Origin: Bacillota bacterium
GTDB lineage: Bacteria; Bacillota; Negativicutes; Sporomusales; CTSoil-080
Direction: 5' to 3'
DNA: 64,000 nt
Assembly: GCA_017889635.1 (NCBI GenBank)
Contig: JAGGAC010000018.1
Coordinates: 1-64,000 of the forward strand
In this document: positions 1-64,000 of the stretch, piece by piece
How the letters are laid out: every line of letters begins with the position of its first letter
Position numbering within the stretch: the stretch's first letter is position 1
Made by a program: the position numbers and the translations under genes
Notes under the pieces: generated by a model
What the model saw: the letters and a program-made list of their open reading frames with translations, nothing else
Told to the model about the DNA's origin: nothing
The model's database searches: none

Positions 1-711
1 ATCTTCAAAAAAACCAAGGTTGTACAATCTTTGCATACTACGACGAGCATCATTTGAGTTAAAAGGCTCGCCTTCTTTAACCTTCATTTCACGGGTAATA
101 ACATAAGTTTTTGTCTTCTGATTTCCCTTGACAACGATGTCTTCCAGCTTGCCTTCATTGATTGTTATAATTACTGCTCCACCGTCACCCATCGTCACAT
201 CAGTAACCCGAGCCAATATATAGCCCTGATCGTGATAGTAGTTCTCGATAGTTTTGGTGCTTTCACGTATGGTCTTGGTGTTGAGTACCTTACCCTTGTC
301 CACTTTAAGCAAACTTTTCAACTTATCAGTGGACACCTTGGTATTACCCTTGATAACAACATTGTCCAATGCAGGATTTTCCATCACCGAGTAGACTATC
401 TTGACCCCTTCCGTTACTGCGGTAAAACTCACGGTTACATCGAAAAAGTTGCCAAGTTCATAAATAGCCTGCATATCCTTTTTGATCGCTTCCGCATCAA
501 ACTTATCACCGGGTTTAACTTTAACTACCGCCATAATTGTGTCTTTCGGCACTGTTATGTTGCCAGAAACCATCACCGTAGTAATCGTTTTGCCAGTAAA
601 GTCTGTAGCGGACGAACCCGCGGCATAAATCGGTACAATAGAGCTAACCACAATACTAACCATCAAAAAAACTGTCACACTAACCATTCGGAAACGCGCT
701 ATTAGTTTCAT
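1..711 (-). CDS. bamA: BamA/Omp85-type outer-membrane assembly protein, N-terminal part
   Basis: Partial: the gene runs off the left edge, so only about 237 N-terminal residues are visible. Residues 1-31 form a signal peptide (positive start, then a long hydrophobic run ending near VPIYAA). After it come POTRA-type repeats with the usual pattern of a short strand, a G.N...D.I....... helix, and ...LY.LG.F.D, seen twice (YELGNFFDV and YNLGFFED). The family inserts beta-barrel proteins into the outer membrane. The barrel itself lies outside the window, so a two-partner-secretion or TamA-type relative cannot be excluded. ATG at 711 follows GGGAGG at good spacing. Its presence means the organism has an outer membrane. 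Confidence 0.85.
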   Translation of the reverse strand, partial: MKLIARFRMVSVTVFLMVSIVVSSIVPIYAAGSSATDFTGKTITTVMVSGNITVPKDTIMAVVKVKPGDKFDAEAIKKDMQAIYELGNFFDVTVSFTAVTEGVKIVYSVMENPALDNVVIKGNTKVSTDKLKSLLKVDKGKVLNTKTIRESTKTIENYYHDQGYILARVTDVTMGDGGAVIITINEGKLEDIVVKGNQKTKTYVITREMKVKEGEPFNSNDARRSMQRLYNLGFFED

Positions 712-749
712 TCATTACCTCCCTAGTTTTTTTCTGATCTGCCCTAAAA

Positions 750-1982
750 TTAGAAGGTATACTGCAATCCGACATTCGCACCGTACTGATGGTTCATACT
801 ATCAGGTTCCTGAGATACATAAACTGAAGGAGACCCGGCAGTTGTTAACCTAACCCAATTACTTTCTCCAATCCCCGAATACTCATACCATGGCGTAAAC
901 ACTAGCGACCAGCGCGAACTCATTTTATAGTTATACGGCATTTCCGCCCTAAACCCAACTTTATTTCCTAGTGTCATTTGGTGTTCATCATAGCCATCAC
1001 CACTAACAGCTATATCACCGTTAAACATAAACTTGGCCGCCAAATCCACCGCACCGCTCAACTTGCCGCTAACCCTAAACTCGCGGCGATACCCAACCGG
1101 AATATAATTCCAGTTGTATTTCTCCAAGTAGCCATATTCACCGGTCAGATTTCTGTCCCACTTGTGACTGCCGATGCCGGTATACAAATAAGTCCTTTTA
1201 TCACCAGAAACTGGCACAGCATAAATAAATTCGGCATTAGTTATTTTGTTTTCGGTAATCCCCTGATAGGGGGTAGATGTGTTCGTACTGGAATTATAGA
1301 GCGCCCCATCATAGTGCGTGTCATGATTTGTGTGGTCGTAACTCACCCGCCAGTATTCCTTAGTTACCGGATCCTGACTCTTGTAGGCAACGTGAATCCC
1401 GTTCAGCCAACCACGCTCTGAACTATCAATCGATTCTTGATAGCCAAAATGGAAACGATTAAAACTCACTTCCAGTGAATCATTGCTGCCTGCATCCCTG
1501 TCAGATTTTTCGAAAATATCCCGATCTCGGCAAACCGTAAAAGAATTATCAGCCGGATGCCATTCCTCGCTCCCAAGATAAATATTTCTCGGGTTCACCT
1601 TTTTCCCATTCATATAAAGCTCAAAAGTAATAGCGTTACTGTCGGAAACTGCAAAATCGATTTCGCTGCTGCTAACTCCCTTAACCCTAAATTTCAAATT
1701 ATTATGATCTTCTACCTGCACGGTTCCGTTATCTTCAATATTTCTTGTTGAAATATTTCTAAACTGGCCATCGGTTCGGATACTTCCGGAAAAACTTCCC
1801 GTCTCTTCGTCCAAAGCCATTCTTATATGTACGCCAGAGGCGTCCCGCCAGATAAAATAGCCGCGACTATTGTTATCAATCACCGGCTGTCCCGTCATGT
1901 TAGGCGACCAAGCCGCCAAAGCAGTACTAATCGATAAAAATAATGCCATGATAATAGCGACAGGCATTATCTTCTTTTTCAT
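750..1982 (-). CDS. Exported protein: novel N-terminal domain plus outer-membrane beta-barrel
   Basis: About 410 residues. A signal peptide (to about residue 24, ending ALAA) is followed by a domain of about 140 residues containing GYFIWRDASGVHIR, FSGSIRTDG and NIYLGSEEWHP. The second half (about 170-410) alternates polar and aromatic residues like a beta-barrel and ends in LQYTF; a terminal Phe is the usual recognition signal for Bam-dependent outer-membrane proteins. The N-terminal domain recurs in the next gene (2059-2640). ATG at 1982 is preferred over the one at 1988 because AGGAGG then sits 7 nt upstream. The function is not recognised. Sitting just downstream of that paralogue and just upstream of the bamA-like gene suggests an envelope role, which is inference. 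Confidence 0.75.
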   Translation of the reverse strand: MKKKIMPVAIIMALFLSISTALAAWSPNMTGQPVIDNNSRGYFIWRDASGVHIRMALDEETGSFSGSIRTDGQFRNISTRNIEDNGTVQVEDHNNLKFRVKGVSSSEIDFAVSDSNAITFELYMNGKKVNPRNIYLGSEEWHPADNSFTVCRDRDIFEKSDRDAGSNDSLEVSFNRFHFGYQESIDSSERGWLNGIHVAYKSQDPVTKEYWRVSYDHTNHDTHYDGALYNSSTNTSTPYQGITENKITNAEFIYAVPVSGDKRTYLYTGIGSHKWDRNLTGEYGYLEKYNWNYIPVGYRREFRVSGKLSGAVDLAAKFMFNGDIAVSGDGYDEHQMTLGNKVGFRAEMPYNYKMSSRWSLVFTPWYEYSGIGESNWVRLTTAGSPSVYVSQEPDSMNHQYGANVGLQYTF

Positions 1983-2058
1983 ACCCATTCCTCCTGAAAC
2001 TATGAAACTGTACCATAGAAGGTTATATACCTATTGTCCCTTGCCAGCCAGCATCAGC

Positions 2059-2640
2059 CTACCAGCCATGCCGATGCGGCCCCGGCCCTGGCCCAGGTCC
2101 CCAATCAATCCACGGTCCGCCAATAATAACAATCGGCCCTCCATCATCATGCCGGTCAAACTCTCTACCATGCCGGATGGTAAACTTATAGCTCTCAGGA
2201 TGCCAGCCATCCTCGCCGATAAATATATCGTTCGGATTAATTTCGTCGCCATCCATTGATAAGGAGAAAGTCAAATACGTTCCATCTTTAAAATGCATAT
2301 CAATTCCTGATGTTCCCCCGGTGGTTGTAAACTGAAAAGTAATTTTATTCCGGTCGCCATTAACATGAAAGTAATCATCCTGACCATTGGTCTTTCCGAA
2401 AGTGTCCTCAAATACACCATCGGTACGAATCACGCCGCTAAATACATGGCTCTTCCCCAAAGTAGTCGTACGGACATGCAGACCTTCTTTATCCTGCCAA
2501 ATAAAATAGCCTTGACTGTCGCCTGCCTTAAACGCCGCAGGTTTCCCGTCCAAACGGGGCAAATGCGCCGCAAACGCAAAACTTGAAAAACAAAGAACGA
2601 TAAGCAACGCCAGAACCGTACTTACTCCTTTTCTCACCAC
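2059..2640 (-). CDS. Exported protein sharing its domain with the neighbouring barrel protein
   Basis: 193 residues with a signal peptide (about 1-24, ending FAFAA). The mature part repeats the motifs of the 750-1982 protein: GYFIWQDKEGLHVR, FSGVIRTDG, NDIFIGEDGWHPESYKF. It ends not in a barrel but in a short Gly/Pro/His tail (GPGPGPGPHRHGW). I do not recognise the domain. The pair looks like a free periplasmic copy and a barrel-anchored copy of one binding module. GTG at 2640 lies 10 nt after AGGAGG. The gap of 76 nt to the barrel gene and the same strand suggest co-transcription. Confidence 0.7.
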   Translation of the reverse strand: MVRKGVSTVLALLIVLCFSSFAFAAHLPRLDGKPAAFKAGDSQGYFIWQDKEGLHVRTTTLGKSHVFSGVIRTDGVFEDTFGKTNGQDDYFHVNGDRNKITFQFTTTGGTSGIDMHFKDGTYLTFSLSMDGDEINPNDIFIGEDGWHPESYKFTIRHGREFDRHDDGGPIVIIGGPWIDWGPGPGPGPHRHGW

Positions 2641-2942
2641 TACCTTAATACCTCCTTTAGTTTTGCAAGCGGCTTTAGCCTAAAACTCGCATGCAAATCT
2701 TACTTCTTATTAAGCTTATAAATTAACTTTAACCCAAATTTGTTACATTTTTGTCACATTTTTGCAAAAAGGTTATAACACCCTTACTTTTTTAATAGTA
2801 CAATACTATTAAAAGCAAATAAATTCATAATAGAATTACTAGCAACCACAATATAAGTTAGAGTTTTATAGCCTACACACAATTGTTCCGGTATCTGCAA
2901 TTCCCCCTTGATCCCACTACATAACTTCGGAAGGAGAAAAAA

Positions 2943-3548
2943 TTGTTATTTCTTATTAAAGGTATAGTTTTAGGCTTCTCGATAGCTGCTCCTGTAGGAC
3001 CCATAGGAATACTTTGCATTCGACGCACACTATCCAAAGGAATGGTCAATGGCTTTATCTCTGGCTTAGGTGCTGCTACGGCTGACTCAATATATGGCCT
3101 TATAGCTGCTCTTGGTATATCAGCGGTATCTACTTTTTTAGCAGACCATCAATTCTACCTGCGCCTTAGCGGAGGGATATTTATTCTATATTTAGGTTAT
3201 ATAACATTTAAATCTATCCCTGCTGAAGCTGCTGCAGGTACAAGCAGCAATAGACTTCCAAGTGCTTTTGCATCCACCTTTTTTTTGACCATTACTAACC
3301 CGATAACGATAATGTCTTTTGCTGCTGTCTTTGCCGGAATAGGGGTAGGTACTACAGACGAAACTTACATATCATCACTTTTTTTGGTTATTGGTGTTTT
3401 TACTGGTTCTAGTCTTTGGTGGTTATTTTTAAGCGCAATGATTAATGTGCTACGCCATAAATTCGACCAAAAACAATTAAAGTTGGTCAATCAACTTTCA
3501 GGACTTTTACTTACTGGTTTTGGTATATTCAGCCTAATTTCTATTTAA
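2943..3548 (+). CDS. LysE/RhtB-family amino-acid exporter
   Basis: 201 residues, mostly hydrophobic, with about six membrane segments. The N-terminus has the family signature GFSIAAPVGPIGILC followed by a G...G.G.ATAD segment, as in LysE/RhtB translocators that export basic or neutral amino acids. The centre has the usual TNPITIMSF motif. The start is TTG at 2943 behind GGAAGGAG. It is read away from the exported-protein genes, from a 300-bp A+T-rich divergent region. Substrate cannot be inferred. Confidence 0.85.
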   Translation: MLFLIKGIVLGFSIAAPVGPIGILCIRRTLSKGMVNGFISGLGAATADSIYGLIAALGISAVSTFLADHQFYLRLSGGIFILYLGYITFKSIPAEAAAGTSSNRLPSAFASTFFLTITNPITIMSFAAVFAGIGVGTTDETYISSLFLVIGVFTGSSLWWLFLSAMINVLRHKFDQKQLKLVNQLSGLLLTGFGIFSLISI

Positions 3549-3828
3549 GCAAGAACTTCATCTTCGGTTATGACACTAATCTTGCATGACCTTCTAAGCC
3601 GCCCCCCCGGCATTTTTTTACCTATAAATGAGTCTGCGTCTAGTGTCCTAAATACGCAAAGAGCAATAATCAGAAAAGCTTTTCCGCTTAGCATTGTTGG
3701 ATCTTCAATTTTGACGAATTGTAACAATATGTTAAAATTGAAAGAAGCATTCGCCAAAACTTTTCCGATTTCAACAAGGTTTTTGGTTGAAAAAACGAAA
3801 TACTATTACTAACAAACGGGGGAATGTC

Positions 3829-5355
3829 ATGACTGAACGAATTGCAATCATTGATTTAGGCTCCAACTCAGCGCGACTCATAATTATGCATATATATACC
3901 AACGGTGCCTATAATCTTGTCTATCATCAAAAAGAAACGGTCAGACTTAGCGAAGGTATGACCACAACTAAACTCTTAAACCCAGAAACAATTAAACGGG
4001 CTATTGGCACACTGAAAATCTTCTCTCATATGTGCCGACTGTTTCAAGTCAACGATATTCTTGCGGTAGCAACGGCTGCCGTTCGCGACGCTAAAAACGG
4101 TGATGAATTTCTCCGTGAGGTCACTGAAGAAACAGGAATCGCTCTCAAAGTTATCAGTGGAAAAGATGAAGCCTTCCTGGGTTATACTGGAGTTATCAAC
4201 ACTCTGGACATAACCGATGCTGTACTTTTTGATCTAGGCGGCGGCAGCACCGAACTAACTTTAATCAAAAACCGCCAACCTGAAAGCGTAATTAGTCTGC
4301 CATTCGGCGCAGTAAATCTCACCGAGCGTTTCGGCACCCAAAACCAGATCAGTGCCAAAAAGCTTTATGATCTCAGCACATATATAATACATCATCTGGC
4401 AAAAGTTCCCTGGCTTGCCGATTCCAACCTGCCCCTGGTCGGCGTTGGGGGTACAGCTCGCAACATCGCCAAAATGGATCAAAAACGCAAAAACTACCCC
4501 TTTAACAAAGTCCATAACTATCGGCTTGGCAGCATTTCCTTCAACGATCTATGGCAGGCGTTGCTTGCATCCGACCTCAAACAACGCGCCAAATTCGCCG
4601 GTCTCAGCCGGGAACGCAGTGATATCATTGTCGCCGGAACAACCATAATAAAATGTCTTTTTGACACAACTAACTCTAACCGTCTCATCATTAGCGGCTG
4701 TGGGGTCCGTGAAGGCATCTTCTTAAAACATTATCTCACCAAACTTGGCCAACCTATAATCATTGACGACATCCTTGAACACAGTACAAAAAACATGCTG
4801 CTTTTCTATAAAGCCAACGCTAACCACGCCTACCATGTCGCCGCTTTGGCTGACGCTATGTTTGAAGGCTGGCAGGAACTTCATAACATGGACCACCGTG
4901 ACAGACTACTTCTGCGCATCACCAGCCTACTTCATGATATCGGCATTACTATCAACTTTTATGATCACACCCGCCACAGCGCCTACCTTGTAGAAAATGC
5001 CCGCCTTTTCGGCCTGACCCACCGGGAACAAATGCTGGCCGCAGTAATAGTTGGCTGGCACAACGGCCCGCAAGCCAAATACACGCGCAATAAGTTTTAT
5101 AGTGAGTTTCTGGATGATAGCGACTGGCAAAAGGCCCGCAAGCTGTCCTTACTCTTGGCGCTGGCCGAAAGACTTGAGGCAACACAAATGCAGCTTATCC
5201 AAAATTTGTATTCGAGTATAGAAAACAATGTAGCATACCTCAACATCACCGTCGATGCCCAAGCCGCAAGCATCGAGCTAGAGGAAGTCCAACAACATCG
5301 CAAATGGTTTAAGAAAGAATTTGGCGTGGAACTTAAGATAAAACCTTGTAAATGA
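3829..5355 (+). CDS. ppx: Ppx/GppA-family phosphatase with C-terminal HD domain
   Basis: 508 residues. The N-terminal half is an actin-like ATPase fold: IDLGSNSARL at residue 6 (phosphate loop), DLGGGSTEL near 140 and a GVGGTARN loop near 205. The C-terminal part carries an HD metal site, LLHDIGITINFYDH and a downstream WHNG. Family members hydrolyse polyphosphate and/or (p)ppGpp; sequence does not decide which. ATG at 3829 follows GGGGGAATGTC and removes 14 unsupported residues. The DUF2600 gene follows 42 nt later, so the two may be co-transcribed. Confidence 0.9.
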   Translation: MTERIAIIDLGSNSARLIIMHIYTNGAYNLVYHQKETVRLSEGMTTTKLLNPETIKRAIGTLKIFSHMCRLFQVNDILAVATAAVRDAKNGDEFLREVTEETGIALKVISGKDEAFLGYTGVINTLDITDAVLFDLGGGSTELTLIKNRQPESVISLPFGAVNLTERFGTQNQISAKKLYDLSTYIIHHLAKVPWLADSNLPLVGVGGTARNIAKMDQKRKNYPFNKVHNYRLGSISFNDLWQALLASDLKQRAKFAGLSRERSDIIVAGTTIIKCLFDTTNSNRLIISGCGVREGIFLKHYLTKLGQPIIIDDILEHSTKNMLLFYKANANHAYHVAALADAMFEGWQELHNMDHRDRLLLRITSLLHDIGITINFYDHTRHSAYLVENARLFGLTHREQMLAAVIVGWHNGPQAKYTRNKFYSEFLDDSDWQKARKLSLLLALAERLEATQMQLIQNLYSSIENNVAYLNITVDAQAASIELEEVQQHRKWFKKEFGVELKIKPCK

Positions 5356-5397
5356 TAAACCCGTTCCACAAAACCGAAAGGGGGGGTTATCTGCGAT

Positions 5398-6465
5398 ATG
5401 GTTTCACTTATCAATGCCGCCAACAGTCTAGGACTTGTAACAAAATTAGTCCGCCATGTTTTCCCGCTAGTGGACATAGAGTTGGAAAAATGGCGTCTAT
5501 ACGCTGCAGAGCACTGCTGTCCTGAACTAGCTGAACAAGCGCTAGCCAGCATAGAAAACAAAAAATTTCATTGTCAAGGCGGCAGCATATATAGCCTATA
5601 TAATGGAGTCAATACAACCAGTTGTGTACGACTAATAGTAGCTCTCCAAACCGTCAGCGATTACCTTGACAACCTCTGCGACCGCGCGGGAATTACTGAC
5701 GAAGCCGCCTTCCGCCAGCTTCATCTTGCAATTTACGATGCTCTTGAACCTACCGCCCCCCTTCACAACTACTATACTTATTATCCATTCAAAAATGACG
5801 GCGGCTATTTATCAGCCCTTGTAACTACCTGTCGCACAGAAATCAGCTGTCTACCTGCCTATGATCTGGTAAAACCTTTTGTTCTCCACCTGGCCAAACT
5901 ATATAGCGACCTACAAACATATAAACACCTTGATCCCACCATTCGTGCCCCTAAGATGTTTGCCTGGGCAACCGCAAGTCTCGAAGCATACCCCGATTTA
6001 GCTGCCCAGGAATTCGCTGCTGCGGCTGGATCTACACTGGGAATCTTCATGCTCTGTGCACTAGCTGCAACGCCATCCCTGACAGAAGCTACAGTCAAGC
6101 AAACCTACACCGCATATTTCCCCTGGATCTCAGGTCTCCATATTCTATTGGACTATTTTATCGATCTTCGCGAAGACCAGGAAAATGGCGATCTTAATTT
6201 CATCACCTACTACCAAACCCAAGCCGAAATCCAGGTTCGCCTCACTCACTTTCTTCAACAAGCCCTACTTAACGCGCAAAACCTTCCTGACCCGATTTTC
6301 AACAAAACAATTGTCCGAGGCCTTTTAGCAATGTATCTATCTGACCCTAAAACATCATATTCGCCCGAAAAAGAAATTAAAACCGCCCTTCTATCCACCG
6401 GCGGTAACTATACAAAATTTATGTATGCCTTGTGCCGCCTGCTACGCCAGCGACAACTGTTATAG
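5398..6465 (+). CDS. ytpB: DUF2600 (YtpB-like) large-terpene synthase family protein
   Basis: 355 residues, all alpha. It has the family's SDYLDNLCDR motif near residue 85 and a second Asp-rich stretch DYFIDLREDQENGD near 257, the pattern of Bacillus YtpB (tetraprenyl-beta-curcumene synthase), which cyclises long prenyl diphosphates. Homologues are widespread in spore-formers and some may not make that product. G-rich sequence lies 11 nt upstream of the ATG, a slightly long spacing. Ends just before a strong terminator. Confidence 0.8.
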   Translation: MVSLINAANSLGLVTKLVRHVFPLVDIELEKWRLYAAEHCCPELAEQALASIENKKFHCQGGSIYSLYNGVNTTSCVRLIVALQTVSDYLDNLCDRAGITDEAAFRQLHLAIYDALEPTAPLHNYYTYYPFKNDGGYLSALVTTCRTEISCLPAYDLVKPFVLHLAKLYSDLQTYKHLDPTIRAPKMFAWATASLEAYPDLAAQEFAAAAGSTLGIFMLCALAATPSLTEATVKQTYTAYFPWISGLHILLDYFIDLREDQENGDLNFITYYQTQAEIQVRLTHFLQQALLNAQNLPDPIFNKTIVRGLLAMYLSDPKTSYSPEKEIKTALLSTGGNYTKFMYALCRLLRQRQLL

Positions 6466-6501
6466 CTATAATAATAAAAATATAAGAGCAAAAAAATAAA
6501 C

Positions 6502-6550
6502 GCAAGCCCGACACTAGCAAGTTCAAGTTCTGTCGGGCTTGCATTTTTTT
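6502..6550 (+). terminator. Rho-independent terminator after the DUF2600 gene
   Basis: A 12-bp perfect stem (GCAAGCCCGACA with its complement at 6531-6542) is followed by ATTTTTTT. It closes the lysE-ppx-ytpB stretch and separates it from the convergent polysaccharide operon. Confidence 0.93.
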
Positions 6551-6597
6551 ACAACATCCTAAATCAGAATACCAATTAACATTACCAAACTAAACTT

Positions 6598-7554
6598 CTA
6601 GGAAAAACGTTCTAAAATATATGCATGGCTTCGTGAGTAATTACGTCTAAATCCATCTAATATTGCCAAGCCGGTACAATCAATGTATTTAATAAAATTG
6701 TCCTGGTAACATCGGCCAGCCCAAAGCCAGCCTATAACTTTTACTATCGCAACAAAAGGAAACATTCTTTTCGCAAAATGCCGATACAATTCCAGACCGT
6801 TTCTGTAAGTATAATAGGCCTTCCATAATGGATCATAATGTTTCCTTTGATTTATCAGTGTCTGACAATCATGATAAAAGACAAGCTCCGGAATAAACAG
6901 GTTCCTGCAACCTGCTTCTCTTATTGAATAAGTATAAAGAATATCATCGCCGTATATAAAAAGCTCCTTTCTGGGAAAACTAATAATCCCGTTTCTAATA
7001 CAACTTATATTAATAAAACACCCCACAAACGAAGATGCGTCAATATCAATAAACGCGCCTGCTTTACTATAATCATCATCGGTTAGATGAAATCCTTTAT
7101 AACCTTTTAACAATGTATTAACTACCCTCATAAAAGACCCAAACGGATTATAGCTCGGACGATTCATCTGCGAGATCATCCCTTGGGGCAAGTATACCGC
7201 AGCTGCAACAGATCCAGTGTTTTCCGGCAGCCGCGGCTCTACTCCGCTAAATTTATCCAGCAAATTATCTGCCGGATAAGCATCATCATCATAGCATAAT
7301 ATCCACTTAACCGCGGAGTTCTCTATCGCTAATTTAAAACCCGTATAAAATCCTCCGGCACCGCCAACATTCTCTTCCAAATTGATAACCCTCAGAATAT
7401 TATCATCAATCCTATTAAGCCAAGCTTTAGTTCCATCAGTTGAAGCATTATTAACAATAATAATCTCAGCAGGGTTTTGAATCCGTATCTTTTTATATGC
7501 TTGCTTTAACTTATTCAGTCGATTGAATGTTACAATTACTACAGCTACTGTCAT
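6598..7554 (-). CDS. GT2 glycosyltransferase, GlfT1-like (putative galactofuranosyltransferase)
   Basis: 318 residues of GT-A fold: VIVTFNRLNKL at the start, EIIIVNNASTDGT, the NVGGAGGF motif typical of galactofuranosyltransferases near residue 70, and CYDDDAYP as the metal-binding DDD. Later motifs YGDDILYTYSIRE and YHDC match the acceptor side. Last gene of the glf operon, so it probably adds Galf to the exported glycan. ATG at 7554 follows GGGAGG at 4-5 nt; the upstream six codons lack support. Linkage specificity is unknown. Confidence 0.85.
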   Translation of the reverse strand: MTVAVVIVTFNRLNKLKQAYKKIRIQNPAEIIIVNNASTDGTKAWLNRIDDNILRVINLEENVGGAGGFYTGFKLAIENSAVKWILCYDDDAYPADNLLDKFSGVEPRLPENTGSVAAAVYLPQGMISQMNRPSYNPFGSFMRVVNTLLKGYKGFHLTDDDYSKAGAFIDIDASSFVGCFINISCIRNGIISFPRKELFIYGDDILYTYSIREAGCRNLFIPELVFYHDCQTLINQRKHYDPLWKAYYTYRNGLELYRHFAKRMFPFVAIVKVIGWLWAGRCYQDNFIKYIDCTGLAILDGFRRNYSRSHAYILERFS

Positions 7555-7612
7555 AAAACCCTCCCAAACCACGCCTGAATATTTTCCTGAAAAGTCCTTT
7601 CTTATTTTCTAT

Positions 7613-9403
7613 TTAATTTACATTTTTTTTTGCAAGATACTTCTGCCAAAAAGAACGTTTTATCATTGTCGGAAACTCATTCCGATATAAAGCCTGCAAC
7701 GTTTTGAAATTCATTATAACTTTAAATACAAGCTTTCCTAATTCTAACATCCCCTTCCAGAATCGCCGTACACTTCTTTTAGTCAAGTACCCCATTAGAC
7801 TGTCCATATCGATATAAAGCACAGCTTCTTTTTTGAAAATTGCGGTCAATCTGCTGCTGTGCAACTTTTCAATAACATACCCCTTCGACATAATGCCGTT
7901 ATTTTTATCTATAAGAAATGATGGCAGCAACATTCCGTTCAAGGTTACTGCCATTACCAATCGCTTAACTGCATAATCACGAACAGTCCGATTATACTTG
8001 GACATAGCTATCAAATCTTTTGAAATAGGGACAGTTTTCTCCTTTTGCATAATCAATAGGCTTTTATGTAGATTCGGGGGACTGAGTAATTGTAAAAACA
8101 TAGGTCCTTTCAAAAAATCCCAGTACCCGCGCATAATCATTTCCGCCCGATCATAGCGATATGTCAAAAGAGCACTTATGACGTGTCGAATAATCTTCGC
8201 AGCAAGTTTTCCTGAAGTCAGCTCAGGCTCATGGATCAGCCGCATAATCGCTTCATTACGTGCAATATAGTAATCCGTCATTGTTGAGCTTTTTCGCTCA
8301 AAGGATTCATGCCAAACACATATACCATTAAGATCAGTTGTTACAATGCCTAATTCACGCAACCGCCAGCTAAACTCCATATCATCTCCTCTAAAGAAAA
8401 ATGGCAGCGGATAGCCAACCGTTTTAGCAAATGCAGCCGGAAAAGCGAAAAACCACCATCCATGGTAAAAAGGGTTTTCTTCAATCCCAAAAAAGGCAAC
8501 GGACTCCATACTAGTCATATCCAATTGGTGTTTGTTGGGAAATAGCGTTCCTTCGTAATAAAATGCACCACTTTCATGGGTAATGTTTGGCTGATCAATC
8601 CGGAACATTTTTCCACCCATACACAAATTCGTATCTTTTACCAGACAGAAAAAAGCGTGAAGGCGTATAAAGGATTCCGGTTCATACACAGCGTCATCAT
8701 CACAGAAAACAATATGACTATGTCGCCCATTTTCCTCTATCTCCAGCATCCCTCTGGCAAATCCTCCGGCCCCGCCATAATTGGCGTTTGGGATAATAGT
8801 CACACGCCCGTTATTTCCCAGATCTAAGGATTGTCCGTTGTCAACAACATATACGTGTAAATCCTGTGGTGACATTATGCCAAACAGGTTCTTTTCAAAA
8901 GATGCCAGGTTGTTCTTTACATACTGCTCACGTTTGAAAGTCGTTATGACTAGCCCAAGCGATACTTCCCGCTCCACAACCTGGTCAGTAACAAAAGCCG
9001 CTCCTAAAAAAGCCGAGTCAATAGTTGCCTCATATTCAATATAAATAATCCCATAAATTTCATCAGCATTTTCAAACACGCTAACCCTTTGACTGCCTTC
9101 TGACTGAAACTCAATAGTCTTTTGAAAGATAAGCTCAGTTCCATTAACATGTGACCTTCGATATATCCTTAAAGCTCCACAGCCTTGACCCCTTACCTCT
9201 AACTCTAGCGTTTCAATAGTCGTATATTTTTTCCACCTGTCACATAAAAAACTATTGAAATAGGTGTCAAAAATTACCTTACTGCCATGTGGTAAAACAA
9301 CTATGCCTTGCTCAAAATCAATACTAGCGTTTTGTAGATGACAATAAAGTTCCTGTTCGCTGCATACACCGATTTTGGGTAAGATAAAGTTTTGTAGGAT
9401 CAT
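7613..9403 (-). CDS. GlfT2-like galactofuranosyltransferase
   Basis: About 596 residues. Domain order matches mycobacterial GlfT2: an N-terminal beta-sandwich (about 1-140), a GT-A catalytic domain with LVITTFKRE, VYVVDNGQSL, NANYGGAGGF and FCDDDA (metal-binding DDD), then GDDMEFSWRLRE with the likely catalytic acid and a histidine in CVWHESFE, and a helical C-terminal domain. GlfT2 polymerises galactan from UDP-Galf. ATG at 9403 has GGAG 7 nt upstream; an ATG at 9421, overlapping the wzt stop as ATGA, is an alternative. Sits with glf, which makes UDP-Galf. Confidence 0.87.
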   Translation of the reverse strand: MILQNFILPKIGVCSEQELYCHLQNASIDFEQGIVVLPHGSKVIFDTYFNSFLCDRWKKYTTIETLELEVRGQGCGALRIYRRSHVNGTELIFQKTIEFQSEGSQRVSVFENADEIYGIIYIEYEATIDSAFLGAAFVTDQVVEREVSLGLVITTFKREQYVKNNLASFEKNLFGIMSPQDLHVYVVDNGQSLDLGNNGRVTIIPNANYGGAGGFARGMLEIEENGRHSHIVFCDDDAVYEPESFIRLHAFFCLVKDTNLCMGGKMFRIDQPNITHESGAFYYEGTLFPNKHQLDMTSMESVAFFGIEENPFYHGWWFFAFPAAFAKTVGYPLPFFFRGDDMEFSWRLRELGIVTTDLNGICVWHESFERKSSTMTDYYIARNEAIMRLIHEPELTSGKLAAKIIRHVISALLTYRYDRAEMIMRGYWDFLKGPMFLQLLSPPNLHKSLLIMQKEKTVPISKDLIAMSKYNRTVRDYAVKRLVMAVTLNGMLLPSFLIDKNNGIMSKGYVIEKLHSSRLTAIFKKEAVLYIDMDSLMGYLTKRSVRRFWKGMLELGKLVFKVIMNFKTLQALYRNEFPTMIKRSFWQKYLAKKNVN

Positions 9404-9417
9404 CGCTCTGCTCCATT

Positions 9418-10155
9418 TCATTGATCTATATTTTTATAGGCCCTTATTACTTGCTTTATATCACCTGCCATTCTAACTTTATGGTTGTCTATCCAAATAA
9501 CCCTGTCGCATAGCTTTTCAATATCCGCCACATTATGCGAAACAAGCAAAATTGTTACCCCATTCTTTTTAAAATTCAGCATAGTTGACATGCACTTCTT
9601 TTGAAACACTTGATCTCCAACAGCCAGCACTTCATCAACTATTAACAGCTCTGGATCCAGCTGGGTCGCAATTGAAAAACCTAGTCTGGCCAACATACCG
9701 CTTGAATATATTCGTATAGGCTCATCAATAAACTCCTCCAGTTCTGAATACTCAATAATCTCATTTATTCGATCATTAACTTTACTTTTGGGTATTCCCA
9801 TTAACACCCCGTTAAGAACAATATTTTCACGGCCTGTCAACTCCGGATGAAACCCTCCGCCAAGTTCAAGCAGCGGAGATACTCTGGCCTTAACCTCAAC
9901 TAGACCGCTAGTAGGCTTTTCCACTCCTGCGATAAGGCTTAAAAGTGTACTCTTCCCTGAGCCGTTTTTGCCAATAATACCGACCGCTTCCCCTTGCCGA
10001 GCTGAAAAGCTCACATTATCTAACGCATTAAACGTCTTAGTATGATTTTTCCCCTGTAATAAACCCACTACATAATTTTTTATTCCAGCTGCCGCCAGCT
10101 GATTAATCTGATATTGTTTAACAACATTGGTAACCTCTACAACAACTTGTTTCAT
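9418..10155 (-). CDS. wzt: Polysaccharide ABC exporter, ATPase subunit (Wzt/TagH type)
   Basis: 245 residues. Walker A is GKNGSGKST, the ABC signature is YSSGMLARLGF, Walker B is LLIVDEVLAVGD, and the H-loop is LLVSHN. The order and spacing are those of the Wzt/KpsT/TagH group. It lacks the C-terminal carbohydrate-binding domain of long Wzt proteins, as in exporters of unmodified glycans such as galactan. ATG at 10155 overlaps the wzm stop by 4 bp and has GGAG 5 nt upstream; the longer reading frame to 10287 is not needed. Confidence 0.92.
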   Translation of the reverse strand: MKQVVVEVTNVVKQYQINQLAAAGIKNYVVGLLQGKNHTKTFNALDNVSFSARQGEAVGIIGKNGSGKSTLLSLIAGVEKPTSGLVEVKARVSPLLELGGGFHPELTGRENIVLNGVLMGIPKSKVNDRINEIIEYSELEEFIDEPIRIYSSGMLARLGFSIATQLDPELLIVDEVLAVGDQVFQKKCMSTMLNFKKNGVTILLVSHNVADIEKLCDRVIWIDNHKVRMAGDIKQVIRAYKNIDQ

Positions 10156-10913
10156 AAACGCTCCGCAATTAAATGTATATACTTTTTGTAATGCATTATC
10201 GCCAAAAGCAAAAAAATTACCGCACTCCCCAAGCAATGGAGGAGAATGCTCAAGCTTACGTCCAGCCCTAAAAACAGGCTTCGCCAAAATTCAAATATCG
10301 GCAAGAAAGGATTTAGCGCCATAATTATTTTATATTCCTCAGGAATCATATTCGCCGTATAAACAATTGGCGTTGCATAAAAAACCACTTGTAACAGCAG
10401 TAATATTATTCGTTCAAGGTCGCGAAACAAAACATTAGTTATTGAAAACATCAGCGAAATAGCAAATACCAGAATAAAAGACTCTACTATAATTATCGGT
10501 AAAAATAACATGTTTGCCGTAAATTGAACCTTAAAAATAACCATCATAATAAACAACGCTGGCAACGAGGCAATAAGATGTATCATCTCGGTAACTACAA
10601 TACTCATCGGCAATAAATACCGGTTAAACGCTAATTTCTTCACCAGTGAACGATTATGTATGAAACTATTTAAGGAATTTAACAGCGATACCTGGAACCA
10701 TTGCCAAAGAAAGAGCCCTGCTGTCAAAAACAATGGATAATTATTTGTTTGAACACGGATTATAATTTTAAATGCAAAGTAAAATATTATACTTAACACA
10801 ACCGGATTCAAAATAGACCACAAAAAACCAATTAGTGAGTTTTTATATTTTACTTTTAGTTCTTTTTGAACTAAAACCAATAAAATATCAATGTTTTGTC
10901 TCAAATTATACAT
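10152..10913 (-). CDS. wzm: Polysaccharide ABC exporter, permease subunit (Wzm)
   Basis: 253 residues of the ABC-2 permease family with six predicted membrane helices. The N-terminal amphipathic part KELKVKYKNSLIGFLWSIL is the classic polysaccharide-exporter signature, and the central FRDLERI cytoplasmic loop and PIVY segment also fit. It forms the inner-membrane channel with Wzt and moves lipid-linked glycan to the periplasm. Four-base overlap with wzt implies translational coupling. Confidence 0.92.
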   Translation of the reverse strand: MYNLRQNIDILLVLVQKELKVKYKNSLIGFLWSILNPVVLSIIFYFAFKIIIRVQTNNYPLFLTAGLFLWQWFQVSLLNSLNSFIHNRSLVKKLAFNRYLLPMSIVVTEMIHLIASLPALFIMMVIFKVQFTANMLFLPIIIVESFILVFAISLMFSITNVLFRDLERIILLLLQVVFYATPIVYTANMIPEEYKIIMALNPFLPIFEFWRSLFLGLDVSLSILLHCLGSAVIFLLLAIMHYKKYIHLIAERL

Positions 10914-10915
10914 TT

Positions 10916-11746
10916 CTATTTATTCACCCTATACAAGTCTATCGTCGCTTCGACAAAACCGTCAACATTGCCGCAGTCGTAACGCTTCCCCTTAAAACGG
11001 TAGCCTAATACCTTTCCTTTTGACGCTTGTGTCATCAAGGCATCAGTAATTTGAATTTCACCGTTTTTTGATGGTTCAGTTTTTTTAAGAATGTCAAAGA
11101 TATCTGGAGTTAAAATATATCGGCCAATAATCGCTAGATTTGATGGTGCTTCTTCAGGTTTCGGCTTTTCAATCATTGATGTCACTTTAATAATTCCATC
11201 TTCGATTTCCGTTCCGGCTATTATGCCATACTGATCAGTATGGCTTGGCTCTATTTCCTCAATAGCCACAATCGAACACTGGTATTTATCATATAGTAAA
11301 ATCATTTGCTCCATAACATTTCTTCCTTCACAGCTACATAAGTCATCAGCCAATATAACCGCAAAAGCCTCATTGCCAACTAACGGTTTTCCTGTTAAAA
11401 TCGCATGCCCCAACCCCTTCATTTGCATTTGCCTGGTATAACTAAAGGTACATGAAGCTATAATTTTTCGAATACTGGCAAGGCTTTTCTCTTTTGAAGT
11501 TCCCCTTATCTGATCCTCCAGTTCATAGCAGATGTCAAAATGGTCTTCAATCGCCCGCTTTCCGCGCCCGGTTATTATGCACATGTTACTTATTCCAGCC
11601 TGCATGGCTTCCTCTACACCGTATTGGATCAGCGGCTTCGTCAGTACAGACATCATTTCTTTAGGCATTGCTTTTGTTGCCGGAAGAAATCTGGTTCCAT
11701 ATCCGGCGGCTGGAAATAGACATTTTCTAATACTTTTCTGTTCCAT
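10916..11746 (-). CDS. galU: UTP-glucose-1-phosphate uridylyltransferase
   Basis: 276 residues. Nucleotide-binding start AAGYGTRFLPATKAMPKEM, then KPLIQYGVEEA, LADDL, and MIEKPKPEEAPSNLAIIGRY, all diagnostic of bacterial GalU. Makes UDP-glucose, from which an epimerase elsewhere would give UDP-galactose and then Glf gives UDP-Galf. ATG at 11746 directly abuts the glf stop (TGATG); a GTG one codon earlier is equally spaced from AGGAG. Confidence 0.95.
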   Translation of the reverse strand: MEQKSIRKCLFPAAGYGTRFLPATKAMPKEMMSVLTKPLIQYGVEEAMQAGISNMCIITGRGKRAIEDHFDICYELEDQIRGTSKEKSLASIRKIIASCTFSYTRQMQMKGLGHAILTGKPLVGNEAFAVILADDLCSCEGRNVMEQMILLYDKYQCSIVAIEEIEPSHTDQYGIIAGTEIEDGIIKVTSMIEKPKPEEAPSNLAIIGRYILTPDIFDILKKTEPSKNGEIQITDALMTQASKGKVLGYRFKGKRYDCGNVDGFVEATIDLYRVNK

Positions 11747-12888
11747 CACGCCGCTGCTCCTTTATATATTTTTAACGCCATTTCTACTATGTCATCCATG
11801 TCATAGTAGCGATATTCAGCCAGGCGTCCCAGTAATATTAGGTTAGCATAGCGTTTAGCATAATCGACATATTTGTTGTAACCGGCTTTATTCTCTTCAG
11901 TAAAGATAGGATAATATGGTGTATTCTCGCCCCTTCGATAAGGCTCTGGATATTCTTTAAGAATGGTTGTTCTATCCGATTTTGTAAAATGAATTTGTTT
12001 AAACTCAGTAATACGGGTAAATTCGTAATTATTAGGATAATTAATCGTTGCCGCTTCTTGGTAATTATTGCGCTCAATTGTTTCAACCCGCATATCAACA
12101 CTGCGGTAAGGCAGCTCACCGAACTGACAGCCAAAAAGCTCATCAATCATACCCGTAAATACTACCTTACCGTTAAATTCCTTGTCCAAAAAAAGGATTT
12201 TATCACCGTCAAACCTCATGACCTCTTGAAACTCAGTGTTTAGCATCAATTTAATATTGGGGTGATTCAGTAGCTGTTGAAACATTTTCGTATATCCATG
12301 CTTAGGTACGCCCTGATAACGCTCATTGAAGTAACGATTATCCCGTCCCACAAATATCGGCACTCTTGCAGTAACGGCACTGTCCATTTCTTCCGGCTTC
12401 ATTCCCCACTGTTTAGCTGTATAGTGAAGAAAAATTTTTTCATAAACAAAATCTGCTAAATACTGCAAGTCAGTATCAGTAGATTTTTTTAATTCTAAAA
12501 TAGGAACTTTTGTATTATACTCGTAAGCTGTCAAAAGCTTTTCTTCAATCCGCATAGCTAAAGCAACCGGAAAAACTTCATATATAGTATTTAAATTAAA
12601 CGGAATAGGCACTTTTTTACCATCAATATAAGCTAAAACTTCATGATGATATACTTCCCATTCCGTATAACATGAGAGATATTTCCAAACTTCTTGATTA
12701 TCTGTATGAAATAGATGCGGTCCGTATTTATGCACAATAATCCCGTTATCGTCTCTATAATCATAACAGTTGCCGCCAGTGTGATTGCGTTTCTCAATAA
12801 TAAGCACCTTCTGATTCAATTGAGTAGCAAGCCTCTCGGCTATTACAGCTCCGGCAAAACCTGCACCAATGATAATTGTTTCAAACAT
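11746..12888 (-). CDS. glf: UDP-galactopyranose mutase
   Basis: 380 residues. N-terminal FAD-binding GAGFAGAVIAERLA, then EKRNHTGGNCYDY, KYGPHLFHTDN (the mobile histidine loop) and the conserved IPFNLNTIYE; C-terminal LLGRLAEYRYYDMDD is the family's closing FAD motif. It converts UDP-galactopyranose to UDP-galactofuranose. First gene of the Galf operon; the two GlfT-like enzymes downstream are its obvious users. Confidence 0.96.
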   Translation of the reverse strand: MFETIIIGAGFAGAVIAERLATQLNQKVLIIEKRNHTGGNCYDYRDDNGIIVHKYGPHLFHTDNQEVWKYLSCYTEWEVYHHEVLAYIDGKKVPIPFNLNTIYEVFPVALAMRIEEKLLTAYEYNTKVPILELKKSTDTDLQYLADFVYEKIFLHYTAKQWGMKPEEMDSAVTARVPIFVGRDNRYFNERYQGVPKHGYTKMFQQLLNHPNIKLMLNTEFQEVMRFDGDKILFLDKEFNGKVVFTGMIDELFGCQFGELPYRSVDMRVETIERNNYQEAATINYPNNYEFTRITEFKQIHFTKSDRTTILKEYPEPYRRGENTPYYPIFTEENKAGYNKYVDYAKRYANLILLGRLAEYRYYDMDDIVEMALKIYKGAAA

Positions 12889-13089
12889 ATATCACTGCCT
12901 CCTGTTTCATACTTTTGCTTAGTGTTCAATTCTGAATCACAACGGCACCTTAAAGTGCTGTTTGGGTATGACTTTTTAAGGGCAATAACTTAAGTACGAA
13001 TTCCTCTTGTATACACCACTTATTTAGCAAGCCTTCTGGTGTATGACAAAACTTATGCACCCAGCCCTGTAGTAATCGCTTAAAACTGT

Positions 13090-13177
13090 GTTTACAAAAT
13101 AAGCCCTTTCATAATATTTGCAAATTGCTTCACTAGTTCATTATAATATTCTTTCTTTTGATAATTATTTTGTAAAC
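13090..13177. repeat. 13-bp perfect inverted repeat, arms 62 nt apart
   Basis: GTTTACAAAATAA (13090-13102) and TTATTTTGTAAAC (13165-13177). It could be a pair of regulator half-sites on each side of the glf promoter or the ends of a tiny mobile relic; no flanking duplication is obvious. Confidence 0.5.
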
Positions 13178-13262
13178 TATCATTAACAAATAAACGACAA
13201 AACTTAAAGCATGTTCTTCGCCGCTATATTATAGCTACCAATAAAAGTTCCCGGTAATAGTT

Positions 13263-13305
13263 AAAGACCTCCCCTTCAGCATATCCGCCTGATGGGAAGG
13301 TCTTT
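13263..13305 (-). terminator. Terminator-like hairpin after the ydcF-like gene
   Basis: AAAGACCT at 13263-13270 pairs with AGGTCTTT at 13298-13305, with more pairing inside. The T-tract on the minus side is short (TTTAACTATT), so strength is moderate. Confidence 0.55.
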
Positions 13306-13323
13306 GGTAATTTATTTATAACG

Positions 13324-14076
13324 CTAAATCATTTTAGTTGCGATTATCCCCAGATATTCGTGTAAAGCAATATAAGAAACTCTAAATGCCTCTGCTGATG
13401 GTACAATTTTATTGACATACAGACGGCTTTGAGGTCCGGTAAAATAATCAGCCGGATAAGGCTGAACCGCCTGACCACACTTTTCAAAGTTGAGCACCGA
13501 CCTAGGCATATGAAATGCTGAAGTCACTAAAATAGGCTGCTTATAATTATTTTCCGCAATAATTTTTTGGACATTTACTGCATTTTCCGCAGTATTTAGG
13601 CTCTTATCTTCGGTAATTATCCGATCTTCTGCAATACCCAGTTCCATCAAAATCCGCTTGCCAATAATTGCTTCCTGGCCAGTATCCTTATATACCTGGC
13701 CGCCAGATAAAATAACCGGCACCCCCAACTTTTTTTCTAGCCGGGCCACCGTCATCATTCGGTTGGCCGCTGACCCTGTAAGATTACCATAGCCACCAAT
13801 ATCCGGACTGCCAAACACCGCGCCGCCGCCAAGCATAACAATAACATCTCCCGCCGGCTCTATCGGCGGTTGATACTGATACTCGAGCGGCCTAATCAAA
13901 CCATCAGCTACATACGGACTCGACATCACCAACATTACCACAATACAACCGCTCAGCAAGCTACGCCCCCATACTCGCTGCCGCCACATACTTACATTAA
14001 TTACCGCTAACGCAATAATAATAATTCCTGGCGGCAATAGGAAACTAACCAAACATTTATAAAAATATATAAACAA
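13324..14076 (-). CDS. YdcF/SanA-like (DUF218) membrane protein
   Basis: 250 residues. Two membrane helices at about 7-27 and 38-56 precede a DUF218 domain with DVIVMLGGGAV, LSGGQ, and TSAFHMPRS motifs. DUF218 proteins (SanA, ElyC, YdcF) act in envelope integrity and lipid-carrier or peptidoglycan turnover; the exact reaction is not established. TTG start at 14076 behind GAGGTAAGG. It lies between the two polysaccharide operons, which fits an envelope role. Confidence 0.82.
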   Translation of the reverse strand: MFIYFYKCLVSFLLPPGIIIIALAVINVSMWRQRVWGRSLLSGCIVVMLVMSSPYVADGLIRPLEYQYQPPIEPAGDVIVMLGGGAVFGSPDIGGYGNLTGSAANRMMTVARLEKKLGVPVILSGGQVYKDTGQEAIIGKRILMELGIAEDRIITEDKSLNTAENAVNVQKIIAENNYKQPILVTSAFHMPRSVLNFEKCGQAVQPYPADYFTGPQSRLYVNKIVPSAEAFRVSYIALHEYLGIIATKMI

Positions 14077-14265
14077 CAGCCTTACCTCGCTAGTATCAGT
14101 TTACATTTTAATGAAATAACACCTAACTCGTACTTCTTATACTTCGGAAATTTGTCCAGACATTCCTGCAACCCCAAAATATGCTTCACTAAATCAAGCT
14201 TCGTTAGATTGCTACTGGTAATATCAATAATATGAAATTCTAAAATTTTGTTTTCAAATAATAAT

Positions 14266-14293
14266 GCCAGCAAACCTTTTGGGGAATGCTGGC
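14266..14293 (-). terminator. Hairpin after the 14341-14589 gene
   Basis: GCCAGCA at 14266-14272 pairs with TGCTGGC at 14287-14293; on the minus strand it is followed by ATTATTATTTG. Probably a weak terminator for the small genes upstream. Confidence 0.55.
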
Positions 14294-14340
14294 CTACAAT
14301 ATACAACTATAAACTAGAACATACATCAAGTCTAGACACT

Positions 14341-14589
14341 CTAAATCGCTTGTGCCTGGTTGCTATCGTTAAGTTTTTTCTTAATATCTCTTTTCTTTTT
14401 GCCCTCTTTATACTTCGCTTTAGCTGATTCTTGACTCTTTTTGTAATTTTTAATCGTCTCAACGGCAGCAAAATAATCAGAAATAACCTGTCTCGATACT
14501 TCACCAATATTATCGCCAGTTGCCTTTGATACCGCAAGAACAGCCAACTTTTCCATAGTCGACATATTTTTCAACTTTTTCCCCACCAA
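14341..14589 (-). CDS. Small hypothetical protein with a basic, charged tail
   Basis: 82 residues, not recognised. An N-terminal helical part (STMEKLAVLAVSKATGDN) is followed by a strongly charged Lys-rich helix (from KNYKKSQES to about residue 78). TTG at 14589 lies 6 nt after GGAG; the ATG at 14604 has no ribosome-binding site. Its closest neighbour is another small unknown gene, so both may trail the exopolysaccharide operon. Confidence 0.45.
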   Translation of the reverse strand: MVGKKLKNMSTMEKLAVLAVSKATGDNIGEVSRQVISDYFAAVETIKNYKKSQESAKAKYKEGKKKRDIKKKLNDSNQAQAI

Positions 14590-14628
14590 AACACGCTCCT
14601 TCATATATTTAGGTCAAATCGCTTATCC

Positions 14629-14838
14629 TTAAACCTGGCTAGCTTCATTATTCAAGAACGACATTAACTGTTCGCGAGTACAGAGAGTGTTTACTACCTT
14701 ATTAATAACTCTGCCTGCTATCCTAGAATCAATAGTAATATCGATAAGATATCTAGCAAAACAACTGCTAAACATAAGGCGGGTTTTATTACCGCGCGAT
14801 TCATTTAAAACCAATTGCCAATTTCCCTCAATATCCAT
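14629..14838 (-). CDS. Small hypothetical protein
   Basis: 69 residues, not recognised, no signal peptide or membrane segment. AAGGAG lies 7-8 nt before the ATG, which supports real translation. It starts 87 nt after the last glycosyltransferase of the exopolysaccharide operon, on the same strand. Confidence 0.45.
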   Translation of the reverse strand: MDIEGNWQLVLNESRGNKTRLMFSSCFARYLIDITIDSRIAGRVINKVVNTLCTREQLMSFLNNEASQV

Positions 14839-14924
14839 ATAGATTCTCCTTAAATTAAGTCTTAGGTATATGTTAACATACTTTTAATTTTTTAATATAT
14901 TTTCCAATTAAAATTAACATTATC

Positions 14925-15731
14925 TTAACAATTAATATTTTTTATTTTCTTCCATAACAGGTTAGGTACTAACTTACTAGTATCTTTCAGCCCCTTAAAA
15001 GAATAGTACAAAAAACAGTCCATTGATTTCAAAAACGATAACCCTTCAATATTTCGGTAAATATACCATGTCCAAACAGCGCTCTTTTTTTTATTGCTTG
15101 ATAACGACGTATTTAATAACCGGTACCTGGCCAGATCTTCATTCAGCCCATAGGCTTTAACCCCTTGTTTTAATATTGACAACCACATTATATAATCTTC
15201 ATGTTTTTCCTTCCTCATATAAAAAAAAGACACCTTCTGCCGGTCAATTACTACAGTTAAACAGCCGATCACATTTCCATGTAACAACTTTGTATAATCA
15301 ACAATATCCGGTACTTTAATTAGCCCGCCGCAATTATTAACACAGCCACTAAATTGCCGATATGCAGTAAACGAAAAACCGATATTTTTTTTCGACATGA
15401 AAGCAATTTGGTATCCCAATTTCTCTTTATGCCAGACATCATCACTATCCAAAAACGCGATAAATCGGCCAAATGCATTTTGTATTCCCACATTTCGGGC
15501 ATTAGCAACCCCTTGGTTGACTTCTAATTTAATTAGTCTTATCTTACTATTTTTATTCTGATACTGCCGAACGACTTCCACAGTGTTATCTGTTGAACAA
15601 TCATCGATGATAATCATTTCCCACTGTAAATAGGTTTGACTTATAACAGATTCCATTGCTTCTATGATATAGGCCGCACTATTATAAGCCGGCGTAATAA
15701 CCGAAACTAAAGTATTATTATAGTTTACCAT
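14925..15731 (-). CDS. GT2 glycosyltransferase (exopolysaccharide)
   Basis: 268 residues, GT-A fold: VSVITPAYNSAAYI at the start, IIDDCSTDNT, NQGVANARNVGI and FLDSDDVWH (DXD metal site), as in WaaE/EpsE-type family 2 enzymes. ATG at 15731 follows GAGGTG; the ATG at 15746 lacks a ribosome-binding site. Distal gene of the exopolysaccharide operon. Sugar specificity unknown. Confidence 0.88.
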   Translation of the reverse strand: MVNYNNTLVSVITPAYNSAAYIIEAMESVISQTYLQWEMIIIDDCSTDNTVEVVRQYQNKNSKIRLIKLEVNQGVANARNVGIQNAFGRFIAFLDSDDVWHKEKLGYQIAFMSKKNIGFSFTAYRQFSGCVNNCGGLIKVPDIVDYTKLLHGNVIGCLTVVIDRQKVSFFYMRKEKHEDYIMWLSILKQGVKAYGLNEDLARYRLLNTSLSSNKKKSAVWTWYIYRNIEGLSFLKSMDCFLYYSFKGLKDTSKLVPNLLWKKIKNINC

Positions 15732-15756
15732 ATGCACCTCTACCATCTGCTTTAAA

Positions 15757-16851
15757 TTATTTAGTAAGCCTTTCGAACAAATCTACCCATTTATTATCGA
15801 TGACGCTTTGATTAAAGCATTGCCAAATATCAGCCTTTGCCCTCATACCCATGCTTTTACGCAACGCTTCATTTTCTATCAACCTAATTAGCCCAGCAGC
15901 TAATAGGTCAATATTTTCAGGTGGAACTAATAACCCTGATTGTCCGTCCTTGATAATATCCTTAGGACCGGTAGGGCAATCAAAACTGATAACTGCCAAC
16001 CCTTGGCTCATAGCCTCTATAAGTACCATTGGCAACCCCTCATATCTCGAAGATAATACAAAAACCGATGCTTTTAGATACATATCTAAAATATTATTTG
16101 TGACCGGTAATAACGTTACAGTATCTTGCAAATTTTTATCCAATCTCATTTCCCTTATTTCTGCCGAATTATCATCAGTTTCGCTTGGCCCTCCAATAAT
16201 AAGCAACTTCCACCCAATTGCTTGTGCCTGAATCTTTTCCCATGCCGTCAGCAAAAGGTCAAACCCCTTTTGGTGTGCCATTCTCCCCACCGCCAAAATG
16301 ACCTTGGCTGAATAATTACAGTAAGTTTTCGCATTGGGCAAGTTTGTAAAATTCGGAATACATACCGCATAACAATTAATTTTCTCGAATTTATTCCTAT
16401 CAGTTTCTGTTAGAGTTACAACCGCATCTGCCAGCGGATAAATTAGCCGCCTCAATATATGTAGTGATATTTTCGTATAGGCATAGCCAATGTGTTCACA
16501 AGCGATCGTTTTGCACGGAAAAATTTTCCCCGCTAAAATGGCGCATATAGCCATGCTTGTCCACACACCAAGCAAAATATCCGGTTTCTCTTTTAAAAGG
16601 TATTTTACAACCGCAACCGTTATAAAAAACAGCCATTTTATAATTCCTCCAGGGGTTCTTATGGCATCACCAATCGCTAAACTTCTTATAGATACTGACT
16701 CCGCCAAGGGATAAAAGGACTCTATATTATTCACCACGGTAAGTATCATTACCTCATTATCCTTTTCCGCCCACCTATTTGCTAAATTAGCGGTCACCCG
16801 CTCTGTTCCGCCGCTCTTCTGCATTGAATAAATTAGCATAGTAATTTTCAT
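15757..16851 (-). CDS. GT4 glycosyltransferase (exopolysaccharide)
   Basis: 364 residues, GT-B fold. N-terminal SGGTERVTANLANRW, then in the C-terminal half VGRMAHQKGFDLLL and SSRYEGLPMVLIEAMSQG, the donor-binding EX7E-type motif of family 4. Similar to AmsD-like enzymes that transfer from UDP-sugars, usually galactose. ATG at 16851 follows GAGAGG. Confidence 0.9.
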   Translation of the reverse strand: MKITMLIYSMQKSGGTERVTANLANRWAEKDNEVMILTVVNNIESFYPLAESVSIRSLAIGDAIRTPGGIIKWLFFITVAVVKYLLKEKPDILLGVWTSMAICAILAGKIFPCKTIACEHIGYAYTKISLHILRRLIYPLADAVVTLTETDRNKFEKINCYAVCIPNFTNLPNAKTYCNYSAKVILAVGRMAHQKGFDLLLTAWEKIQAQAIGWKLLIIGGPSETDDNSAEIREMRLDKNLQDTVTLLPVTNNILDMYLKASVFVLSSRYEGLPMVLIEAMSQGLAVISFDCPTGPKDIIKDGQSGLLVPPENIDLLAAGLIRLIENEALRKSMGMRAKADIWQCFNQSVIDNKWVDLFERLTK

Positions 16852-16889
16852 CAAACTTACCTCTCGCCGCTACAAAGTTCAAGTTTATT

Positions 16890-18074
16890 TTACTGAAAAA
16901 TTGCTTTATACACTCTCTTTGCGGCTTTATCATCAATATATAAATTAACCAAGTTATTAATTAACCGCCTCTCACTGTGATAATACGAAGGATCATTTAA
17001 CAACTTACTTGCTTCAGTTATAAATTCATCAATATTAGTAACTTTAGGCCCCGGACGCCAAAACTCAGGACAATCCAAAATAAATCCTCGTGTTTCAGCA
17101 TATTCATTTTCGTCATCACTTATAAATAAGATCGGTTTATCTAGCAATAAATAGTCAAAATAAGCAGAAGAATAATCTGTCACCAACATATCAGCTACAT
17201 TAAGGATTTCATTAAGTGTTACTAATTCCTTAGCCAAAAGTTCCGACTCTATTTTAACAATATTCCGATTATTCTTCGTATTGATAATTGTTTGTTCCAA
17301 TGGATGAAGCTTTGTCATAAGTAAATAATTATTTTTATATAAATACTTCTTGAGTTGCTCTTGGTTGCCATCAGAAAACAGCATCTCATTCAGGCTTCCA
17401 TCTTGTCGCACGCTACCTTTACGGAAGGTAGGCAAATATATAATTGTTTTCTGATACTGCTTTGTGTCTATTCCTAATACTTTTTTTATACTATTGGCTC
17501 CATTACTTTTAAATAAGTAATCATTCCTTGGCTGCCCGACTATCAAAACTTTACGCGGATCAGCATAAAAACAACCAATTAGAGCCAATTTCATTAGCTT
17601 AGATGTTGCAATATAGAAGGTGCTTATATTACTTGCTCTTTTTGCTTGCCGATATTCTTCATGCTCCACACTAGAAATATTTTCTAAGAAACCCATAGTT
17701 TTTAGCGGCATACCATGCCACAAATTAATATATCTCTGGCTAACAGCAATAATATCAGCAAATTGATTATGGGTAGTAATAATATACTTTGCCCGAAACA
17801 AATAATAAAACCAGCTCCAACTCGGATATCTAACAGCATTAATATTTTTTGCTTTTAATACCTTATAAACATCATAGTTAGTAACTATCCACAATAATTT
17901 TGCATTATTACTTTCCTCCTGCACCATATATTCATATAATGCTTTAGCGTTGTCTGAGTAGTCCGGCTTACTACAAAACAAGCATACCTTATCATCCTTA
18001 GGCCATACATTATTAATCATTTTTAGTATCTGAGTTACAGTTAGTTTCCAAATAGCTCTTAACACAGGCTTCAC
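16890..18074 (-). CDS. CDP-glycerol glycerophosphotransferase (TagB/TagF-like)
   Basis: 394 residues. It has the family motifs INLWHGMPLKTMGF (catalytic His), YLPTFRKGS, MTKLHPLE (second His) and DMLVTDYSSAYFDYLLLDKP. Such enzymes add glycerol-phosphate from CDP-glycerol to a lipid-linked acceptor. No long membrane helix is present; the N-terminus is weakly hydrophobic. GTG at 18074 follows AGGTAACAGGA and is 5 nt from the cytidylyltransferase stop. In a diderm, the product is more likely a glycerol-phosphate-decorated exopolysaccharide than teichoic acid. Confidence 0.9.
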   Translation of the reverse strand: MKPVLRAIWKLTVTQILKMINNVWPKDDKVCLFCSKPDYSDNAKALYEYMVQEESNNAKLLWIVTNYDVYKVLKAKNINAVRYPSWSWFYYLFRAKYIITTHNQFADIIAVSQRYINLWHGMPLKTMGFLENISSVEHEEYRQAKRASNISTFYIATSKLMKLALIGCFYADPRKVLIVGQPRNDYLFKSNGANSIKKVLGIDTKQYQKTIIYLPTFRKGSVRQDGSLNEMLFSDGNQEQLKKYLYKNNYLLMTKLHPLEQTIINTKNNRNIVKIESELLAKELVTLNEILNVADMLVTDYSSAYFDYLLLDKPILFISDDENEYAETRGFILDCPEFWRPGPKVTNIDEFITEASKLLNDPSYYHSERRLINNLVNLYIDDKAAKRVYKAIFQ

Positions 18075-18079
18075 TCCTG

Positions 18080-18469
18080 TTACCTAACAAATATGTCCTG
18101 TTTTATTTTTGTAGTCGAAATTTCCTTGGTTCGCTCCAGGTAAACCACCTCGCAAGATGCCATTAAAAAATCAAATTTTCCCCCCCAATCATCTCCCATA
18201 ACAAAAATATCTACCTCCAACCTATGTATATCTTCCAGCTTCTGATCCCAAGTATCCTCAGGAATAACTAAGTCAACATATCGAATAGCTTCTAACAAAA
18301 GCTTTCTTTTACTATAACTAAAATACGCCTGTTTATGTTTTATCTGGTTAAACCTATCTGTTGACAAACCTACAATAAGATAATCCCCAAATGCCTTTGC
18401 GCGCCGTAACAAATTAATATGTCCATAATGTAATAAGTCATACGTTCCATAAGTAATAACTCGCTTCAT
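18080..18469 (-). CDS. tagD: Glycerol-3-phosphate cytidylyltransferase
   Basis: 129 residues, the full length of TagD. Nucleotidyl-transfer motifs GTYDLLHYGHINLL (HXGH), RYVD near 63, and the closing RTKEISTTKIK (RTXGISTT-type). It makes CDP-glycerol from CTP and glycerol-3-phosphate. Directly feeds the TagB/F-like enzyme encoded next. It also links this operon to the window's glycerol metabolism. Confidence 0.93.
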   Translation of the reverse strand: MKRVITYGTYDLLHYGHINLLRRAKAFGDYLIVGLSTDRFNQIKHKQAYFSYSKRKLLLEAIRYVDLVIPEDTWDQKLEDIHRLEVDIFVMGDDWGGKFDFLMASCEVVYLERTKEISTTKIKQDIFVR

Positions 18470-18485
18470 TAACCCATCCTCTTCA

Positions 18486-19739
18486 TTATGACAATATTTC
18501 GAACTTAAGCCCTTTTACCATAGCTATCCTAAAAATAAACACACAAACTTCTACAACTAAAACAGTTCCAGATATATAACCAGCATTAACCTCTCCCTTT
18601 GAAATCATGCCAATTACAAGAACACTATAGATTGCCGCACCAATCATAGCACTTCTATTTACTGCATCTTGATGACCAAAAGTACCCAACACAGGATATC
18701 CGATAAGCACAGATGGTGCCACAAAAAAACAAGCAACCAATAACAACCTTAGACATATGCTCGCATCGGCAATATAAACTTTGGTAAATACCATAACAAT
18801 ATTCGGTGCAAAGTATATCCCAATCAAAAGACTTATAGTATTGATTAAGATTACTACACGAAATACCCGGCGAAATGAGTCTAATTTTTTAGTATATGCA
18901 ACAAGAGGATAAATTGCTTGGACAATTGGACCATACACGCCTTGAAGACCATTATAGACTTTTTCTACAACCGCATAATATCCAGTTTCATATGTTGTAG
19001 CAAATGCCCCTAACACTAATAAATTAGCCGATGTATAAAAAGATACTGCAATACGTGAAAAAAAGTATGGCACGGCACACTTTATCTGATTCCTTATCTC
19101 AAAAAAAGCTGGAATACCAATACCCAAGTGCATTCTGGATAAGATAATGTAAAACGCGTATATTCCCCCGCAAATCCCCCCGATCCCCTGAAAAATTGCA
19201 ACAAACCAAAAGTCAGTACTTCGATTTACACAACTAAAAATTAGTACAGAAAATATAATTTTATTTATAACCCCACTTACAGCAACTTGTTTCATTTCTT
19301 CTATACCTTGAAAAAACCAGACTGGCATCATAATATTTCCTAGTACCATCAGCAAAACAGCTAAACCGAAATAATAATCAAGCCACGCAAACAATTCCCA
19401 ATAGATACCAATAAATGTTACAATTAAAACTAGACCAGCAAAAATAAGTTTTGCATAAATAATACTCCAAAAGACGATTTCAGTCTTTTTTAAATCATTA
19501 CGCAGCTTTGAGATAGCAAGAACCGCCGACAAATTGAAACCAAAATCAACGGCAATTGTAACATAATTAGCCACAGCTATCGCTAGGGTAACCCGTCCGT
19601 AATTTTCTAATCCTAATGTTATTATTAGATACGGCATAGTTACTAGCGGTAAAAAATATGACACCCCTTGCAACAAATATAAATAGCCGACATTATTCAA
19701 AAAACCTTTCAAGTTCAATCCTATGCTATTAGGCCACAA
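18486..19739 (-). CDS. wzx: Wzx-type polysaccharide flippase
   Basis: About 417 residues with 12 or so membrane helices and the MATE-like O-antigen flippase start LLQGVSYFLPLVTMPYLI. Moves lipid-linked repeat units across the inner membrane. The start is uncertain: TTG at 19739 has no convincing ribosome-binding site, and a TTG near 19700 behind AAAGG is possible. Confidence 0.9.
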   Translation of the reverse strand: MWPNSIGLNLKGFLNNVGYLYLLQGVSYFLPLVTMPYLIITLGLENYGRVTLAIAVANYVTIAVDFGFNLSAVLAISKLRNDLKKTEIVFWSIIYAKLIFAGLVLIVTFIGIYWELFAWLDYYFGLAVLLMVLGNIMMPVWFFQGIEEMKQVAVSGVINKIIFSVLIFSCVNRSTDFWFVAIFQGIGGICGGIYAFYIILSRMHLGIGIPAFFEIRNQIKCAVPYFFSRIAVSFYTSANLLVLGAFATTYETGYYAVVEKVYNGLQGVYGPIVQAIYPLVAYTKKLDSFRRVFRVVILINTISLLIGIYFAPNIVMVFTKVYIADASICLRLLLVACFFVAPSVLIGYPVLGTFGHQDAVNRSAMIGAAIYSVLVIGMISKGEVNAGYISGTVLVVEVCVFIFRIAMVKGLKFEILS

Positions 19740-19775
19740 CTGTTTTTTAGTTTTCAGTAGTAAATAGCAAACTAA

Positions 19776-20885
19776 CTATCCCTCCCATCGCCCGTTTTTT
19801 CGCTTGTTCTCTAATAATTGAATGATTGCTACTGCGCTATATAAGTATGTCATTGCATAAGTAAAAGCCGACATGCCTGCAAAAACGAAGGGAATAAAAA
19901 CTATTAACGTCAGTTTATGAGGAAAAATTAGCTGTACCCAAAATATTAAAAATAGCAGTAAGCCTATAATCCCAATTTCGATAGCCAACACGAGAAAAAT
20001 GTTATGAGCATAAATTCCTAAAACTTTTTCTGATCTATTCTGCCCTACACCAAATAAAATCGTTGTCAAATCTGCGTTGCTAAAGTAATTACTTGCTTCC
20101 TGTAATATGTAAAACTTAGAAGTTAAACTCCCGTCATTAATGCTTGTAAAAAGGTACATTCCTCCCACAGCTAAAATCGTTAAAATTACCACTAGCCGCT
20201 TCCATTGAAGTACAATTTTATCCTTACGCAATTTTATTGCAACTAATAACAGTTTAGAAACAACCAACGCTGCAATTGCCGCACGGGAAAAAGTACAGAA
20301 AGTTAAAATTATCAGCGCCAAACGCTTCAATCTGAACTTCCCCAATCTTAATAAGACTAGATATTCACAAGTACAAAACAGAACAACCGAAAAAAGGCCG
20401 GTGAAATTCGAATCTAAGAACATAATACTATTCGTTTTATAAGCATAAAAAAGCCCATTACAAAAGTCTGCTCCCGGTGCCAAGTAAGCTACTGCTGCTT
20501 CGTCAGGATTAATGATTCGATAGATGGTCTCAATGCATAACATGGCAATTGAAAAGTTTAAGTAATGCTTGGTACAATGAACAATTTTAGCAGCAGAAAA
20601 ATAATTTCCAAAATTAATAATTAAGTAATAATATATGGTTGCGAAGTATATTACCCCCAGGGTTTTAATTTCGCCTCCTAATAACAAAAATTGTATTGTT
20701 ACATAACCAATCAAAATATAGGCAAAAAACATTCTCTTACTCATATAAATGCTTTTATCAATAACCGTCGTTATAATATATCCCCCTGCAGCAAGCATAA
20801 AAGCGCCATGAACCAACCCGATACCAATCTTTCTAAAATAGGCCCCTGAACATACTATCAGAATATAAAAAATTAAGCCCCCCAT
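19776..20885 (-). CDS. wzy: O-antigen polymerase/ligase-like membrane protein (Wzy)
   Basis: About 369 residues with roughly ten hydrophobic segments and a large loop near residues 260-300 containing FGVGQNRSEKVLGIYAHNIF, the G.G..... HN pattern of Wzy/WaaL proteins. Likely polymerises the repeat units in the periplasm. ATG at 20885 has GGGAG 7 nt upstream and begins 29 nt after the preceding stop; the longer frame from 20951 would overlap that gene and lacks a ribosome-binding site. Confidence 0.8.
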   Translation of the reverse strand: MGGLIFYILIVCSGAYFRKIGIGLVHGAFMLAAGGYIITTVIDKSIYMSKRMFFAYILIGYVTIQFLLLGGEIKTLGVIYFATIYYYLIINFGNYFSAAKIVHCTKHYLNFSIAMLCIETIYRIINPDEAAVAYLAPGADFCNGLFYAYKTNSIMFLDSNFTGLFSVVLFCTCEYLVLLRLGKFRLKRLALIILTFCTFSRAAIAALVVSKLLLVAIKLRKDKIVLQWKRLVVILTILAVGGMYLFTSINDGSLTSKFYILQEASNYFSNADLTTILFGVGQNRSEKVLGIYAHNIFLVLAIEIGIIGLLLFLIFWVQLIFPHKLTLIVFIPFVFAGMSAFTYAMTYLYSAVAIIQLLENKRKNGRWEG

Positions 20886-20914
20886 TGATAATCTCCCTAT
20901 CCATCGGTAAACCT

Positions 20915-21913
20915 TTAGCGCAGTATGTTTAGGAAAAACGTGCTTAACCACCAGCTTGTTGCAAACAATCTTGCCACAGCTTTTTTAAAGATATTCAGTC
21001 GACTATAATACGGGTTATTTAAAAACTTCATATACTCGTCCAAACGTTCGCAAAAAACAGTATAATAATTAGGCAAAATTCGATAGTTATTAAACCTAAA
21101 ACTAATTTTGGTACTAATAAACGGATACCAATATAGATGCATAAATTTTAAATACTGGAATTTATCCTTGTTAATTTCGTATAGTTGCCACTGATACAGA
21201 ATTTTTTCAATTTCGGCGATAGCTATTTCAATATCCCTAATTTTGCATAACTGATTGTGCAATGCACTTGCCGAGTGTCTTAAATAATGCAACATTGGTT
21301 GATCAATATACACTGCCTTGCCAGAACAACAACCTATAGTGATATTAAATGTCAAATCTTCACCAATTGATACATTTTCAGGAAATATAACATTATTCTT
21401 ATAAATTATCGAAGCCTTGTACAATTTAGCTGAGACACTTGGATTCATTTCAGATAACAGTAGCTTCTCAAGAATCCCGCTTGTACAAACCTCAGTAAGA
21501 TGATTTTCTCTTATAATTCTCGTGCTATAGCTTTGTTCCAGAATTATATCGCATATTGCTAAATCTGCGTCAAACTCGTCCATTTTATCCCAAAGTAATT
21601 CTAGCGCATTTAACTCTAACCAATCGTCGCCATCTAAAAAGGCTATATATTGACCATGGCTAAGAGTAAGACCCGTATTCCGAGCTGATGACACTCCGCC
21701 ATTTTGCTTCCAAAAATACACTACCCGTATATCTTCGTTCTGCCATTTTCGTGCGATTGCCGAAGTTTGATCAGTTGAACCATCATCAACGATAATAATT
21801 TCAAGGTTATGATAGGTTTGCCTCACCACAGATTCAATACATCTTGCGAAATACTTAGCAACATTATATACCGGGATAATAACACTAATTAAAGGGTTCC
21901 TTTCAGGTACCAT
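20915..21913 (-). CDS. GT2 glycosyltransferase (exopolysaccharide)
   Basis: 332 residues. SVIIPVYNVAKYFARCI, IIVDDGSTDQTS, NGGVSSARNTGL and FLDGDDWLE are the standard family 2 motifs, as in EpsJ/CpsI-like enzymes. The C-terminal helical part has no clear function. GAGGTG lies 10 nt before the ATG at 21913. Confidence 0.9.
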   Translation of the reverse strand: MVPERNPLISVIIPVYNVAKYFARCIESVVRQTYHNLEIIIVDDGSTDQTSAIARKWQNEDIRVVYFWKQNGGVSSARNTGLTLSHGQYIAFLDGDDWLELNALELLWDKMDEFDADLAICDIILEQSYSTRIIRENHLTEVCTSGILEKLLLSEMNPSVSAKLYKASIIYKNNVIFPENVSIGEDLTFNITIGCCSGKAVYIDQPMLHYLRHSASALHNQLCKIRDIEIAIAEIEKILYQWQLYEINKDKFQYLKFMHLYWYPFISTKISFRFNNYRILPNYYTVFCERLDEYMKFLNNPYYSRLNIFKKAVARLFATSWWLSTFFLNILR

Positions 21914-21953
21914 GAACTCTTAACACCTCGTTTTTTATCCTCCCTGTTACCTT

Positions 21954-23330
21954 CTACAAACCAGCTTTTAAAATATTGCGTTTACTTGAACAATAATAAA
22001 GGAATACCGCATATCCACAAGCTAGCATAGTTCCCAAAACCACACCCGCTAACACAACCAAACATCTTCTGGGCCAAGACTTCTTCTTTGGCATATCAGC
22101 TACATCAACTACCTGAACTTCCATAGAATCCATTGCTTCCTGTATCCTGGCCTGCTCATAACTCTTAACAATAACGCTATACACTTCGCGGGCAATAGTG
22201 GCTCGACGCATAAGTTGAAAGTAATTAAGTCCGTTAGCAGCCAACGTGCTCAGTGCTTGTTCCCGCTTCGCCCTTTCTTCCTCAACAGCCTCTTTAGTTG
22301 TCCGGAGAACAGCTATTTCTACTTCGGTCAATATCTTTTGCTTTAATATCTCGGCTTGCACCGGATTGAGGGTCGCAGTCCTCGCAGCAACAGCTTGACC
22401 AGTCTCCTGCCTCATTTTATCGTTAAGTTCCTCAATGTAGCGCTTTTTCTGCTTAATCAACGGATGATTTTCCTTGTACTTTTGTTTCAGATCCAACAGT
22501 TCTAATTCTTTGGAAATGATAGTTGTGCGAATTTGTTCCAAAGACTGATTATCAGTAATTTGGAAGTTATTTATAGCCTGTTCCTGCTTAGCCAGTTCCT
22601 GTTCTATACTACTTAATTTAACCTTTTCTACTTCGCTGCAGATGTTTAGCTCCGCCAAGCGTTTATCGTACTCCAGTAATGCCTCGACTAAGTTTTTGCC
22701 TTGTCCGTCTAAATCGATTATTTTTTCTTGCTGCTGAAAATCAACCAAATTTTTCTCAGCCTTAGCTAATTCCGCTTCAGCAACTTCAATGCGTTTATTA
22801 AGAAACTTAACTAAGACCGATTGCTCGTTCTGGTTTAAGTTGTTTAATAAATTCAGAAAATTAGTGCTAACCTTCTGCGCCATTTGTTGTGCTTCCCTGG
22901 GAGTGTCCCCCGTTACCGTCAGTTCAATTATTTCTGTACCCTTTGGGTTTTTTATATCTAAATGTTCCTTGGCAAAGTCCCTATATGTATATTTTTCCTT
23001 ATCATCATCTGGTTTGTCGAGGTCGGCGATTAAGGGACTCAAAACGGTTCGGCTTTTAATCATTTCAATATAAGTCTGAATCGGGCTGACGGCATTATCG
23101 CCTAATAGCATCACCGCCGTTGACTGCAGGTTAGCTGAGCCACCTATCCCATTCTTGCCGGACTTCGCACGAAGTAATACAGTAGATTCAAACCGCTCTG
23201 GAAGGATTAATGCGATACCAATAGCTAGTAAGGTTATTCCGATTATTATCGCCAGCAGCTGCCGCTTTGTTTCTCTTTGCCGAATAATGCCCCTCATTAC
23301 AGTTAAATCAATCTTGTTGTATTCTACCAC
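21954..23330 (-). CDS. wzz: Wzz/GumC-type chain-length determinant
   Basis: 458 residues. Membrane helices at about 22-41 and 423-445 bracket a periplasmic part with long coiled coils (about 165-310) and the PNPxxP-like region at the C-terminal helix (ADMPKKKSWPRR). It is the PCP family that sets glycan length and couples to Wza. It lacks a fused tyrosine kinase domain, and no separate kinase gene is in the operon. Confidence 0.92.
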   Translation of the reverse strand: MVEYNKIDLTVMRGIIRQRETKRQLLAIIIGITLLAIGIALILPERFESTVLLRAKSGKNGIGGSANLQSTAVMLLGDNAVSPIQTYIEMIKSRTVLSPLIADLDKPDDDKEKYTYRDFAKEHLDIKNPKGTEIIELTVTGDTPREAQQMAQKVSTNFLNLLNNLNQNEQSVLVKFLNKRIEVAEAELAKAEKNLVDFQQQEKIIDLDGQGKNLVEALLEYDKRLAELNICSEVEKVKLSSIEQELAKQEQAINNFQITDNQSLEQIRTTIISKELELLDLKQKYKENHPLIKQKKRYIEELNDKMRQETGQAVAARTATLNPVQAEILKQKILTEVEIAVLRTTKEAVEEERAKREQALSTLAANGLNYFQLMRRATIAREVYSVIVKSYEQARIQEAMDSMEVQVVDVADMPKKKSWPRRCLVVLAGVVLGTMLACGYAVFLYYCSSKRNILKAGL

Positions 23331-23350
23331 TAACTATCCCTCTTCTAATT

Positions 23351-24049
23351 TTAATCTGTAATGGCATGTATATAATATACACTTTGCAATATTGGCATTA
23401 CTTCACTATAAAAGTCAATCTTGCGGTCAGCTTTTGGCACATAAACCAGATCATTATCTTTAAGATGAATGTTTTGTGATAAATCCGCTTTTCGGATCAA
23501 ATCGTCATAGTTTACTTTCCATCGCTTAAGCTTCCCATCCTCCGCTCTTGTTATCAGAATGTGTTTTGGGCGTCCTTTATAAAGAACTCCTCCCGCACTA
23601 GAGATTGCATCTATGACATTCATTCTATCCCATGTAAGTTTTTGGACGCCGGAATTTTTAACCTCGCCCATTACATAAACCTCCCGCTGCCCATACCCTT
23701 TCATCATAATAGCCATATCATTTATTACAAGATACGGGTCAAGTTTCTCTCGTACAAGCGCAGTTGCATCTCGAATCGTTAATCCTTCTACTTTTATCCC
23801 CCCCGCAAACGGCAACCTAATATAGCCATCTGGTCCAATCACCACATCCTTGTAATGTTCATCGTCAACCCCGTAAATCAATATATCAATGGTGTCATAT
23901 TTTCCAAGCCGGTATTCCTGAACATCAGCACTATTACCGGCAAAAATAATAGGTTCTTCACTGCTTATTGGGCAGACCGCATTAACAATTAACGCAGGCA
24001 TGCTCAAGATAATAATCATAAGCAAACTACATAGCTTTTTTATATCCAC
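23351..24049 (-). CDS. wza: Polysaccharide export outer-membrane protein (Wza-like)
   Basis: 232 residues with a signal peptide (about 1-25). Poly_export motif YRLGKYDTIDI.IYG, then GPDGYIRLPFAGGIKVEGLT, and a SLBB repeat (VYVMGEVKNSGVQKL). It forms the outer-membrane exit channel, short compared with E. coli Wza. GTG start at 24049. Its presence again implies an outer membrane. Confidence 0.9.
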   Translation of the reverse strand: MDIKKLCSLLMIIILSMPALIVNAVCPISSEEPIIFAGNSADVQEYRLGKYDTIDILIYGVDDEHYKDVVIGPDGYIRLPFAGGIKVEGLTIRDATALVREKLDPYLVINDMAIMMKGYGQREVYVMGEVKNSGVQKLTWDRMNVIDAISSAGGVLYKGRPKHILITRAEDGKLKRWKVNYDDLIRKADLSQNIHLKDNDLVYVPKADRKIDFYSEVMPILQSVYYIHAITD

Positions 24050-24078
24050 GGACTTAAATCAACTCCATTCCGCAGCCA

Positions 24079-25440
24079 TTACTTTTCACAATTTAAAGCT
24101 TCACTTATTGCAACTCCCGCTGTACTCTCCTTATTTAGTAATACTTTCAGCGTCTCCAGGATAATTGCTAGGTCGGTTAACGGTGAGCAATTCTGAATAT
24201 ATAGCAAATCAAAAAGCAATTTACTATAAACGGTTGTGTTATACCTCCCTTTAACCTGTGCCACGCCAGTAATACCCGGCTTCACCTTGTGCCGCAGTGA
24301 ATAATAGGGCAGTTCTTTATTATACTTTTCTACAAACTCGGGTCTTTCCGGTCTTGGTCCTACAATACTCATTTCCCCTTTAAGCACATTAATCAATTGC
24401 GGAATTTCATCCAGCCTCAATTGCCGTAAATACTTACCAACACTAGTCACCCGAGCATCGCTAACTGTACACATAACGGCGCCAGTTTGTTTTTCTGCAT
24501 CCAAAACCATGGTTCTGATTTTATATATTGTAAACAATTCTTCATTTATCCCACAGCGAACTTGCTTATAAATTACTGGTCCCGGCGAACTAATTTTTAC
24601 AATAATTATGATAAACAGCAAAATCGGTGATAACATTAGCAGACTGACTATTGAAATGATTATATCTAGTATTCTTTTTATAGCTCTATTCTCAAACGAC
24701 AGTTTAAACGATTTTATTTGAAATACCGGCGAATCCCCAAATTTATCAAGTTTAGCACACGAATAGATAATATCCTGTTCATCCGCCATTATTATAACTT
24801 CGCTTTTTAATTGGCATGAAATATTCAGAAATTTTTTCTTTAGTTCAGCATCGATGTTCTGAAGTACCAAAATTATTTTGTACTTTTCAAAGTCGCTTTT
24901 TTCTAAATCGCCTTTTAAATAACGAGTATCTAAAAATTCAATAGTAACTTTATCAGGAAACAACTTAACAATGTTATCTTTAATAATAGAATACGACTCC
25001 TTTTTTCCTATTATTAGCACGTTCCTTAAAGAAACTATGCTTTTTTCCACATACTGAAAAGCATAATTCCAGCAAAAAGCTACGAATAATTGCACTAAAC
25101 TTGCATAAATTATAATCTTGAAGTAAATCCAAGTACCCAAAACTATCTTATGCAATAAAATAACAACAAGTAATAGCTCCAACGCCACAGCGGCTATGCT
25201 TATTAGCAAATGATAAATTTTAAATTGTATTAAATGCAGCAATCCATTGATACGAACTAACATCCAACTCGCAATAACAATACCCCAAGAAAATATATCA
25301 TATCTGTCCAGCCTATCATCGGTAACTGCGGAGAAATAATCGAACTCGTAAAGCTTCAGATAAACATTTAAAGTTATAATGATGATAATAATATTTCCGG
25401 TTATTAAAATTGCCTTTTTTATTGCCGACAACATATACAT
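24079..25440 (-). CDS. Polyprenyl-phosphate hexose-1-phosphate transferase (initiating enzyme)
   Basis: 453 residues. Four N-terminal membrane helices (about 10-115), a central Rossmann-like domain, then the bacterial sugar-transferase domain: a fifth helix (about 260-290), SSPGPVIYKQVRCG, KIRTM, LRLDEIPQLINVLKGEMS and GPRPERPEFVEKY. This is the WbaP/WcaJ layout. It loads the first sugar on undecaprenyl phosphate. First gene of the exopolysaccharide operon. ATG at 25440 follows AAGGGTGAG. Confidence 0.92.
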   Translation of the reverse strand: MYMLSAIKKAILITGNIIIIIITLNVYLKLYEFDYFSAVTDDRLDRYDIFSWGIVIASWMLVRINGLLHLIQFKIYHLLISIAAVALELLLVVILLHKIVLGTWIYFKIIIYASLVQLFVAFCWNYAFQYVEKSIVSLRNVLIIGKKESYSIIKDNIVKLFPDKVTIEFLDTRYLKGDLEKSDFEKYKIILVLQNIDAELKKKFLNISCQLKSEVIIMADEQDIIYSCAKLDKFGDSPVFQIKSFKLSFENRAIKRILDIIISIVSLLMLSPILLFIIIIVKISSPGPVIYKQVRCGINEELFTIYKIRTMVLDAEKQTGAVMCTVSDARVTSVGKYLRQLRLDEIPQLINVLKGEMSIVGPRPERPEFVEKYNKELPYYSLRHKVKPGITGVAQVKGRYNTTVYSKLLFDLLYIQNCSPLTDLAIILETLKVLLNKESTAGVAISEALNCEK

Positions 25441-25598
25441 AAACTCACCCTTCACTTAGTCAGCAGGCACCTTCATGCAAAATTTTTACAACTAGATCCT
25501 GTATTTATAATACTAATTGCGACAACTATTTACATCTGCTTAAAGTTATATGCAGTTAAATATACTCATTATTCTATGAATTTTTCACAGTTAGCAAT

Positions 25599-25624
25599 AA
25601 TAACCTGGGAATTTCCTGGCTATT
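25599..25624. promoter_or_regulatory. 26-bp imperfect palindrome between the exopolysaccharide operon and its divergent regulator
   Basis: The sequence reads AATAaCCtGGgAATTtCCtGGcTATT with symmetric mismatches around a central AATT. It lies 159 nt from the operon's first ATG and 129 nt from the regulator's ATG, in a 312-bp divergent region. Likely an operator; the protein that binds it is not known. Confidence 0.5.
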
Positions 25625-25752
25625 ACTGTCAAATAAATTACAATAAAGTTGATTTTTGTGTCTTTAGACAGATGTATGTTGCATGGAAAAAGTTATAATT
25701 GTTTACAAGAATATACAATGACATATCAAATATTTTAGTTTGGGGAGGAATT

Positions 25753-26424
25753 ATGCAAAACAACCGAATTCTTTTACTGGACGATAATTTGATATCTCTG
25801 AAATCAATAAAAAAAGAACTATCACAAAAATTTCAAATCATAATAACTGATAGACCAAAAGATGCTTTACAATACTTAACAGAAAGCAGTCCTTTCGCTG
25901 CAATTGTTGCTGAATATTTACTTCCAGAAATGAATGGCATCCAGTTTTTTTATCTTAGCCAAAAAATAGCGTTATGGAGCCAACGAATAATGCTAACCTC
26001 ATATCCCGATAATTCAATAGTCATCGACGCTGTAAACAAAGGGAAAATCCATTCATTTTTACGAAAACCTTGCTCTCCTTCTATATTAACAGATACCTTG
26101 ACTTCAGCAGTTACTTATTACAATTTGCTTGCCAGCCTCAAATCAGACCTCTCACTCGATAGCAACCACTTCCAAGGTTTTTCTCAATCTAGCGATACTT
26201 TTGAAAACCATAAAAAATTAAATGAATTAACAAACAGAGAGTGGGAAATTCTTGACATGATCGCCATGGGATATTCAAATCAAGATATTGCATTTAAGCT
26301 ATGTTTAACCATCGGTACTATAAAGTCTCATTGCTGTAATATATTTAATAAACTAGGCGTTTCCAGCCGAACCAAGGCAGTTGCGCTGCTTCATACCGGA
26401 CCATTTATGAGCTCTGAGTATTAA
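25753..26424 (+). CDS. LuxR/NarL-type response regulator with an atypical receiver
   Basis: 223 residues. The N-terminal receiver (about 5-120) keeps LLLDDN and the lysine in FLRKPCSP, but the phospho-acceptor position reads IVAEYLLPEMNG, i.e. Glu where Asp is expected. The C-terminal HTH (about 160-220) is canonical: LTNREWEILDMIAMGYSNQDIA, then TIGTIKSHCCNIFNKLGVSSRTKA. Glu at this site can mimic phosphorylation, so it may be constitutively active (inference). Start ATG 25753 follows GGGGAGG. Divergent from the exopolysaccharide operon, which it may control. Confidence 0.88.
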   Translation: MQNNRILLLDDNLISLKSIKKELSQKFQIIITDRPKDALQYLTESSPFAAIVAEYLLPEMNGIQFFYLSQKIALWSQRIMLTSYPDNSIVIDAVNKGKIHSFLRKPCSPSILTDTLTSAVTYYNLLASLKSDLSLDSNHFQGFSQSSDTFENHKKLNELTNREWEILDMIAMGYSNQDIAFKLCLTIGTIKSHCCNIFNKLGVSSRTKAVALLHTGPFMSSEY

Positions 26425-26437
26425 TCCAGCTACGACA

Positions 26438-26481
26438 AAACCTAGCATCCTAGTCGCTTTAACGACTAAAATGCTAGGTTT
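26438..26481. terminator. Bidirectional terminator between convergent genes
   Basis: AAACCTAGCAT (26438-26448) pairs with ATGCTAGGTTT (26471-26481), with an inner TAGTCG/CGACTA stem. It can serve both the regulator and the minus-strand peptidase. Confidence 0.8.
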
Positions 26482-26529
26482 CAAATTTCTAATAGCCCTA
26501 GACGCCATATAAAGATGACGCTGATCCAA

Positions 26530-27648
26530 TTATTTTGCTGCTTCCCTTATAATAGCCACAACCAGCTCGGCGGTTTTACACAAGTCCTCTACTTTTATAA
26601 ATTCGTCGCAGGTATGAACTTTGGACATCCCCACCCCCAATACAGCAGTAGGAACACCATAAGCATTAAAAAAATTGGCATCACTACCGCCGCCGGTAGC
26701 CTCAAGTACTGCGGTCAAACCAATGCTCTCAGCTGCCCGGCTTGCCACCGTCACTACCGGCGTATCGCCAGCTAGAACAAAGGGATCGTACACTCTTTTT
26801 ACAGTTACCTCCGCAGAGCCCCCAGCTTTAAGCGCCTCTTGTTCAAACGTGCTTACCATATGATTAGTCTGCGCGGCAAGCTTACCTAAATCGCGGCTGC
26901 GAGCTTCACAAAAGATTTCCACAGAATCAGGAACAATATTAGTAGCCTGCCCGCCTTTTATGATTCCAACATTCGCAGTAGTCTCATAATCAATTCTGCC
27001 CTGCTTAACCTGAGTCAGAGCCTTGGCAGCAACAACAATGGCATTTATCCCTTCTTCAGGCGCGATGCCAGCATGGGCACTTTTGCCGTGAATGAGCGCA
27101 GTAACATTATCCTGCCCTGGCGCAGCATTAACAATCCTTCCCGGCTCGCCTCCCGAATCAAGTGCATACCCAAAATCAGCCTTAAGCATATTTCGGTCTA
27201 TATACTTTGCCCCGTTAAGCCCACCCTCTTCTGCCACCGTAAAAACTACCTGTACTCCGGCATAAGGAACAGCCTCTTGCTTAATAACTCTTAACGCTTC
27301 GAGAATTCCGGCCACACCAGCCTTGTCATCAGCCCCCAGCACGGTCTTCCCTTTCGATGTTATAATCCCATTTACTATTTGCGGCTCAATTCCAGCACAC
27401 GGCTCCACCGAATCCAGATGAGCACTCAGCATTATCATAGGTGCACCGGGTGCTGTACCAGCAAGATAGCCGATAATATTGCCACAATTACCGCCAAACT
27501 TTTCGGCCACAGCATCTTCTTCAACTGCTAATCCAATAGCCTCCAGCTTGGCCTTAACCACCTCAGCCACTTCGCGCTCCGCACCTGTTGAACACTTAAT
27601 TTTCACTAACTCACAAAAATCGGCTACTAGTCTAGCTTCATCAATCAA
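26530..27648 (-). CDS. M20 family peptidase, PepT-like (YqjE group)
   Basis: 372 residues. Metal site residues appear in SAHLDSVEPC, GADDKAG (bridging Asp), VAEEGGLNG (catalytic Glu pair), ALDSGG and a C-terminal VHTCDEFI. A lid domain with HGKSAHAGIAPEEGINA lies between. It is annotated in relatives as tripeptidase T-like or as M20/M25 hydrolase. TTG at 27648 has GGGGG 7 nt upstream; the frame extended to 27681 lacks a good site. Third gene of an operon with the two hydrolases upstream. Confidence 0.9.
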   Translation of the reverse strand: MIDEARLVADFCELVKIKCSTGAEREVAEVVKAKLEAIGLAVEEDAVAEKFGGNCGNIIGYLAGTAPGAPMIMLSAHLDSVEPCAGIEPQIVNGIITSKGKTVLGADDKAGVAGILEALRVIKQEAVPYAGVQVVFTVAEEGGLNGAKYIDRNMLKADFGYALDSGGEPGRIVNAAPGQDNVTALIHGKSAHAGIAPEEGINAIVVAAKALTQVKQGRIDYETTANVGIIKGGQATNIVPDSVEIFCEARSRDLGKLAAQTNHMVSTFEQEALKAGGSAEVTVKRVYDPFVLAGDTPVVTVASRAAESIGLTAVLEATGGGSDANFFNAYGVPTAVLGVGMSKVHTCDEFIKVEDLCKTAELVVAIIREAAK

Positions 27649-27681
27649 TTCATCGCCCCCTGCAATATTCAATAGTTGCAA

Positions 27682-28350
27682 TTATAGCTGAATAGTCCCG
27701 CCAGGAATAATAATTTTAACAGTACAATCAAATTTACTTTCGGCGTCTTTTTTAAATGTCTCCGGCGATTGAGCAATTAGAGGCCAGGTATTATAGTGCA
27801 TAGGAATTACTGTCCGTGGTTTTAGAAGCCCGACAGCCTCGACAGCATCCTCTGGTCCCATGGTGTAATTATCGCCGATTGGCAATAATGCATAATCAAT
27901 TTTGTGTTTACGACCGATCAGTTCCATATCGCTAAATAGACCTGTATCGCCTGCAAAATAGATAATTCTTTCAAAAAAGTTGACAATGAAGCCGCAGGCA
28001 GTTCCGCCCTCAATACCAGCACCATGGAGAGCCGGTGTAAGTTTGACAAATCCGAACTCAAAACCGTGTTTTCCTCCAATATGTAGTCCATGCGCATTAC
28101 ATCCTTCTCTTTCAGCCATCATTGCAATTTCAAAAGATGAAATAATAGTAGCTCCGGTACGTTTGGCAATGCTTAGTGCATCACCGAGATGATCGCTGTG
28201 CGCATGTGACACACAAATATAATTGCAGTCGATTTTTTCTGGATCAGCTGTATTTACAGGGTTTCCTTTAAAAAAAGGATCAAACAATATAGCTGTATCC
28301 CCATTGGTTAATTGAAAATTTGAATGACCATGGTACTTAACAGATATCAT
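27682..28350 (-). CDS. UPF0173-type metallo-beta-lactamase-fold hydrolase
   Basis: 222 residues. The MBL metal motif is SHAHSDHLGD; further ligands fit YFAGDTGLFSDM and PMHYNTWP. Matches the UPF0173 group of metal-dependent hydrolases, whose substrate is not known. Only 4 nt from the FAA hydrolase stop and 33 nt from the peptidase start, so the three are one transcript. Confidence 0.9.
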   Translation of the reverse strand: MISVKYHGHSNFQLTNGDTAILFDPFFKGNPVNTADPEKIDCNYICVSHAHSDHLGDALSIAKRTGATIISSFEIAMMAEREGCNAHGLHIGGKHGFEFGFVKLTPALHGAGIEGGTACGFIVNFFERIIYFAGDTGLFSDMELIGRKHKIDYALLPIGDNYTMGPEDAVEAVGLLKPRTVIPMHYNTWPLIAQSPETFKKDAESKFDCTVKIIIPGGTIQL

Positions 28351-28354
28351 GGTT

Positions 28355-29125
28355 TCACCTTCCTAGCTTTTCATTAACTATAGTATTTTCCAATCTTCCT
28401 ATGCCCTCTAACTCCACAACAACTTTATCTCCGACCATCATAGGACCCACTCCGGCTGGCGTTCCTGTCAGTATGACGTCACCTGGATACAAAGTCATAA
28501 CCTGAGTAACAAATTCCACCAATTCAGGAACTTTAAATATAAGATTACTGGTGTTAGAAGATTGCAGCACAGTGTTATTTAGATAAAGCTTAATATTGAG
28601 CTTGTGCGGGTCTATGTCAGTCTCAAGCCAAGGCCCTACCGGCATAAATGTGTCAAAAGACTTGCCTCTAGTCCATTGCCCGTCTTTCATCTGTAAGTCA
28701 CGAGCTGTAACGTCGTTAGCACAGGTATAGCCGAGGATATAATCGTAAGCCTGATGCGCTGATATATTTTTAGCTTGTTTTTTTATCACAATAGCTAACT
28801 CTGCTTCAAAATGCAGATTTTGAGAAATCGCCGGATATTCGATGCTATCTCCGGGATGAGCAAGTGAAGACGACGGTTTGAGAAATATAAGCGGCTCATC
28901 AGGAAGCTTTAAATTCATTTCTCGCGCATGGTCATAATAATTAAGTCCGATACAAACACCTTTGCTGGGCGAGCAAGGAGCAAGCAATTTTACCTCATCA
29001 ACTGAAACGCTTTTATCAGATACTTCAACGTTATTATAAACATTACCATCAATAATATTGATATTATTTCCAGACAGTACTCCCCACTTTTCTTGCTTTG
29101 CATAGATAAATCGAACTAATTTCAC
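28355..29125 (-). CDS. Fumarylacetoacetate-hydrolase-family protein
   Basis: 256 residues, FAH fold. Metal ligands and active-site motifs in CIGLNYYDHAREM, FLKPSSSLAHPGD, HFEAELAIVI, ANDVTARDLQ, KSFDTFMPVGPW and LTGTPAGVGP. Family members open or decarboxylate C-C bonds of 2-hydroxy-dienedioates or fumarylpyruvate. No pathway partner is nearby, so the substrate stays open. Confidence 0.9.
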   Translation of the reverse strand: MKLVRFIYAKQEKWGVLSGNNINIIDGNVYNNVEVSDKSVSVDEVKLLAPCSPSKGVCIGLNYYDHAREMNLKLPDEPLIFLKPSSSLAHPGDSIEYPAISQNLHFEAELAIVIKKQAKNISAHQAYDYILGYTCANDVTARDLQMKDGQWTRGKSFDTFMPVGPWLETDIDPHKLNIKLYLNNTVLQSSNTSNLIFKVPELVEFVTQVMTLYPGDVILTGTPAGVGPMMVGDKVVVELEGIGRLENTIVNEKLGR

Positions 29126-29291
29126 TTTACTCCCTCCAGTTTATCACACCACTAACCGTTCACTAAGTAACAGGTTAAATTACCCCAGTTTCTTAAAGCA
29201 TCGCCATTAATTTGCTCTTATATAACCTTCTCTACCTGTATTTTTTTTCCTTCCTGCCTCAAGCAACCTATGTAAATCTCCCAATTCATAC

Positions 29292-29338
29292 AAAATATCC
29301 ACCCTCGTTTGGTTTAAAACAAGCGAAGATGGATATTT
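29292..29338 (-). terminator. Hairpin downstream of cobS
   Basis: AAATATCCA (29293-29301) pairs with TGGATATTT (29330-29338), extended by CTCGTTTG/CAAGCGAAG. It closes the long microcompartment operon, though the minus-strand T-tract is short (TTTTG). Confidence 0.65.
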
Positions 29339-29361
29339 GATTGCTACTTAAATCAAGCCCT

Positions 29362-30093
29362 TTAGCGCACCAACACAAAAACAAGTAAAACTACTACTTC
29401 TGTCATCTCAGTAATAGCACCATAAACATCACCTGTCAACCCGCCTAGTCGCTTACAAACATATCTACTTATCAAAACAGCAAACCCAACAGCCCCAGCA
29501 AAACAGCCGGTTATTGTCATTCCCAGCGGTATAGTAAAAAGCAATGTCCAGACTATCGCAATACCAAGTGCACTTTGCCCCGCAAACTGGGCGAACGCCT
29601 TGCCAAGCCCCTCAGCCCGAGCATAGGGAAAAGCAGTAATTGCTATGACAATGCCAAAGCGTCCCAACACCGGCATTATAAATAACACTACCAAACCACC
29701 AGCAACAAACATTTCGCAAACCAACGTCCATTTAAGAAGTAAAAGCATTCCAAACCCCATAACACCATAAGCGCCGACCCTGCTGTCCTTCATGATTTCT
29801 AACATCTTCTCACGCGAACGGCCGGAAAAAATTCCATCCATTGTATCCATAAGACCATCACAATGCAAGCCCCCGGTTACGGCCATTTCCAATAAAATCA
29901 CCAGAACCGCTAATATACGGTCAGGAATATAGCCGCTCGCCGCTTTAGCAAAGCCCAACAAAATAAGGCCAATAACTGCGCCAACTACTGGAAAATGCCT
30001 AACGCTCCGGCCTAGATCTTCTGGAAAAACCTCAAACCGGCTTGATAAATTAAAGCGAGTCAAAAACTGTAATGCAATAATAAAAGCCTTCAT
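29362..30093 (-). CDS. cobS: Adenosylcobinamide-GDP ribazoletransferase (cobalamin synthase)
   Basis: 243 residues, hydrophobic, with the CobS start ALQFLTRF, the metal-binding GLHCDGLMDTMDGIFSG near residue 58 and LEIMKDSRVGAYGV. Joins adenosylcobinamide-GDP and alpha-ribazole in the membrane to finish B12. ATG at 30093; the longer frame overlaps glpF unnecessarily. Last gene of the microcompartment operon, supplying cofactor for the dehydratase; its partner cobT lies beyond the other end of the operon. Confidence 0.95.
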   Translation of the reverse strand: MKAFIIALQFLTRFNLSSRFEVFPEDLGRSVRHFPVVGAVIGLILLGFAKAASGYIPDRILAVLVILLEMAVTGGLHCDGLMDTMDGIFSGRSREKMLEIMKDSRVGAYGVMGFGMLLLLKWTLVCEMFVAGGLVVLFIMPVLGRFGIVIAITAFPYARAEGLGKAFAQFAGQSALGIAIVWTLLFTIPLGMTITGCFAGAVGFAVLISRYVCKRLGGLTGDVYGAITEMTEVVVLLVFVLVR

Positions 30094-30104
30094 ATACAGC
30101 CATC

Positions 30105-30830
30105 TCAAACTATGCCGATACCCTTTGCCACTAAAAATCCCAATACCCCGCCAATTAAAGGTCCAACTACCGGAATCCAAGCATATCCCCAATCTGAACT
30201 TCCTTTACCAGCAATCGGCAAAATAGCATGAGCAATGCGCGGCCCTAAATCGCGAGCAGGATTTATTGCATACCCTGTCGGTCCACCCAAACTAATACCG
30301 ATACCCCAAATTAAAATACCGACTAAATATGGCCCAACTCCAGGGGCAAGCCCACCGGCTGTTTTTGAAAATATAGCAAACATGGGTACTATAAGCGCCA
30401 TTGTTGCAATAATTTCACACAATAAATTCGCTGGAGCATTGCGAACCGCCGGAGCAGTACAGAAAATTCCTAGCTTTAATCCTGTATCTTCAGTTAGTTG
30501 CCAATGAGGCAAAAAGGCCAGCCACGCAATCGCGCCACCAGCAATTCCACCTACCAGTTCAGCAGCCATTGTTGCAATAGCGTGAGGAAAGCTGTAAACG
30601 CCGCCAAGTGCCTTTGCCAAAGTTACCGCCGGATTAAGATCAGCTTGCGGAGCACCAGCGGATATAGCACAAAATACCCCCATAATTACGCCAAATCCCC
30701 ATCCCGCAGTTATAGCCAACCATCCGGCGCCTTCAGCCTTCGACTGTTTAAGGACACAGTTAGCAACTGCACCACAACCAAACATCATCAATACCATCGT
30801 CCCAAAAAACTCACCAAAAAGGTTTGTCAA
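30105..30830 (-). CDS. glpF: Glycerol facilitator (MIP family), microcompartment-operon copy
   Basis: About 241 residues, six helices with the two NPA boxes (DLNPAVTLAK and YAINPARDLGPR); the second ends in D, as in glycerol facilitators rather than water channels. About two-thirds identical by eye to the second copy at 55272-55997. The start is taken as TTG 30830, which aligns with the Met of that copy and follows GGGAGG (only 3 nt away); it overlaps pduT by 20 bp. In salmonella-type pdu loci this position is taken by pduF beside pocR. Its place here points to glycerol, or 1,2-propanediol, as substrate. Confidence 0.9.
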   Translation of the reverse strand: MTNLFGEFFGTMVLMMFGCGAVANCVLKQSKAEGAGWLAITAGWGFGVIMGVFCAISAGAPQADLNPAVTLAKALGGVYSFPHAIATMAAELVGGIAGGAIAWLAFLPHWQLTEDTGLKLGIFCTAPAVRNAPANLLCEIIATMALIVPMFAIFSKTAGGLAPGVGPYLVGILIWGIGISLGGPTGYAINPARDLGPRIAHAILPIAGKGSSDWGYAWIPVVGPLIGGVLGFLVAKGIGIV

Positions 30831-31371
30831 TTGCCTCCCGTAAATTTTTATGTGGTGCAGCAATAACAATTTGATCGACAAGAAAACCGCTATCGCGGAT
30901 TACTTCACTGCCAGTTCGAATCGCCGCAGTCACCGCTCCCACATCGCCAGTCAAAAGCACCACTGACTTGCCACCCATACCACGAGCCAGCCTAATTTCG
31001 ATCAATTCCACCGCCGCCGCTTTCACCGCGGCATCAGCGGCAGTAATAGCCGAAGCAACCGAATAACTCTCAATCACTCCTAAAGCATTCAAGGCCGTAA
31101 TAGCAGTACAACCAGACAATGCCGGGAAGACACTGGAATGAATATTGGGTAATACAAATTCATCAACCACACCATCCTGCCCAATCTCCTTCCCTGACCT
31201 AACAGCACTTTGCACAGCTCCTACATCGCCCGAAACCATAACCACATATTTACCTGGGCAAAGGGGCTGCGCAAGTAAAAGTTCAACATTAGCTGACTTT
31301 AACATGCTATCGGCAACCAAAATTCCTCGGGCTACATTCTTTAGTTCCAACAAACCGATGGCCGATTTCAT
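30811..31371 (-). CDS. pduT: Microcompartment shell trimer PduT (tandem BMC domains)
   Basis: 186 residues, two BMC domains. The first has SAIGLLELKNVARGI...ADSMLKSANVELL and the second has [22 protein letters not shown] Cys in LSGC at the junction matches the residue that holds a [4Fe-4S] cluster in the PduT pore. Likely passes electrons between inside and outside, with PduS as partner. Its start overlaps the pduS stop (ATGA). Confidence 0.95.
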   Translation of the reverse strand: MKSAIGLLELKNVARGILVADSMLKSANVELLLAQPLCPGKYVVMVSGDVGAVQSAVRSGKEIGQDGVVDEFVLPNIHSSVFPALSGCTAITALNALGVIESYSVASAITAADAAVKAAAVELIEIRLARGMGGKSVVLLTGDVGAVTAAIRTGSEVIRDSGFLVDQIVIAAPHKNLREAIDKPFW

Positions 31372-32720
31372 TCTCCGTTCCCCCTTACCTCATTATTCGC
31401 CCTAATACCGATATAGCCATCCACAGCGAATATCTCGCCCGCAATGCTGGCATGCAAATTAGCCCCCACTGCTGCCTCCTCCGGAATTGCCGCCACCAGA
31501 TCTCCTGCCTTAACACAATCCCCGATCTTGACCACCGGGCGTGCCGGTGCACCAATATGCTGCAAAAGAGGCAAATGAACCTCCTGTATAAGATATTGCT
31601 GCCGGCTAAGCGGCGCTGGCAAATCATATTGCGACAATCCTAGTCTGGCCACCAAACGCTTGATTGGAATACGGCGGTATTCACGCTCCGCCCTTATTTT
31701 CAGGACTTTTTCCCGATGGGGATTCTTGATTCCTGTTTTACTCAACTGCTGCTTAAGCATAGAATTAACCCGTCGTGGCGATAACCCCATGGTACAGCCG
31801 TAAATTTCGCAAGCTCCACACTCTGAGCACAAAAAAGCCTTGGTGACGGCAGCGCTATCCTGTAACCCGCTGCCTAAAACCTGCATAATCCGGTGTGGCT
31901 CCAGACCGTGCCCTAGCAAATAACGCGGACAAGCATCCGTACAACCCCGGCAATTGCAGCAAACTGCTTTCGCCCGGTTAAGAGTAGCCGACCAAGTTGT
32001 GTTTTTTTGTACGATAAGCGGGTGATCTTTAGGGAGAACAATAATGCCGCCCGTCGTTTTTGTGATCGGTGCCCCAGCCTCGACAAGCTTCCCCATCATT
32101 GGTCCGCCATCGATAATCGCATTATCTAGGTGTGTAGCTCCACCTGCCAATTCAATTACTTCCCGCACCGCCGTTCCTACTGGCACCTCCAGCGTTATCG
32201 GCCGCCTCACCGCTCCTGTTACCGTAAGATATTTACTTATAACTGCATTACCAGCTAACGCCCGAGCCACATTTACCAGCGTCTCAACATTCGCGACAAC
32301 GGCTCCGACATTCAAAGGAATGCCACCTTCCGGCACAATCCTTCCCGTCACCTCGTGCACCAATACATGTTCATCCCCAGCCGGATAAAAATCCGGCAAA
32401 AAAAATAATTCAATGCGCGGGGCAGCCAGCTTCCGGATTGCGGCTTCAAGGCTCGTAACCGCCTCAGCATACTTACGTTTTAAGCCAATAAAACCATGCT
32501 TGGCGCCGGTCGCCAGCATCACAGCTCCTAACCCGCTTATAACGCTGTAACTCTCGGCAGCCATAATGTGCTGATGAGCCCTAAGAAGCGGCTCGCACTC
32601 AGCACCGTTGGCGATGACAACCTCCACTTTGGCATTGATCTTTACATGCGTCGGAAAACCAGCGCCCCCGGCCCCAATTACTCCAGCTTCCATTACTGCT
32701 GCGATAATTTTCTGCTGCAT
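31368..32720 (-). CDS. pduS: Cobalamin reductase PduS (RnfC-like flavo-iron-sulfur protein)
   Basis: 450 residues. N-terminal RnfC/Nqo1-like domain with GAGGAGFPTHVK and ANGAECEPLL; two [4Fe-4S] motifs CCNCRGCTDACP and CSECGACEIYGC near residues 250-310; a SLBB-type domain and a C-terminal barrel-sandwich. It reduces cob(III/II)alamin inside the compartment so PduO can adenosylate it. Sits between pduP and pduT as in enteric loci. Confidence 0.96.
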   Translation of the reverse strand: MQQKIIAAVMEAGVIGAGGAGFPTHVKINAKVEVVIANGAECEPLLRAHQHIMAAESYSVISGLGAVMLATGAKHGFIGLKRKYAEAVTSLEAAIRKLAAPRIELFFLPDFYPAGDEHVLVHEVTGRIVPEGGIPLNVGAVVANVETLVNVARALAGNAVISKYLTVTGAVRRPITLEVPVGTAVREVIELAGGATHLDNAIIDGGPMMGKLVEAGAPITKTTGGIIVLPKDHPLIVQKNTTWSATLNRAKAVCCNCRGCTDACPRYLLGHGLEPHRIMQVLGSGLQDSAAVTKAFLCSECGACEIYGCTMGLSPRRVNSMLKQQLSKTGIKNPHREKVLKIRAEREYRRIPIKRLVARLGLSQYDLPAPLSRQQYLIQEVHLPLLQHIGAPARPVVKIGDCVKAGDLVAAIPEEAAVGANLHASIAGEIFAVDGYIGIRANNEVRGNGE

Positions 32721-32751
32721 TACTTGTCACCTTCTCCCCGCCTGTTCTCCT

Positions 32752-34179
32752 CTATACAATTGAAAAACCATCAACCAACACACAGCGGCGCTGTCTAGCA
32801 AAGCTTCGAGCCGAAGTAAGCCCTTCGCCGGTTGGCCCAGCAATAGTAAATGTAGTAAATCCTTCGCCGCCAACGCCGATCCCAGCATAAGAAGGACCAT
32901 TCTTAACAAAAATAGTCGTCTCAATAGCCCGGGCCAAGCGCGTCATATTATCAACGTTCTTCGAATGCATGATTGCCGTATGCCGATTGCCGTGTTCCAC
33001 CTTTACAGCTAACTCAATAGCCGCGTCTACATCCTTTACCTGAACCAGCGGCAATACCGGCATCATCAGTTCTTCGAGCACAAAAGGATGATCAGCTTCT
33101 GTTTCACACAGCAACACTTTTACTTCGTCAGCACCTGTCACACCGATGTGTTTGAGCATATACCCAGCGTCCTTACCAATAAAGCGCTTATTTACCGCAT
33201 AACTTTTACGCGGCCTGTCGGTGCATCCGGCAGACATTTCTGCTTCCTTTTCTGTCAGAATAACTTTCATCAGTTCACTCACCTGGGCATTGCTAAGTTG
33301 ATATGCCCCGGCCTTGCGCATATAACTCATCATTTCATCAGCAATGCTGCCCACAGCAATAACTTCCTTCTCAGCAATACACGGCAGATTATTATCAAAC
33401 GAACAGCCATCAATAATATCTTGGGCAGCCTTGGCAATATCCGCAGTCTGGTCCACCACCGCCGGCGGATTACCGGCACCAGCGCCAATAGCTTTTTTGC
33501 CGGAAGACAACACCGCTTTGACCACACCCGGTCCGCCGGTAGCCACCAACATATTTATAAGAGGATGCTTCATCATCACTCCTGCGGCTTCTATAGACGG
33601 CTCCGCTATAGCGGTCAATAGATTTTCCGGTCCTCCCGCCTTCATAATTGCCGCATTTAATATTTCTACCGTTTTACGCGAAGTCTGAGTTGCCGTCGGA
33701 TGGGGACTAAATACCACCGAATTACCTGCGGCAATCATGCTGATACCATTATTGATAAGCGTCTCCGACGGGTTAGTAGTCGGCGTAATAGCACCAATAA
33801 CCCCATAAGGGCCTCGTTCAACAATAGTCAGGCCATGGTCGCCGGACCAAGCTTCAACACGTAAATCTTCTGTGCCCGGCGTCTTTAATGCCGCTAGCCT
33901 ATTTTTTATATTTTTGTCCCCGACCCGTCCCATACCGGTTTCCTGAACCGCCATTTCTGCCAATAATAGTGCGTTGGCCTCTGCCGCTAAACGCATCGAC
34001 TGAATAATCTCTTCCCGTTTTTCTAGCGACAACAATTTTAACTCTTGATATGCCTGGCGAGCCGCCATGATAGCATCTTCCATGGTCATAAAAATTCCCA
34101 GGTTCTCTCGGCCCCGCCCCTGCTCCTGAAGCTTAGTCAGCACTCGAGCAGTAACTTCTGAAATCAAATTATAATCCAT
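32752..34179 (-). CDS. pduP: CoA-acylating propionaldehyde dehydrogenase PduP
   Basis: 475 residues of the aldehyde dehydrogenase fold. The N-terminus (NLISEVTARVLTKLQEQ) is an amphipathic helix like known encapsulation peptides. The nucleotide site and thiol are in GVIGAITPTTNPSET and NNLPCIAEK (catalytic Cys, roughly residue 270). Turns propionaldehyde, or 3-hydroxypropionaldehyde, into the acyl-CoA while reducing NAD+. Its product feeds PduL. Confidence 0.96.
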   Translation of the reverse strand: MDYNLISEVTARVLTKLQEQGRGRENLGIFMTMEDAIMAARQAYQELKLLSLEKREEIIQSMRLAAEANALLLAEMAVQETGMGRVGDKNIKNRLAALKTPGTEDLRVEAWSGDHGLTIVERGPYGVIGAITPTTNPSETLINNGISMIAAGNSVVFSPHPTATQTSRKTVEILNAAIMKAGGPENLLTAIAEPSIEAAGVMMKHPLINMLVATGGPGVVKAVLSSGKKAIGAGAGNPPAVVDQTADIAKAAQDIIDGCSFDNNLPCIAEKEVIAVGSIADEMMSYMRKAGAYQLSNAQVSELMKVILTEKEAEMSAGCTDRPRKSYAVNKRFIGKDAGYMLKHIGVTGADEVKVLLCETEADHPFVLEELMMPVLPLVQVKDVDAAIELAVKVEHGNRHTAIMHSKNVDNMTRLARAIETTIFVKNGPSYAGIGVGGEGFTTFTIAGPTGEGLTSARSFARQRRCVLVDGFSIV

Positions 34180-34200
34180 TCTAATCCCCCTATGGCACTC

Positions 34201-35175
34201 TTATCGCCAAGCTGCCAATCCGGCGTTTACCACAATAATATCTTCCTTAACCGAACCGCCACTCACCCCAAGACCGCCAATAACATCACCGTTTTCAACA
34301 ATCGGCACCCCACCGCCAAATACTACTATTCGCCCACCAACCACACTATTTAACCCGTACAGCGGCTGACCGGGCTGTACAAGGCCTGCTGCCTCTTCGG
34401 TAGACATTCTCAAGGCCGACGCAGTATAAGCCTTATCAAGAGCAAGCGATACACTGGCCAGCAGCGCTCCCTCCATCCGTTCCTGCGCCACCAAAATCCC
34501 CCCCTGGTCAACAACCGCAACCACCATCGGCACGCCTATTTCCTTAGCCTTAGTTTCCGCCGCCGCAATCGCCAGTTTGGCTTTTTCCAGAATAGTACCT
34601 GCCCCTGCCGGACAATTCCCCGCCTTTAATGCTGCCAGCACCTGACCGGTAATCACCTTTACAAGTTCCTCCTGTTCAACACACCGAGCCAATACAAACA
34701 ATAAATCAGATAGACGATTGAGAAATACCATAACCGTCTTGGGCGTGTCTGCGCTCTGGCTTAGTTTAACAACACTGCGCTCAGCCCGCCGAACCACCGT
34801 ACGCGCCAAATCCAGCGCGGCACTGGCCGGACACTCTCCCGGCGTAACAAAATAGCGTTGGGGAATGCGCCCCTGTTCAAGCCGGTCAATTATTTTCTCT
34901 AGTTCATTCACATGTACATCCGTTAAGCGCCGCTGACCGTCGGCCACTTCCCCTTCGGTTGCCAGATCGGCGTTCATAAGTACCAATAAATGCTGTATAT
35001 TGGCCAACATTTCTGTCCACTGCCAATTTGTCATTAGCGACTTAGCCAAGCCCATAGCAGCATTGGCTTCATCCACCGTTCCATACGCATCCACTCGAAT
35101 ACTATCTTTAAAAACACGCTCTTTAGACAAAAGGCTGGTTTGTCCCTTGTCACCTGTCCCGGTATATACTTTCAT
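34201..35175 (-). CDS. pduO: ATP:cob(I)alamin adenosyltransferase PduO with GlcG domain
   Basis: 324 residues. The N-terminal PduO-type transferase (about 1-175) has YTGTGDKGQTSLL, VDEANAAMGLA and DLARTVVRRAERSV. The C-terminal GlcG/HbpS domain (about 185-324) has VVAVVDQGGILVAQERM and VVFGGGVPI, and is thought to bind haem or stabilise the enzyme. Makes adenosylcobalamin for PduCDE. ATG at 35175 behind AGGAG. Confidence 0.96.
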   Translation of the reverse strand: MKVYTGTGDKGQTSLLSKERVFKDSIRVDAYGTVDEANAAMGLAKSLMTNWQWTEMLANIQHLLVLMNADLATEGEVADGQRRLTDVHVNELEKIIDRLEQGRIPQRYFVTPGECPASAALDLARTVVRRAERSVVKLSQSADTPKTVMVFLNRLSDLLFVLARCVEQEELVKVITGQVLAALKAGNCPAGAGTILEKAKLAIAAAETKAKEIGVPMVVAVVDQGGILVAQERMEGALLASVSLALDKAYTASALRMSTEEAAGLVQPGQPLYGLNSVVGGRIVVFGGGVPIVENGDVIGGLGVSGGSVKEDIIVVNAGLAAWR

Positions 35176-35180
35176 GACCT

Positions 35181-35468
35181 CTACTCCTCAGCTGCCAGAC
35201 ACGGATCTAATTCTATGGTATCGACAATACCAATAATAGCAGCGTCTACTGCCGAACTTGGGTTACCATATACATGCCGGGCCGAACTTCCTTCCACCAC
35301 AAGAACGGTTTCTCCAGTACCTGCGCCAATCAGGTCAATAGCAACAATGGAGCTTCCGGTCTTTTTATTGCTAAAGTCCAACGGCTGAACAATTAGTAAT
35401 TTACTGCCAGTTAGACTGTCATCTTTAGGCGTAGCAACCAGTGTACCAATAATTTTTCCTACCCACAT
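35181..35468 (-). CDS. pduN: Microcompartment vertex pentamer PduN (EutN/CcmL family)
   Basis: 95 residues, the family's usual size. GKIIGTLVATPKD.SL.G.KLLIVQPLD and AIDLIGAGTGETVLVVEGSSAR are the standard signatures. Caps the shell's corners; without it shells do not close. 5 nt from pduO. Confidence 0.95.
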   Translation of the reverse strand: MWVGKIIGTLVATPKDDSLTGSKLLIVQPLDFSNKKTGSSIVAIDLIGAGTGETVLVVEGSSARHVYGNPSSAVDAAIIGIVDTIELDPCLAAEE

Positions 35469-35486
35469 CGTACCATCTCCCCACCT

Positions 35487-36284
35487 TTAGGAACGCCCAG
35501 CCTGTTCCCACATCAGCTCAACTCCAAGCTCCCGGGCTCTATCAACTGCCAGCGGCGTGATAATAGCCCCCTTAGGTATTGTGATACGTCTGTCGCCACA
35601 AGTCAGAGCTGCCTTGACAGCGGCAGCATCAATCAGGACCTTAATCGCTGAACCAGCTATCGATACTGAATCTTGCGCCCGGCCTAAATTTTTCTTAATT
35701 TCCGCTGCAATAAAAGCCACATCTACCAAGCGAACTCCTAAGCCTTCAACTCTCTTCAGATTTTCCTCAAGCACCCGCACCAACCCAGTTGGAGCCTGAT
35801 CCGTCCCAGCTTCGATCCGGGCATACTCCCGTGGGTTAGCGGCATTAGAAGCCATGATCACCGGTTTACCTAAAAGTAAAGCCTGTAGCACTAAAGTAGT
35901 AAGCATCGTATCAGAAATAGTTCGTGCCAGCTTGGCTGCTGTATTTTTTGTCAACACAGGCATCACAACTACATCAGCTTCCCGCAATATATTGCCGGGA
36001 TACTGATCTTGAGCAGTTACAACAAAAACATCATTACCAAGCTGTTCGCGAATACGACTTATACCAATCACCTTTTCAGCTGCCACTGACAAAATTACCG
36101 CTACTTCAGCCGGATAACCCTGAATCTCGGCTAGCGCCCTTAAGCCAGCTTCCAAACCAATAGTCCCGCCGCTGAATAGTGCCAAAATCTTTGGCAGCCG
36201 CCTTCCGCCGCCGTCTGTACCCTTACCTTTTAACTGCCGTAATACTTCCTGTGTAATAAACTCCACCAAATTTTCCTGCTGCAA
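35487..36284 (-). CDS. Flavoprotein-domain protein in the pduM position of the operon
   Basis: 265 residues. It begins with an amphipathic helix (NLVEFITQEVLRQLKG) resembling an encapsulation peptide. The main domain has ILALFSGGTIGL and MPVLTKNTAAKLARTISDT, typical of PF02441 flavoproteins (HFCD fold). The C-terminal 40 residues (PKGAIITPLAVDRARELGV) match a tail seen in several compartment proteins. It replaces the short pduM of enteric loci. I infer a flavin- or cofactor-handling core protein, possibly for B12 reduction; the reaction is unknown. Confidence 0.75.
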   Translation of the reverse strand: MQQENLVEFITQEVLRQLKGKGTDGGGRRLPKILALFSGGTIGLEAGLRALAEIQGYPAEVAVILSVAAEKVIGISRIREQLGNDVFVVTAQDQYPGNILREADVVVMPVLTKNTAAKLARTISDTMLTTLVLQALLLGKPVIMASNAANPREYARIEAGTDQAPTGLVRVLEENLKRVEGLGVRLVDVAFIAAEIKKNLGRAQDSVSIAGSAIKVLIDAAAVKAALTCGDRRITIPKGAIITPLAVDRARELGVELMWEQAGRS

Positions 36285-36295
36285 GCTTTCACCCC

Positions 36296-36943
36296 CTACC
36301 CAGGCACTACACTGACAAGATCGCCATTATTAAGTCCGGTGGCATTTGCCTCGTCAGTGTCAATATGAAGTTCCAGCCGGAAATTAGGTCCTACCCGCAC
36401 CAATACATTTTTCAAACAGCTTGCCCGTAAACCAGCTGTTTCCACAGTCAAGAAATCTCCGTCCTTAAGGTTAAAAACCGAAGCTTCAATGTCACTCATA
36501 TGAATATGCCTGGCAGCAGTAATCACGCCTTCTTTCAAAGTCAAAGCTCCAACCGGCCCGACCAGCGTTAACCCAGCCGATCCGGTAATTTTACCTGAAT
36601 CACGGATAGGCGGCCTAATTCCGAGCATAAAACCATCAGTACGTGAAATTTCCACCTGGCTATGATTCCGGAAGGGGCCCAAAATGCGGACCCCCGGTAT
36701 TACCCCTTTAGGCCCAACCAGCGTCACCATCTCAGCTGCAGCATATTCACCAATCTGGCTGAGATCTCTAACCTTAGTCAAATTATATCCATCACCAAAA
36801 AGCACGGCAGCATCCTTGAGCGAAAGATGAATATGGCGATTTGATATTCCCACAGGTATGCCATTTCGCTCAGCAACTGGTAGCTTATAACCAAGACCTT
36901 TTACAACACAAGCAACAACTGTTTCAATCAATTTGGGGTCCAT
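36296..36943 (-). CDS. pduL: Phosphate propanoyltransferase PduL
   Basis: 215 residues with two PduL beta-barrel domains. Zinc ligands sit in GISNRHIHLS and AARHIHMSD; GPFRNHSQVEISRTDGF is also conserved. The first 20 residues (KLIETVVACVVKGL) form an encapsulation-type helix. It converts acyl-CoA to acyl-phosphate and recycles CoA within the compartment. No kinase (pduW) is nearby to take the acyl phosphate. Confidence 0.96.
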   Translation of the reverse strand: MDPKLIETVVACVVKGLGYKLPVAERNGIPVGISNRHIHLSLKDAAVLFGDGYNLTKVRDLSQIGEYAAAEMVTLVGPKGVIPGVRILGPFRNHSQVEISRTDGFMLGIRPPIRDSGKITGSAGLTLVGPVGALTLKEGVITAARHIHMSDIEASVFNLKDGDFLTVETAGLRASCLKNVLVRVGPNFRLELHIDTDEANATGLNNGDLVSVVPG

Positions 36944-36973
36944 TCCCCTTGCCCCCTTGCTTCGCTGCGTAAA

Positions 36974-37258
36974 TTAACCTTCCGGTAGTTTAGGTAGTAT
37001 TTTTTCAATATCCATATGCGGCCGCGGAATAACATGAATCGAAACCAATTCCCCGACTTTACCCGCAGCTGCCGCACCGCTGTCAGTAGCAGCCTTAACC
37101 GCACCGACATCGCCCCGTACCATTACAGTAACTAGGCCTGACCCAATTTTCTCATAGCCAATCAAAATTACATTAGCAGCCTTAACCATAGCATCCGCAG
37201 CCTCAATTGCTCCAACCAACCCCTTAGTTTCAACCATTCCTAAAGCCTCTCCGCGCAT
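36974..37258 (-). CDS. pduJ: Microcompartment shell hexamer PduJ/PduA, second copy
   Basis: 94 residues, one BMC domain ([21 protein letters not shown], then [13 protein letters not shown]). It is almost identical to the 43839-44114 protein over the first 65 residues and differs near the C-terminus. The pore loop KIGSG is the PduA/PduJ type, a channel for small diols. ATG at 37258 is 10 nt from AGGAGG; a GTG two codons earlier is possible. Confidence 0.94.
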
Positions 37259-37260
37259 CC

Positions 37261-37830
37261 TCACTCATCCTCCTGTTTGTTTGTTTTTTCATAATGCAAA
37301 CATGTCGCTTTCGGATCTCCCTTTTTGCGAGTACAAGCTGGATCACCGCACAGGTTACATATATCAGCACTTCTTTTCTCAGTAGCCGTGGCAGAAAGGT
37401 CTATCTCGGTTACTTGCTTGGACTCCAGCGGCCGCTCCCATTCTTCCAGCGCCACTACACTTGCAGCCAACTCGCTACCTTCAGCTACCAGTCCTGGCCT
37501 TGCTCCAACATCCGACTTTTCAGGCCAACCTCCCGTCTCTCGGCCAATTGTCTCACTGCTCCCCACAATTCCGTCCAGTTCCTGATGCGGTCTCGGAATA
37601 ACATGCGTAGCCCATACTGTGCCAACTTTTTGTGCTGCGATCTTGCCAGCTTCCACAGCCGCCTTAATCGCCCCTACATCGCCCAACAGTTTGACAGTCA
37701 CCATTCCCCCGCCTCTAGTAAGTTCGTACCCGATAAGCTTAATATTAGCAGCCTTAACCGCTGCATCTGCCGCCTCCACTGCCGCTACCAATCCAACAGT
37801 CTCAATTAATCCCAACGCATTTCTGACCAT
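37261..37830 (-). CDS. pduK: Microcompartment shell protein PduK with Cys-rich tail
   Basis: 189 residues. Residues 1-90 are a BMC-H domain ([21 protein letters not shown]). A polar linker (about 95-155) leads to a tail with [20 protein letters not shown], four cysteines plus a following His, as in PduK of Salmonella, where it may bind iron-sulfur or zinc. ATG at 37830 is chosen because the BMC domain starts there; the long upstream frame overlaps pduH. Confidence 0.92.
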
Positions 37831-37849
37831 GTTTTCACCTCCCATGGCC

Positions 37850-38296
37850 CTAAAGTTTTTGTAAGAGCAATTTCCGGACAACATCGGCAATCCGGCACTC
37901 CAGATCACCCGAACCGTCAATGCTGCCCGTCTCCTTTTCAGGCAAAACCTTAAACGGTATTCCCTTGACCAGCCGGGCGGCATTATATCCTAAATGACGC
38001 CACACGATTGGATTCTCCCGGTCAGCTGATACGAACAGCGGTTTATCACTCGGCAGCTTTCGCATATGCACACTCATAGTATCAGCATCGACTCCAACGC
38101 CCACCTCTAGCTGTGATTCCACAGCACCACGATGGGCCAATCCCACAGCATCCCCATCACCGCTCCTCAAAACGCTGGGAATCCCCTCCTCCTCAAGACC
38201 TGCCTGCACTTCGCGAACCTTAGCCTCCTGACCGCCATGAGGCTTGACATATATAATAACACTTGGCTTTACCGCCGTACTTTCCCTCACCATCAT
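37850..38296 (-). CDS. pduH: Diol/glycerol dehydratase reactivase small subunit PduH
   Basis: 148 residues, with PSVIIYVKPHGG, VGVGVDADTMSVHM and NARLVKGIPFKVL, the reactivase beta-subunit motifs. Exchanges with the dehydratase to remove damaged cobalamin. ATG at 38296 overlaps the pduG stop (TGATG-type coupling). Confidence 0.94.
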   Translation of the reverse strand: MMVRESTAVKPSVIIYVKPHGGQEAKVREVQAGLEEEGIPSVLRSGDGDAVGLAHRGAVESQLEVGVGVDADTMSVHMRKLPSDKPLFVSADRENPIVWRHLGYNAARLVKGIPFKVLPEKETGSIDGSGDLECRIADVVRKLLLQKL

Positions 38297-40122
38297 CACC
38301 CCGCTTCCGCACCGTGATAAGAAAGCACTAAACCGGTGGCTACCGCGTTGCGCGGTCCTTCTATTCCCCGGATATTACCGCGCCCGCAGACAATACCATA
38401 CTCAGCCAAAGCATCTGTTACCATTTCAGGTATCTCAAAATCCAGCGCTGAACCGCCTACTAACACCACAAAATCAATATGCCTGATATTGCCGGTAGGA
38501 GCCACTCGCGCTAACGCTCGCAAAGCATTGGTCACAAATACTCTTTTTTTAGCTTCCCGCCGAACATAACGGATTCTTTCCAGCGGATGCTCACTAGGAA
38601 TAGGCGTCATACTGCCATCCTTTAAAATGACAACCCTGGCAAATACCTCCGGCGGCAAATGCTGACCATAAAATCGCACCGTGCCGTCTTCCAGCCTAAT
38701 ATGATAAAGACTTTCCACCTTAGCCAGAGCATACTTCTTAATGTCCTCAGCTAAATCAACATCATTAAGCCCCAATTCGGAATTAATAAGCATCGTGACC
38801 ATATCACCCGCGCCAGCCAAGTGAATAGCAAAAGTACGCTCATCCCTGGAAATAATGGCGGCGTCAGTCGATCCTCCGCCCATATCAAGAATAGCCAGAG
38901 GTTTTGCCGTCCCGGGCGTTGTCAGCGCCCCCTGAATTGCCATATTGGCCTCCACGCCAGCGATTATCACCCTGGTATTCAGCCGTTTTTCAAGCTGATC
39001 AGCAATTTGTTGCATAGGTAATCGGCTTGTTTTTACCATTGCCGCCAGGGCTACCGCATTTTCCAGCGCAAATTCACCGGCTAAACCTCCCCGCACCTTC
39101 TGCGGAATAAACGTATCGACACTCAATATATCCTGAATCTTCATTTCATTCAGCGACTGTCCGGTGAGTTCGCCCATCACCTGGCGCACTCTCTCCAGCA
39201 TGCCACCGACATTAGTGCCAGCTTCCCCCTGAACATTCTCCACCGGCTGGACACGTTCCACTAACTCCATAATTTTAGCGGCCCCAGCATCAACATCTAT
39301 ATCAGCCTTGCCCCTAGCGCCAAAGACAGTAATAACCCCTGCTGCAATAGTCCGGGCTTTTACATCACCCTGCGGCGTTCGAACCACCACTGCCGATCGG
39401 TTTCCAATAAGCGCCCTGGCAACCGGAACGACTAATTTTGTATCCTCTGCCGACAATTCGAAAACTGTAGCAATTCCATAAGGATTAGACAACGTCTTAA
39501 TGGTTTGACCAGCTTCGGCCACTTCTACTGCCGCAAGCATCCCCAACGGCACCTTGTCAATCATAGTTACCTCATCCACCACCGGAATATTGCTGCATAG
39601 TCGATTGACAATTAATACCGCATCATCCTGGTTGACAATAGCCCCCTGGACAAGCACGCCTTCGTCTATAGCAGAATTAATCATCCGCGCAGCATCCTCA
39701 TAGTCCACTCCATGCGGAATGACACAGATTATCTGTTCTCCACTTCTGGCAGCAGCAAGCTCAGCAAGAGAACAAGTAACACCGACGCCAAGTCCGACAC
39801 CTCCGGGAGTAGCCGGATTATGTCCAATCATTGTCGACTCCGTTATAATCGTCTCCGTAATAGTCTCCATAGCAATGTCACCGATTACCGGAGTAGCCTC
39901 GTTAAGACGGATTTCCGTTAAATCCGAGATATCTAACCCCGCCTTACTAAGCGCCACATCAAGAGCCATAATAATACCCTGCAAATTTGCCACAGTCCCC
40001 TTGATGCCTGTAGTCTTAGCGATACCGCTGGCCAGGAACTCTACTGTTTTGTCACCATTAAATCTGGCAAGACAAACCTCAGAAGTGGAATTGCCTATAT
40101 CGATACCTGCAACTATTGTCAT
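38296..40122 (-). CDS. pduG: Diol/glycerol dehydratase reactivase large subunit PduG
   Basis: 608 residues. Actin-like ATPase domains: AGIDIGNSTSEVCLAR at the start, ILDMGGGSTDAAII near 405 and VGGSALDFEIPE near 570. It uses ATP to swap inactive cobalamin out of PduCDE. Full family length (about 605-610). Confidence 0.97.
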   Translation of the reverse strand: MTIVAGIDIGNSTSEVCLARFNGDKTVEFLASGIAKTTGIKGTVANLQGIIMALDVALSKAGLDISDLTEIRLNEATPVIGDIAMETITETIITESTMIGHNPATPGGVGLGVGVTCSLAELAAARSGEQIICVIPHGVDYEDAARMINSAIDEGVLVQGAIVNQDDAVLIVNRLCSNIPVVDEVTMIDKVPLGMLAAVEVAEAGQTIKTLSNPYGIATVFELSAEDTKLVVPVARALIGNRSAVVVRTPQGDVKARTIAAGVITVFGARGKADIDVDAGAAKIMELVERVQPVENVQGEAGTNVGGMLERVRQVMGELTGQSLNEMKIQDILSVDTFIPQKVRGGLAGEFALENAVALAAMVKTSRLPMQQIADQLEKRLNTRVIIAGVEANMAIQGALTTPGTAKPLAILDMGGGSTDAAIISRDERTFAIHLAGAGDMVTMLINSELGLNDVDLAEDIKKYALAKVESLYHIRLEDGTVRFYGQHLPPEVFARVVILKDGSMTPIPSEHPLERIRYVRREAKKRVFVTNALRALARVAPTGNIRHIDFVVLVGGSALDFEIPEMVTDALAEYGIVCGRGNIRGIEGPRNAVATGLVLSYHGAEAG

Positions 40123-40133
40123 GCTAACTCACC

Positions 40134-40649
40134 CTAATCTGCTCTAAGTCGATTCCGGCGCTCGTAAACTCCGGCCGCCTCCCTAACTAATGCGGCATTA
40201 ATCTTGGCGTTATATTTCGTTTCCATTTCCTCAGCAATATTCAAAATCTCTTGCTTAGTAGAACGATAAGGCCGAAGAGCATTATAAATTTCTAAAATGC
40301 GATTATCTGGAATAGCCGTCAGTTCCGCGGCCCGCCGCAAGTTTTGCGCTAACTGGACACGGCCAACCCCCTCCGCTATCTCAGCCTGCAGCCTGAGTGT
40401 CTCAGGCGTAATCCGGACATCATCAGCCCCAATCTCTGACCTTAGCACCTTTTCAAGGGTAATATCATTCAAACTTTTGCCTGTCAATGTTTTCACCAAA
40501 TCAGGCCGTTTGGTTGCTAATGGATAATCACGCTCCGGCACCAGTTTATTACTTGGTGGTACACTATCTACAGCCTTGACGCCCTGCTCCTGATACATAG
40601 TTTTCAGCACTTCTCTGACAATATCTTCCACCGTTTTTTGTTGCACCAT
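40134..40649 (-). CDS. pduE: Diol/glycerol dehydratase small subunit PduE
   Basis: 171 residues. The N-terminus (KTVEDIVREVLKTMY) is a short helix absent from non-encapsulated glycerol dehydratases. Then YPLATKRPDLVKTLTGKSLNDITL and LRPYRSTKQEILNIA, both conserved in the gamma subunit. 11 nt from pduG. Confidence 0.96.
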   Translation of the reverse strand: MVQQKTVEDIVREVLKTMYQEQGVKAVDSVPPSNKLVPERDYPLATKRPDLVKTLTGKSLNDITLEKVLRSEIGADDVRITPETLRLQAEIAEGVGRVQLAQNLRRAAELTAIPDNRILEIYNALRPYRSTKQEILNIAEEMETKYNAKINAALVREAAGVYERRNRLRAD

Positions 40650-40668
40650 AATATATCACCTCCGCCTA

Positions 40669-41310
40669 TTAAAACCTCACTTCTAGCTCTACTGGCTTAG
40701 CGCCAGGCACGACATGTTCCGTTTCCTTTATATGAAGCACTGCAGCTTTAGCCTGATACTTAGGCCGCGCCATCTGATCATTTCGCGTTGGCACCGGTGT
40801 CGGCGACTCGCCTTTGGCGTACCGGGCAGCGTTGCTGCCAATAGCTCGATACGTTGGCAAATCGATTAAGGGCGACTGTGAGAAAAGCTCCAGATTACTC
40901 AAAGGCGGCAAATCTTTCTGATGAATAACAGTTGTTCCGCGCGATAAAATACCGATAGCAATACCTGAGCCACTCAGCTTTGTAGCATCATGAGCGGCAA
41001 ATGCCACATCCGAAGTACGCAGCACACGGACAACCCTAGCTCTCAGCCCTTGCTCCTCAATACCGGCAATAATTTCTCTAAGTACATCGCTAAGCGGAAT
41101 ATTGACAATTGTCTTGTGCTGAAATTTTCCAAAAGCCGGAGTAACTGCAATAACAACCTCATCCGCTTTTGTCCCCGGACGAGCCTCACCTTTTTCCACA
41201 AGTGTCATCGGTCGTTCGTCTACTGCAGCCGCTTTAACCGGCTGCGGAATATCTATGTCCTGCAGTACTTGAACAACAATTTCCCGAATCATTTGTTCAT
41301 TTATTTGCAT
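40669..41310 (-). CDS. pduD: Diol/glycerol dehydratase medium subunit PduD
   Basis: 213 residues. N-terminal helix ([14 protein letters not shown]) of the encapsulation type, a low-conservation linker, then [27 protein letters not shown] and [17 protein letters not shown]. Binds the lower cobalamin face with PduC. ATG at 41310 sits 7 nt after GAGGTG; a GTG one codon earlier is less likely. Confidence 0.96.
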
Positions 41311-41331
41311 CACTTCACACCTCTTTCCGCC

Positions 41332-43002
41332 TTATTCATCGAAGTCAGACGGCTTAATGGCCTGGCTGATATTCTTAATTTCATCCCACCGCTCGGCGCT
41401 AATGCGATAGCCCGTTCCCGGCCCGCGATAGTCATTACGATTATTAACAGCACTAATTACATTGAAATCCTTATCCAAAATAGCCGCTGTATGGAGATAG
41501 TCACCCGAAATCCGCTGCTTCAAAAGATTCAACACATAACCAGCCAAATCATTAAAGCCACTGTTAGCCAAAGCTTTCACAATATCCAGCCCAGTAATTT
41601 CACGTTTCATCATATCCTGTGCCGCTTTAAGATCCTCCACGACATTACGCTGCGGCATATCCTTACTGCCATGGGCATAAGTCGCTGCTTCCACCTCCGC
41701 GTCGGTAATCGCCGGGAAGCCCAGCTCCTTAAACACAGCCTGTAGTGCCCGGGCCGCTTTACTCCGGACAGCTACAACTTCCTCCTCAGACACTGGTTTG
41801 AGGCCGCCATCCACCATCAAGTCTCGCTGGAGAATATTCCAGTCGTCATAATCCTCGACGTCCCAATTAGAACCTGCGAACATATTGTCATAATTGGGAA
41901 CAGCACTATAGCCGGAAGTAATAAAATCAGTTCCTGGCAACATCTCCATAAGCGTTCTGGCTGTACGGCGGATATCGGAATGAGTAAATGTCTGGTCATT
42001 ACTTGATGCTACTTCCAAATCCAGCATTGATGTGCAAAGATTTTCCGCCAACACAGCGCGAATACCAGACGGAACAGCAGCAGGTACCCCAATACAACTG
42101 ACTGAGCCGTTTTGCAGCCCCTGTACGCCAGCGCCCCTGGCGATCATGATGCAGCGAACCTCGAGATAAAGCATCGACTTACCTTCAGCATAACCCATTT
42201 GCACCTCCGAGCCGGTCCCGGAAGTAAACCGCATTTTTAGACCGCGTGAAGCATACGCTGACGCCAGAAACGTTTTAGACCATGGAGTATCATCGCCATC
42301 CACAAAAACATTCTCTGTTCCATATACCGAAATAGTTTCAGCATACGCTGTAATGCCTCTCATCCCCAATTGCAATTCAGTTGCCTCTTCCAAGGAACAC
42401 TGAATAAGTACGCCGCCACGACCAGCCTGACCGCCAATCAACAACGACAAAGCGTTAAATGGCGCATATCTTACAACCGCTACCGTCGTTTCCATTTCGT
42501 CAAATCCTCTTAGCGCCGCTTCAGCAGCATCTGCGGCAATCAAAACCGGATTATCAGCCACATTAGTCACATGACATTGATTAGACGGCAGTTTGCGGGC
42601 TCGCATTTTCTGAAGTGCCATCATCATTTCCACGACATTCATAGTATTTAATACTGCAACAATTTTGGCCGGAGTCAGGCCCAAAACAACCTTGGTCACT
42701 TCTTCCCTGGATACATTCACATCCACCAGCATTTTGGCAATATCCACATCCGGCATTGCCATCGCCTTTTCCGCAACATTAATATCAATCGCATAATCGG
42801 CAATAAATTGATCAATAAAATCGAACTTATCACGCACTACCCCGTCAAGTTCGATAACCTTGCCCTTTTCGATCTTTATACTTGGTACCGGATCATTCGG
42901 ACTGCCCATGGCAATTAGACCGACTTCCGGCCACTCCACCACAAAACCGTCCTGATTTACAGGGCGGGCAGCCAACGCTTCAAACCGTTTGGACTTATTC
43001 AT
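41332..43002 (-). CDS. pduC: B12-dependent diol/glycerol dehydratase large subunit PduC
   Basis: 556 residues, the family length (554-555). TIM-barrel motifs include NAIGS-like ETISVYGTE, LASAYASRGLKMRFTSGTGS, CIMIARGAGVQGLQNGSVSC and SGYSAVPNYDNMFAGSN. With PduD and PduE it dehydrates 1,2-propanediol to propionaldehyde or glycerol to 3-hydroxypropionaldehyde using adenosylcobalamin. Specificity cannot be read off by eye. ATG at 43002 follows GGGGAGGGGAG. Confidence 0.97.
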   Translation of the reverse strand: MNKSKRFEALAARPVNQDGFVVEWPEVGLIAMGSPNDPVPSIKIEKGKVIELDGVVRDKFDFIDQFIADYAIDINVAEKAMAMPDVDIAKMLVDVNVSREEVTKVVLGLTPAKIVAVLNTMNVVEMMMALQKMRARKLPSNQCHVTNVADNPVLIAADAAEAALRGFDEMETTVAVVRYAPFNALSLLIGGQAGRGGVLIQCSLEEATELQLGMRGITAYAETISVYGTENVFVDGDDTPWSKTFLASAYASRGLKMRFTSGTGSEVQMGYAEGKSMLYLEVRCIMIARGAGVQGLQNGSVSCIGVPAAVPSGIRAVLAENLCTSMLDLEVASSNDQTFTHSDIRRTARTLMEMLPGTDFITSGYSAVPNYDNMFAGSNWDVEDYDDWNILQRDLMVDGGLKPVSEEEVVAVRSKAARALQAVFKELGFPAITDAEVEAATYAHGSKDMPQRNVVEDLKAAQDMMKREITGLDIVKALANSGFNDLAGYVLNLLKQRISGDYLHTAAILDKDFNVISAVNNRNDYRGPGTGYRISAERWDEIKNISQAIKPSDFDE

Positions 43003-43023
43003 GTTTTCTCCCCTCCCCGGCAA

Positions 43024-43815
43024 TTAAATATATGGCGTCGTAGATGAAGGCGCCGAACCAGCCATAGCCTCAAGGACCTTTCTACCAATCTCCCTGGCAG
43101 CAATAACCGCCTGGCGAACAGCGCCCGAATCGCCGGTAATCATAATAATGGTTTCATTAGAATAGCTAGTACCGTTTGCCGGGCTGGAATAACCAACCAA
43201 ATCGACATTGGCAGTTTTTACGGCGGTATCTGACATCAAAACTCCAATAGCCGCCGGTGCGCCGACAACCAAGCCGAAAGCCTTTCCAACCGGAGCGTTA
43301 AATGCCTTATTAATTGCATAACTGGCTCGTGCAGTATACTGCAGTTCTATATGTCCTGCGTCATTGCCATATACATCGCCAAAAGTACGGTTAAGCTCTT
43401 TTAACGCTACCTCAATAGCTCTGCGAGCATCAGAAACTTCTTCTGCTCCGAAAATAATTAAGCAGCCATGTCCAGCGCCACCTTTAGTATCACGGGCCAG
43501 CTCAATACTTACGATTTCAGTATTAGTCGCTTTCACTGCTTCATCAGCAGCCATAATGTGCGGGCCAGCCCCCGTCCTGCCGCCGAGAATACCAATAGAG
43601 CGAAACTTAGGATCAAGCTTCATCTTGGTATGCAAGGCTGGGTCGACATTAGCAATAACCAGACCAACAGTATCACCGATAGCTGTGCCGACAAATTCTG
43701 TAACACCGATATTCCCGGAACACTTTGGCTTTTCTTGCTCAGTGGCAGCCGGACTTTGATTCTCAATCCGTTTTTTGATCTCATCCATTACTCTCTCAAT
43801 TAACTGCTCTTGCAC
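43024..43815 (-). CDS. pduB: Microcompartment shell trimer PduB (tandem BMC domains)
   Basis: 263 residues. An N-terminal extension (EQLIERVMDEIKKRIE) is a helix like that which ties shell to cargo in PduB. Two BMC-T domains follow: FVGTAIGDTVGLVIANV and FGLVVGAPAAIGVLMSD. GTG at 43815 lies 9 nt after AGGAGG; GTG at 43821 would be too close to it. Confidence 0.94.
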   Translation of the reverse strand: MQEQLIERVMDEIKKRIENQSPAATEQEKPKCSGNIGVTEFVGTAIGDTVGLVIANVDPALHTKMKLDPKFRSIGILGGRTGAGPHIMAADEAVKATNTEIVSIELARDTKGGAGHGCLIIFGAEEVSDARRAIEVALKELNRTFGDVYGNDAGHIELQYTARASYAINKAFNAPVGKAFGLVVGAPAAIGVLMSDTAVKTANVDLVGYSSPANGTSYSNETIIMITGDSGAVRQAVIAAREIGRKVLEAMAGSAPSSTTPYI

Positions 43816-43838
43816 GAACACTCACCTCCTGATATTGA

Positions 43839-44114
43839 TTACTTAAGTTTAGGAAGAATTTTTTCCACATCGACATGTGGCCTAGGAATTACGTGAACCG
43901 AAACAAGCTCTCCTACCCTTTGAGCCGCAGCAGATCCAGTGTCAGTAGCAGCTTTAACGGCTCCTACATCGCCGCGAACCATAACTGTAACCAATCCTGA
44001 TCCTATCTTTTCATAGCCGATCAGAATTACATTTGCTGCCTTAACCATCGCGTCAGCAGCCTCAATCGCCCCCACTAAACCTTTGGTTTCTACCAATCCT
44101 AATGCTTCACTCAT
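43839..44114 (-). CDS. pduA: Microcompartment shell hexamer PduA
   Basis: 91 residues, a single BMC domain ([20 protein letters not shown]) with the KIGSG pore loop. The likely main pore for substrate. Its ATG overlaps the pduV stop (ATGA), and GGGGGTG lies upstream. Confidence 0.96.
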
Positions 44115-44551
44115 ATACAGCACCCCCTTTCCACTAAAAATTGATACAGTTTGTCAATACCTTCGCCTGTTGTAGCTGAAACCATAAAAATCGGCAATCC
44201 TACTCCCGCTTGCCGGAGCTCTGCCTCAGCCCGCTTGACATTAGCATGAGGCAAATCAATTTTCGTGACTACTCCGATAACAGGTTTGGCAAACATTTGA
44301 ACAAATCCAGGCGGTATCGTCATAGCTGGATCTATTGCATCCTTAACCATGACAATAACCGCCGCTTCCATCGCAGTCACCGTCAAGGCGGAATAAAACC
44401 GCGGAATCTGGGCATATTCGCCCGGCGTATCAATCGCGCCGCCGACAAAACAAATATCCTGGGTTTTTCTTACAACACCACCGGCCTTTTGCAGCGCTAG
44501 AATAAGCGAAGTCTTTCCCATTCCTACCGGACCGACAACCATAACTTTCAT
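44111..44551 (-). CDS. pduV: EutP/PduV-type small GTPase
   Basis: 146 residues, Ras-like. G1 [10 protein letters not shown]3 DTPGEY, G4 TKID, G5-like VSATTGEG. PduV binds the shell outside and is thought to help place compartments in the cell; EutP can have acetate kinase activity in some bacteria, which would matter here because no pduW is present. Confidence 0.93.
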
Positions 44552-44552
44552 G

Positions 44553-44894
44553 CTAGGACCTCGTAACCTTAGCTCCGGTAAACGCTAACCGCTCTGATAA
44601 AAGGTTAGTTACCTGCATAAGAGCAGTCTCTACCGCCGATACACTACCGGCAATCACCAAAGAACCGGTAAACCGGTCCAAAAAACCAATCTCTACCGCC
44701 GCTGTTTTGGTAGCAGTATCAGCAGCGATAATTGCTGCTTCACAAGGCGTTATTGTAAGAATACCTACGGCCTGACAGTTAGTAAGTCCCAGTTTCTCAC
44801 ATAATTGCGGCTTAGGATTGGCAATCAAATGAGCCAATGTCACTTGCTTGCCTGGTACATATTCCTGAACAACTCTCGGCTTTTCCACTGCCAT
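44553..44894 (-). CDS. pduU: Microcompartment shell protein PduU (circularly permuted BMC)
   Basis: 113 residues. [21 protein letters not shown] and [21 protein letters not shown] match the permuted BMC domain of PduU/EutS, whose hexamer caps its pore with a barrel. First gene of the operon. ATG at 44894 has GGGGG 6 nt upstream. Confidence 0.95.
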
Positions 44895-45033
44895 GCCCAT
44901 CCCCCATTATTCAAAGGTTTGCCTAACTAATTTGCTTTATCTTCCTTTCATCCTTGATACGTTTTTGCCACTTTAACGCAAAATCTTGTCGTCAAATGAT
45001 ACATAACGTTTTCCCTATAACAGGTCGTAAAAT
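44895..45033 (-). promoter_or_regulatory. Promoter region of the microcompartment operon
   Basis: Lies between the operon and its likely activator. On the minus strand GAAAACGTTATGTATCA and, 40 nt later, CAAAAACGTATCA repeat an AAAACGt...TATCA pattern in the same direction, a possible pair of sites for the AraC-type regulator. No clear -35/-10 and no sigma-54 motif is seen, in keeping with an activator-dependent promoter. Confidence 0.4.
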
Positions 45034-45064
45034 AACGCCGAATATTTTGCGAATATTCGGCGTT
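45034..45064 (-). terminator. Strong hairpin terminator after the regulator genes
   Basis: A perfect 13-bp stem (AACGCCGAATATT, complement at 45052-45064) with a 5-nt loop, then TTATTTT on the minus strand. It separates the regulator transcript from the microcompartment operon. Confidence 0.85.
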
Positions 45065-45129
45065 TTATTGCGCACAACAAAAAAGAGAACCATATTATCC
45101 TGGCTCTCTCACTTCACATTTTTATCTCG

Positions 45130-46761
45130 TTAATTTTTCTTAGCCGGAGAAACTTTATTATAGCATTGGCATCGAAACTGGTTAGGCGTAACACCAACAA
45201 TCTGGCGAAAAACCTTACAAAAATAACTGGCATCCTGATAGCCGCATTCCAGCGCAATACGGACAACATTCAAATTTGGTTCATGCAACAGCCTTTTAGC
45301 CCGTTCAACTCTGGTTTTAGTTAAAAACTCCACAAAATTACAACCCTGTTCCTGTTTAAACACTCTGCTAAAATAAAACGGACTTAGATGAACTGTCTTA
45401 GCGACTTCTTCCAACATCAGATTGCGGTTGCAATTATGAACAATATAATCACAAGCCTGGCTAACCACCCTGGCATTTACAGTATTGCACTTCTCAACCA
45501 TGTTATCCATCAAATCGCCCATAGAATCTGTCAACAGTTGATGAACTTGGCTTTGGCTCCGGCATTTCGCCAACTTGCTAATTAAAGAAAAGTTCTGCAG
45601 CGTCATCTTCTCCAAACTAGCCCCACCCTCAACCGCCGCCCTTGAAAGCACAACCAGCAATTCCAACGCATACGCTTTTACTGTCTCAATATTAGTCTTT
45701 ATCCGTAATAATTCCTCCAGCAGTAAATTCAGTTTTTCTTTCGCCGCCTTACGATCGCCGCAGCGTATCTCATTCAGTACCGCTCTTTCATTTTTGAAAG
45801 GATATTCGAAAACACTGTAGCTGCTTGGCAGATCGTCAAAAAAGACAACTGCGTTGGTATCAAGAAAAAAGCCCTGCTGATACGCACTCATGGCCTCCAT
45901 GTACGATTTATATACCTCTCTGGCATCATTATAATAGCACCCAACCCCAATAGTAACTGTATTACCAACCTCCGCCAGCAAACTTGCTTGAATATTTTCG
46001 GTCTTCTGTCTGATAACCTTTTTAACCCTTTGCCAGTTTTCGTCAGGAGCCACGCCAAAAACCACCGCAATCCGTTCATCCGAAATCGGCATTACCAGTG
46101 AATCGTCACCGGCAGATTCGCAAACTTTTATCGTCATCTTGTTCTTCATCAACTGTATTCTTTTCTCACTATCATTACGAACCAAATTATTAAAATAGTC
46201 AATACCAATAACAATAGCCACCCCAGGATCATTTCGCATACCCAAAAAAGCAGCACGCTGGCGCAGCAGCGGCAAATCATCAAAGCAACCTGTTACCAGC
46301 TCTTGTACAAATGACATTTGAATAAATGGCATTGCCTTATTCAAATTCTGACGAAGCTCTATTTCGGCCAAATCTTTTTCCCTAATCTGCTTGAGCTGGC
46401 CAACGACTTGCCGGAAAACCTTAACCAGATCCGGGGTCCGAACCGGCTTAAGCAGATACTCCGCCGTGCCTAAAGCAATAGCCTGACGGGCATAATGGAA
46501 TTCCTCAAATGCGGTAAGAATGATGATTTTACACTCCGGCAAAAAGGTTTTTATTTGTTTTGTTGCTTCAAGGCCGGTAATCCCCGGAATCCGAATATCC
46601 ATAACAATAATATTCGGACGCTCGGCTTTGGCAATCTCAACAGCACTTTCCCCATCGCCGGCTTCACTAATAAACCCTATTTCAGAACAGTGCTTTTCCA
46701 CAATCAACCTTATAGCCTGCCGCTCCAGTTCTTCATCATCAACAATTAGTAACTTGTACAT
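45130..46761 (-). CDS. YesN-type response regulator (receiver plus AraC HTH)
   Basis: 543 residues. Receiver at 1-125 with LIVDDEE, VMDIRIPGITG (phospho-Asp) and LLKPVRTPD. A long middle domain of the YesN kind (about 140-420) is followed by two AraC HTH motifs: LEEVAKTVHLSPFYFSRVFKQ and VRIALECGYQDASYFCKVFR. Encoded 26 nt after the sensor kinase and next to the microcompartment operon, which it very likely activates. Confidence 0.93.
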   Translation of the reverse strand: MYKLLIVDDEELERQAIRLIVEKHCSEIGFISEAGDGESAVEIAKAERPNIIVMDIRIPGITGLEATKQIKTFLPECKIIILTAFEEFHYARQAIALGTAEYLLKPVRTPDLVKVFRQVVGQLKQIREKDLAEIELRQNLNKAMPFIQMSFVQELVTGCFDDLPLLRQRAAFLGMRNDPGVAIVIGIDYFNNLVRNDSEKRIQLMKNKMTIKVCESAGDDSLVMPISDERIAVVFGVAPDENWQRVKKVIRQKTENIQASLLAEVGNTVTIGVGCYYNDAREVYKSYMEAMSAYQQGFFLDTNAVVFFDDLPSSYSVFEYPFKNERAVLNEIRCGDRKAAKEKLNLLLEELLRIKTNIETVKAYALELLVVLSRAAVEGGASLEKMTLQNFSLISKLAKCRSQSQVHQLLTDSMGDLMDNMVEKCNTVNARVVSQACDYIVHNCNRNLMLEEVAKTVHLSPFYFSRVFKQEQGCNFVEFLTKTRVERAKRLLHEPNLNVVRIALECGYQDASYFCKVFRQIVGVTPNQFRCQCYNKVSPAKKN

Positions 46762-46787
46762 AGCACGAAATTCCTCCCGCCAAATGC

Positions 46788-48008
46788 TCAGTACCGCGAA
46801 AAGGGTAAATAAATCCGGACTACAGTGCCCCCTCCCGGCTGACCATTAATTATAACGCCATATTCGCTGCCAAAATGATTTTGAATTCGTTTATGTACAT
46901 TGATAATTCCTAAGCCGGTTGTCTGCCCTTTTGACACAGCTCGTTTCTCCTCCCGGAAAATCTCTCCTATCCGTTCGGCACTAACCCCAATGCCACTATC
47001 GGCAATAACTATCATCAGCTTATTATCCTGAATATCGGCGGTAATCTGAATTGTTCCGCCTTCTTTTTTAGGCTCTAAGCCGTGAATAATGGCGTTTTCC
47101 ACCAAAGGTTGAAGTGTCATGACCGGAATGTTCATCTCTTCTAACTCCGCCGGCACATTGATATCAACACTAATACGATCGCCGAACCGTACTTGCTGAA
47201 TCAATAAATAATCTTTAATAGAATGGATTTCATCGATTAGCGTGTTAAACTGATCTATATTACGCAGATTGTTTCGCAATAAGCCAGCTAACGCATAAAC
47301 CATCTCCTGGGTACGCTCAGCCCCCTCCAGCAGCGCCAATCTGGCGATAGTATTTAATGTGTTAAATAGGAAATGAGGATTAACCTGAGACTGTAAAGCT
47401 TTGAGTTCATTCGCCTTCAGCAGTGTCTCCAGATCCGCCTTGGCCTTCATTTCAGTCATCAGCTGACGCTGAATAATATTGGCAAATCCTATCTCGACAA
47501 TATAGTTTGACATAATATAGAGCAGGTCGGCAGCCGCCTTAATTCTGTTTTCTGGCACCACTTCGATAGCATTATACAGCTCAGCCAAAATATCAAGATT
47601 AAAGCCTGCATTTTCTACTTGCCGCCACTTCTCAGCTTTAATACCATTACTGACCCCTACCATAACTACCTGGCCAGCCAAAAAGGCCCCCAAATATTCA
47701 TTATTAACAATAATGGGAGCTGCAAGATCGGTTAGACCCAAGTGACAACTATAAACTACTGGCTGCCGCTTTTCGGTTGCTGTGCGTCCACCATGATCAT
47801 CACACTCCATACACCGAAGCAAGCCTGCCGGAGTTGCTCGAACAAAGTTACAAAATTCAGTAAAATTACTTGGTAAAGTAACCGGTTTGCCGTCAACACC
47901 CACAATAATTGCCGCCAAGCCAGTCGCTTCGCAGAATTTGTCCTGTATGTCCTGCAATATCTTGGTATTTACAATTTCACCTAATGCAAAGCTATTGTAA
48001 TTTTGCAT
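46788..48008 (-). CDS. Sensor histidine kinase with PocR ligand domain (YesM/LytS-type)
   Basis: 406 residues, cytoplasmic (no clear membrane helix). Residues 10-175 form a PocR domain with FCNFVR, CMECDDHGGRTA and YSCHLGLTDLAAPI; in enteric PocR this domain senses 1,2-propanediol or related ligands, and the cysteines suggest a metal or redox role. The kinase part has NPHFLFNTLNTIA (phospho-His) and PLVENAIIHGLEPK, DSGIGVS. It probably detects glycerol or propanediol and signals to the next gene. Confidence 0.93.
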   Translation of the reverse strand: MQNYNSFALGEIVNTKILQDIQDKFCEATGLAAIIVGVDGKPVTLPSNFTEFCNFVRATPAGLLRCMECDDHGGRTATEKRQPVVYSCHLGLTDLAAPIIVNNEYLGAFLAGQVVMVGVSNGIKAEKWRQVENAGFNLDILAELYNAIEVVPENRIKAAADLLYIMSNYIVEIGFANIIQRQLMTEMKAKADLETLLKANELKALQSQVNPHFLFNTLNTIARLALLEGAERTQEMVYALAGLLRNNLRNIDQFNTLIDEIHSIKDYLLIQQVRFGDRISVDINVPAELEEMNIPVMTLQPLVENAIIHGLEPKKEGGTIQITADIQDNKLMIVIADSGIGVSAERIGEIFREEKRAVSKGQTTGLGIINVHKRIQNHFGSEYGVIINGQPGGGTVVRIYLPFSRY

Positions 48009-48134
48009 CAGTCCACCCCCAACATAGCAATTGGGAAAATATTGCTTTACTATGTTGGTAATATTTGGACATTTATGTTTATTTCTCCTTTATAGCGCAA
48101 AAAAAGACTACATATTAGCAAAAATAAACCATGC

Positions 48135-49160
48135 TCATATCGAAGCTTTTAACTCCACCTCGCGCAGATTAAACTCCGACATCCTAGCCATGTTTTTTAC
48201 TGCATCAAGCATTGCTTTTAAAAGTCCGATCATCAATACAGCGCCAGTTCCCTCACCCAAGGCCAGATTAGCTCTTAACGGTACTTCATCAACCAAAATT
48301 CCTCCCAATAGTAATGCGTATACCATTCCCGGCTCCTTGGATAAATGCGAAGGTATTGCATACTGCTTTACCATTTCATTAACTCGGCTGGCACAGACAT
48401 AGGCGACAGCGCTGATAAACCCGTCAATAACAAAAGGAATATTTAGCACCGCACATTTTTGCATTGCGGCACACATAGCTACAATATCAAAGCCACCCAA
48501 ACACCGCAAAATGTCATGCGGATTATGCATACTGTCGCGATGAACAGCCATTCCCTTGGTAATAACATTACGCTTTATTTTTATAACATCACTATTAGGT
48601 GGACTAGCACCATAGCCAACGACAAATTCCGGCTCAATACCGGTAAGAGCGTGAAGCACGGCTGACGATGTGGTAGTATTGCCAATCCCCATTTCGCCGA
48701 AAGACAAGAGATTACACCCCTGTTCTTTAACCAGCTTCTCTACAACCCCGGCCGCAGAAGCTTGAACAAAATTATACTCGCTTTCACTCATCGCTGGTTC
48801 CTTCACAAAGTTTCTGCTGCCCCTAGCTGCTTTACAATCAATCCCCACCGGTTCAAAAGAATTAACCCCAACGTCCACCACCACACAAGGAATCCCATAC
48901 GCGTGACAGAAAGAATTGATGGTAGCACGGCCGTCAACCATATTCTTTGCCTGAAGATATGTGATTTCAGGCGGAAACGTAGCTACGCCTTCCGCCACAA
49001 CACCATTATCAGCAGCAAAAACAATGTGATACGGACTAAAATCCTGCATCCCGCCCCAGCTCATCAGCACTTTTTTCGCGTATTTTTCCATAAGCCCTAA
49101 GCTTCCTGGCGGTTTAGCCATTCCCTCAATAAGCTCATCAATATTCACTGAGTTATCCAT
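48135..49160 (-). CDS. cobT: Nicotinate-nucleotide-dimethylbenzimidazole phosphoribosyltransferase
   Basis: 341 residues. KPPGSLGLMEKYA at the start, HIVFAADNGVVAEGVATFP, GEMGIGNTTTSSAV, HRDSM and the C-terminal GEGTGAVLMIGLL are diagnostic; the catalytic Glu lies in the last of these. It activates the lower ligand of cobalamin. ATG at 49160 follows AAGGAG and begins 25 nt after gldA; the longer frame would overlap gldA. Confidence 0.97.
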   Translation of the reverse strand: MDNSVNIDELIEGMAKPPGSLGLMEKYAKKVLMSWGGMQDFSPYHIVFAADNGVVAEGVATFPPEITYLQAKNMVDGRATINSFCHAYGIPCVVVDVGVNSFEPVGIDCKAARGSRNFVKEPAMSESEYNFVQASAAGVVEKLVKEQGCNLLSFGEMGIGNTTTSSAVLHALTGIEPEFVVGYGASPPNSDVIKIKRNVITKGMAVHRDSMHNPHDILRCLGGFDIVAMCAAMQKCAVLNIPFVIDGFISAVAYVCASRVNEMVKQYAIPSHLSKEPGMVYALLLGGILVDEVPLRANLALGEGTGAVLMIGLLKAMLDAVKNMARMSEFNLREVELKASI

Positions 49161-49185
49161 AATGTCTCCTTTATTTTTAATTATC

Positions 49186-50274
49186 CTAAAATGCCCTGCC
49201 GATAGCATCAGCGGTTACAATAGCCGCATATACCGTTTCTGGTGTTACTGTAAATGGCTCATTAAATATGGTTTCATCTTCCGCACAAGTCGCTTTAGCG
49301 ACTTTTCGTATTTTCTCCTCTGTGACATCAGTAACGCCAATCTCTTTTAAAGTAACCGGCAAACCTACCGAGCGACAAAAATTAATTACTTCTTCCAACG
49401 CTTCCATTGACTGATTTTCAAGAACCATTTGAACAAGAGTCCCAAAAGAAACTTTCTCGCCATGATAAGCTTGATGCGTTTCTTCTAAAACTGTCAACCC
49501 GTTATGAACAGCGTGCGCAGCAGCTAACCCGGAACTTTCAAACCCCAAGCCGCTTAAAAGAGTGTTAGCTTCAATAACTTTTTCCAGTGCCTCGGTCACT
49601 ACGCCATGTTCTGCCGCTTTTTTAGCTTGATAACCATACTCAATCAAAACTCTATAGCATAAATTAGCCAGACTAAGTGCTGCAGTAGTAGATAATCCCC
49701 CCGGCATATTCTTCGCAAAAGCCTTGGAACAAGCATCAGCTTCAAACCAAGTCGCCAATGCGTCGCCCATCCCTGAAACAAGCAGCCGTACCGGTGATTT
49801 AGCAATAATACTTGTATCTACTAGGACAAGATCAGGGTTTTTCGGTAACATCAGATACGATTCAAAAATACCCTCAGCAGTATAAATAACTGCCAACGCA
49901 CTACACGGCGCATCAGTGGCCGCAATTGTCGGAACTATCGCCACCGGCAGCTTAGCATATAAAGCCGCTGCTTTTGCAGTATCCAAAGTTTTTCCACCGC
50001 CAACTCCGACAATAATATCTGAGCTGTCTTCTTCTGCCATAGCTGCTATTCTATCAATCTCCTGCCTTGAACATTCACCGCCAAAGTTTGCAATTTGAAA
50101 AGCAATTCCGCTATCCGCCAAACTAGCCTCAAGACTATCTCTTACCGCAATAATTCCACTTCGTCCTCCAAGCACCAAAGCTTTTTTCCCATAACCGGCA
50201 ATTTCTCTGCCTAAATCTTTTATTACTTCTGGCCCCTGCACGTAGCGTCCCGGAGAAATCATAATCTTCTTCAT
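49186..50274 (-). CDS. gldA: Glycerol dehydrogenase (iron-type alcohol dehydrogenase family)
   Basis: 362 residues. NAD-binding VGVGGGKTLDTAKA, PTIAATDAPCSA, metal ligands in GMGDALATWFEADA, AAHAVHNGLT and HQAYHGEKVSFG. Oxidises glycerol to dihydroxyacetone with NAD+, or reduces hydroxy-ketones and related carbonyls in reverse. No dihydroxyacetone kinase gene lies nearby. It could act as the alcohol-forming partner that the microcompartment operon lacks (inference). Confidence 0.95.
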   Translation of the reverse strand: MKKIMISPGRYVQGPEVIKDLGREIAGYGKKALVLGGRSGIIAVRDSLEASLADSGIAFQIANFGGECSRQEIDRIAAMAEEDSSDIIVGVGGGKTLDTAKAAALYAKLPVAIVPTIAATDAPCSALAVIYTAEGIFESYLMLPKNPDLVLVDTSIIAKSPVRLLVSGMGDALATWFEADACSKAFAKNMPGGLSTTAALSLANLCYRVLIEYGYQAKKAAEHGVVTEALEKVIEANTLLSGLGFESSGLAAAHAVHNGLTVLEETHQAYHGEKVSFGTLVQMVLENQSMEALEEVINFCRSVGLPVTLKEIGVTDVTEEKIRKVAKATCAEDETIFNEPFTVTPETVYAAIVTADAIGRAF

Positions 50275-50423
50275 TAGATCGCCACCTTCACAATATTGCT
50301 GTTAAACACCATTCATTTCATTTACATTAATTTCCTTTAAATAATATTGTCCTGATATAGTACTATCTTGCAGCTTTATCTCGTTAACAGGCTGCTCCTT
50401 CTAACGCAAGACTCACTTATCTT

Positions 50424-50473
50424 AATAAAAAAGAAATGTCGCTTTCAGGCTTCTTAGCTCGAAAGCGACATTT
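50424..50473 (-). terminator. Terminator after the glycerol regulon
   Basis: AAATGTCGCTTTC (50434-50446) pairs perfectly with its complement at 50461-50473; the minus strand then reads CTTTTTTATT. Closes the transcript that ends with the DUF1667 gene. Confidence 0.9.
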
Positions 50474-50479
50474 CACGTA

Positions 50480-50848
50480 CTATATGGCGTCCAGATCACG
50501 ACTAGCTACAATATCCACGCCCAATTTAAGAATATCAGACAAAATAACATCGCCTTCCTTGATCGGTGCCGAAACAGTAACATTTGCCAAACAGCGGGCA
50601 CAAGAAATAATTTTGTCTTTCGGTAACAACTGCCTGGAAATAACAGGCAGAAGCGGCAGTTGACCGCCGCTGACCCGAACGGTAGTAGTCAACATCCGCT
50701 TTGGCGCTATTACTTCCTCCCTGGCATACGCCTCACCGCGCGGACAGCCAAACTCAGCCACAGTTTTAACCTTTCCGTCAGCTATGGTCACATCGCCCAC
50801 ACAGCTTAACGGGCATACAATACAACTAACTCGACGTTCTTCTTCCAT
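50480..50848 (-). CDS. DUF1667 small iron-sulfur-like protein of the G3P oxidase
   Basis: 122 residues. Cysteines in CIVCPLSC, FGCPRG and CARCLANV could bind an iron-sulfur cluster. DUF1667 proteins follow GlpA/GlpB-like oxidoreductases in many Clostridia and Negativicutes, here as third subunit of a glycerol-3-phosphate dehydrogenase. ATG at 50848 is 9 nt from AAGGTG; ATG at 50854 is an alternative. Confidence 0.85.
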   Translation of the reverse strand: MEEERRVSCIVCPLSCVGDVTIADGKVKTVAEFGCPRGEAYAREEVIAPKRMLTTTVRVSGGQLPLLPVISRQLLPKDKIISCARCLANVTVSAPIKEGDVILSDILKLGVDIVASRDLDAI

Positions 50849-50861
50849 ATTCATAACCACC

Positions 50862-52127
50862 TTAATGTTTCAGGACGACAGTAATATCGTCACCAATTTT
50901 TTTAATATTTTCGACCGGTAAATCAACCACAATCATTTCGCCGGGCTTAGCCACCCTCAACTTGCGTTCCAACAATACCTGTCCATCGCTTAGAATGGCA
51001 AGCGTTACATTTTTCTCAGGCTTTTCAACCCGCATATATAACCGGACCGGTTCAGTATTGCCGCTAACCGCACGAATAACCTGCGGCACCGCCGTTCGAA
51101 CACCATTCGCAGCCTTAACCGTTATTAAGCAGCCACAATCTCCCATCTTACCGTTGGCATGCCACGCAGCATATTTTCCGGCAATCTCGCCCTCCTCTGA
51201 AACAAAGTCAACTAAATCATGTACATGAACAACATTTCCTGCCGCAAAAAAACCCGGCAAACCAGTCTGACGTAATTGGTCAACCACGGGCCCGGAGGTA
51301 CGCCCGTCCATCTCAATTCCTAGCTCCCGCGACAATTCGTTTTCTGGAATAAGCCCAACCGAAAGCAAAAGACAGTCGCATTCCAAATAAAACTCGGTCC
51401 CGGCTATCGGCCGCATAGCAGCGTCAACCTTGGCACAAGTAACACCAGTTACCCTCCCATTACCATGCACAGCCAAAATAGTATGCGACAAATAAAGTGG
51501 TATATTATAATCTTCCAAACACTGTACAACATTGCGGGTTAACCCGTTGCTATATGCCATAATTTCAAGCACTGCCTCTACCCTCGTGCCCTCCAGTGAC
51601 ATACGCCGGGCCATAATCAGGCCAATATCTCCGGATCCCAGAATCACTACTTTTTTCCCAGGCAAATAACCTTCCATATTGACCATTCGTTGGGCGGCGC
51701 CAGCAGTAAATACCCCGGCCGGTCGGCTCCCAGGTATACGGATAGCGCCCCGGGTACGTTCCCGACAGCCCATTGTAAATATGACTGCCTTAGCAGTAAT
51801 TTTTATCATTCCATCGCGGGAATTTACAGCAACAATTGTTTTATCCGCCGCAACTGCCAACACCATAGTATCAAGCATAACTGTAATATTTGATCGCGCC
51901 TCGACCATCTTTATATATCTAAGAGCGTATCCTGGCCCGGTAAGCTCTTCTTTAAAGCGGTGCAACCCAAAGCCATTATGAATGCACTGCTGCAATATTC
52001 CCCCTAATTCTCGGTCGCGCTCAATCACAAGCACTCGCGCAGCACCATTATCACTGGCGCTCACAGCCGCCGCCAGCCCGGCTGGACCGCCGCCGATAAT
52101 TACTACGTCAAAGATTTCTTCATGCAT
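50862..52127 (-). CDS. FAD-dependent oxidoreductase subunit of the G3P oxidase
   Basis: 421 residues. Two nucleotide sites, VVIIGGGPAGLAAAVSA and VVILGSGDIGLIMARRM, with CIHNGFGLHRF and a C-terminal AAGNVVHVHDLVDFVSEEGE. Takes electrons from the GlpA-like subunit and probably passes them to NAD(P) or another acceptor. Start overlaps the GlpA-like stop by 8 bp. Not the E. coli GlpB type, which is shorter in the reductase part. Confidence 0.88.
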   Translation of the reverse strand: MHEEIFDVVIIGGGPAGLAAAVSASDNGAARVLVIERDRELGGILQQCIHNGFGLHRFKEELTGPGYALRYIKMVEARSNITVMLDTMVLAVAADKTIVAVNSRDGMIKITAKAVIFTMGCRERTRGAIRIPGSRPAGVFTAGAAQRMVNMEGYLPGKKVVILGSGDIGLIMARRMSLEGTRVEAVLEIMAYSNGLTRNVVQCLEDYNIPLYLSHTILAVHGNGRVTGVTCAKVDAAMRPIAGTEFYLECDCLLLSVGLIPENELSRELGIEMDGRTSGPVVDQLRQTGLPGFFAAGNVVHVHDLVDFVSEEGEIAGKYAAWHANGKMGDCGCLITVKAANGVRTAVPQVIRAVSGNTEPVRLYMRVEKPEKNVTLAILSDGQVLLERKLRVAKPGEMIVVDLPVENIKKIGDDITVVLKH

Positions 52128-53595
52128 CACCAGTCACCTCACAACTCCCAGGGATTTTATTAAAAAACAATTGCGAATCAGCAGTATCTTTAATAACAGC
52201 GGTTATTGGAATATTTAGCTCACGCGCTAAGATAGCCGTTACCCGCGGCCCGCAGAATCCCCCCTGACATCGCCCCATACCGGCCCGTGTACGCCGCTTG
52301 ACACCATCAACGGTTCGTGCCCCACATAAACTATGGATAGCGGCCACAATTTCGCCTTCGGTTACAGTCTCACACCGGCAAATAATTCGTCCATAAAGCG
52401 GATTTTCCTTAATTGCGGTCATTTTTGCCTCGTCATCAAGCTGACTAAAAACCAGCTTAGGAGGATTTACCGGATTAAAGTTAGTATTCGGCTTAAGTTC
52501 TAGCCCTAACTCACCAAGAATACCTACAACCATTTCACCAATCGCCGGAGCAGCCGTAAGACCAGGCGATTGAATACCTGCTGCATGCACTAATCCCTTA
52601 GTTAAATTTGACGCCCTAATGACAAAATCGCCACAATCGGCTGCCGCCCTAAGACCAGCAAACTGGGTAATAGACGACGTCAAGGGAATATTAGGCACTA
52701 ACTTCTGGGCTCTAGCAACAATTTCAGCCAACCCTCTTCCCGTTGTCGCTAAATCACCCTTATCATCACTATCAGTAGCATTCGGTCCGATAAATACATT
52801 GCCATGAACAGTCGGCGCCACTAAAATCCCTTTCGATACCTTGCTCGGCGTTGGGAAAACAATTGTCTTAACCAAATTGCCAACTGCTTTGTCAAAAAGT
52901 ATATACTCTCCTTTACGCGGCTTAATTGTAAAGCTGTCATCGCCAGCTAACCGGCTAACATTATCAGCCTCAATTCCAGCAGCATTTATTATATATTTTG
53001 CGGCAATAAATCCATCCGGCGTATATACACCGGTTACCTTTCCCTCAATTACCTCAATCTTGGTAACAGGGCAATTAATCCGCACCTCTACACCATTTTG
53101 TACAGCATTTTCCGCAAACGCCAGCGCCGCGCCAAAAGGCCACATAATACCGCCTGTAGGCGCATACAAAGCACCTACAACCTCAGCCGACAAGTTCGGC
53201 TCCCTTGTCAAAGCCTCTTCCCGCCCAATGATCTTCAGGCCTTCTACACCGTTCTTCTGACCACGCACTTTTAATTCGGCTAGCACATCCATTTCCTCAT
53301 TATTAGTCGCAACAACCAATGAACCAGTCAAATCCAGTTCCAAACCAAGTTCATGCTTCAACTGCCGGTACAATTCATTCCCCCGAACATTCAGCAAGGC
53401 CTTTAAACTTCCCTCCGGAGCATCAAATCCGGCGTGCAAAATAGCACTATTCGCCTTGGTCGTACCCATAGCCAAATCAGGATATCGCTCAAGCAGTACG
53501 GTATCAAGTTTATATTTACCCAGTTCTCTGGCGATGGCCGCACCGACAATTCCGCCACCTATAATGACTACATCAGCCTTCCAGCTATTTTCCAT
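52120..53595 (-). CDS. glpA: GlpA-like glycerol-3-phosphate dehydrogenase with BFD domain
   Basis: 491 residues. FAD site VVIIGGGIVGAAIARELG, DAO-fold residues through GLRAAADCGDFVI and AGIQSPGLTAAPAIGE, then a C-terminal BFD [2Fe-2S] domain with cysteines in CRCETVTEGEI and CQGGFCGPRV. Oxidises glycerol-3-phosphate to dihydroxyacetone phosphate. ATG at 53595 follows AAGGGGG. A terminator-like leader hairpin lies 42 nt upstream. Confidence 0.9.
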   Translation of the reverse strand: MENSWKADVVIIGGGIVGAAIARELGKYKLDTVLLERYPDLAMGTTKANSAILHAGFDAPEGSLKALLNVRGNELYRQLKHELGLELDLTGSLVVATNNEEMDVLAELKVRGQKNGVEGLKIIGREEALTREPNLSAEVVGALYAPTGGIMWPFGAALAFAENAVQNGVEVRINCPVTKIEVIEGKVTGVYTPDGFIAAKYIINAAGIEADNVSRLAGDDSFTIKPRKGEYILFDKAVGNLVKTIVFPTPSKVSKGILVAPTVHGNVFIGPNATDSDDKGDLATTGRGLAEIVARAQKLVPNIPLTSSITQFAGLRAAADCGDFVIRASNLTKGLVHAAGIQSPGLTAAPAIGEMVVGILGELGLELKPNTNFNPVNPPKLVFSQLDDEAKMTAIKENPLYGRIICRCETVTEGEIVAAIHSLCGARTVDGVKRRTRAGMGRCQGGFCGPRVTAILARELNIPITAVIKDTADSQLFFNKIPGSCEVTGDA

Positions 53596-53637
53596 ATTAT
53601 CCCCCTTGTGCACAGTAAAACTTATTGTAACAGGCCT

Positions 53638-53686
53638 AAAAAAAGGCAAAATGGTCCCCTGGTAACTATCTAGTACCGAGGACCAT
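53638..53686 (-). promoter_or_regulatory. Leader hairpin before glpA, candidate GlpP-controlled terminator
   Basis: ATGGTCC at 53651-53657 pairs with GGACCAT at 53680-53686, with an inner GGT/ACC and ACTA/TAGT stem. On the minus strand it ends in TTTGCCTTTTTTT. It lies between glpK and glpA, so it could terminate or limit readthrough. GlpP of Bacillus relieves such leaders when glycerol-3-phosphate is present. Confidence 0.65.
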
Positions 53687-53724
53687 CTCTTATACTCTAA
53701 GTCCTTAAAATATTCAATTAATAA

Positions 53725-55239
<1,515 letters not shown>

Positions 55240-55271
55240 TTAGTTCAGATCAACCATCCCGAGCTCTCTAC

Positions 55272-55997
55272 TTATAAAATGCCACCCACTTTAGCAATCA
55301 CATACGCAATTCCTCCGCCAACCAACGGCCCAACAACCGGAATCCAAGCATAGCTCCAGTCCGAGCCTCCCTTTCCGGCAATTGGCAAAATCGCATGAGC
55401 AATCCGGGGTCCCAAATCACGGGCTGGATTAATAGCATAGCCAGTAGGCCCTCCAAGGCTTAAGCCTATCGACCACACCACGATACCAGCTAAATAAGGT
55501 CCGACACCAGCTGGAATAGCCCCTACCGGTTTAGCACCCATTGCAAAAAACGCTAACATCAACATCGCCGTAGCAATAATTTCACAAGTTAAATTGGCTA
55601 CAGAGTTCCGGACCTGAGGTGCGGTACAAAATACGCCCAATTTAGCCGCCTTATTATCAGTAAGTTCCCAGTGCGGCAGAAAAGCCAGCCATACAATTGC
55701 CGCACCAACAATACCGCCTGCCAGTTCTACAATCATCGTAAATATAGCCTGCTCAATAGTATAAAGACCAGCCATCGTTCTGGCTAAAGTTACAGCAGGG
55801 TTTAAATCAGCATTTGGAGCACCAAGTGAAACAGCGGTAAATACCCCCAAAACCACAGCAAATGCCCACCCGGCAGTTACTACAATCCAGCCGCCACCTT
55901 CGGCTTTGGAATTTTTCAACGTCACATTAGCGCAAACACCGCATCCTAAAAGCATTAAGACTGCCGTACCTAAGAACTCACCAAATAAATTAGTCAT
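55272..55997 (-). CDS. glpF: Glycerol facilitator, glp-regulon copy
   Basis: 241 residues, six helices, NPA boxes DLNPAVTLAR and YAINPARDLGPR. Closely similar to the copy in the microcompartment operon. ATG at 55997 has GGAG 5 nt upstream. First gene of the glpF-glpK unit; a large leader hairpin precedes it. Confidence 0.95.
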   Translation of the reverse strand: MTNLFGEFLGTAVLMLLGCGVCANVTLKNSKAEGGGWIVVTAGWAFAVVLGVFTAVSLGAPNADLNPAVTLARTMAGLYTIEQAIFTMIVELAGGIVGAAIVWLAFLPHWELTDNKAAKLGVFCTAPQVRNSVANLTCEIIATAMLMLAFFAMGAKPVGAIPAGVGPYLAGIVVWSIGLSLGGPTGYAINPARDLGPRIAHAILPIAGKGGSDWSYAWIPVVGPLVGGGIAYVIAKVGGIL

Positions 55998-56075
55998 CCT
56001 CACTCCAGCCTCCTCTGTTTTTTGTTTTTTCTGAACATTATACTTTTAAGCCACCCCCTTGTTTCCATCCCCCCT

Positions 56076-56133
56076 CATAAAAATAAAAATGCCAAATTGC
56101 TCTAAACGAATAATCGTTCAGACACAATTTGGA
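56076..56133 (-). promoter_or_regulatory. Leader hairpin before glpF, candidate GlpP-controlled terminator
   Basis: CCAAATTG (56092-56099) pairs with CAATTTGG (56125-56132), continued by TCT/AGA and AACGA/TCGTT around an ATAA loop; the minus strand then runs TTTTTATTTTTATG. It may be the glpP terminator, or the leader attenuator of glpFK that GlpP overrides, or both. Confidence 0.7.
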
Positions 56134-56201
56134 CATCTCTTTTACTCTAGTCCAAAAATATACAATTAAACCTCTATAAATAGCAGCCCATACGCTGCAA
56201 T

Positions 56202-56801
56202 TTATCCATTTTTACGTGCACTGCCCTTTAGTGAACACTGATTCCACAAATCGCGTTCACTACTGCTGACGGCGCATATCCCATTATTAATCGCGCTGTT
56301 AACATCCTCTACCGTAGAAATAAGACCGCCCCCCAATACAGGCAACCCGGTAGCCTTAATAATTTTGTCAACAGCCACTGCCGGCACTGATCCCGGCAAT
56401 ACTTCGATAGCATCAGGTTTAAATGCCTCCAATAAGTTAACACCTGTACGCAACGCCTCAGAATCCATTAAAAACAGACGCTGGATAACAATCACGCCTT
56501 CCTGATGGGCAACTTTAGCAAGATGAGTTTTAGTTGTTATTATTGCATTAACACCCATTTGGGCTAAATACTTTACCCCAGCTTTATCTTTACCGATCCC
56601 GCTAAGCAAATCCAGATGAACAATAACTCGTTTCTTTGCTTCTTGGGCCTGCTTTAACATACCTGGCAAAGAAAGAATATCCCCAAACAACAGGATTAAA
56701 CTGGGCGAATTGGCATGAGCCAGAGCAAACTGAAAGTCTTCAGCTGTGCGTATCGCCGGTATGACATACCCATCACACAGCTTTTTAATCAAACTATTCA
56801 T
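56202..56801 (-). CDS. glpP: Glycerol-3-phosphate-responsive antiterminator
   Basis: 199 residues, TIM-barrel-like GlpP family: DFQFALAHANSPSLILLFGDI, RVIVHLDLLSGIGKD, AIITTKTHLAKVAH, ALRTGVNLLEAFKPDAIEVLPG and GGLISTVEDVNSAI. Binds glycerol-3-phosphate and leader RNA of glp genes in Bacillus. ATG at 56801 is 6 nt after AAGGTG. Lies directly upstream of glpF on the same strand. Confidence 0.95.
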   Translation of the reverse strand: MNSLIKKLCDGYVIPAIRTAEDFQFALAHANSPSLILLFGDILSLPGMLKQAQEAKKRVIVHLDLLSGIGKDKAGVKYLAQMGVNAIITTKTHLAKVAHQEGVIVIQRLFLMDSEALRTGVNLLEAFKPDAIEVLPGSVPAVAVDKIIKATGLPVLGGGLISTVEDVNSAINNGICAVSSSERDLWNQCSLKGSARKNG

Positions 56802-57112
56802 TACCAGCACCTTCATTCTGCTATGTTCAAATCAACTACCCTATTTGATTCCAGTCAAAAAATAATAGTCTAAATATTCTATACTATATATTTATATATT
56901 TTTCGAAATATTCCTTCATGGTTATTTTACTTTCAATAAATTTTTTCTACAATAACCCACTAGCTCTAAGCGCCAATATAAGTGAGTACAATAATATAGC
57001 AACGCTTTATATAAATTAGCTCTTTGCCTTGACGCCGGAGAGCATTTTATCTTAGTATAGTTTATAAAGTTATAGTATCCTATTATAGCGCGTTTTTAGA
57101 AGGAGAATAAAA
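56802..57112. other. Gene-free divergent region (glpP / 57113 gene)
   Basis: A+T-rich, 311 bases, no gene found. It must hold two divergent promoters. On the plus strand TTGACG near 57029 and TATAGT near 57056 could form part of the promoter of the 57113 gene, but their spacing is long. Confidence 0.4.
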
Positions 57113-57427
57113 ATGGCCAAGATACCTAAGAACCGGCAAGATTCCGAGATGATTGGCAGTTGGCAAGAACAGACCAACTTTGAACATGTCAGTGACGGCT
57201 ATGCCAGTCAGCCTGTCGTTAAACCACCAAAAAACGAAACAGCAAAATCGTCCTATGCCACCTTTTTCACTCCGGAGTTACAGGAAGATCTCGGTAAGGC
57301 TTTACTAACACTCAAGTTAAATCTGTATAAAGAAGGTATTGTCGATTATGCCATAAAAGTATCGTGCGAAACCAATCAAGTCGTGCTTAAAGCTGTACCC
57401 TTGAACAAACAGCCCAAACAACGCTAA
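57113..57427 (+). CDS. Conserved-looking hypothetical protein, soluble
   Basis: 104 residues, not recognised. Polar N-terminal half, rich in Lys, Gln and Pro, then a helix-strand segment (FFTPELQEDLGKALLTLKLN, then CETNQVVLKAVPL). No signal or membrane segment. AGAAGGAG sits 8 nt before the ATG, and a terminator follows, so it is a single-gene transcript. Confidence 0.7.
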   Translation: MAKIPKNRQDSEMIGSWQEQTNFEHVSDGYASQPVVKPPKNETAKSSYATFFTPELQEDLGKALLTLKLNLYKEGIVDYAIKVSCETNQVVLKAVPLNKQPKQR

Positions 57428-57490
57428 TACATACATTCATAAATCTGCTTCCACGGCTATTACTTAAAACAATAATTGTTAAGCAACCTG

Positions 57491-57530
57491 AAAGGTCTGA
57501 AGTCTGCATTAAGCAGGTGCCAGGCCTTTT
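57491..57530. terminator. Terminator between convergent genes
   Basis: AAAGGTCTG (57491-57499) pairs with CAGGCCTTT (57521-57529) with an inner CTGC/GCAG stem and a following TTTT. Can serve the 57113 gene and the LytTR gene. Confidence 0.75.
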
Positions 57531-57586
57531 AATAATTTTCAAGATTACTTTTGCCATCTGTCCCGGCATCTTTGGCAGCAACATTT

Positions 57587-58336
57587 TTATACGCAATATC
57601 GCTTCTGAAACTCCTTGGCGTGTTCTAACGTCATCAGCGCAGTTTCTTTTGTATTTGCCAGCTTGACCAAATAAGTTTTATTCCCCCAGGGGAAGATCTC
57701 CACAACCATATCAGGGTTAATAATAAACCCCTTATGACAACGAAAGAACCGATACCTTGCCAAACGGTCTTCCAAACTCTGAAGCGACTCATTGGTCTGA
57801 ATAACGCTATCGCCTATAACATATATCATCGTTTTGCGCTCGCTGCGCGTCACTAAAATAATATCAGAAACATTTATAAATATACTTTTCTCATTGGACA
57901 GGACCTTAAGTTTAAACTGTTCACCTTCGAAAAACGTTTTTTCACGCTTGAAAAGAGCAGCTTGTTCTCTTCCTTTTTTAAGATTCTTAATCCGATTTAA
58001 CGTTTGCCGCACTCGCTGCTTATTAATTGGCTTAACCAAATAGTCAAAGGCATACACTTCAATAGCTTCATGAGTATAGCATTTATAGCCAGTGGCAAAA
58101 ATTATAAAAATTTGAGGGTTAATATCAAAAATTTCTCTGGCCGCCTCAAGACCGGTTCTTTCCGGCATATCAATATCCAAAAATACAACATCCGGCTCCA
58201 GATCTTCAACCATCTGAACCATTTGACATCCATCTTTTGCTTCACCGATGATATCTATCCCAGGAATTTCCCCAAGAACGTCTTTTAAAATCTGTCGCAT
58301 AAAAGAATCATCATCAGCAATAATTACCTTCAACAT
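57587..58336 (-). CDS. LytTR-family response regulator
   Basis: 249 residues. Receiver (about 1-120) with IIADDDS, VVFLDIDMPERTG (phospho-Asp) and LVKPINKQR; LytTR DNA-binding domain (about 145-245) with DIILVTRSERKT and FFRCHKGFIINPDMV. Such regulators bind direct repeats and often control cell-cell signalling or envelope genes. No partner kinase gene is adjacent. It faces the palindrome element at 58686-58763. Confidence 0.92.
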   Translation of the reverse strand: MLKVIIADDDSFMRQILKDVLGEIPGIDIIGEAKDGCQMVQMVEDLEPDVVFLDIDMPERTGLEAAREIFDINPQIFIIFATGYKCYTHEAIEVYAFDYLVKPINKQRVRQTLNRIKNLKKGREQAALFKREKTFFEGEQFKLKVLSNEKSIFINVSDIILVTRSERKTMIYVIGDSVIQTNESLQSLEDRLARYRFFRCHKGFIINPDMVVEIFPWGNKTYLVKLANTKETALMTLEHAKEFQKRYCV

Positions 58337-58491
58337 AGTTAAAATACCCCATCCCAAAAATGTTACTCATAATCTATAGCTGATCCGCCCTTGAAATTGC
58401 TTATCCGCTCCTGGAAAATTAAAATAAGCAACCTTAACTTTTTTAGCCCCCTTTCCTACAATATCAATAATAAATTGTCTATGACACAGTT

Positions 58492-58520
58492 ATAATTGCT
58501 CTACTAAATAGAGCAATTAT
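58492..58520. repeat. 12-bp perfect inverted repeat, 5-nt loop
   Basis: ATAATTGCTCTA (58492-58503) and TAGAGCAATTAT (58509-58520). No T-tract on either side, so it is not an ordinary terminator. It lies 156 nt upstream of the LytTR gene and could be an operator or RNA element. Confidence 0.6.
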
Positions 58521-58685
58521 CTTAAATAATGTTAATACACCACTTATTATGCCACTGTTTTCTTGGCGTTAAAGATATCCACCTGTTTATCAAAATAAAT
58601 CATATTACTTCCGCATATCCCAAAGCACACTGCGAATAACAGTACGAAGTATATTAATATATTTCCAAAGGTTCCATTGCACCTT

Positions 58686-58763
58686 AGTTCAATATACTAC
58701 ACTAATTTAATATTCACCATCACCCACATGAGCGATTTTTATAAAACATCATTTTTATATACT
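58686..58763. promoter_or_regulatory. Lux-box-like operator, site 1
   Basis: An 18-bp palindrome (ATCACCCACATGAGCGAT, 58719-58736, 6 of 9 pairs) sits beside a 14-bp block (AGTTCAATATACTA, 58686-58699) that recurs exactly at site 2 (62014-62065). On the plus strand TATACT at 58758-58763 puts the palindrome centre about 42 nt from the likely start, the position used by LuxR-type activators. On the minus strand TATATT at 58696-58691 gives a similar spacing, towards the LytTR gene. The 59063 gene is 327 nt downstream. Confidence 0.6.
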
Positions 58764-59062
58764 CGCAAATTAAAGCGTTTTGTGCAAAACTTTTATTTTT
58801 CTCTCTATATACAAAAAACGACAACTTTTATCTATTAAGATGCCTGGCTACCATTTTTCACCATTATTCGTCAGTTTCTAAGAAGGATTTTTTTTTTTTA
58901 TCCAGAAAATTGTTAAATAAAGTATTATTAAAAAGTTTTAACCAAATTTAGAAGGAATATTCTTATCAACTTATATTTTACATTCTAAATATGGCCCCTG
59001 CCACTTAAATAAATTCCTTTATTATATTCATTTAGTTGCAATCAACAAGGATGATGCTTTTT

Positions 59063-59920
59063 ATGTATATATCTGAGGCTGAACTATTACGGCTTAATAA
59101 AACTACTCTGGCAATACATGCATGTACAGATATTAACCTTTTTGAGATTACCCTGTTACGTAAATTACAAGAATTAGTTTTATACGATAATGGCGGCTAT
59201 TTTCATCCCGATCCAGCTACTCGCAGTATACCCAGTGGAATTTTATTAGATATTGACCCCCAAATATTTCAAAACTACAAAGCCATGTATGAAAAAATAG
59301 ATTTTTATTTAAAGCATCTATTTTCTACCACAATACTACTATCAACCGAACGAAGGTCTGACCATCCTGATTATCCCACTTGGCTAAAAATGCCCCACTT
59401 CACCGAATTTTATCTGCCTAACAAGCTCTATCACATGGCAGTTATTAACGTTGTAAATCTCGGAAACTTCTCTGGAAGAATATGCATGTACAGAAAACAA
59501 TCACGGGATGGTTTTAGCGATAATGAAATGCTACTGTTCAAATTAGCGAGTATGCATATTCAAGCGGTATATGGAAATCTCAAAGCAGCAGAGTTATTCA
59601 CCGACAATTGGAAGAAATTAAACCAATCGACTCAAGCAATATGTCTTTTTGATCAAAACTTCAATTGTATTTATTGTAATCACCGGGCAAATATGCTATT
59701 TAAGCAACATTCCGTTCATCACTTATATTCTAATATCCACGAAATTTGCCGAAGCTTCGCCGCCAACTACTATAACACATTCTATACGCCCCAATATTCT
59801 GGAACACTAAGTTATACTAGAACCAAAATAAATTATAGCTGTACTTCCTATATTTATCACGAACAGCGATATTTCCAAATTGTATTTGATTACCATATTA
59901 AATTAATTTTGTTTAAGTAA
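59063..59920 (+). CDS. Paralogue of the LuxR-type regulator, lacking the HTH
   Basis: 285 residues. It is clearly homologous over its whole length to residues 1-285 of the 60111 protein: YDNGGYFHPDP, HMAVINVVN, CMYRKQSRD and CLFDQNF in the same order. It has a GAF-like sensor part (about 1-175) and a PAS-like part (about 190-283), then stops where the other continues into its HTH. No HTH remnant is evident in the 190 nt that follow. It may titrate or heterodimerise with the full-length regulator, or be a decayed copy. ATG at 59063 aligns with the paralogue; AAGGATG precedes it. Confidence 0.75.
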   Translation: MYISEAELLRLNKTTLAIHACTDINLFEITLLRKLQELVLYDNGGYFHPDPATRSIPSGILLDIDPQIFQNYKAMYEKIDFYLKHLFSTTILLSTERRSDHPDYPTWLKMPHFTEFYLPNKLYHMAVINVVNLGNFSGRICMYRKQSRDGFSDNEMLLFKLASMHIQAVYGNLKAAELFTDNWKKLNQSTQAICLFDQNFNCIYCNHRANMLFKQHSVHHLYSNIHEICRSFAANYYNTFYTPQYSGTLSYTRTKINYSCTSYIYHEQRYFQIVFDYHIKLILFK

Positions 59921-60110
59921 ACACCACCAACCAAACCATCATCGACTTCTGTATCGAAGTTACTAATTTTAACTGAAATTAATAAACTATCAAATTATTG
60001 TTCTCTGTTGCTTTAATAGCCCTTACCCCTTCTCGACTTCAATAAATAACCAGTATTGATCAATTTAAGAGTATAATTCCATTAAGCAAGCAGATGAGGG
60101 TGAGCTTTCG

Positions 60111-61193
60111 ATGTATATATCAGAAAATGAACTGCTTCGGTTCAATGACATTGTTATGGCACTGCATGAATGCGCCAGTCTGGACTTATTTGAAAGTACT
60201 CTTTTATACAATTTGCGAAAATTAGTTATATATGATAATGGCGGCTATTTTCATCCTGACCCAATTACTCGCAGTATAATTGGCGGAAAATTATTAGATA
60301 CTGACCCGCAGATATTTAAAAACTATAAAAATACGTATGAAAAGTACGACTTTCACTTAAACCATTTATTTTCTACAAAAGTATTACCTACCGAGCGCAG
60401 ATCCGATTCTACCTATTTTAAGACTTGGAAAAAATCTCCCAGTTTTACCGAATTCTATCAGGCTAATAATCTCTATCATATGGCAGTTATTAATGTGGTA
60501 AATCAAGACAACTTTACTGGAAGAGTTTGCATGTACAGAAAACAATCACGGGATGATTTCAGCGATAGCGAAATGATACTCTTCCATTTATTAAGCGACC
60601 ATATCCAATCAGTATATGCCAAGCTTCGAACGGCTGAGCTATGCTCCGGAGCCTGGAACGTATTGGAACATTCCGCTCAAGGAGTATGTCTTTTTGACCA
60701 GAATCTTCATTGTTTTTATGTCAATCAACAAGCAAATTTTTTATTTAAGCAAAATTCCTTTCACGACCTATATTACCGCTTGCAAGAAATCTGCCGCGAA
60801 TTCGCCGTCTTTAATCGTGGCTCATACTATACGCCAACCCGGGCCGGAACACTTGATTATAAGTTTTTCACGATAAATTATAGTTGCTTTTCCTACAATC
60901 ATAATGAAAAGCAATATATTCAAATCGTTTTTGACTATTACGAAAAAGAAACCTACTCAAATATGAAAAAAAAGCATAAAGATCTTTTCACCGAACGGGA
61001 AAAAATGATTATTGAACTTATTGCTCAGGGAAAAACCAATAAAGAAATAAGCAACCTGTTAATAATTAGCCTAAATACCGTGAAAACCCATATAAAAAAC
61101 ATGCTGCTGAAAACAGGCACGCCTTCACGGGCTGCCCTCGCAGTCAAAGCCTTGCCGCACTTTGCCTCCGCCAACTGCTCTCACAAGCAATAA
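60111..61193 (+). CDS. LuxR-type transcriptional regulator with GAF/PAS-like sensor region
   Basis: 360 residues. Sensor region as in the 59063 paralogue (about 1-285), then a LuxR HTH: LFTEREKMIIELIAQGKTNKEI and SLNTVKTHIKNMLLKTGTPSR. It has no receiver domain, so it is ligand-controlled rather than phosphorylated. GAGGGTG lies 9 nt before the ATG. Next to a LuxI/FeeM-like gene, it is the obvious candidate receptor for its product. Confidence 0.85.
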   Translation: MYISENELLRFNDIVMALHECASLDLFESTLLYNLRKLVIYDNGGYFHPDPITRSIIGGKLLDTDPQIFKNYKNTYEKYDFHLNHLFSTKVLPTERRSDSTYFKTWKKSPSFTEFYQANNLYHMAVINVVNQDNFTGRVCMYRKQSRDDFSDSEMILFHLLSDHIQSVYAKLRTAELCSGAWNVLEHSAQGVCLFDQNLHCFYVNQQANFLFKQNSFHDLYYRLQEICREFAVFNRGSYYTPTRAGTLDYKFFTINYSCFSYNHNEKQYIQIVFDYYEKETYSNMKKKHKDLFTEREKMIIELIAQGKTNKEISNLLIISLNTVKTHIKNMLLKTGTPSRAALAVKALPHFASANCSHKQ

Positions 61194-61260
61194 TAAATTA
61201 GAACCAACCTGAAGCCTCTATACCATTTTAATATAATATTCTTTACTGCCCTCAAAATAA

Positions 61261-61304
61261 AGAATAGCTAAGGCTCTACTAATGGAGCACAGCTATTCTT
61301 TTTC
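61261..61304. terminator. Bidirectional terminator between the regulator and the acyltransferase gene
   Basis: AGAATAGCT (61261-61269) pairs with AGCTATTCT (61291-61299), with inner GCTC/GAGC; TTTTT follows on the plus strand and AAAATA precedes, so it can act both ways. Confidence 0.85.
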
Positions 61305-61354
61305 GTTCAACTATACAATTCATCGTAATACTACTTTAGATATCGACTTAATTT

Positions 61355-61957
61355 TTAGGAAACACTACGCATTATTCTGGGCATTTCAATACGAGGCAGA
61401 ATACCTCTGAGTGTTCGATATTTTCGTGCATCAAGCTCATATATAAAGTCTTTAGGTTCAGCCTTCCACACGCACACTTCTCCAATAGAACCATACATAC
61501 ATTCTCCCGCCATTTTAAATCCCAGTTTAGGCATCATTGTTATCACTGGTTTATTTTCCTTTTTAGAGACATTAACCACAACGCCACATTTACAATATTT
61601 TGCAAACAGCCAGAGAAAGTAATATGACGCCAGCGATACTGTCGAACCTCGGTGTTCCTTAATAATAGCATGCCTAGAATAATACATTAGCGTTCCATAT
61701 TGCTCATAGTATGACTTAAAATCGAAATACCGTTCTAATGATATCGAACCTGGCAATTTGCCTACTTCACAGGTCGCTGTCGCTATAGGAATGTCACCTT
61801 TCTTCCATAATATATGATACTCATTTGGATTATTTCCAACTACTAGATCTTGTTTAGAATAGCCTTGCTCTTTACCAAAAACCTCACTTCTCACATAAAA
61901 AACATCCTGCAAGTCCTCTTTAGTTTCCGCTAAATGCATTGTAATCTTTCCACTCAT
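61355..61957 (-). CDS. LuxI/FeeM-like N-acyltransferase (GNAT fold)
   Basis: 200 residues. The layout is that of autoinducer/N-acyl amino acid synthases: VRSEVFGKEQGYSKQD (R..VF..E...), then EYHILWKKGDIPIATATCEV, LERYFDF, YYSRHAIIKEHRGS (like the ISRF strand of LuxI), and a C-terminal KLGFKMAGECMYG. FeeM-type enzymes make N-acyl amino acids from acyl-ACP; LuxI makes acyl-homoserine lactones. Which product, if any, is made is unknown; a plain GNAT is the alternative. GGTGG lies upstream of the ATG at 61957. Confidence 0.7.
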   Translation of the reverse strand: MSGKITMHLAETKEDLQDVFYVRSEVFGKEQGYSKQDLVVGNNPNEYHILWKKGDIPIATATCEVGKLPGSISLERYFDFKSYYEQYGTLMYYSRHAIIKEHRGSTVSLASYYFLWLFAKYCKCGVVVNVSKKENKPVITMMPKLGFKMAGECMYGSIGEVCVWKAEPKDFIYELDARKYRTLRGILPRIEMPRIMRSVS

Positions 61958-62013
61958 AACACCATTCCACCCAACTTTGTTTATTTATACATATCCTTGT
62001 TCGAAATTCGACA

Positions 62014-62065
62014 AGTTCAATATACTATAACTTGATTAATCAATACCATCGCCCATATGGGTGAT
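62014..62065. promoter_or_regulatory. Lux-box-like operator, site 2 (acyltransferase promoter)
   Basis: An 18-bp palindrome (ATCGCCCATATGGGTGAT, 62048-62065, 8 of 9 pairs) with the 14-bp AGTTCAATATACTA block at 62014-62027. The minus strand reads TATATT at 62024-62019 as -10, about 32 nt from the palindrome centre, which suits activation of the acyltransferase gene (its ATG is at 61957). 14 of 18 palindrome bases equal site 1. Confidence 0.65.
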
Positions 62066-62248
62066 TTTACCATTTTTTACTCAAAAAGACATCAAACTAT
62101 TTTTTTAGTCTTTAAAAATGAGCAATAAAAACGAGCCGCTTAAATTCCGTCAATTTACAAAGTCCTGCTAAACACCAAGAGTTCTTGTCCATCACGCTAT
62201 TGCATAAAATAAAGCAATGCTAATTCCTATTCACTGAGGTGAAAAAGC

Positions 62249-62464
62249 TTGGAAGAATTTAAATCAGCCTCATATGATTCCATATTTTCCCACTCAACCC
62301 CAAACGAAATAACTTTATTCTTTTTTTTATTAGGTCTTTCTGTTGAGCAATCATTAACCATTGATGAACTTAATAGCCTGGCAAATGGATTATTTTTAAT
62401 GGCGCAAGTAATGTTCACTATTGCTGCCCAATTAAATACTTGCAAAAACAAATTGACGAATTGA
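62249..62464 (+). CDS. Small hypothetical protein
   Basis: 71 residues with an acidic, polar start (EEFKSASYDSIFSHSTPNE) and a long hydrophobic-amphipathic helix pair (ITLFFFLLGLSVEQ and LANGLFLMAQVMFTIAAQLN). TTG start at 62249 lies 7 nt after GAGGTG, a good site. Not recognised. It is read away from the acyltransferase gene and may share the operator region at 62014-62065. Confidence 0.6.
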   Translation: MEEFKSASYDSIFSHSTPNEITLFFFLLGLSVEQSLTIDELNSLANGLFLMAQVMFTIAAQLNTCKNKLTN

Positions 62465-62490
62465 AAAGTGTTTAAAAACTTACACTTTTC
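62463..62490 (+). terminator. Hairpin after the small gene
   Basis: GAAAAGTGT (62463-62471) pairs with ACACTTTTC (62482-62490). No T-tract directly follows, so it is a weak terminator at best. Confidence 0.45.
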
Positions 62491-62878
62491 AGCAGGTATT
62501 TTATAAAAAATATCTCAAATGTAATATCAATCAAAAAAGCCAAGCTATCAGTTTGTCTCTATTGTATACACTCGTTTGACCGAATTAGATCAACTTTATA
62601 TACAAAATATACAATCCTAAAATTCACAAGCAGTTTCAAACCTGCCCATAGATCCGTACTTTGATCCTGTTTTATCAGCATTAATAAAATTTTGTTGTAT
62701 CCTATTAGACGTACTATCACTGATAACACCCATTTTTCCCGAGGGTTTAGTGCCAAATGAATTCATTCTCTTTACTGATTGGCATAGATCTTGCTGTATT
62801 AATACAGTGAGTCATGAAGGTAGTTATCAAGGTTATACTTTCCAGTAAAAAAATTAAAGATATTTAGGAGGCACGAAA
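62465..62878. other. Gene-free region upstream of the 4-hydroxybutyryl-CoA dehydratase gene
   Basis: 414 bases with no supported gene; holds the sigma-54 promoter. An ATTGTATA/TATACAAT inverted repeat (62561-62568 and 62608-62615) lies 170-220 nt upstream of the promoter, where enhancer-binding proteins usually attach. Confidence 0.5.
62779..62795 (+). promoter_or_regulatory. Sigma-54 (-24/-12) promoter
   Basis: TTGGCATAGATCTTGCT matches the consensus TTGGCACG-N4-TTGCW. The GG of -24 (62781-62782) and the GC of -12 (62793-62794) are exactly 10 bp apart. The gene's ATG is 84 nt downstream. Confidence 0.8.
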
Positions 62879-64000
62879 ATGGGAATCGGAACTTACGAAG
62901 CATATAAAGAGCGCCTACTCAAAATGAAACCCAATGTATATTTAAATGGTAAAGCGGTTGACCGTTCAGGCAGCTGGATTGATGGTGGCTGTTATGTTAT
63001 GAAGCAGACCTATGATATGGCCAATGATCCTGAGTTTGAGGATGTATGCACGGCGACCTCTCACCTTACTGGTAAAAAAATTAATCGTTTCACTCACATT
63101 CATCAATCCAAAGAAGACTTACTCAAAAAGCAACTGATGACAAGGTTACTCTGCCACCGTGTTGGCGGCTGCACACAACGTTGCATGGGTGCCGACGCAC
63201 TCAACTCTATTGCTGTAGTCAGCTATGATTGCGATCAGGCTTGTGGCACCAACTATCATGAACGTTTCAACAAGTATCTTTTATATTGCCAAGAAAATGA
63301 CCTTATTTGCAACTGTGCTCAGACTGACGTAAAGGGTTCCCGCAATCCTAAGTACAAGAGAGCACATATGCAGCCTGATCCGGATCAGTTTGTACACGTA
63401 ATTAAGACAAATGTGGACGGCATAGGCGTTGACGGAAAACCCTGTAAAGGTATTATCGTCCGCGGTGCAAAAATCTGTAACTCTAATGCTCCTTATGTTG
63501 ATGAAATCATCGTCAATCCGACCAAGTTTATGGGTAAGGGCGACGAAGGCTATGCAATATCCTTTGCACTGCCAGCTGATTGGGATGGCATTAAGCTAAT
63601 GGCTCTTCCTGGCCAGCATCATAAGAGAAAACACATTCAGGCTCCATTTAACCAGGTTGGCGACGTAGAATCCCTGACCATTTTTGATGATGTTTTCGTT
63701 CCTGAAGATAGAGTATTCATGAATGGTTTTGACCATCCTGATGTGCTTCAATTCGCTGGTTATCTTGCACTTATGTTCGCTCATTTCCACAGACATTCGT
63801 ACACCGGCTGCAAAACTGCAGTATCAGAGGTTATCGCGGCTCAGGCAGCTCTGGTTGCCGATGTAAATGATATTGCCCAGGAGCATCACGTTCGTGAAAA
63901 AGTTTGTGAAATAATCAGTACCGCCGAGCTTGTATTCGCCGCCGGTGAGGCTTCTGCATATCGTGCAGTTAAATTCCCTAACGGCTCTTGGGTACCGGAT
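62879..64000 (+). CDS. abfD: 4-hydroxybutyryl-CoA dehydratase / vinylacetyl-CoA isomerase, N-terminal part
   Basis: 374 residues are visible; the gene continues past the right edge (family about 490). Iron-sulfur ligand positions fit C98 and C102 in GGCTQRCMG and H304/C311 in HFHRHSYTGC, the Cys-Cys-His-Cys pattern of AbfD. The 4-hydroxyphenylacetate-hydroxylase fold and flavin site agree (SFALPADWDGIKLM). It dehydrates 4-hydroxybutyryl-CoA to crotonyl-CoA, in GABA, succinate or 4-hydroxybutyrate fermentation. AGGAGG sits 7 nt before the ATG. Controlled by the sigma-54 promoter upstream. A long minus-strand frame over it is a shadow. Confidence 0.93.
   Translation, partial: MGIGTYEAYKERLLKMKPNVYLNGKAVDRSGSWIDGGCYVMKQTYDMANDPEFEDVCTATSHLTGKKINRFTHIHQSKEDLLKKQLMTRLLCHRVGGCTQRCMGADALNSIAVVSYDCDQACGTNYHERFNKYLLYCQENDLICNCAQTDVKGSRNPKYKRAHMQPDPDQFVHVIKTNVDGIGVDGKPCKGIIVRGAKICNSNAPYVDEIIVNPTKFMGKGDEGYAISFALPADWDGIKLMALPGQHHKRKHIQAPFNQVGDVESLTIFDDVFVPEDRVFMNGFDHPDVLQFAGYLALMFAHFHRHSYTGCKTAVSEVIAAQAALVADVNDIAQEHHVREKVCEIISTAELVFAAGEASAYRAVKFPNGSWVPD

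Follow-up and report, generated by a model that had tools for sequence, protein, structure and literature searches.

Whether a Firmicute, belonging to a group known for peptide quorum sensing, might run a circuit laid out like LuxI/LuxR is the question raised by three neighboring genes in the 64,000-nucleotide stretch of DNA analyzed here (the window), which comes from a 4.5-Mb genome (G000) of an anaerobic diderm Firmicute. To our knowledge, acyl signals with dedicated LuxR-type receptors have hardly been documented in Firmicutes. A preliminary description of the window had reported an acyltransferase (61355..61957, minus strand, 200 aa), a LuxR-type regulator (60111..61193, plus strand), and a paralogue of the regulator without a helix-turn-helix (HTH) domain (59063..59920, plus strand); all three open reading frames are present at these coordinates, and all three genes are real. 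Its remark that acyl-homoserine-lactone (AHL) systems are essentially unknown in Firmicutes needs some qualification: a predicted LuxI/LuxR is listed in Syntrophaceticus and an AHL report for Exiguobacterium is cited in the same source (PMC5539150). The locus was compared with those of three relatives (G038, G002, and G049), and about 380 genomes of the class were surveyed.

The identity of the enzyme was addressed by profile searches and structure prediction. The protein had no match of its own in Pfam or NCBIfam, and PF00765 (LuxI) among these profiles did not match it. Profile-profile comparison with LuxI gave a probability of 0.6% (E 0.1). When residues invariant in eight aligned LuxI proteins (R25, W35, E44, D46, D49, R70, E101, R104, and others) were sought, R25, L80, and R104 were present, as was D46 by placement; W35 is replaced by Y or a gap, E44 by K, D49 by V, R70 by T, and E101 by Y. 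Membership among the LuxI/AHL synthases was rejected on the profile probability and the loss of R70, E101, W35, and D49, and by these sequence tests the enzyme is not a LuxI. FeeM-like GNATs gave a weak link in profile comparison (probability 22%, E 1e-3, residues 2-148), and the G038 orthologue matched Pfam FeeM (PF21926) at 20.1 bits (E 6e-4), under the curated cut-off of 27, with no such match for the window protein.

The GNAT-type fold is common to all GNATs. An AlphaFold model built from a 19-row alignment reached a pLDDT of 73; one built from two sequences only (pLDDT 39) was set aside. The top fold match was SACOL1063 (Z 16.6 over 138 residues), with FeeM (PDB 2g0b) at Z 16.1 over 163 residues (TMq 0.62; structural alignment identity about 6-10%); the small GNATs SACOL1063, 3efa, and YjcF score equal to FeeM, and the AHL synthases BjaI, RpaI, and LasI follow behind FeeM and the small GNATs at Z 14-14.6 over 163-177 residues. 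The model leans towards FeeM because its alignment contains remote FeeM-like GNAT rows, and since these rows helped shape the model, the fold match is support and not proof. We place the enzyme among the GNATs, with a predicted fold that best matches FeeM and some small GNATs. Of the earlier label, "LuxI/FeeM-like," the LuxI half is contradicted by both the profile and the residues, and the FeeM half fares better, with a GNAT fold, FeeM among the best fold matches, and an orthologue profile match below cut-off.

Searches for the acyltransferase in genome contigs found nothing, as did viral and plasmid searches, and a phylum-wide search returned weak small-GNAT matches only. Pfam FeeM matches elsewhere in the class, at L064 and L087, were rejected as orthologues, being GNATs joined to a region resembling a cyclic-nucleotide-binding domain; proteins of this architecture (376-435 aa), encoded beside a PAS histidine kinase, occur in many Sporomusales genomes, these two loci included. 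A PF00765 match in G003 (262 aa) was likewise discarded, as its gene adjoins a PlsC-like acyltransferase and it looks like an OlsB-type lipid enzyme.

The regulator comprises a sensor region (residues 1-175), a PAS-like region (180-278), and a GerE/LuxR HTH (292-347; Pfam E=4e-16). No Pfam match to an autoinducer-binding domain was found in it, and profile comparison with four LuxR receptors gave 0.1%. Its description as a full-length LuxR-type regulator with a ligand-type sensor is thereby borne out for the HTH, and the sensor does not qualify as an AHL-binding domain. The sensor is homologous to that of stand-alone LuxR-type regulators of 255-260 aa in Sporomusales (E 2e-26). Stand-alone regulators with this sensor were seen at L037, L038, L039, and L041; at L038, L039, and L041 a metA-like gene adjoins the regulator, and there is no acyltransferase. 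The HTH-less paralogue, which consists of the sensor and PAS-like region only, is 62% identical to the regulator and has an HTH-less orthologue in G002. Between G000 and G002 its dN/dS is 0.19 (NG86) or 0.25 (YN00), similar to that of the full-length gene; at a dN/dS of about 0.2, the paralogue is evolving under purifying selection and is an old gene.

Two sites in the window, at 58719..58736 (ATCACCCACATGAGCGAT, operator 1, between a response-regulator gene and the HTH-less paralogue) and 62048..62065 (ATCGCCCATATGGGTGAT, operator 2, upstream of the acyltransferase), match ATCRCCCAYATGRGYGAT, with 4 strand-matches seen against 0.30 expected. Allowing up to 2 mismatches, the 4.5-Mb genome has just two intergenic copies of the 18-bp palindrome; the closest other matches (1-2 mismatches) fall within coding genes and were set aside. 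Operator 1 shows a symmetry of only 6/9 in the window, and the pair was not picked up by a strict palindrome test that was confined to the window and required 7/9 symmetry. The operators were accepted as real because they are conserved across genomes: orthologous operators occupy both places in G038, where that of operator 2 is 9/9 symmetric, and one place, that of operator 1, in G002, giving five operators in three genomes.

When read towards the acyltransferase or the response regulator, all five promoters show a TAGTA(T/C) box at a distance of 28-29 nt from the centre of the operator. In the window, predicted -10 elements TAGTAT stand at 58694..58699 (minus strand; 28 nt from the centre of operator 1, with the same spacing in G038 and G002, TAGTAC) and at 62022..62027 (minus strand; 29 nt from the centre of operator 2, identical in G038). 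The direct repeat AGTTCAATATACTA is this TAGTA(T/C) -10 region. An earlier TAGTAA is also present in G038, the conserved box being the second one. A shared 5-mer arose at a matched position in 10 of 5000 shuffles, and a generic scan for promoters found no more of them than chance would give. The spacing would therefore place the operator centre near -41, the position of the lux box, which is a LuxR-type activator site about -42 upstream of a synthase gene. As predicted from sequence, the operator-promoter layout is a lux-box-like activator geometry, and the predicted placement upstream of the synthase gene, at about -42, is kept in both G000 and G038; from the spacing, we infer that the regulation is activation. 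Box spacing and direction together make the acyltransferase gene and the response-regulator gene the predicted targets, and comparison of the operators across the three genomes gave no conserved spacing in support of rightward activation of the regulator genes. The preliminary description had the three genes tied together by operators shared by two promoters. The operators stand, with conservation in two other genomes added, and the targets shift to the acyltransferase and the response regulator (57587-58333), which had been left out of the circuit, and are not clearly the regulator genes.

A small open reading frame with a good ribosome-binding site (62249-62464) lies on the other side of operator 2 and runs divergently from the acyltransferase; no similar protein was found at the same place in G038. 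Positions 62879-64000 hold the start of a 523-aa gene with a family match, below cut-off, to HpaB-type 4-hydroxyphenylacetate 3-monooxygenase; it is perhaps a 4-hydroxybutyryl-CoA dehydratase.

The response regulator (57587..58333, minus strand) is LytTR/AgrA-like, with Response_reg and LytTR domains in Pfam, and connects the locus to a biosynthetic cluster. Its orthologues in G038 and G002, which adjoin the same locus, share 73-74% identity with it and have downstream of them a LoaP-type NusG paralogue, a type II thioesterase, and NRPS or FAAL genes. The LoaP-like protein scored 122.2 bits against NF033641, for which the cut-off is 125. In G000 the same cluster is unlinked, on contig C109, where its genes extend as far as a 6234-aa NRPS, beside a recombinase-like fragment. 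A promoter-like block and leader before loaP are conserved in six genomes; the leaders compared were those of G000 C109 (L105 4017-4250), L016, L103, L136, L137, and L138. They form two stems with a GAGG loop, in which five pairs covary with changes on both sides across the six genomes, and TCGAC repeats about 30 nt apart precede loaP in G000, G002, and G038. The leader and promoter-like block are candidates for the LoaP RNA target and the response-regulator site, respectively.

The input to this cluster takes another form in G049, where an AgrC-like kinase, AgrB (E=3e-31), and a 47-aa AgrD-like open reading frame come ahead of the response regulator-LoaP-thioesterase block, and where the response regulator of the Agr operon is 69% identical to that of the window. 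No relatives of AgrB or AgrC were found by tblastn on the window, on C109, or on the whole G038 contig. The genomes compared have the output in common and differ in the input, which is the proposed LuxR-type circuit or, in G049, Agr. In the response-regulator leaders, at the position of the AgrD-like frame of G049, small hydrophobic open frames were observed (L016 8649-8928 and window 58334-58719, both on the minus strand); the frame spans 46 aa in G038 and has no ATG start in G000, and these frames are possibly vestigial agrD.

Among the roughly 380 genomes surveyed, the acyltransferase was found only in G000 and G038, which belong to different families, at 74% identity. In G038 the regulator and acyltransferase genes are again convergent and both operators are present, with one regulator only. 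Regulator, acyltransferase, and both operators are co-conserved, at 74% protein identity. Values of dN/dS for the acyltransferase, response regulator, and regulators were 0.13-0.19 (NG86). G002, from the same family as G000, has an operator, the HTH-less copy, and the start of the second copy, and its contig ends before the acyltransferase would appear; this genome appears to be the MAG CTSoil_082, described as Sporomusales UBA7701 from polyphenol-amended wetland soil (PMC8084988). The circuit logic first proposed, in which a synthase-type enzyme and a LuxR-type regulator go with a shared operator ahead of the gene for the enzyme, stands and recurs in another genome.

In the circuit that we propose, the FeeM-like GNAT, as candidate signal synthase, would make a small N-acylated molecule; this would probably be an N-acyl amino acid or amine, as opposed to an AHL. 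The LuxR-type regulator would sense this product through a sensor domain whose sequence is unrelated to that of the AHL-binding domain. Once loaded, the regulator would bind the 18-bp palindromes at about -41 and activate two promoters, those of its own synthase gene, in positive feedback, and of the AgrA/LytTR-like response-regulator gene, whose product, together with the LoaP-type antiterminator, would act on the lipopeptide NRPS cluster. A probable role for the HTH-less paralogue is to tune the switch, by forming inactive heterodimers or holding ligand. The module would sit at the place held by the Agr peptide system in the related cluster, and we judge it reasonably probable that a non-AHL circuit with an inferred acyl signal replaced Agr, or alternates with it, as the input to the NRPS cluster. 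The more specific proposal, that in diderm Firmicutes a non-AHL acyl-signal quorum-sensing system, with a synthase of FeeM type and a kind of receptor domain new to such systems, took over the AgrA/LoaP/NRPS cluster from Agr in an input swap with one conserved output, we advance tentatively.

Cluster-specific regulation without cell-cell signaling would fit the inclusion of the locus in the NRPS cluster in G038 and G002 and the equally good match of small CoA-dependent GNATs to the fold. The acyltransferase would then serve to tailor the NRPS product or in self-protection, and the regulator would sense that product or an intermediate. We consider this unlikely, given that the enzyme gene is driven by an operator-controlled promoter of its own and is separated from the biosynthetic genes by the regulator, that it remains with the regulator and not with the NRPS where the cluster is split (G000), and that an Agr peptide system occupies the same place in G049. 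It is more doubtful still that the regulator responds to a ligand from the environment, for example to breakdown products of plant polyphenols in wetland soil, and that the product of the enzyme is a surface-active N-acyl amino acid with no signaling role: the polyphenol-amended origin of CTSoil_082 (PMC8084988) and the related sensor domains in Sporomusales regulators without an acyltransferase nearby speak for such a ligand, yet it would leave unexplained both the swap with Agr and the dedicated feedback operator at the enzyme gene, which is conserved across two families. A true LuxI/LuxR AHL system too divergent for sequence recognition, which the circuit layout and the fit of BjaI, RpaI, and LasI to the fold (Z 14-14.6 over 163-177 residues) would allow, is very improbable in view of the 0.6% LuxI profile probability, the loss of R70, E101, W35, and D49, and a receptor without an AHL-binding domain.

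If the acyl-signal circuit works as read here, it would constitute a new class of signal synthase-receptor pair and a natural exchange of one quorum-sensing input for another upstream of the same output cluster, and would offer a handle to switch on a silent lipopeptide cluster in anaerobes. The question of whether FeeM-type enzymes make signals at all becomes testable.

Set against known systems, the NusG paralogue before NRPS genes and the structured leader upstream resemble the LoaP antiterminators of biosynthetic operons (PMC12691694), from which the present case differs in its score (122 bits against a cut-off of 125) and in a leader hairpin loop of GAGG and not of UNCG type. With Agr (AgrBDCA), the locus shares the AgrA/LytTR-like response regulator before the same LoaP-thioesterase block, as well as its place, which Agr genes hold in G049; AgrB, AgrC, and a clear AgrD are absent from the locus, and the response-regulator gene has a LuxR-type operator instead. 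The FeeM N-acyl amino acid synthase (PF21926, PDB 2g0b) has in common with the enzyme the GNAT fold and the weak profile match of the G038 orthologue, whereas here the match is below the Pfam cut-off and the enzyme is paired with a LuxR-type regulator and operators. The layout would work like LuxI/LuxR quorum sensing, with a synthase gene beside a LuxR-HTH regulator and a predicted positive-feedback operator near -42 upstream of the synthase, whereas by the tests made both enzyme and receptor appear to fall outside those families: the synthase is without the LuxI residues and profile, the sensor domain is unrelated by profile, the regulator has an extra PAS-like region, and the second predicted target is an AgrA-like response regulator.
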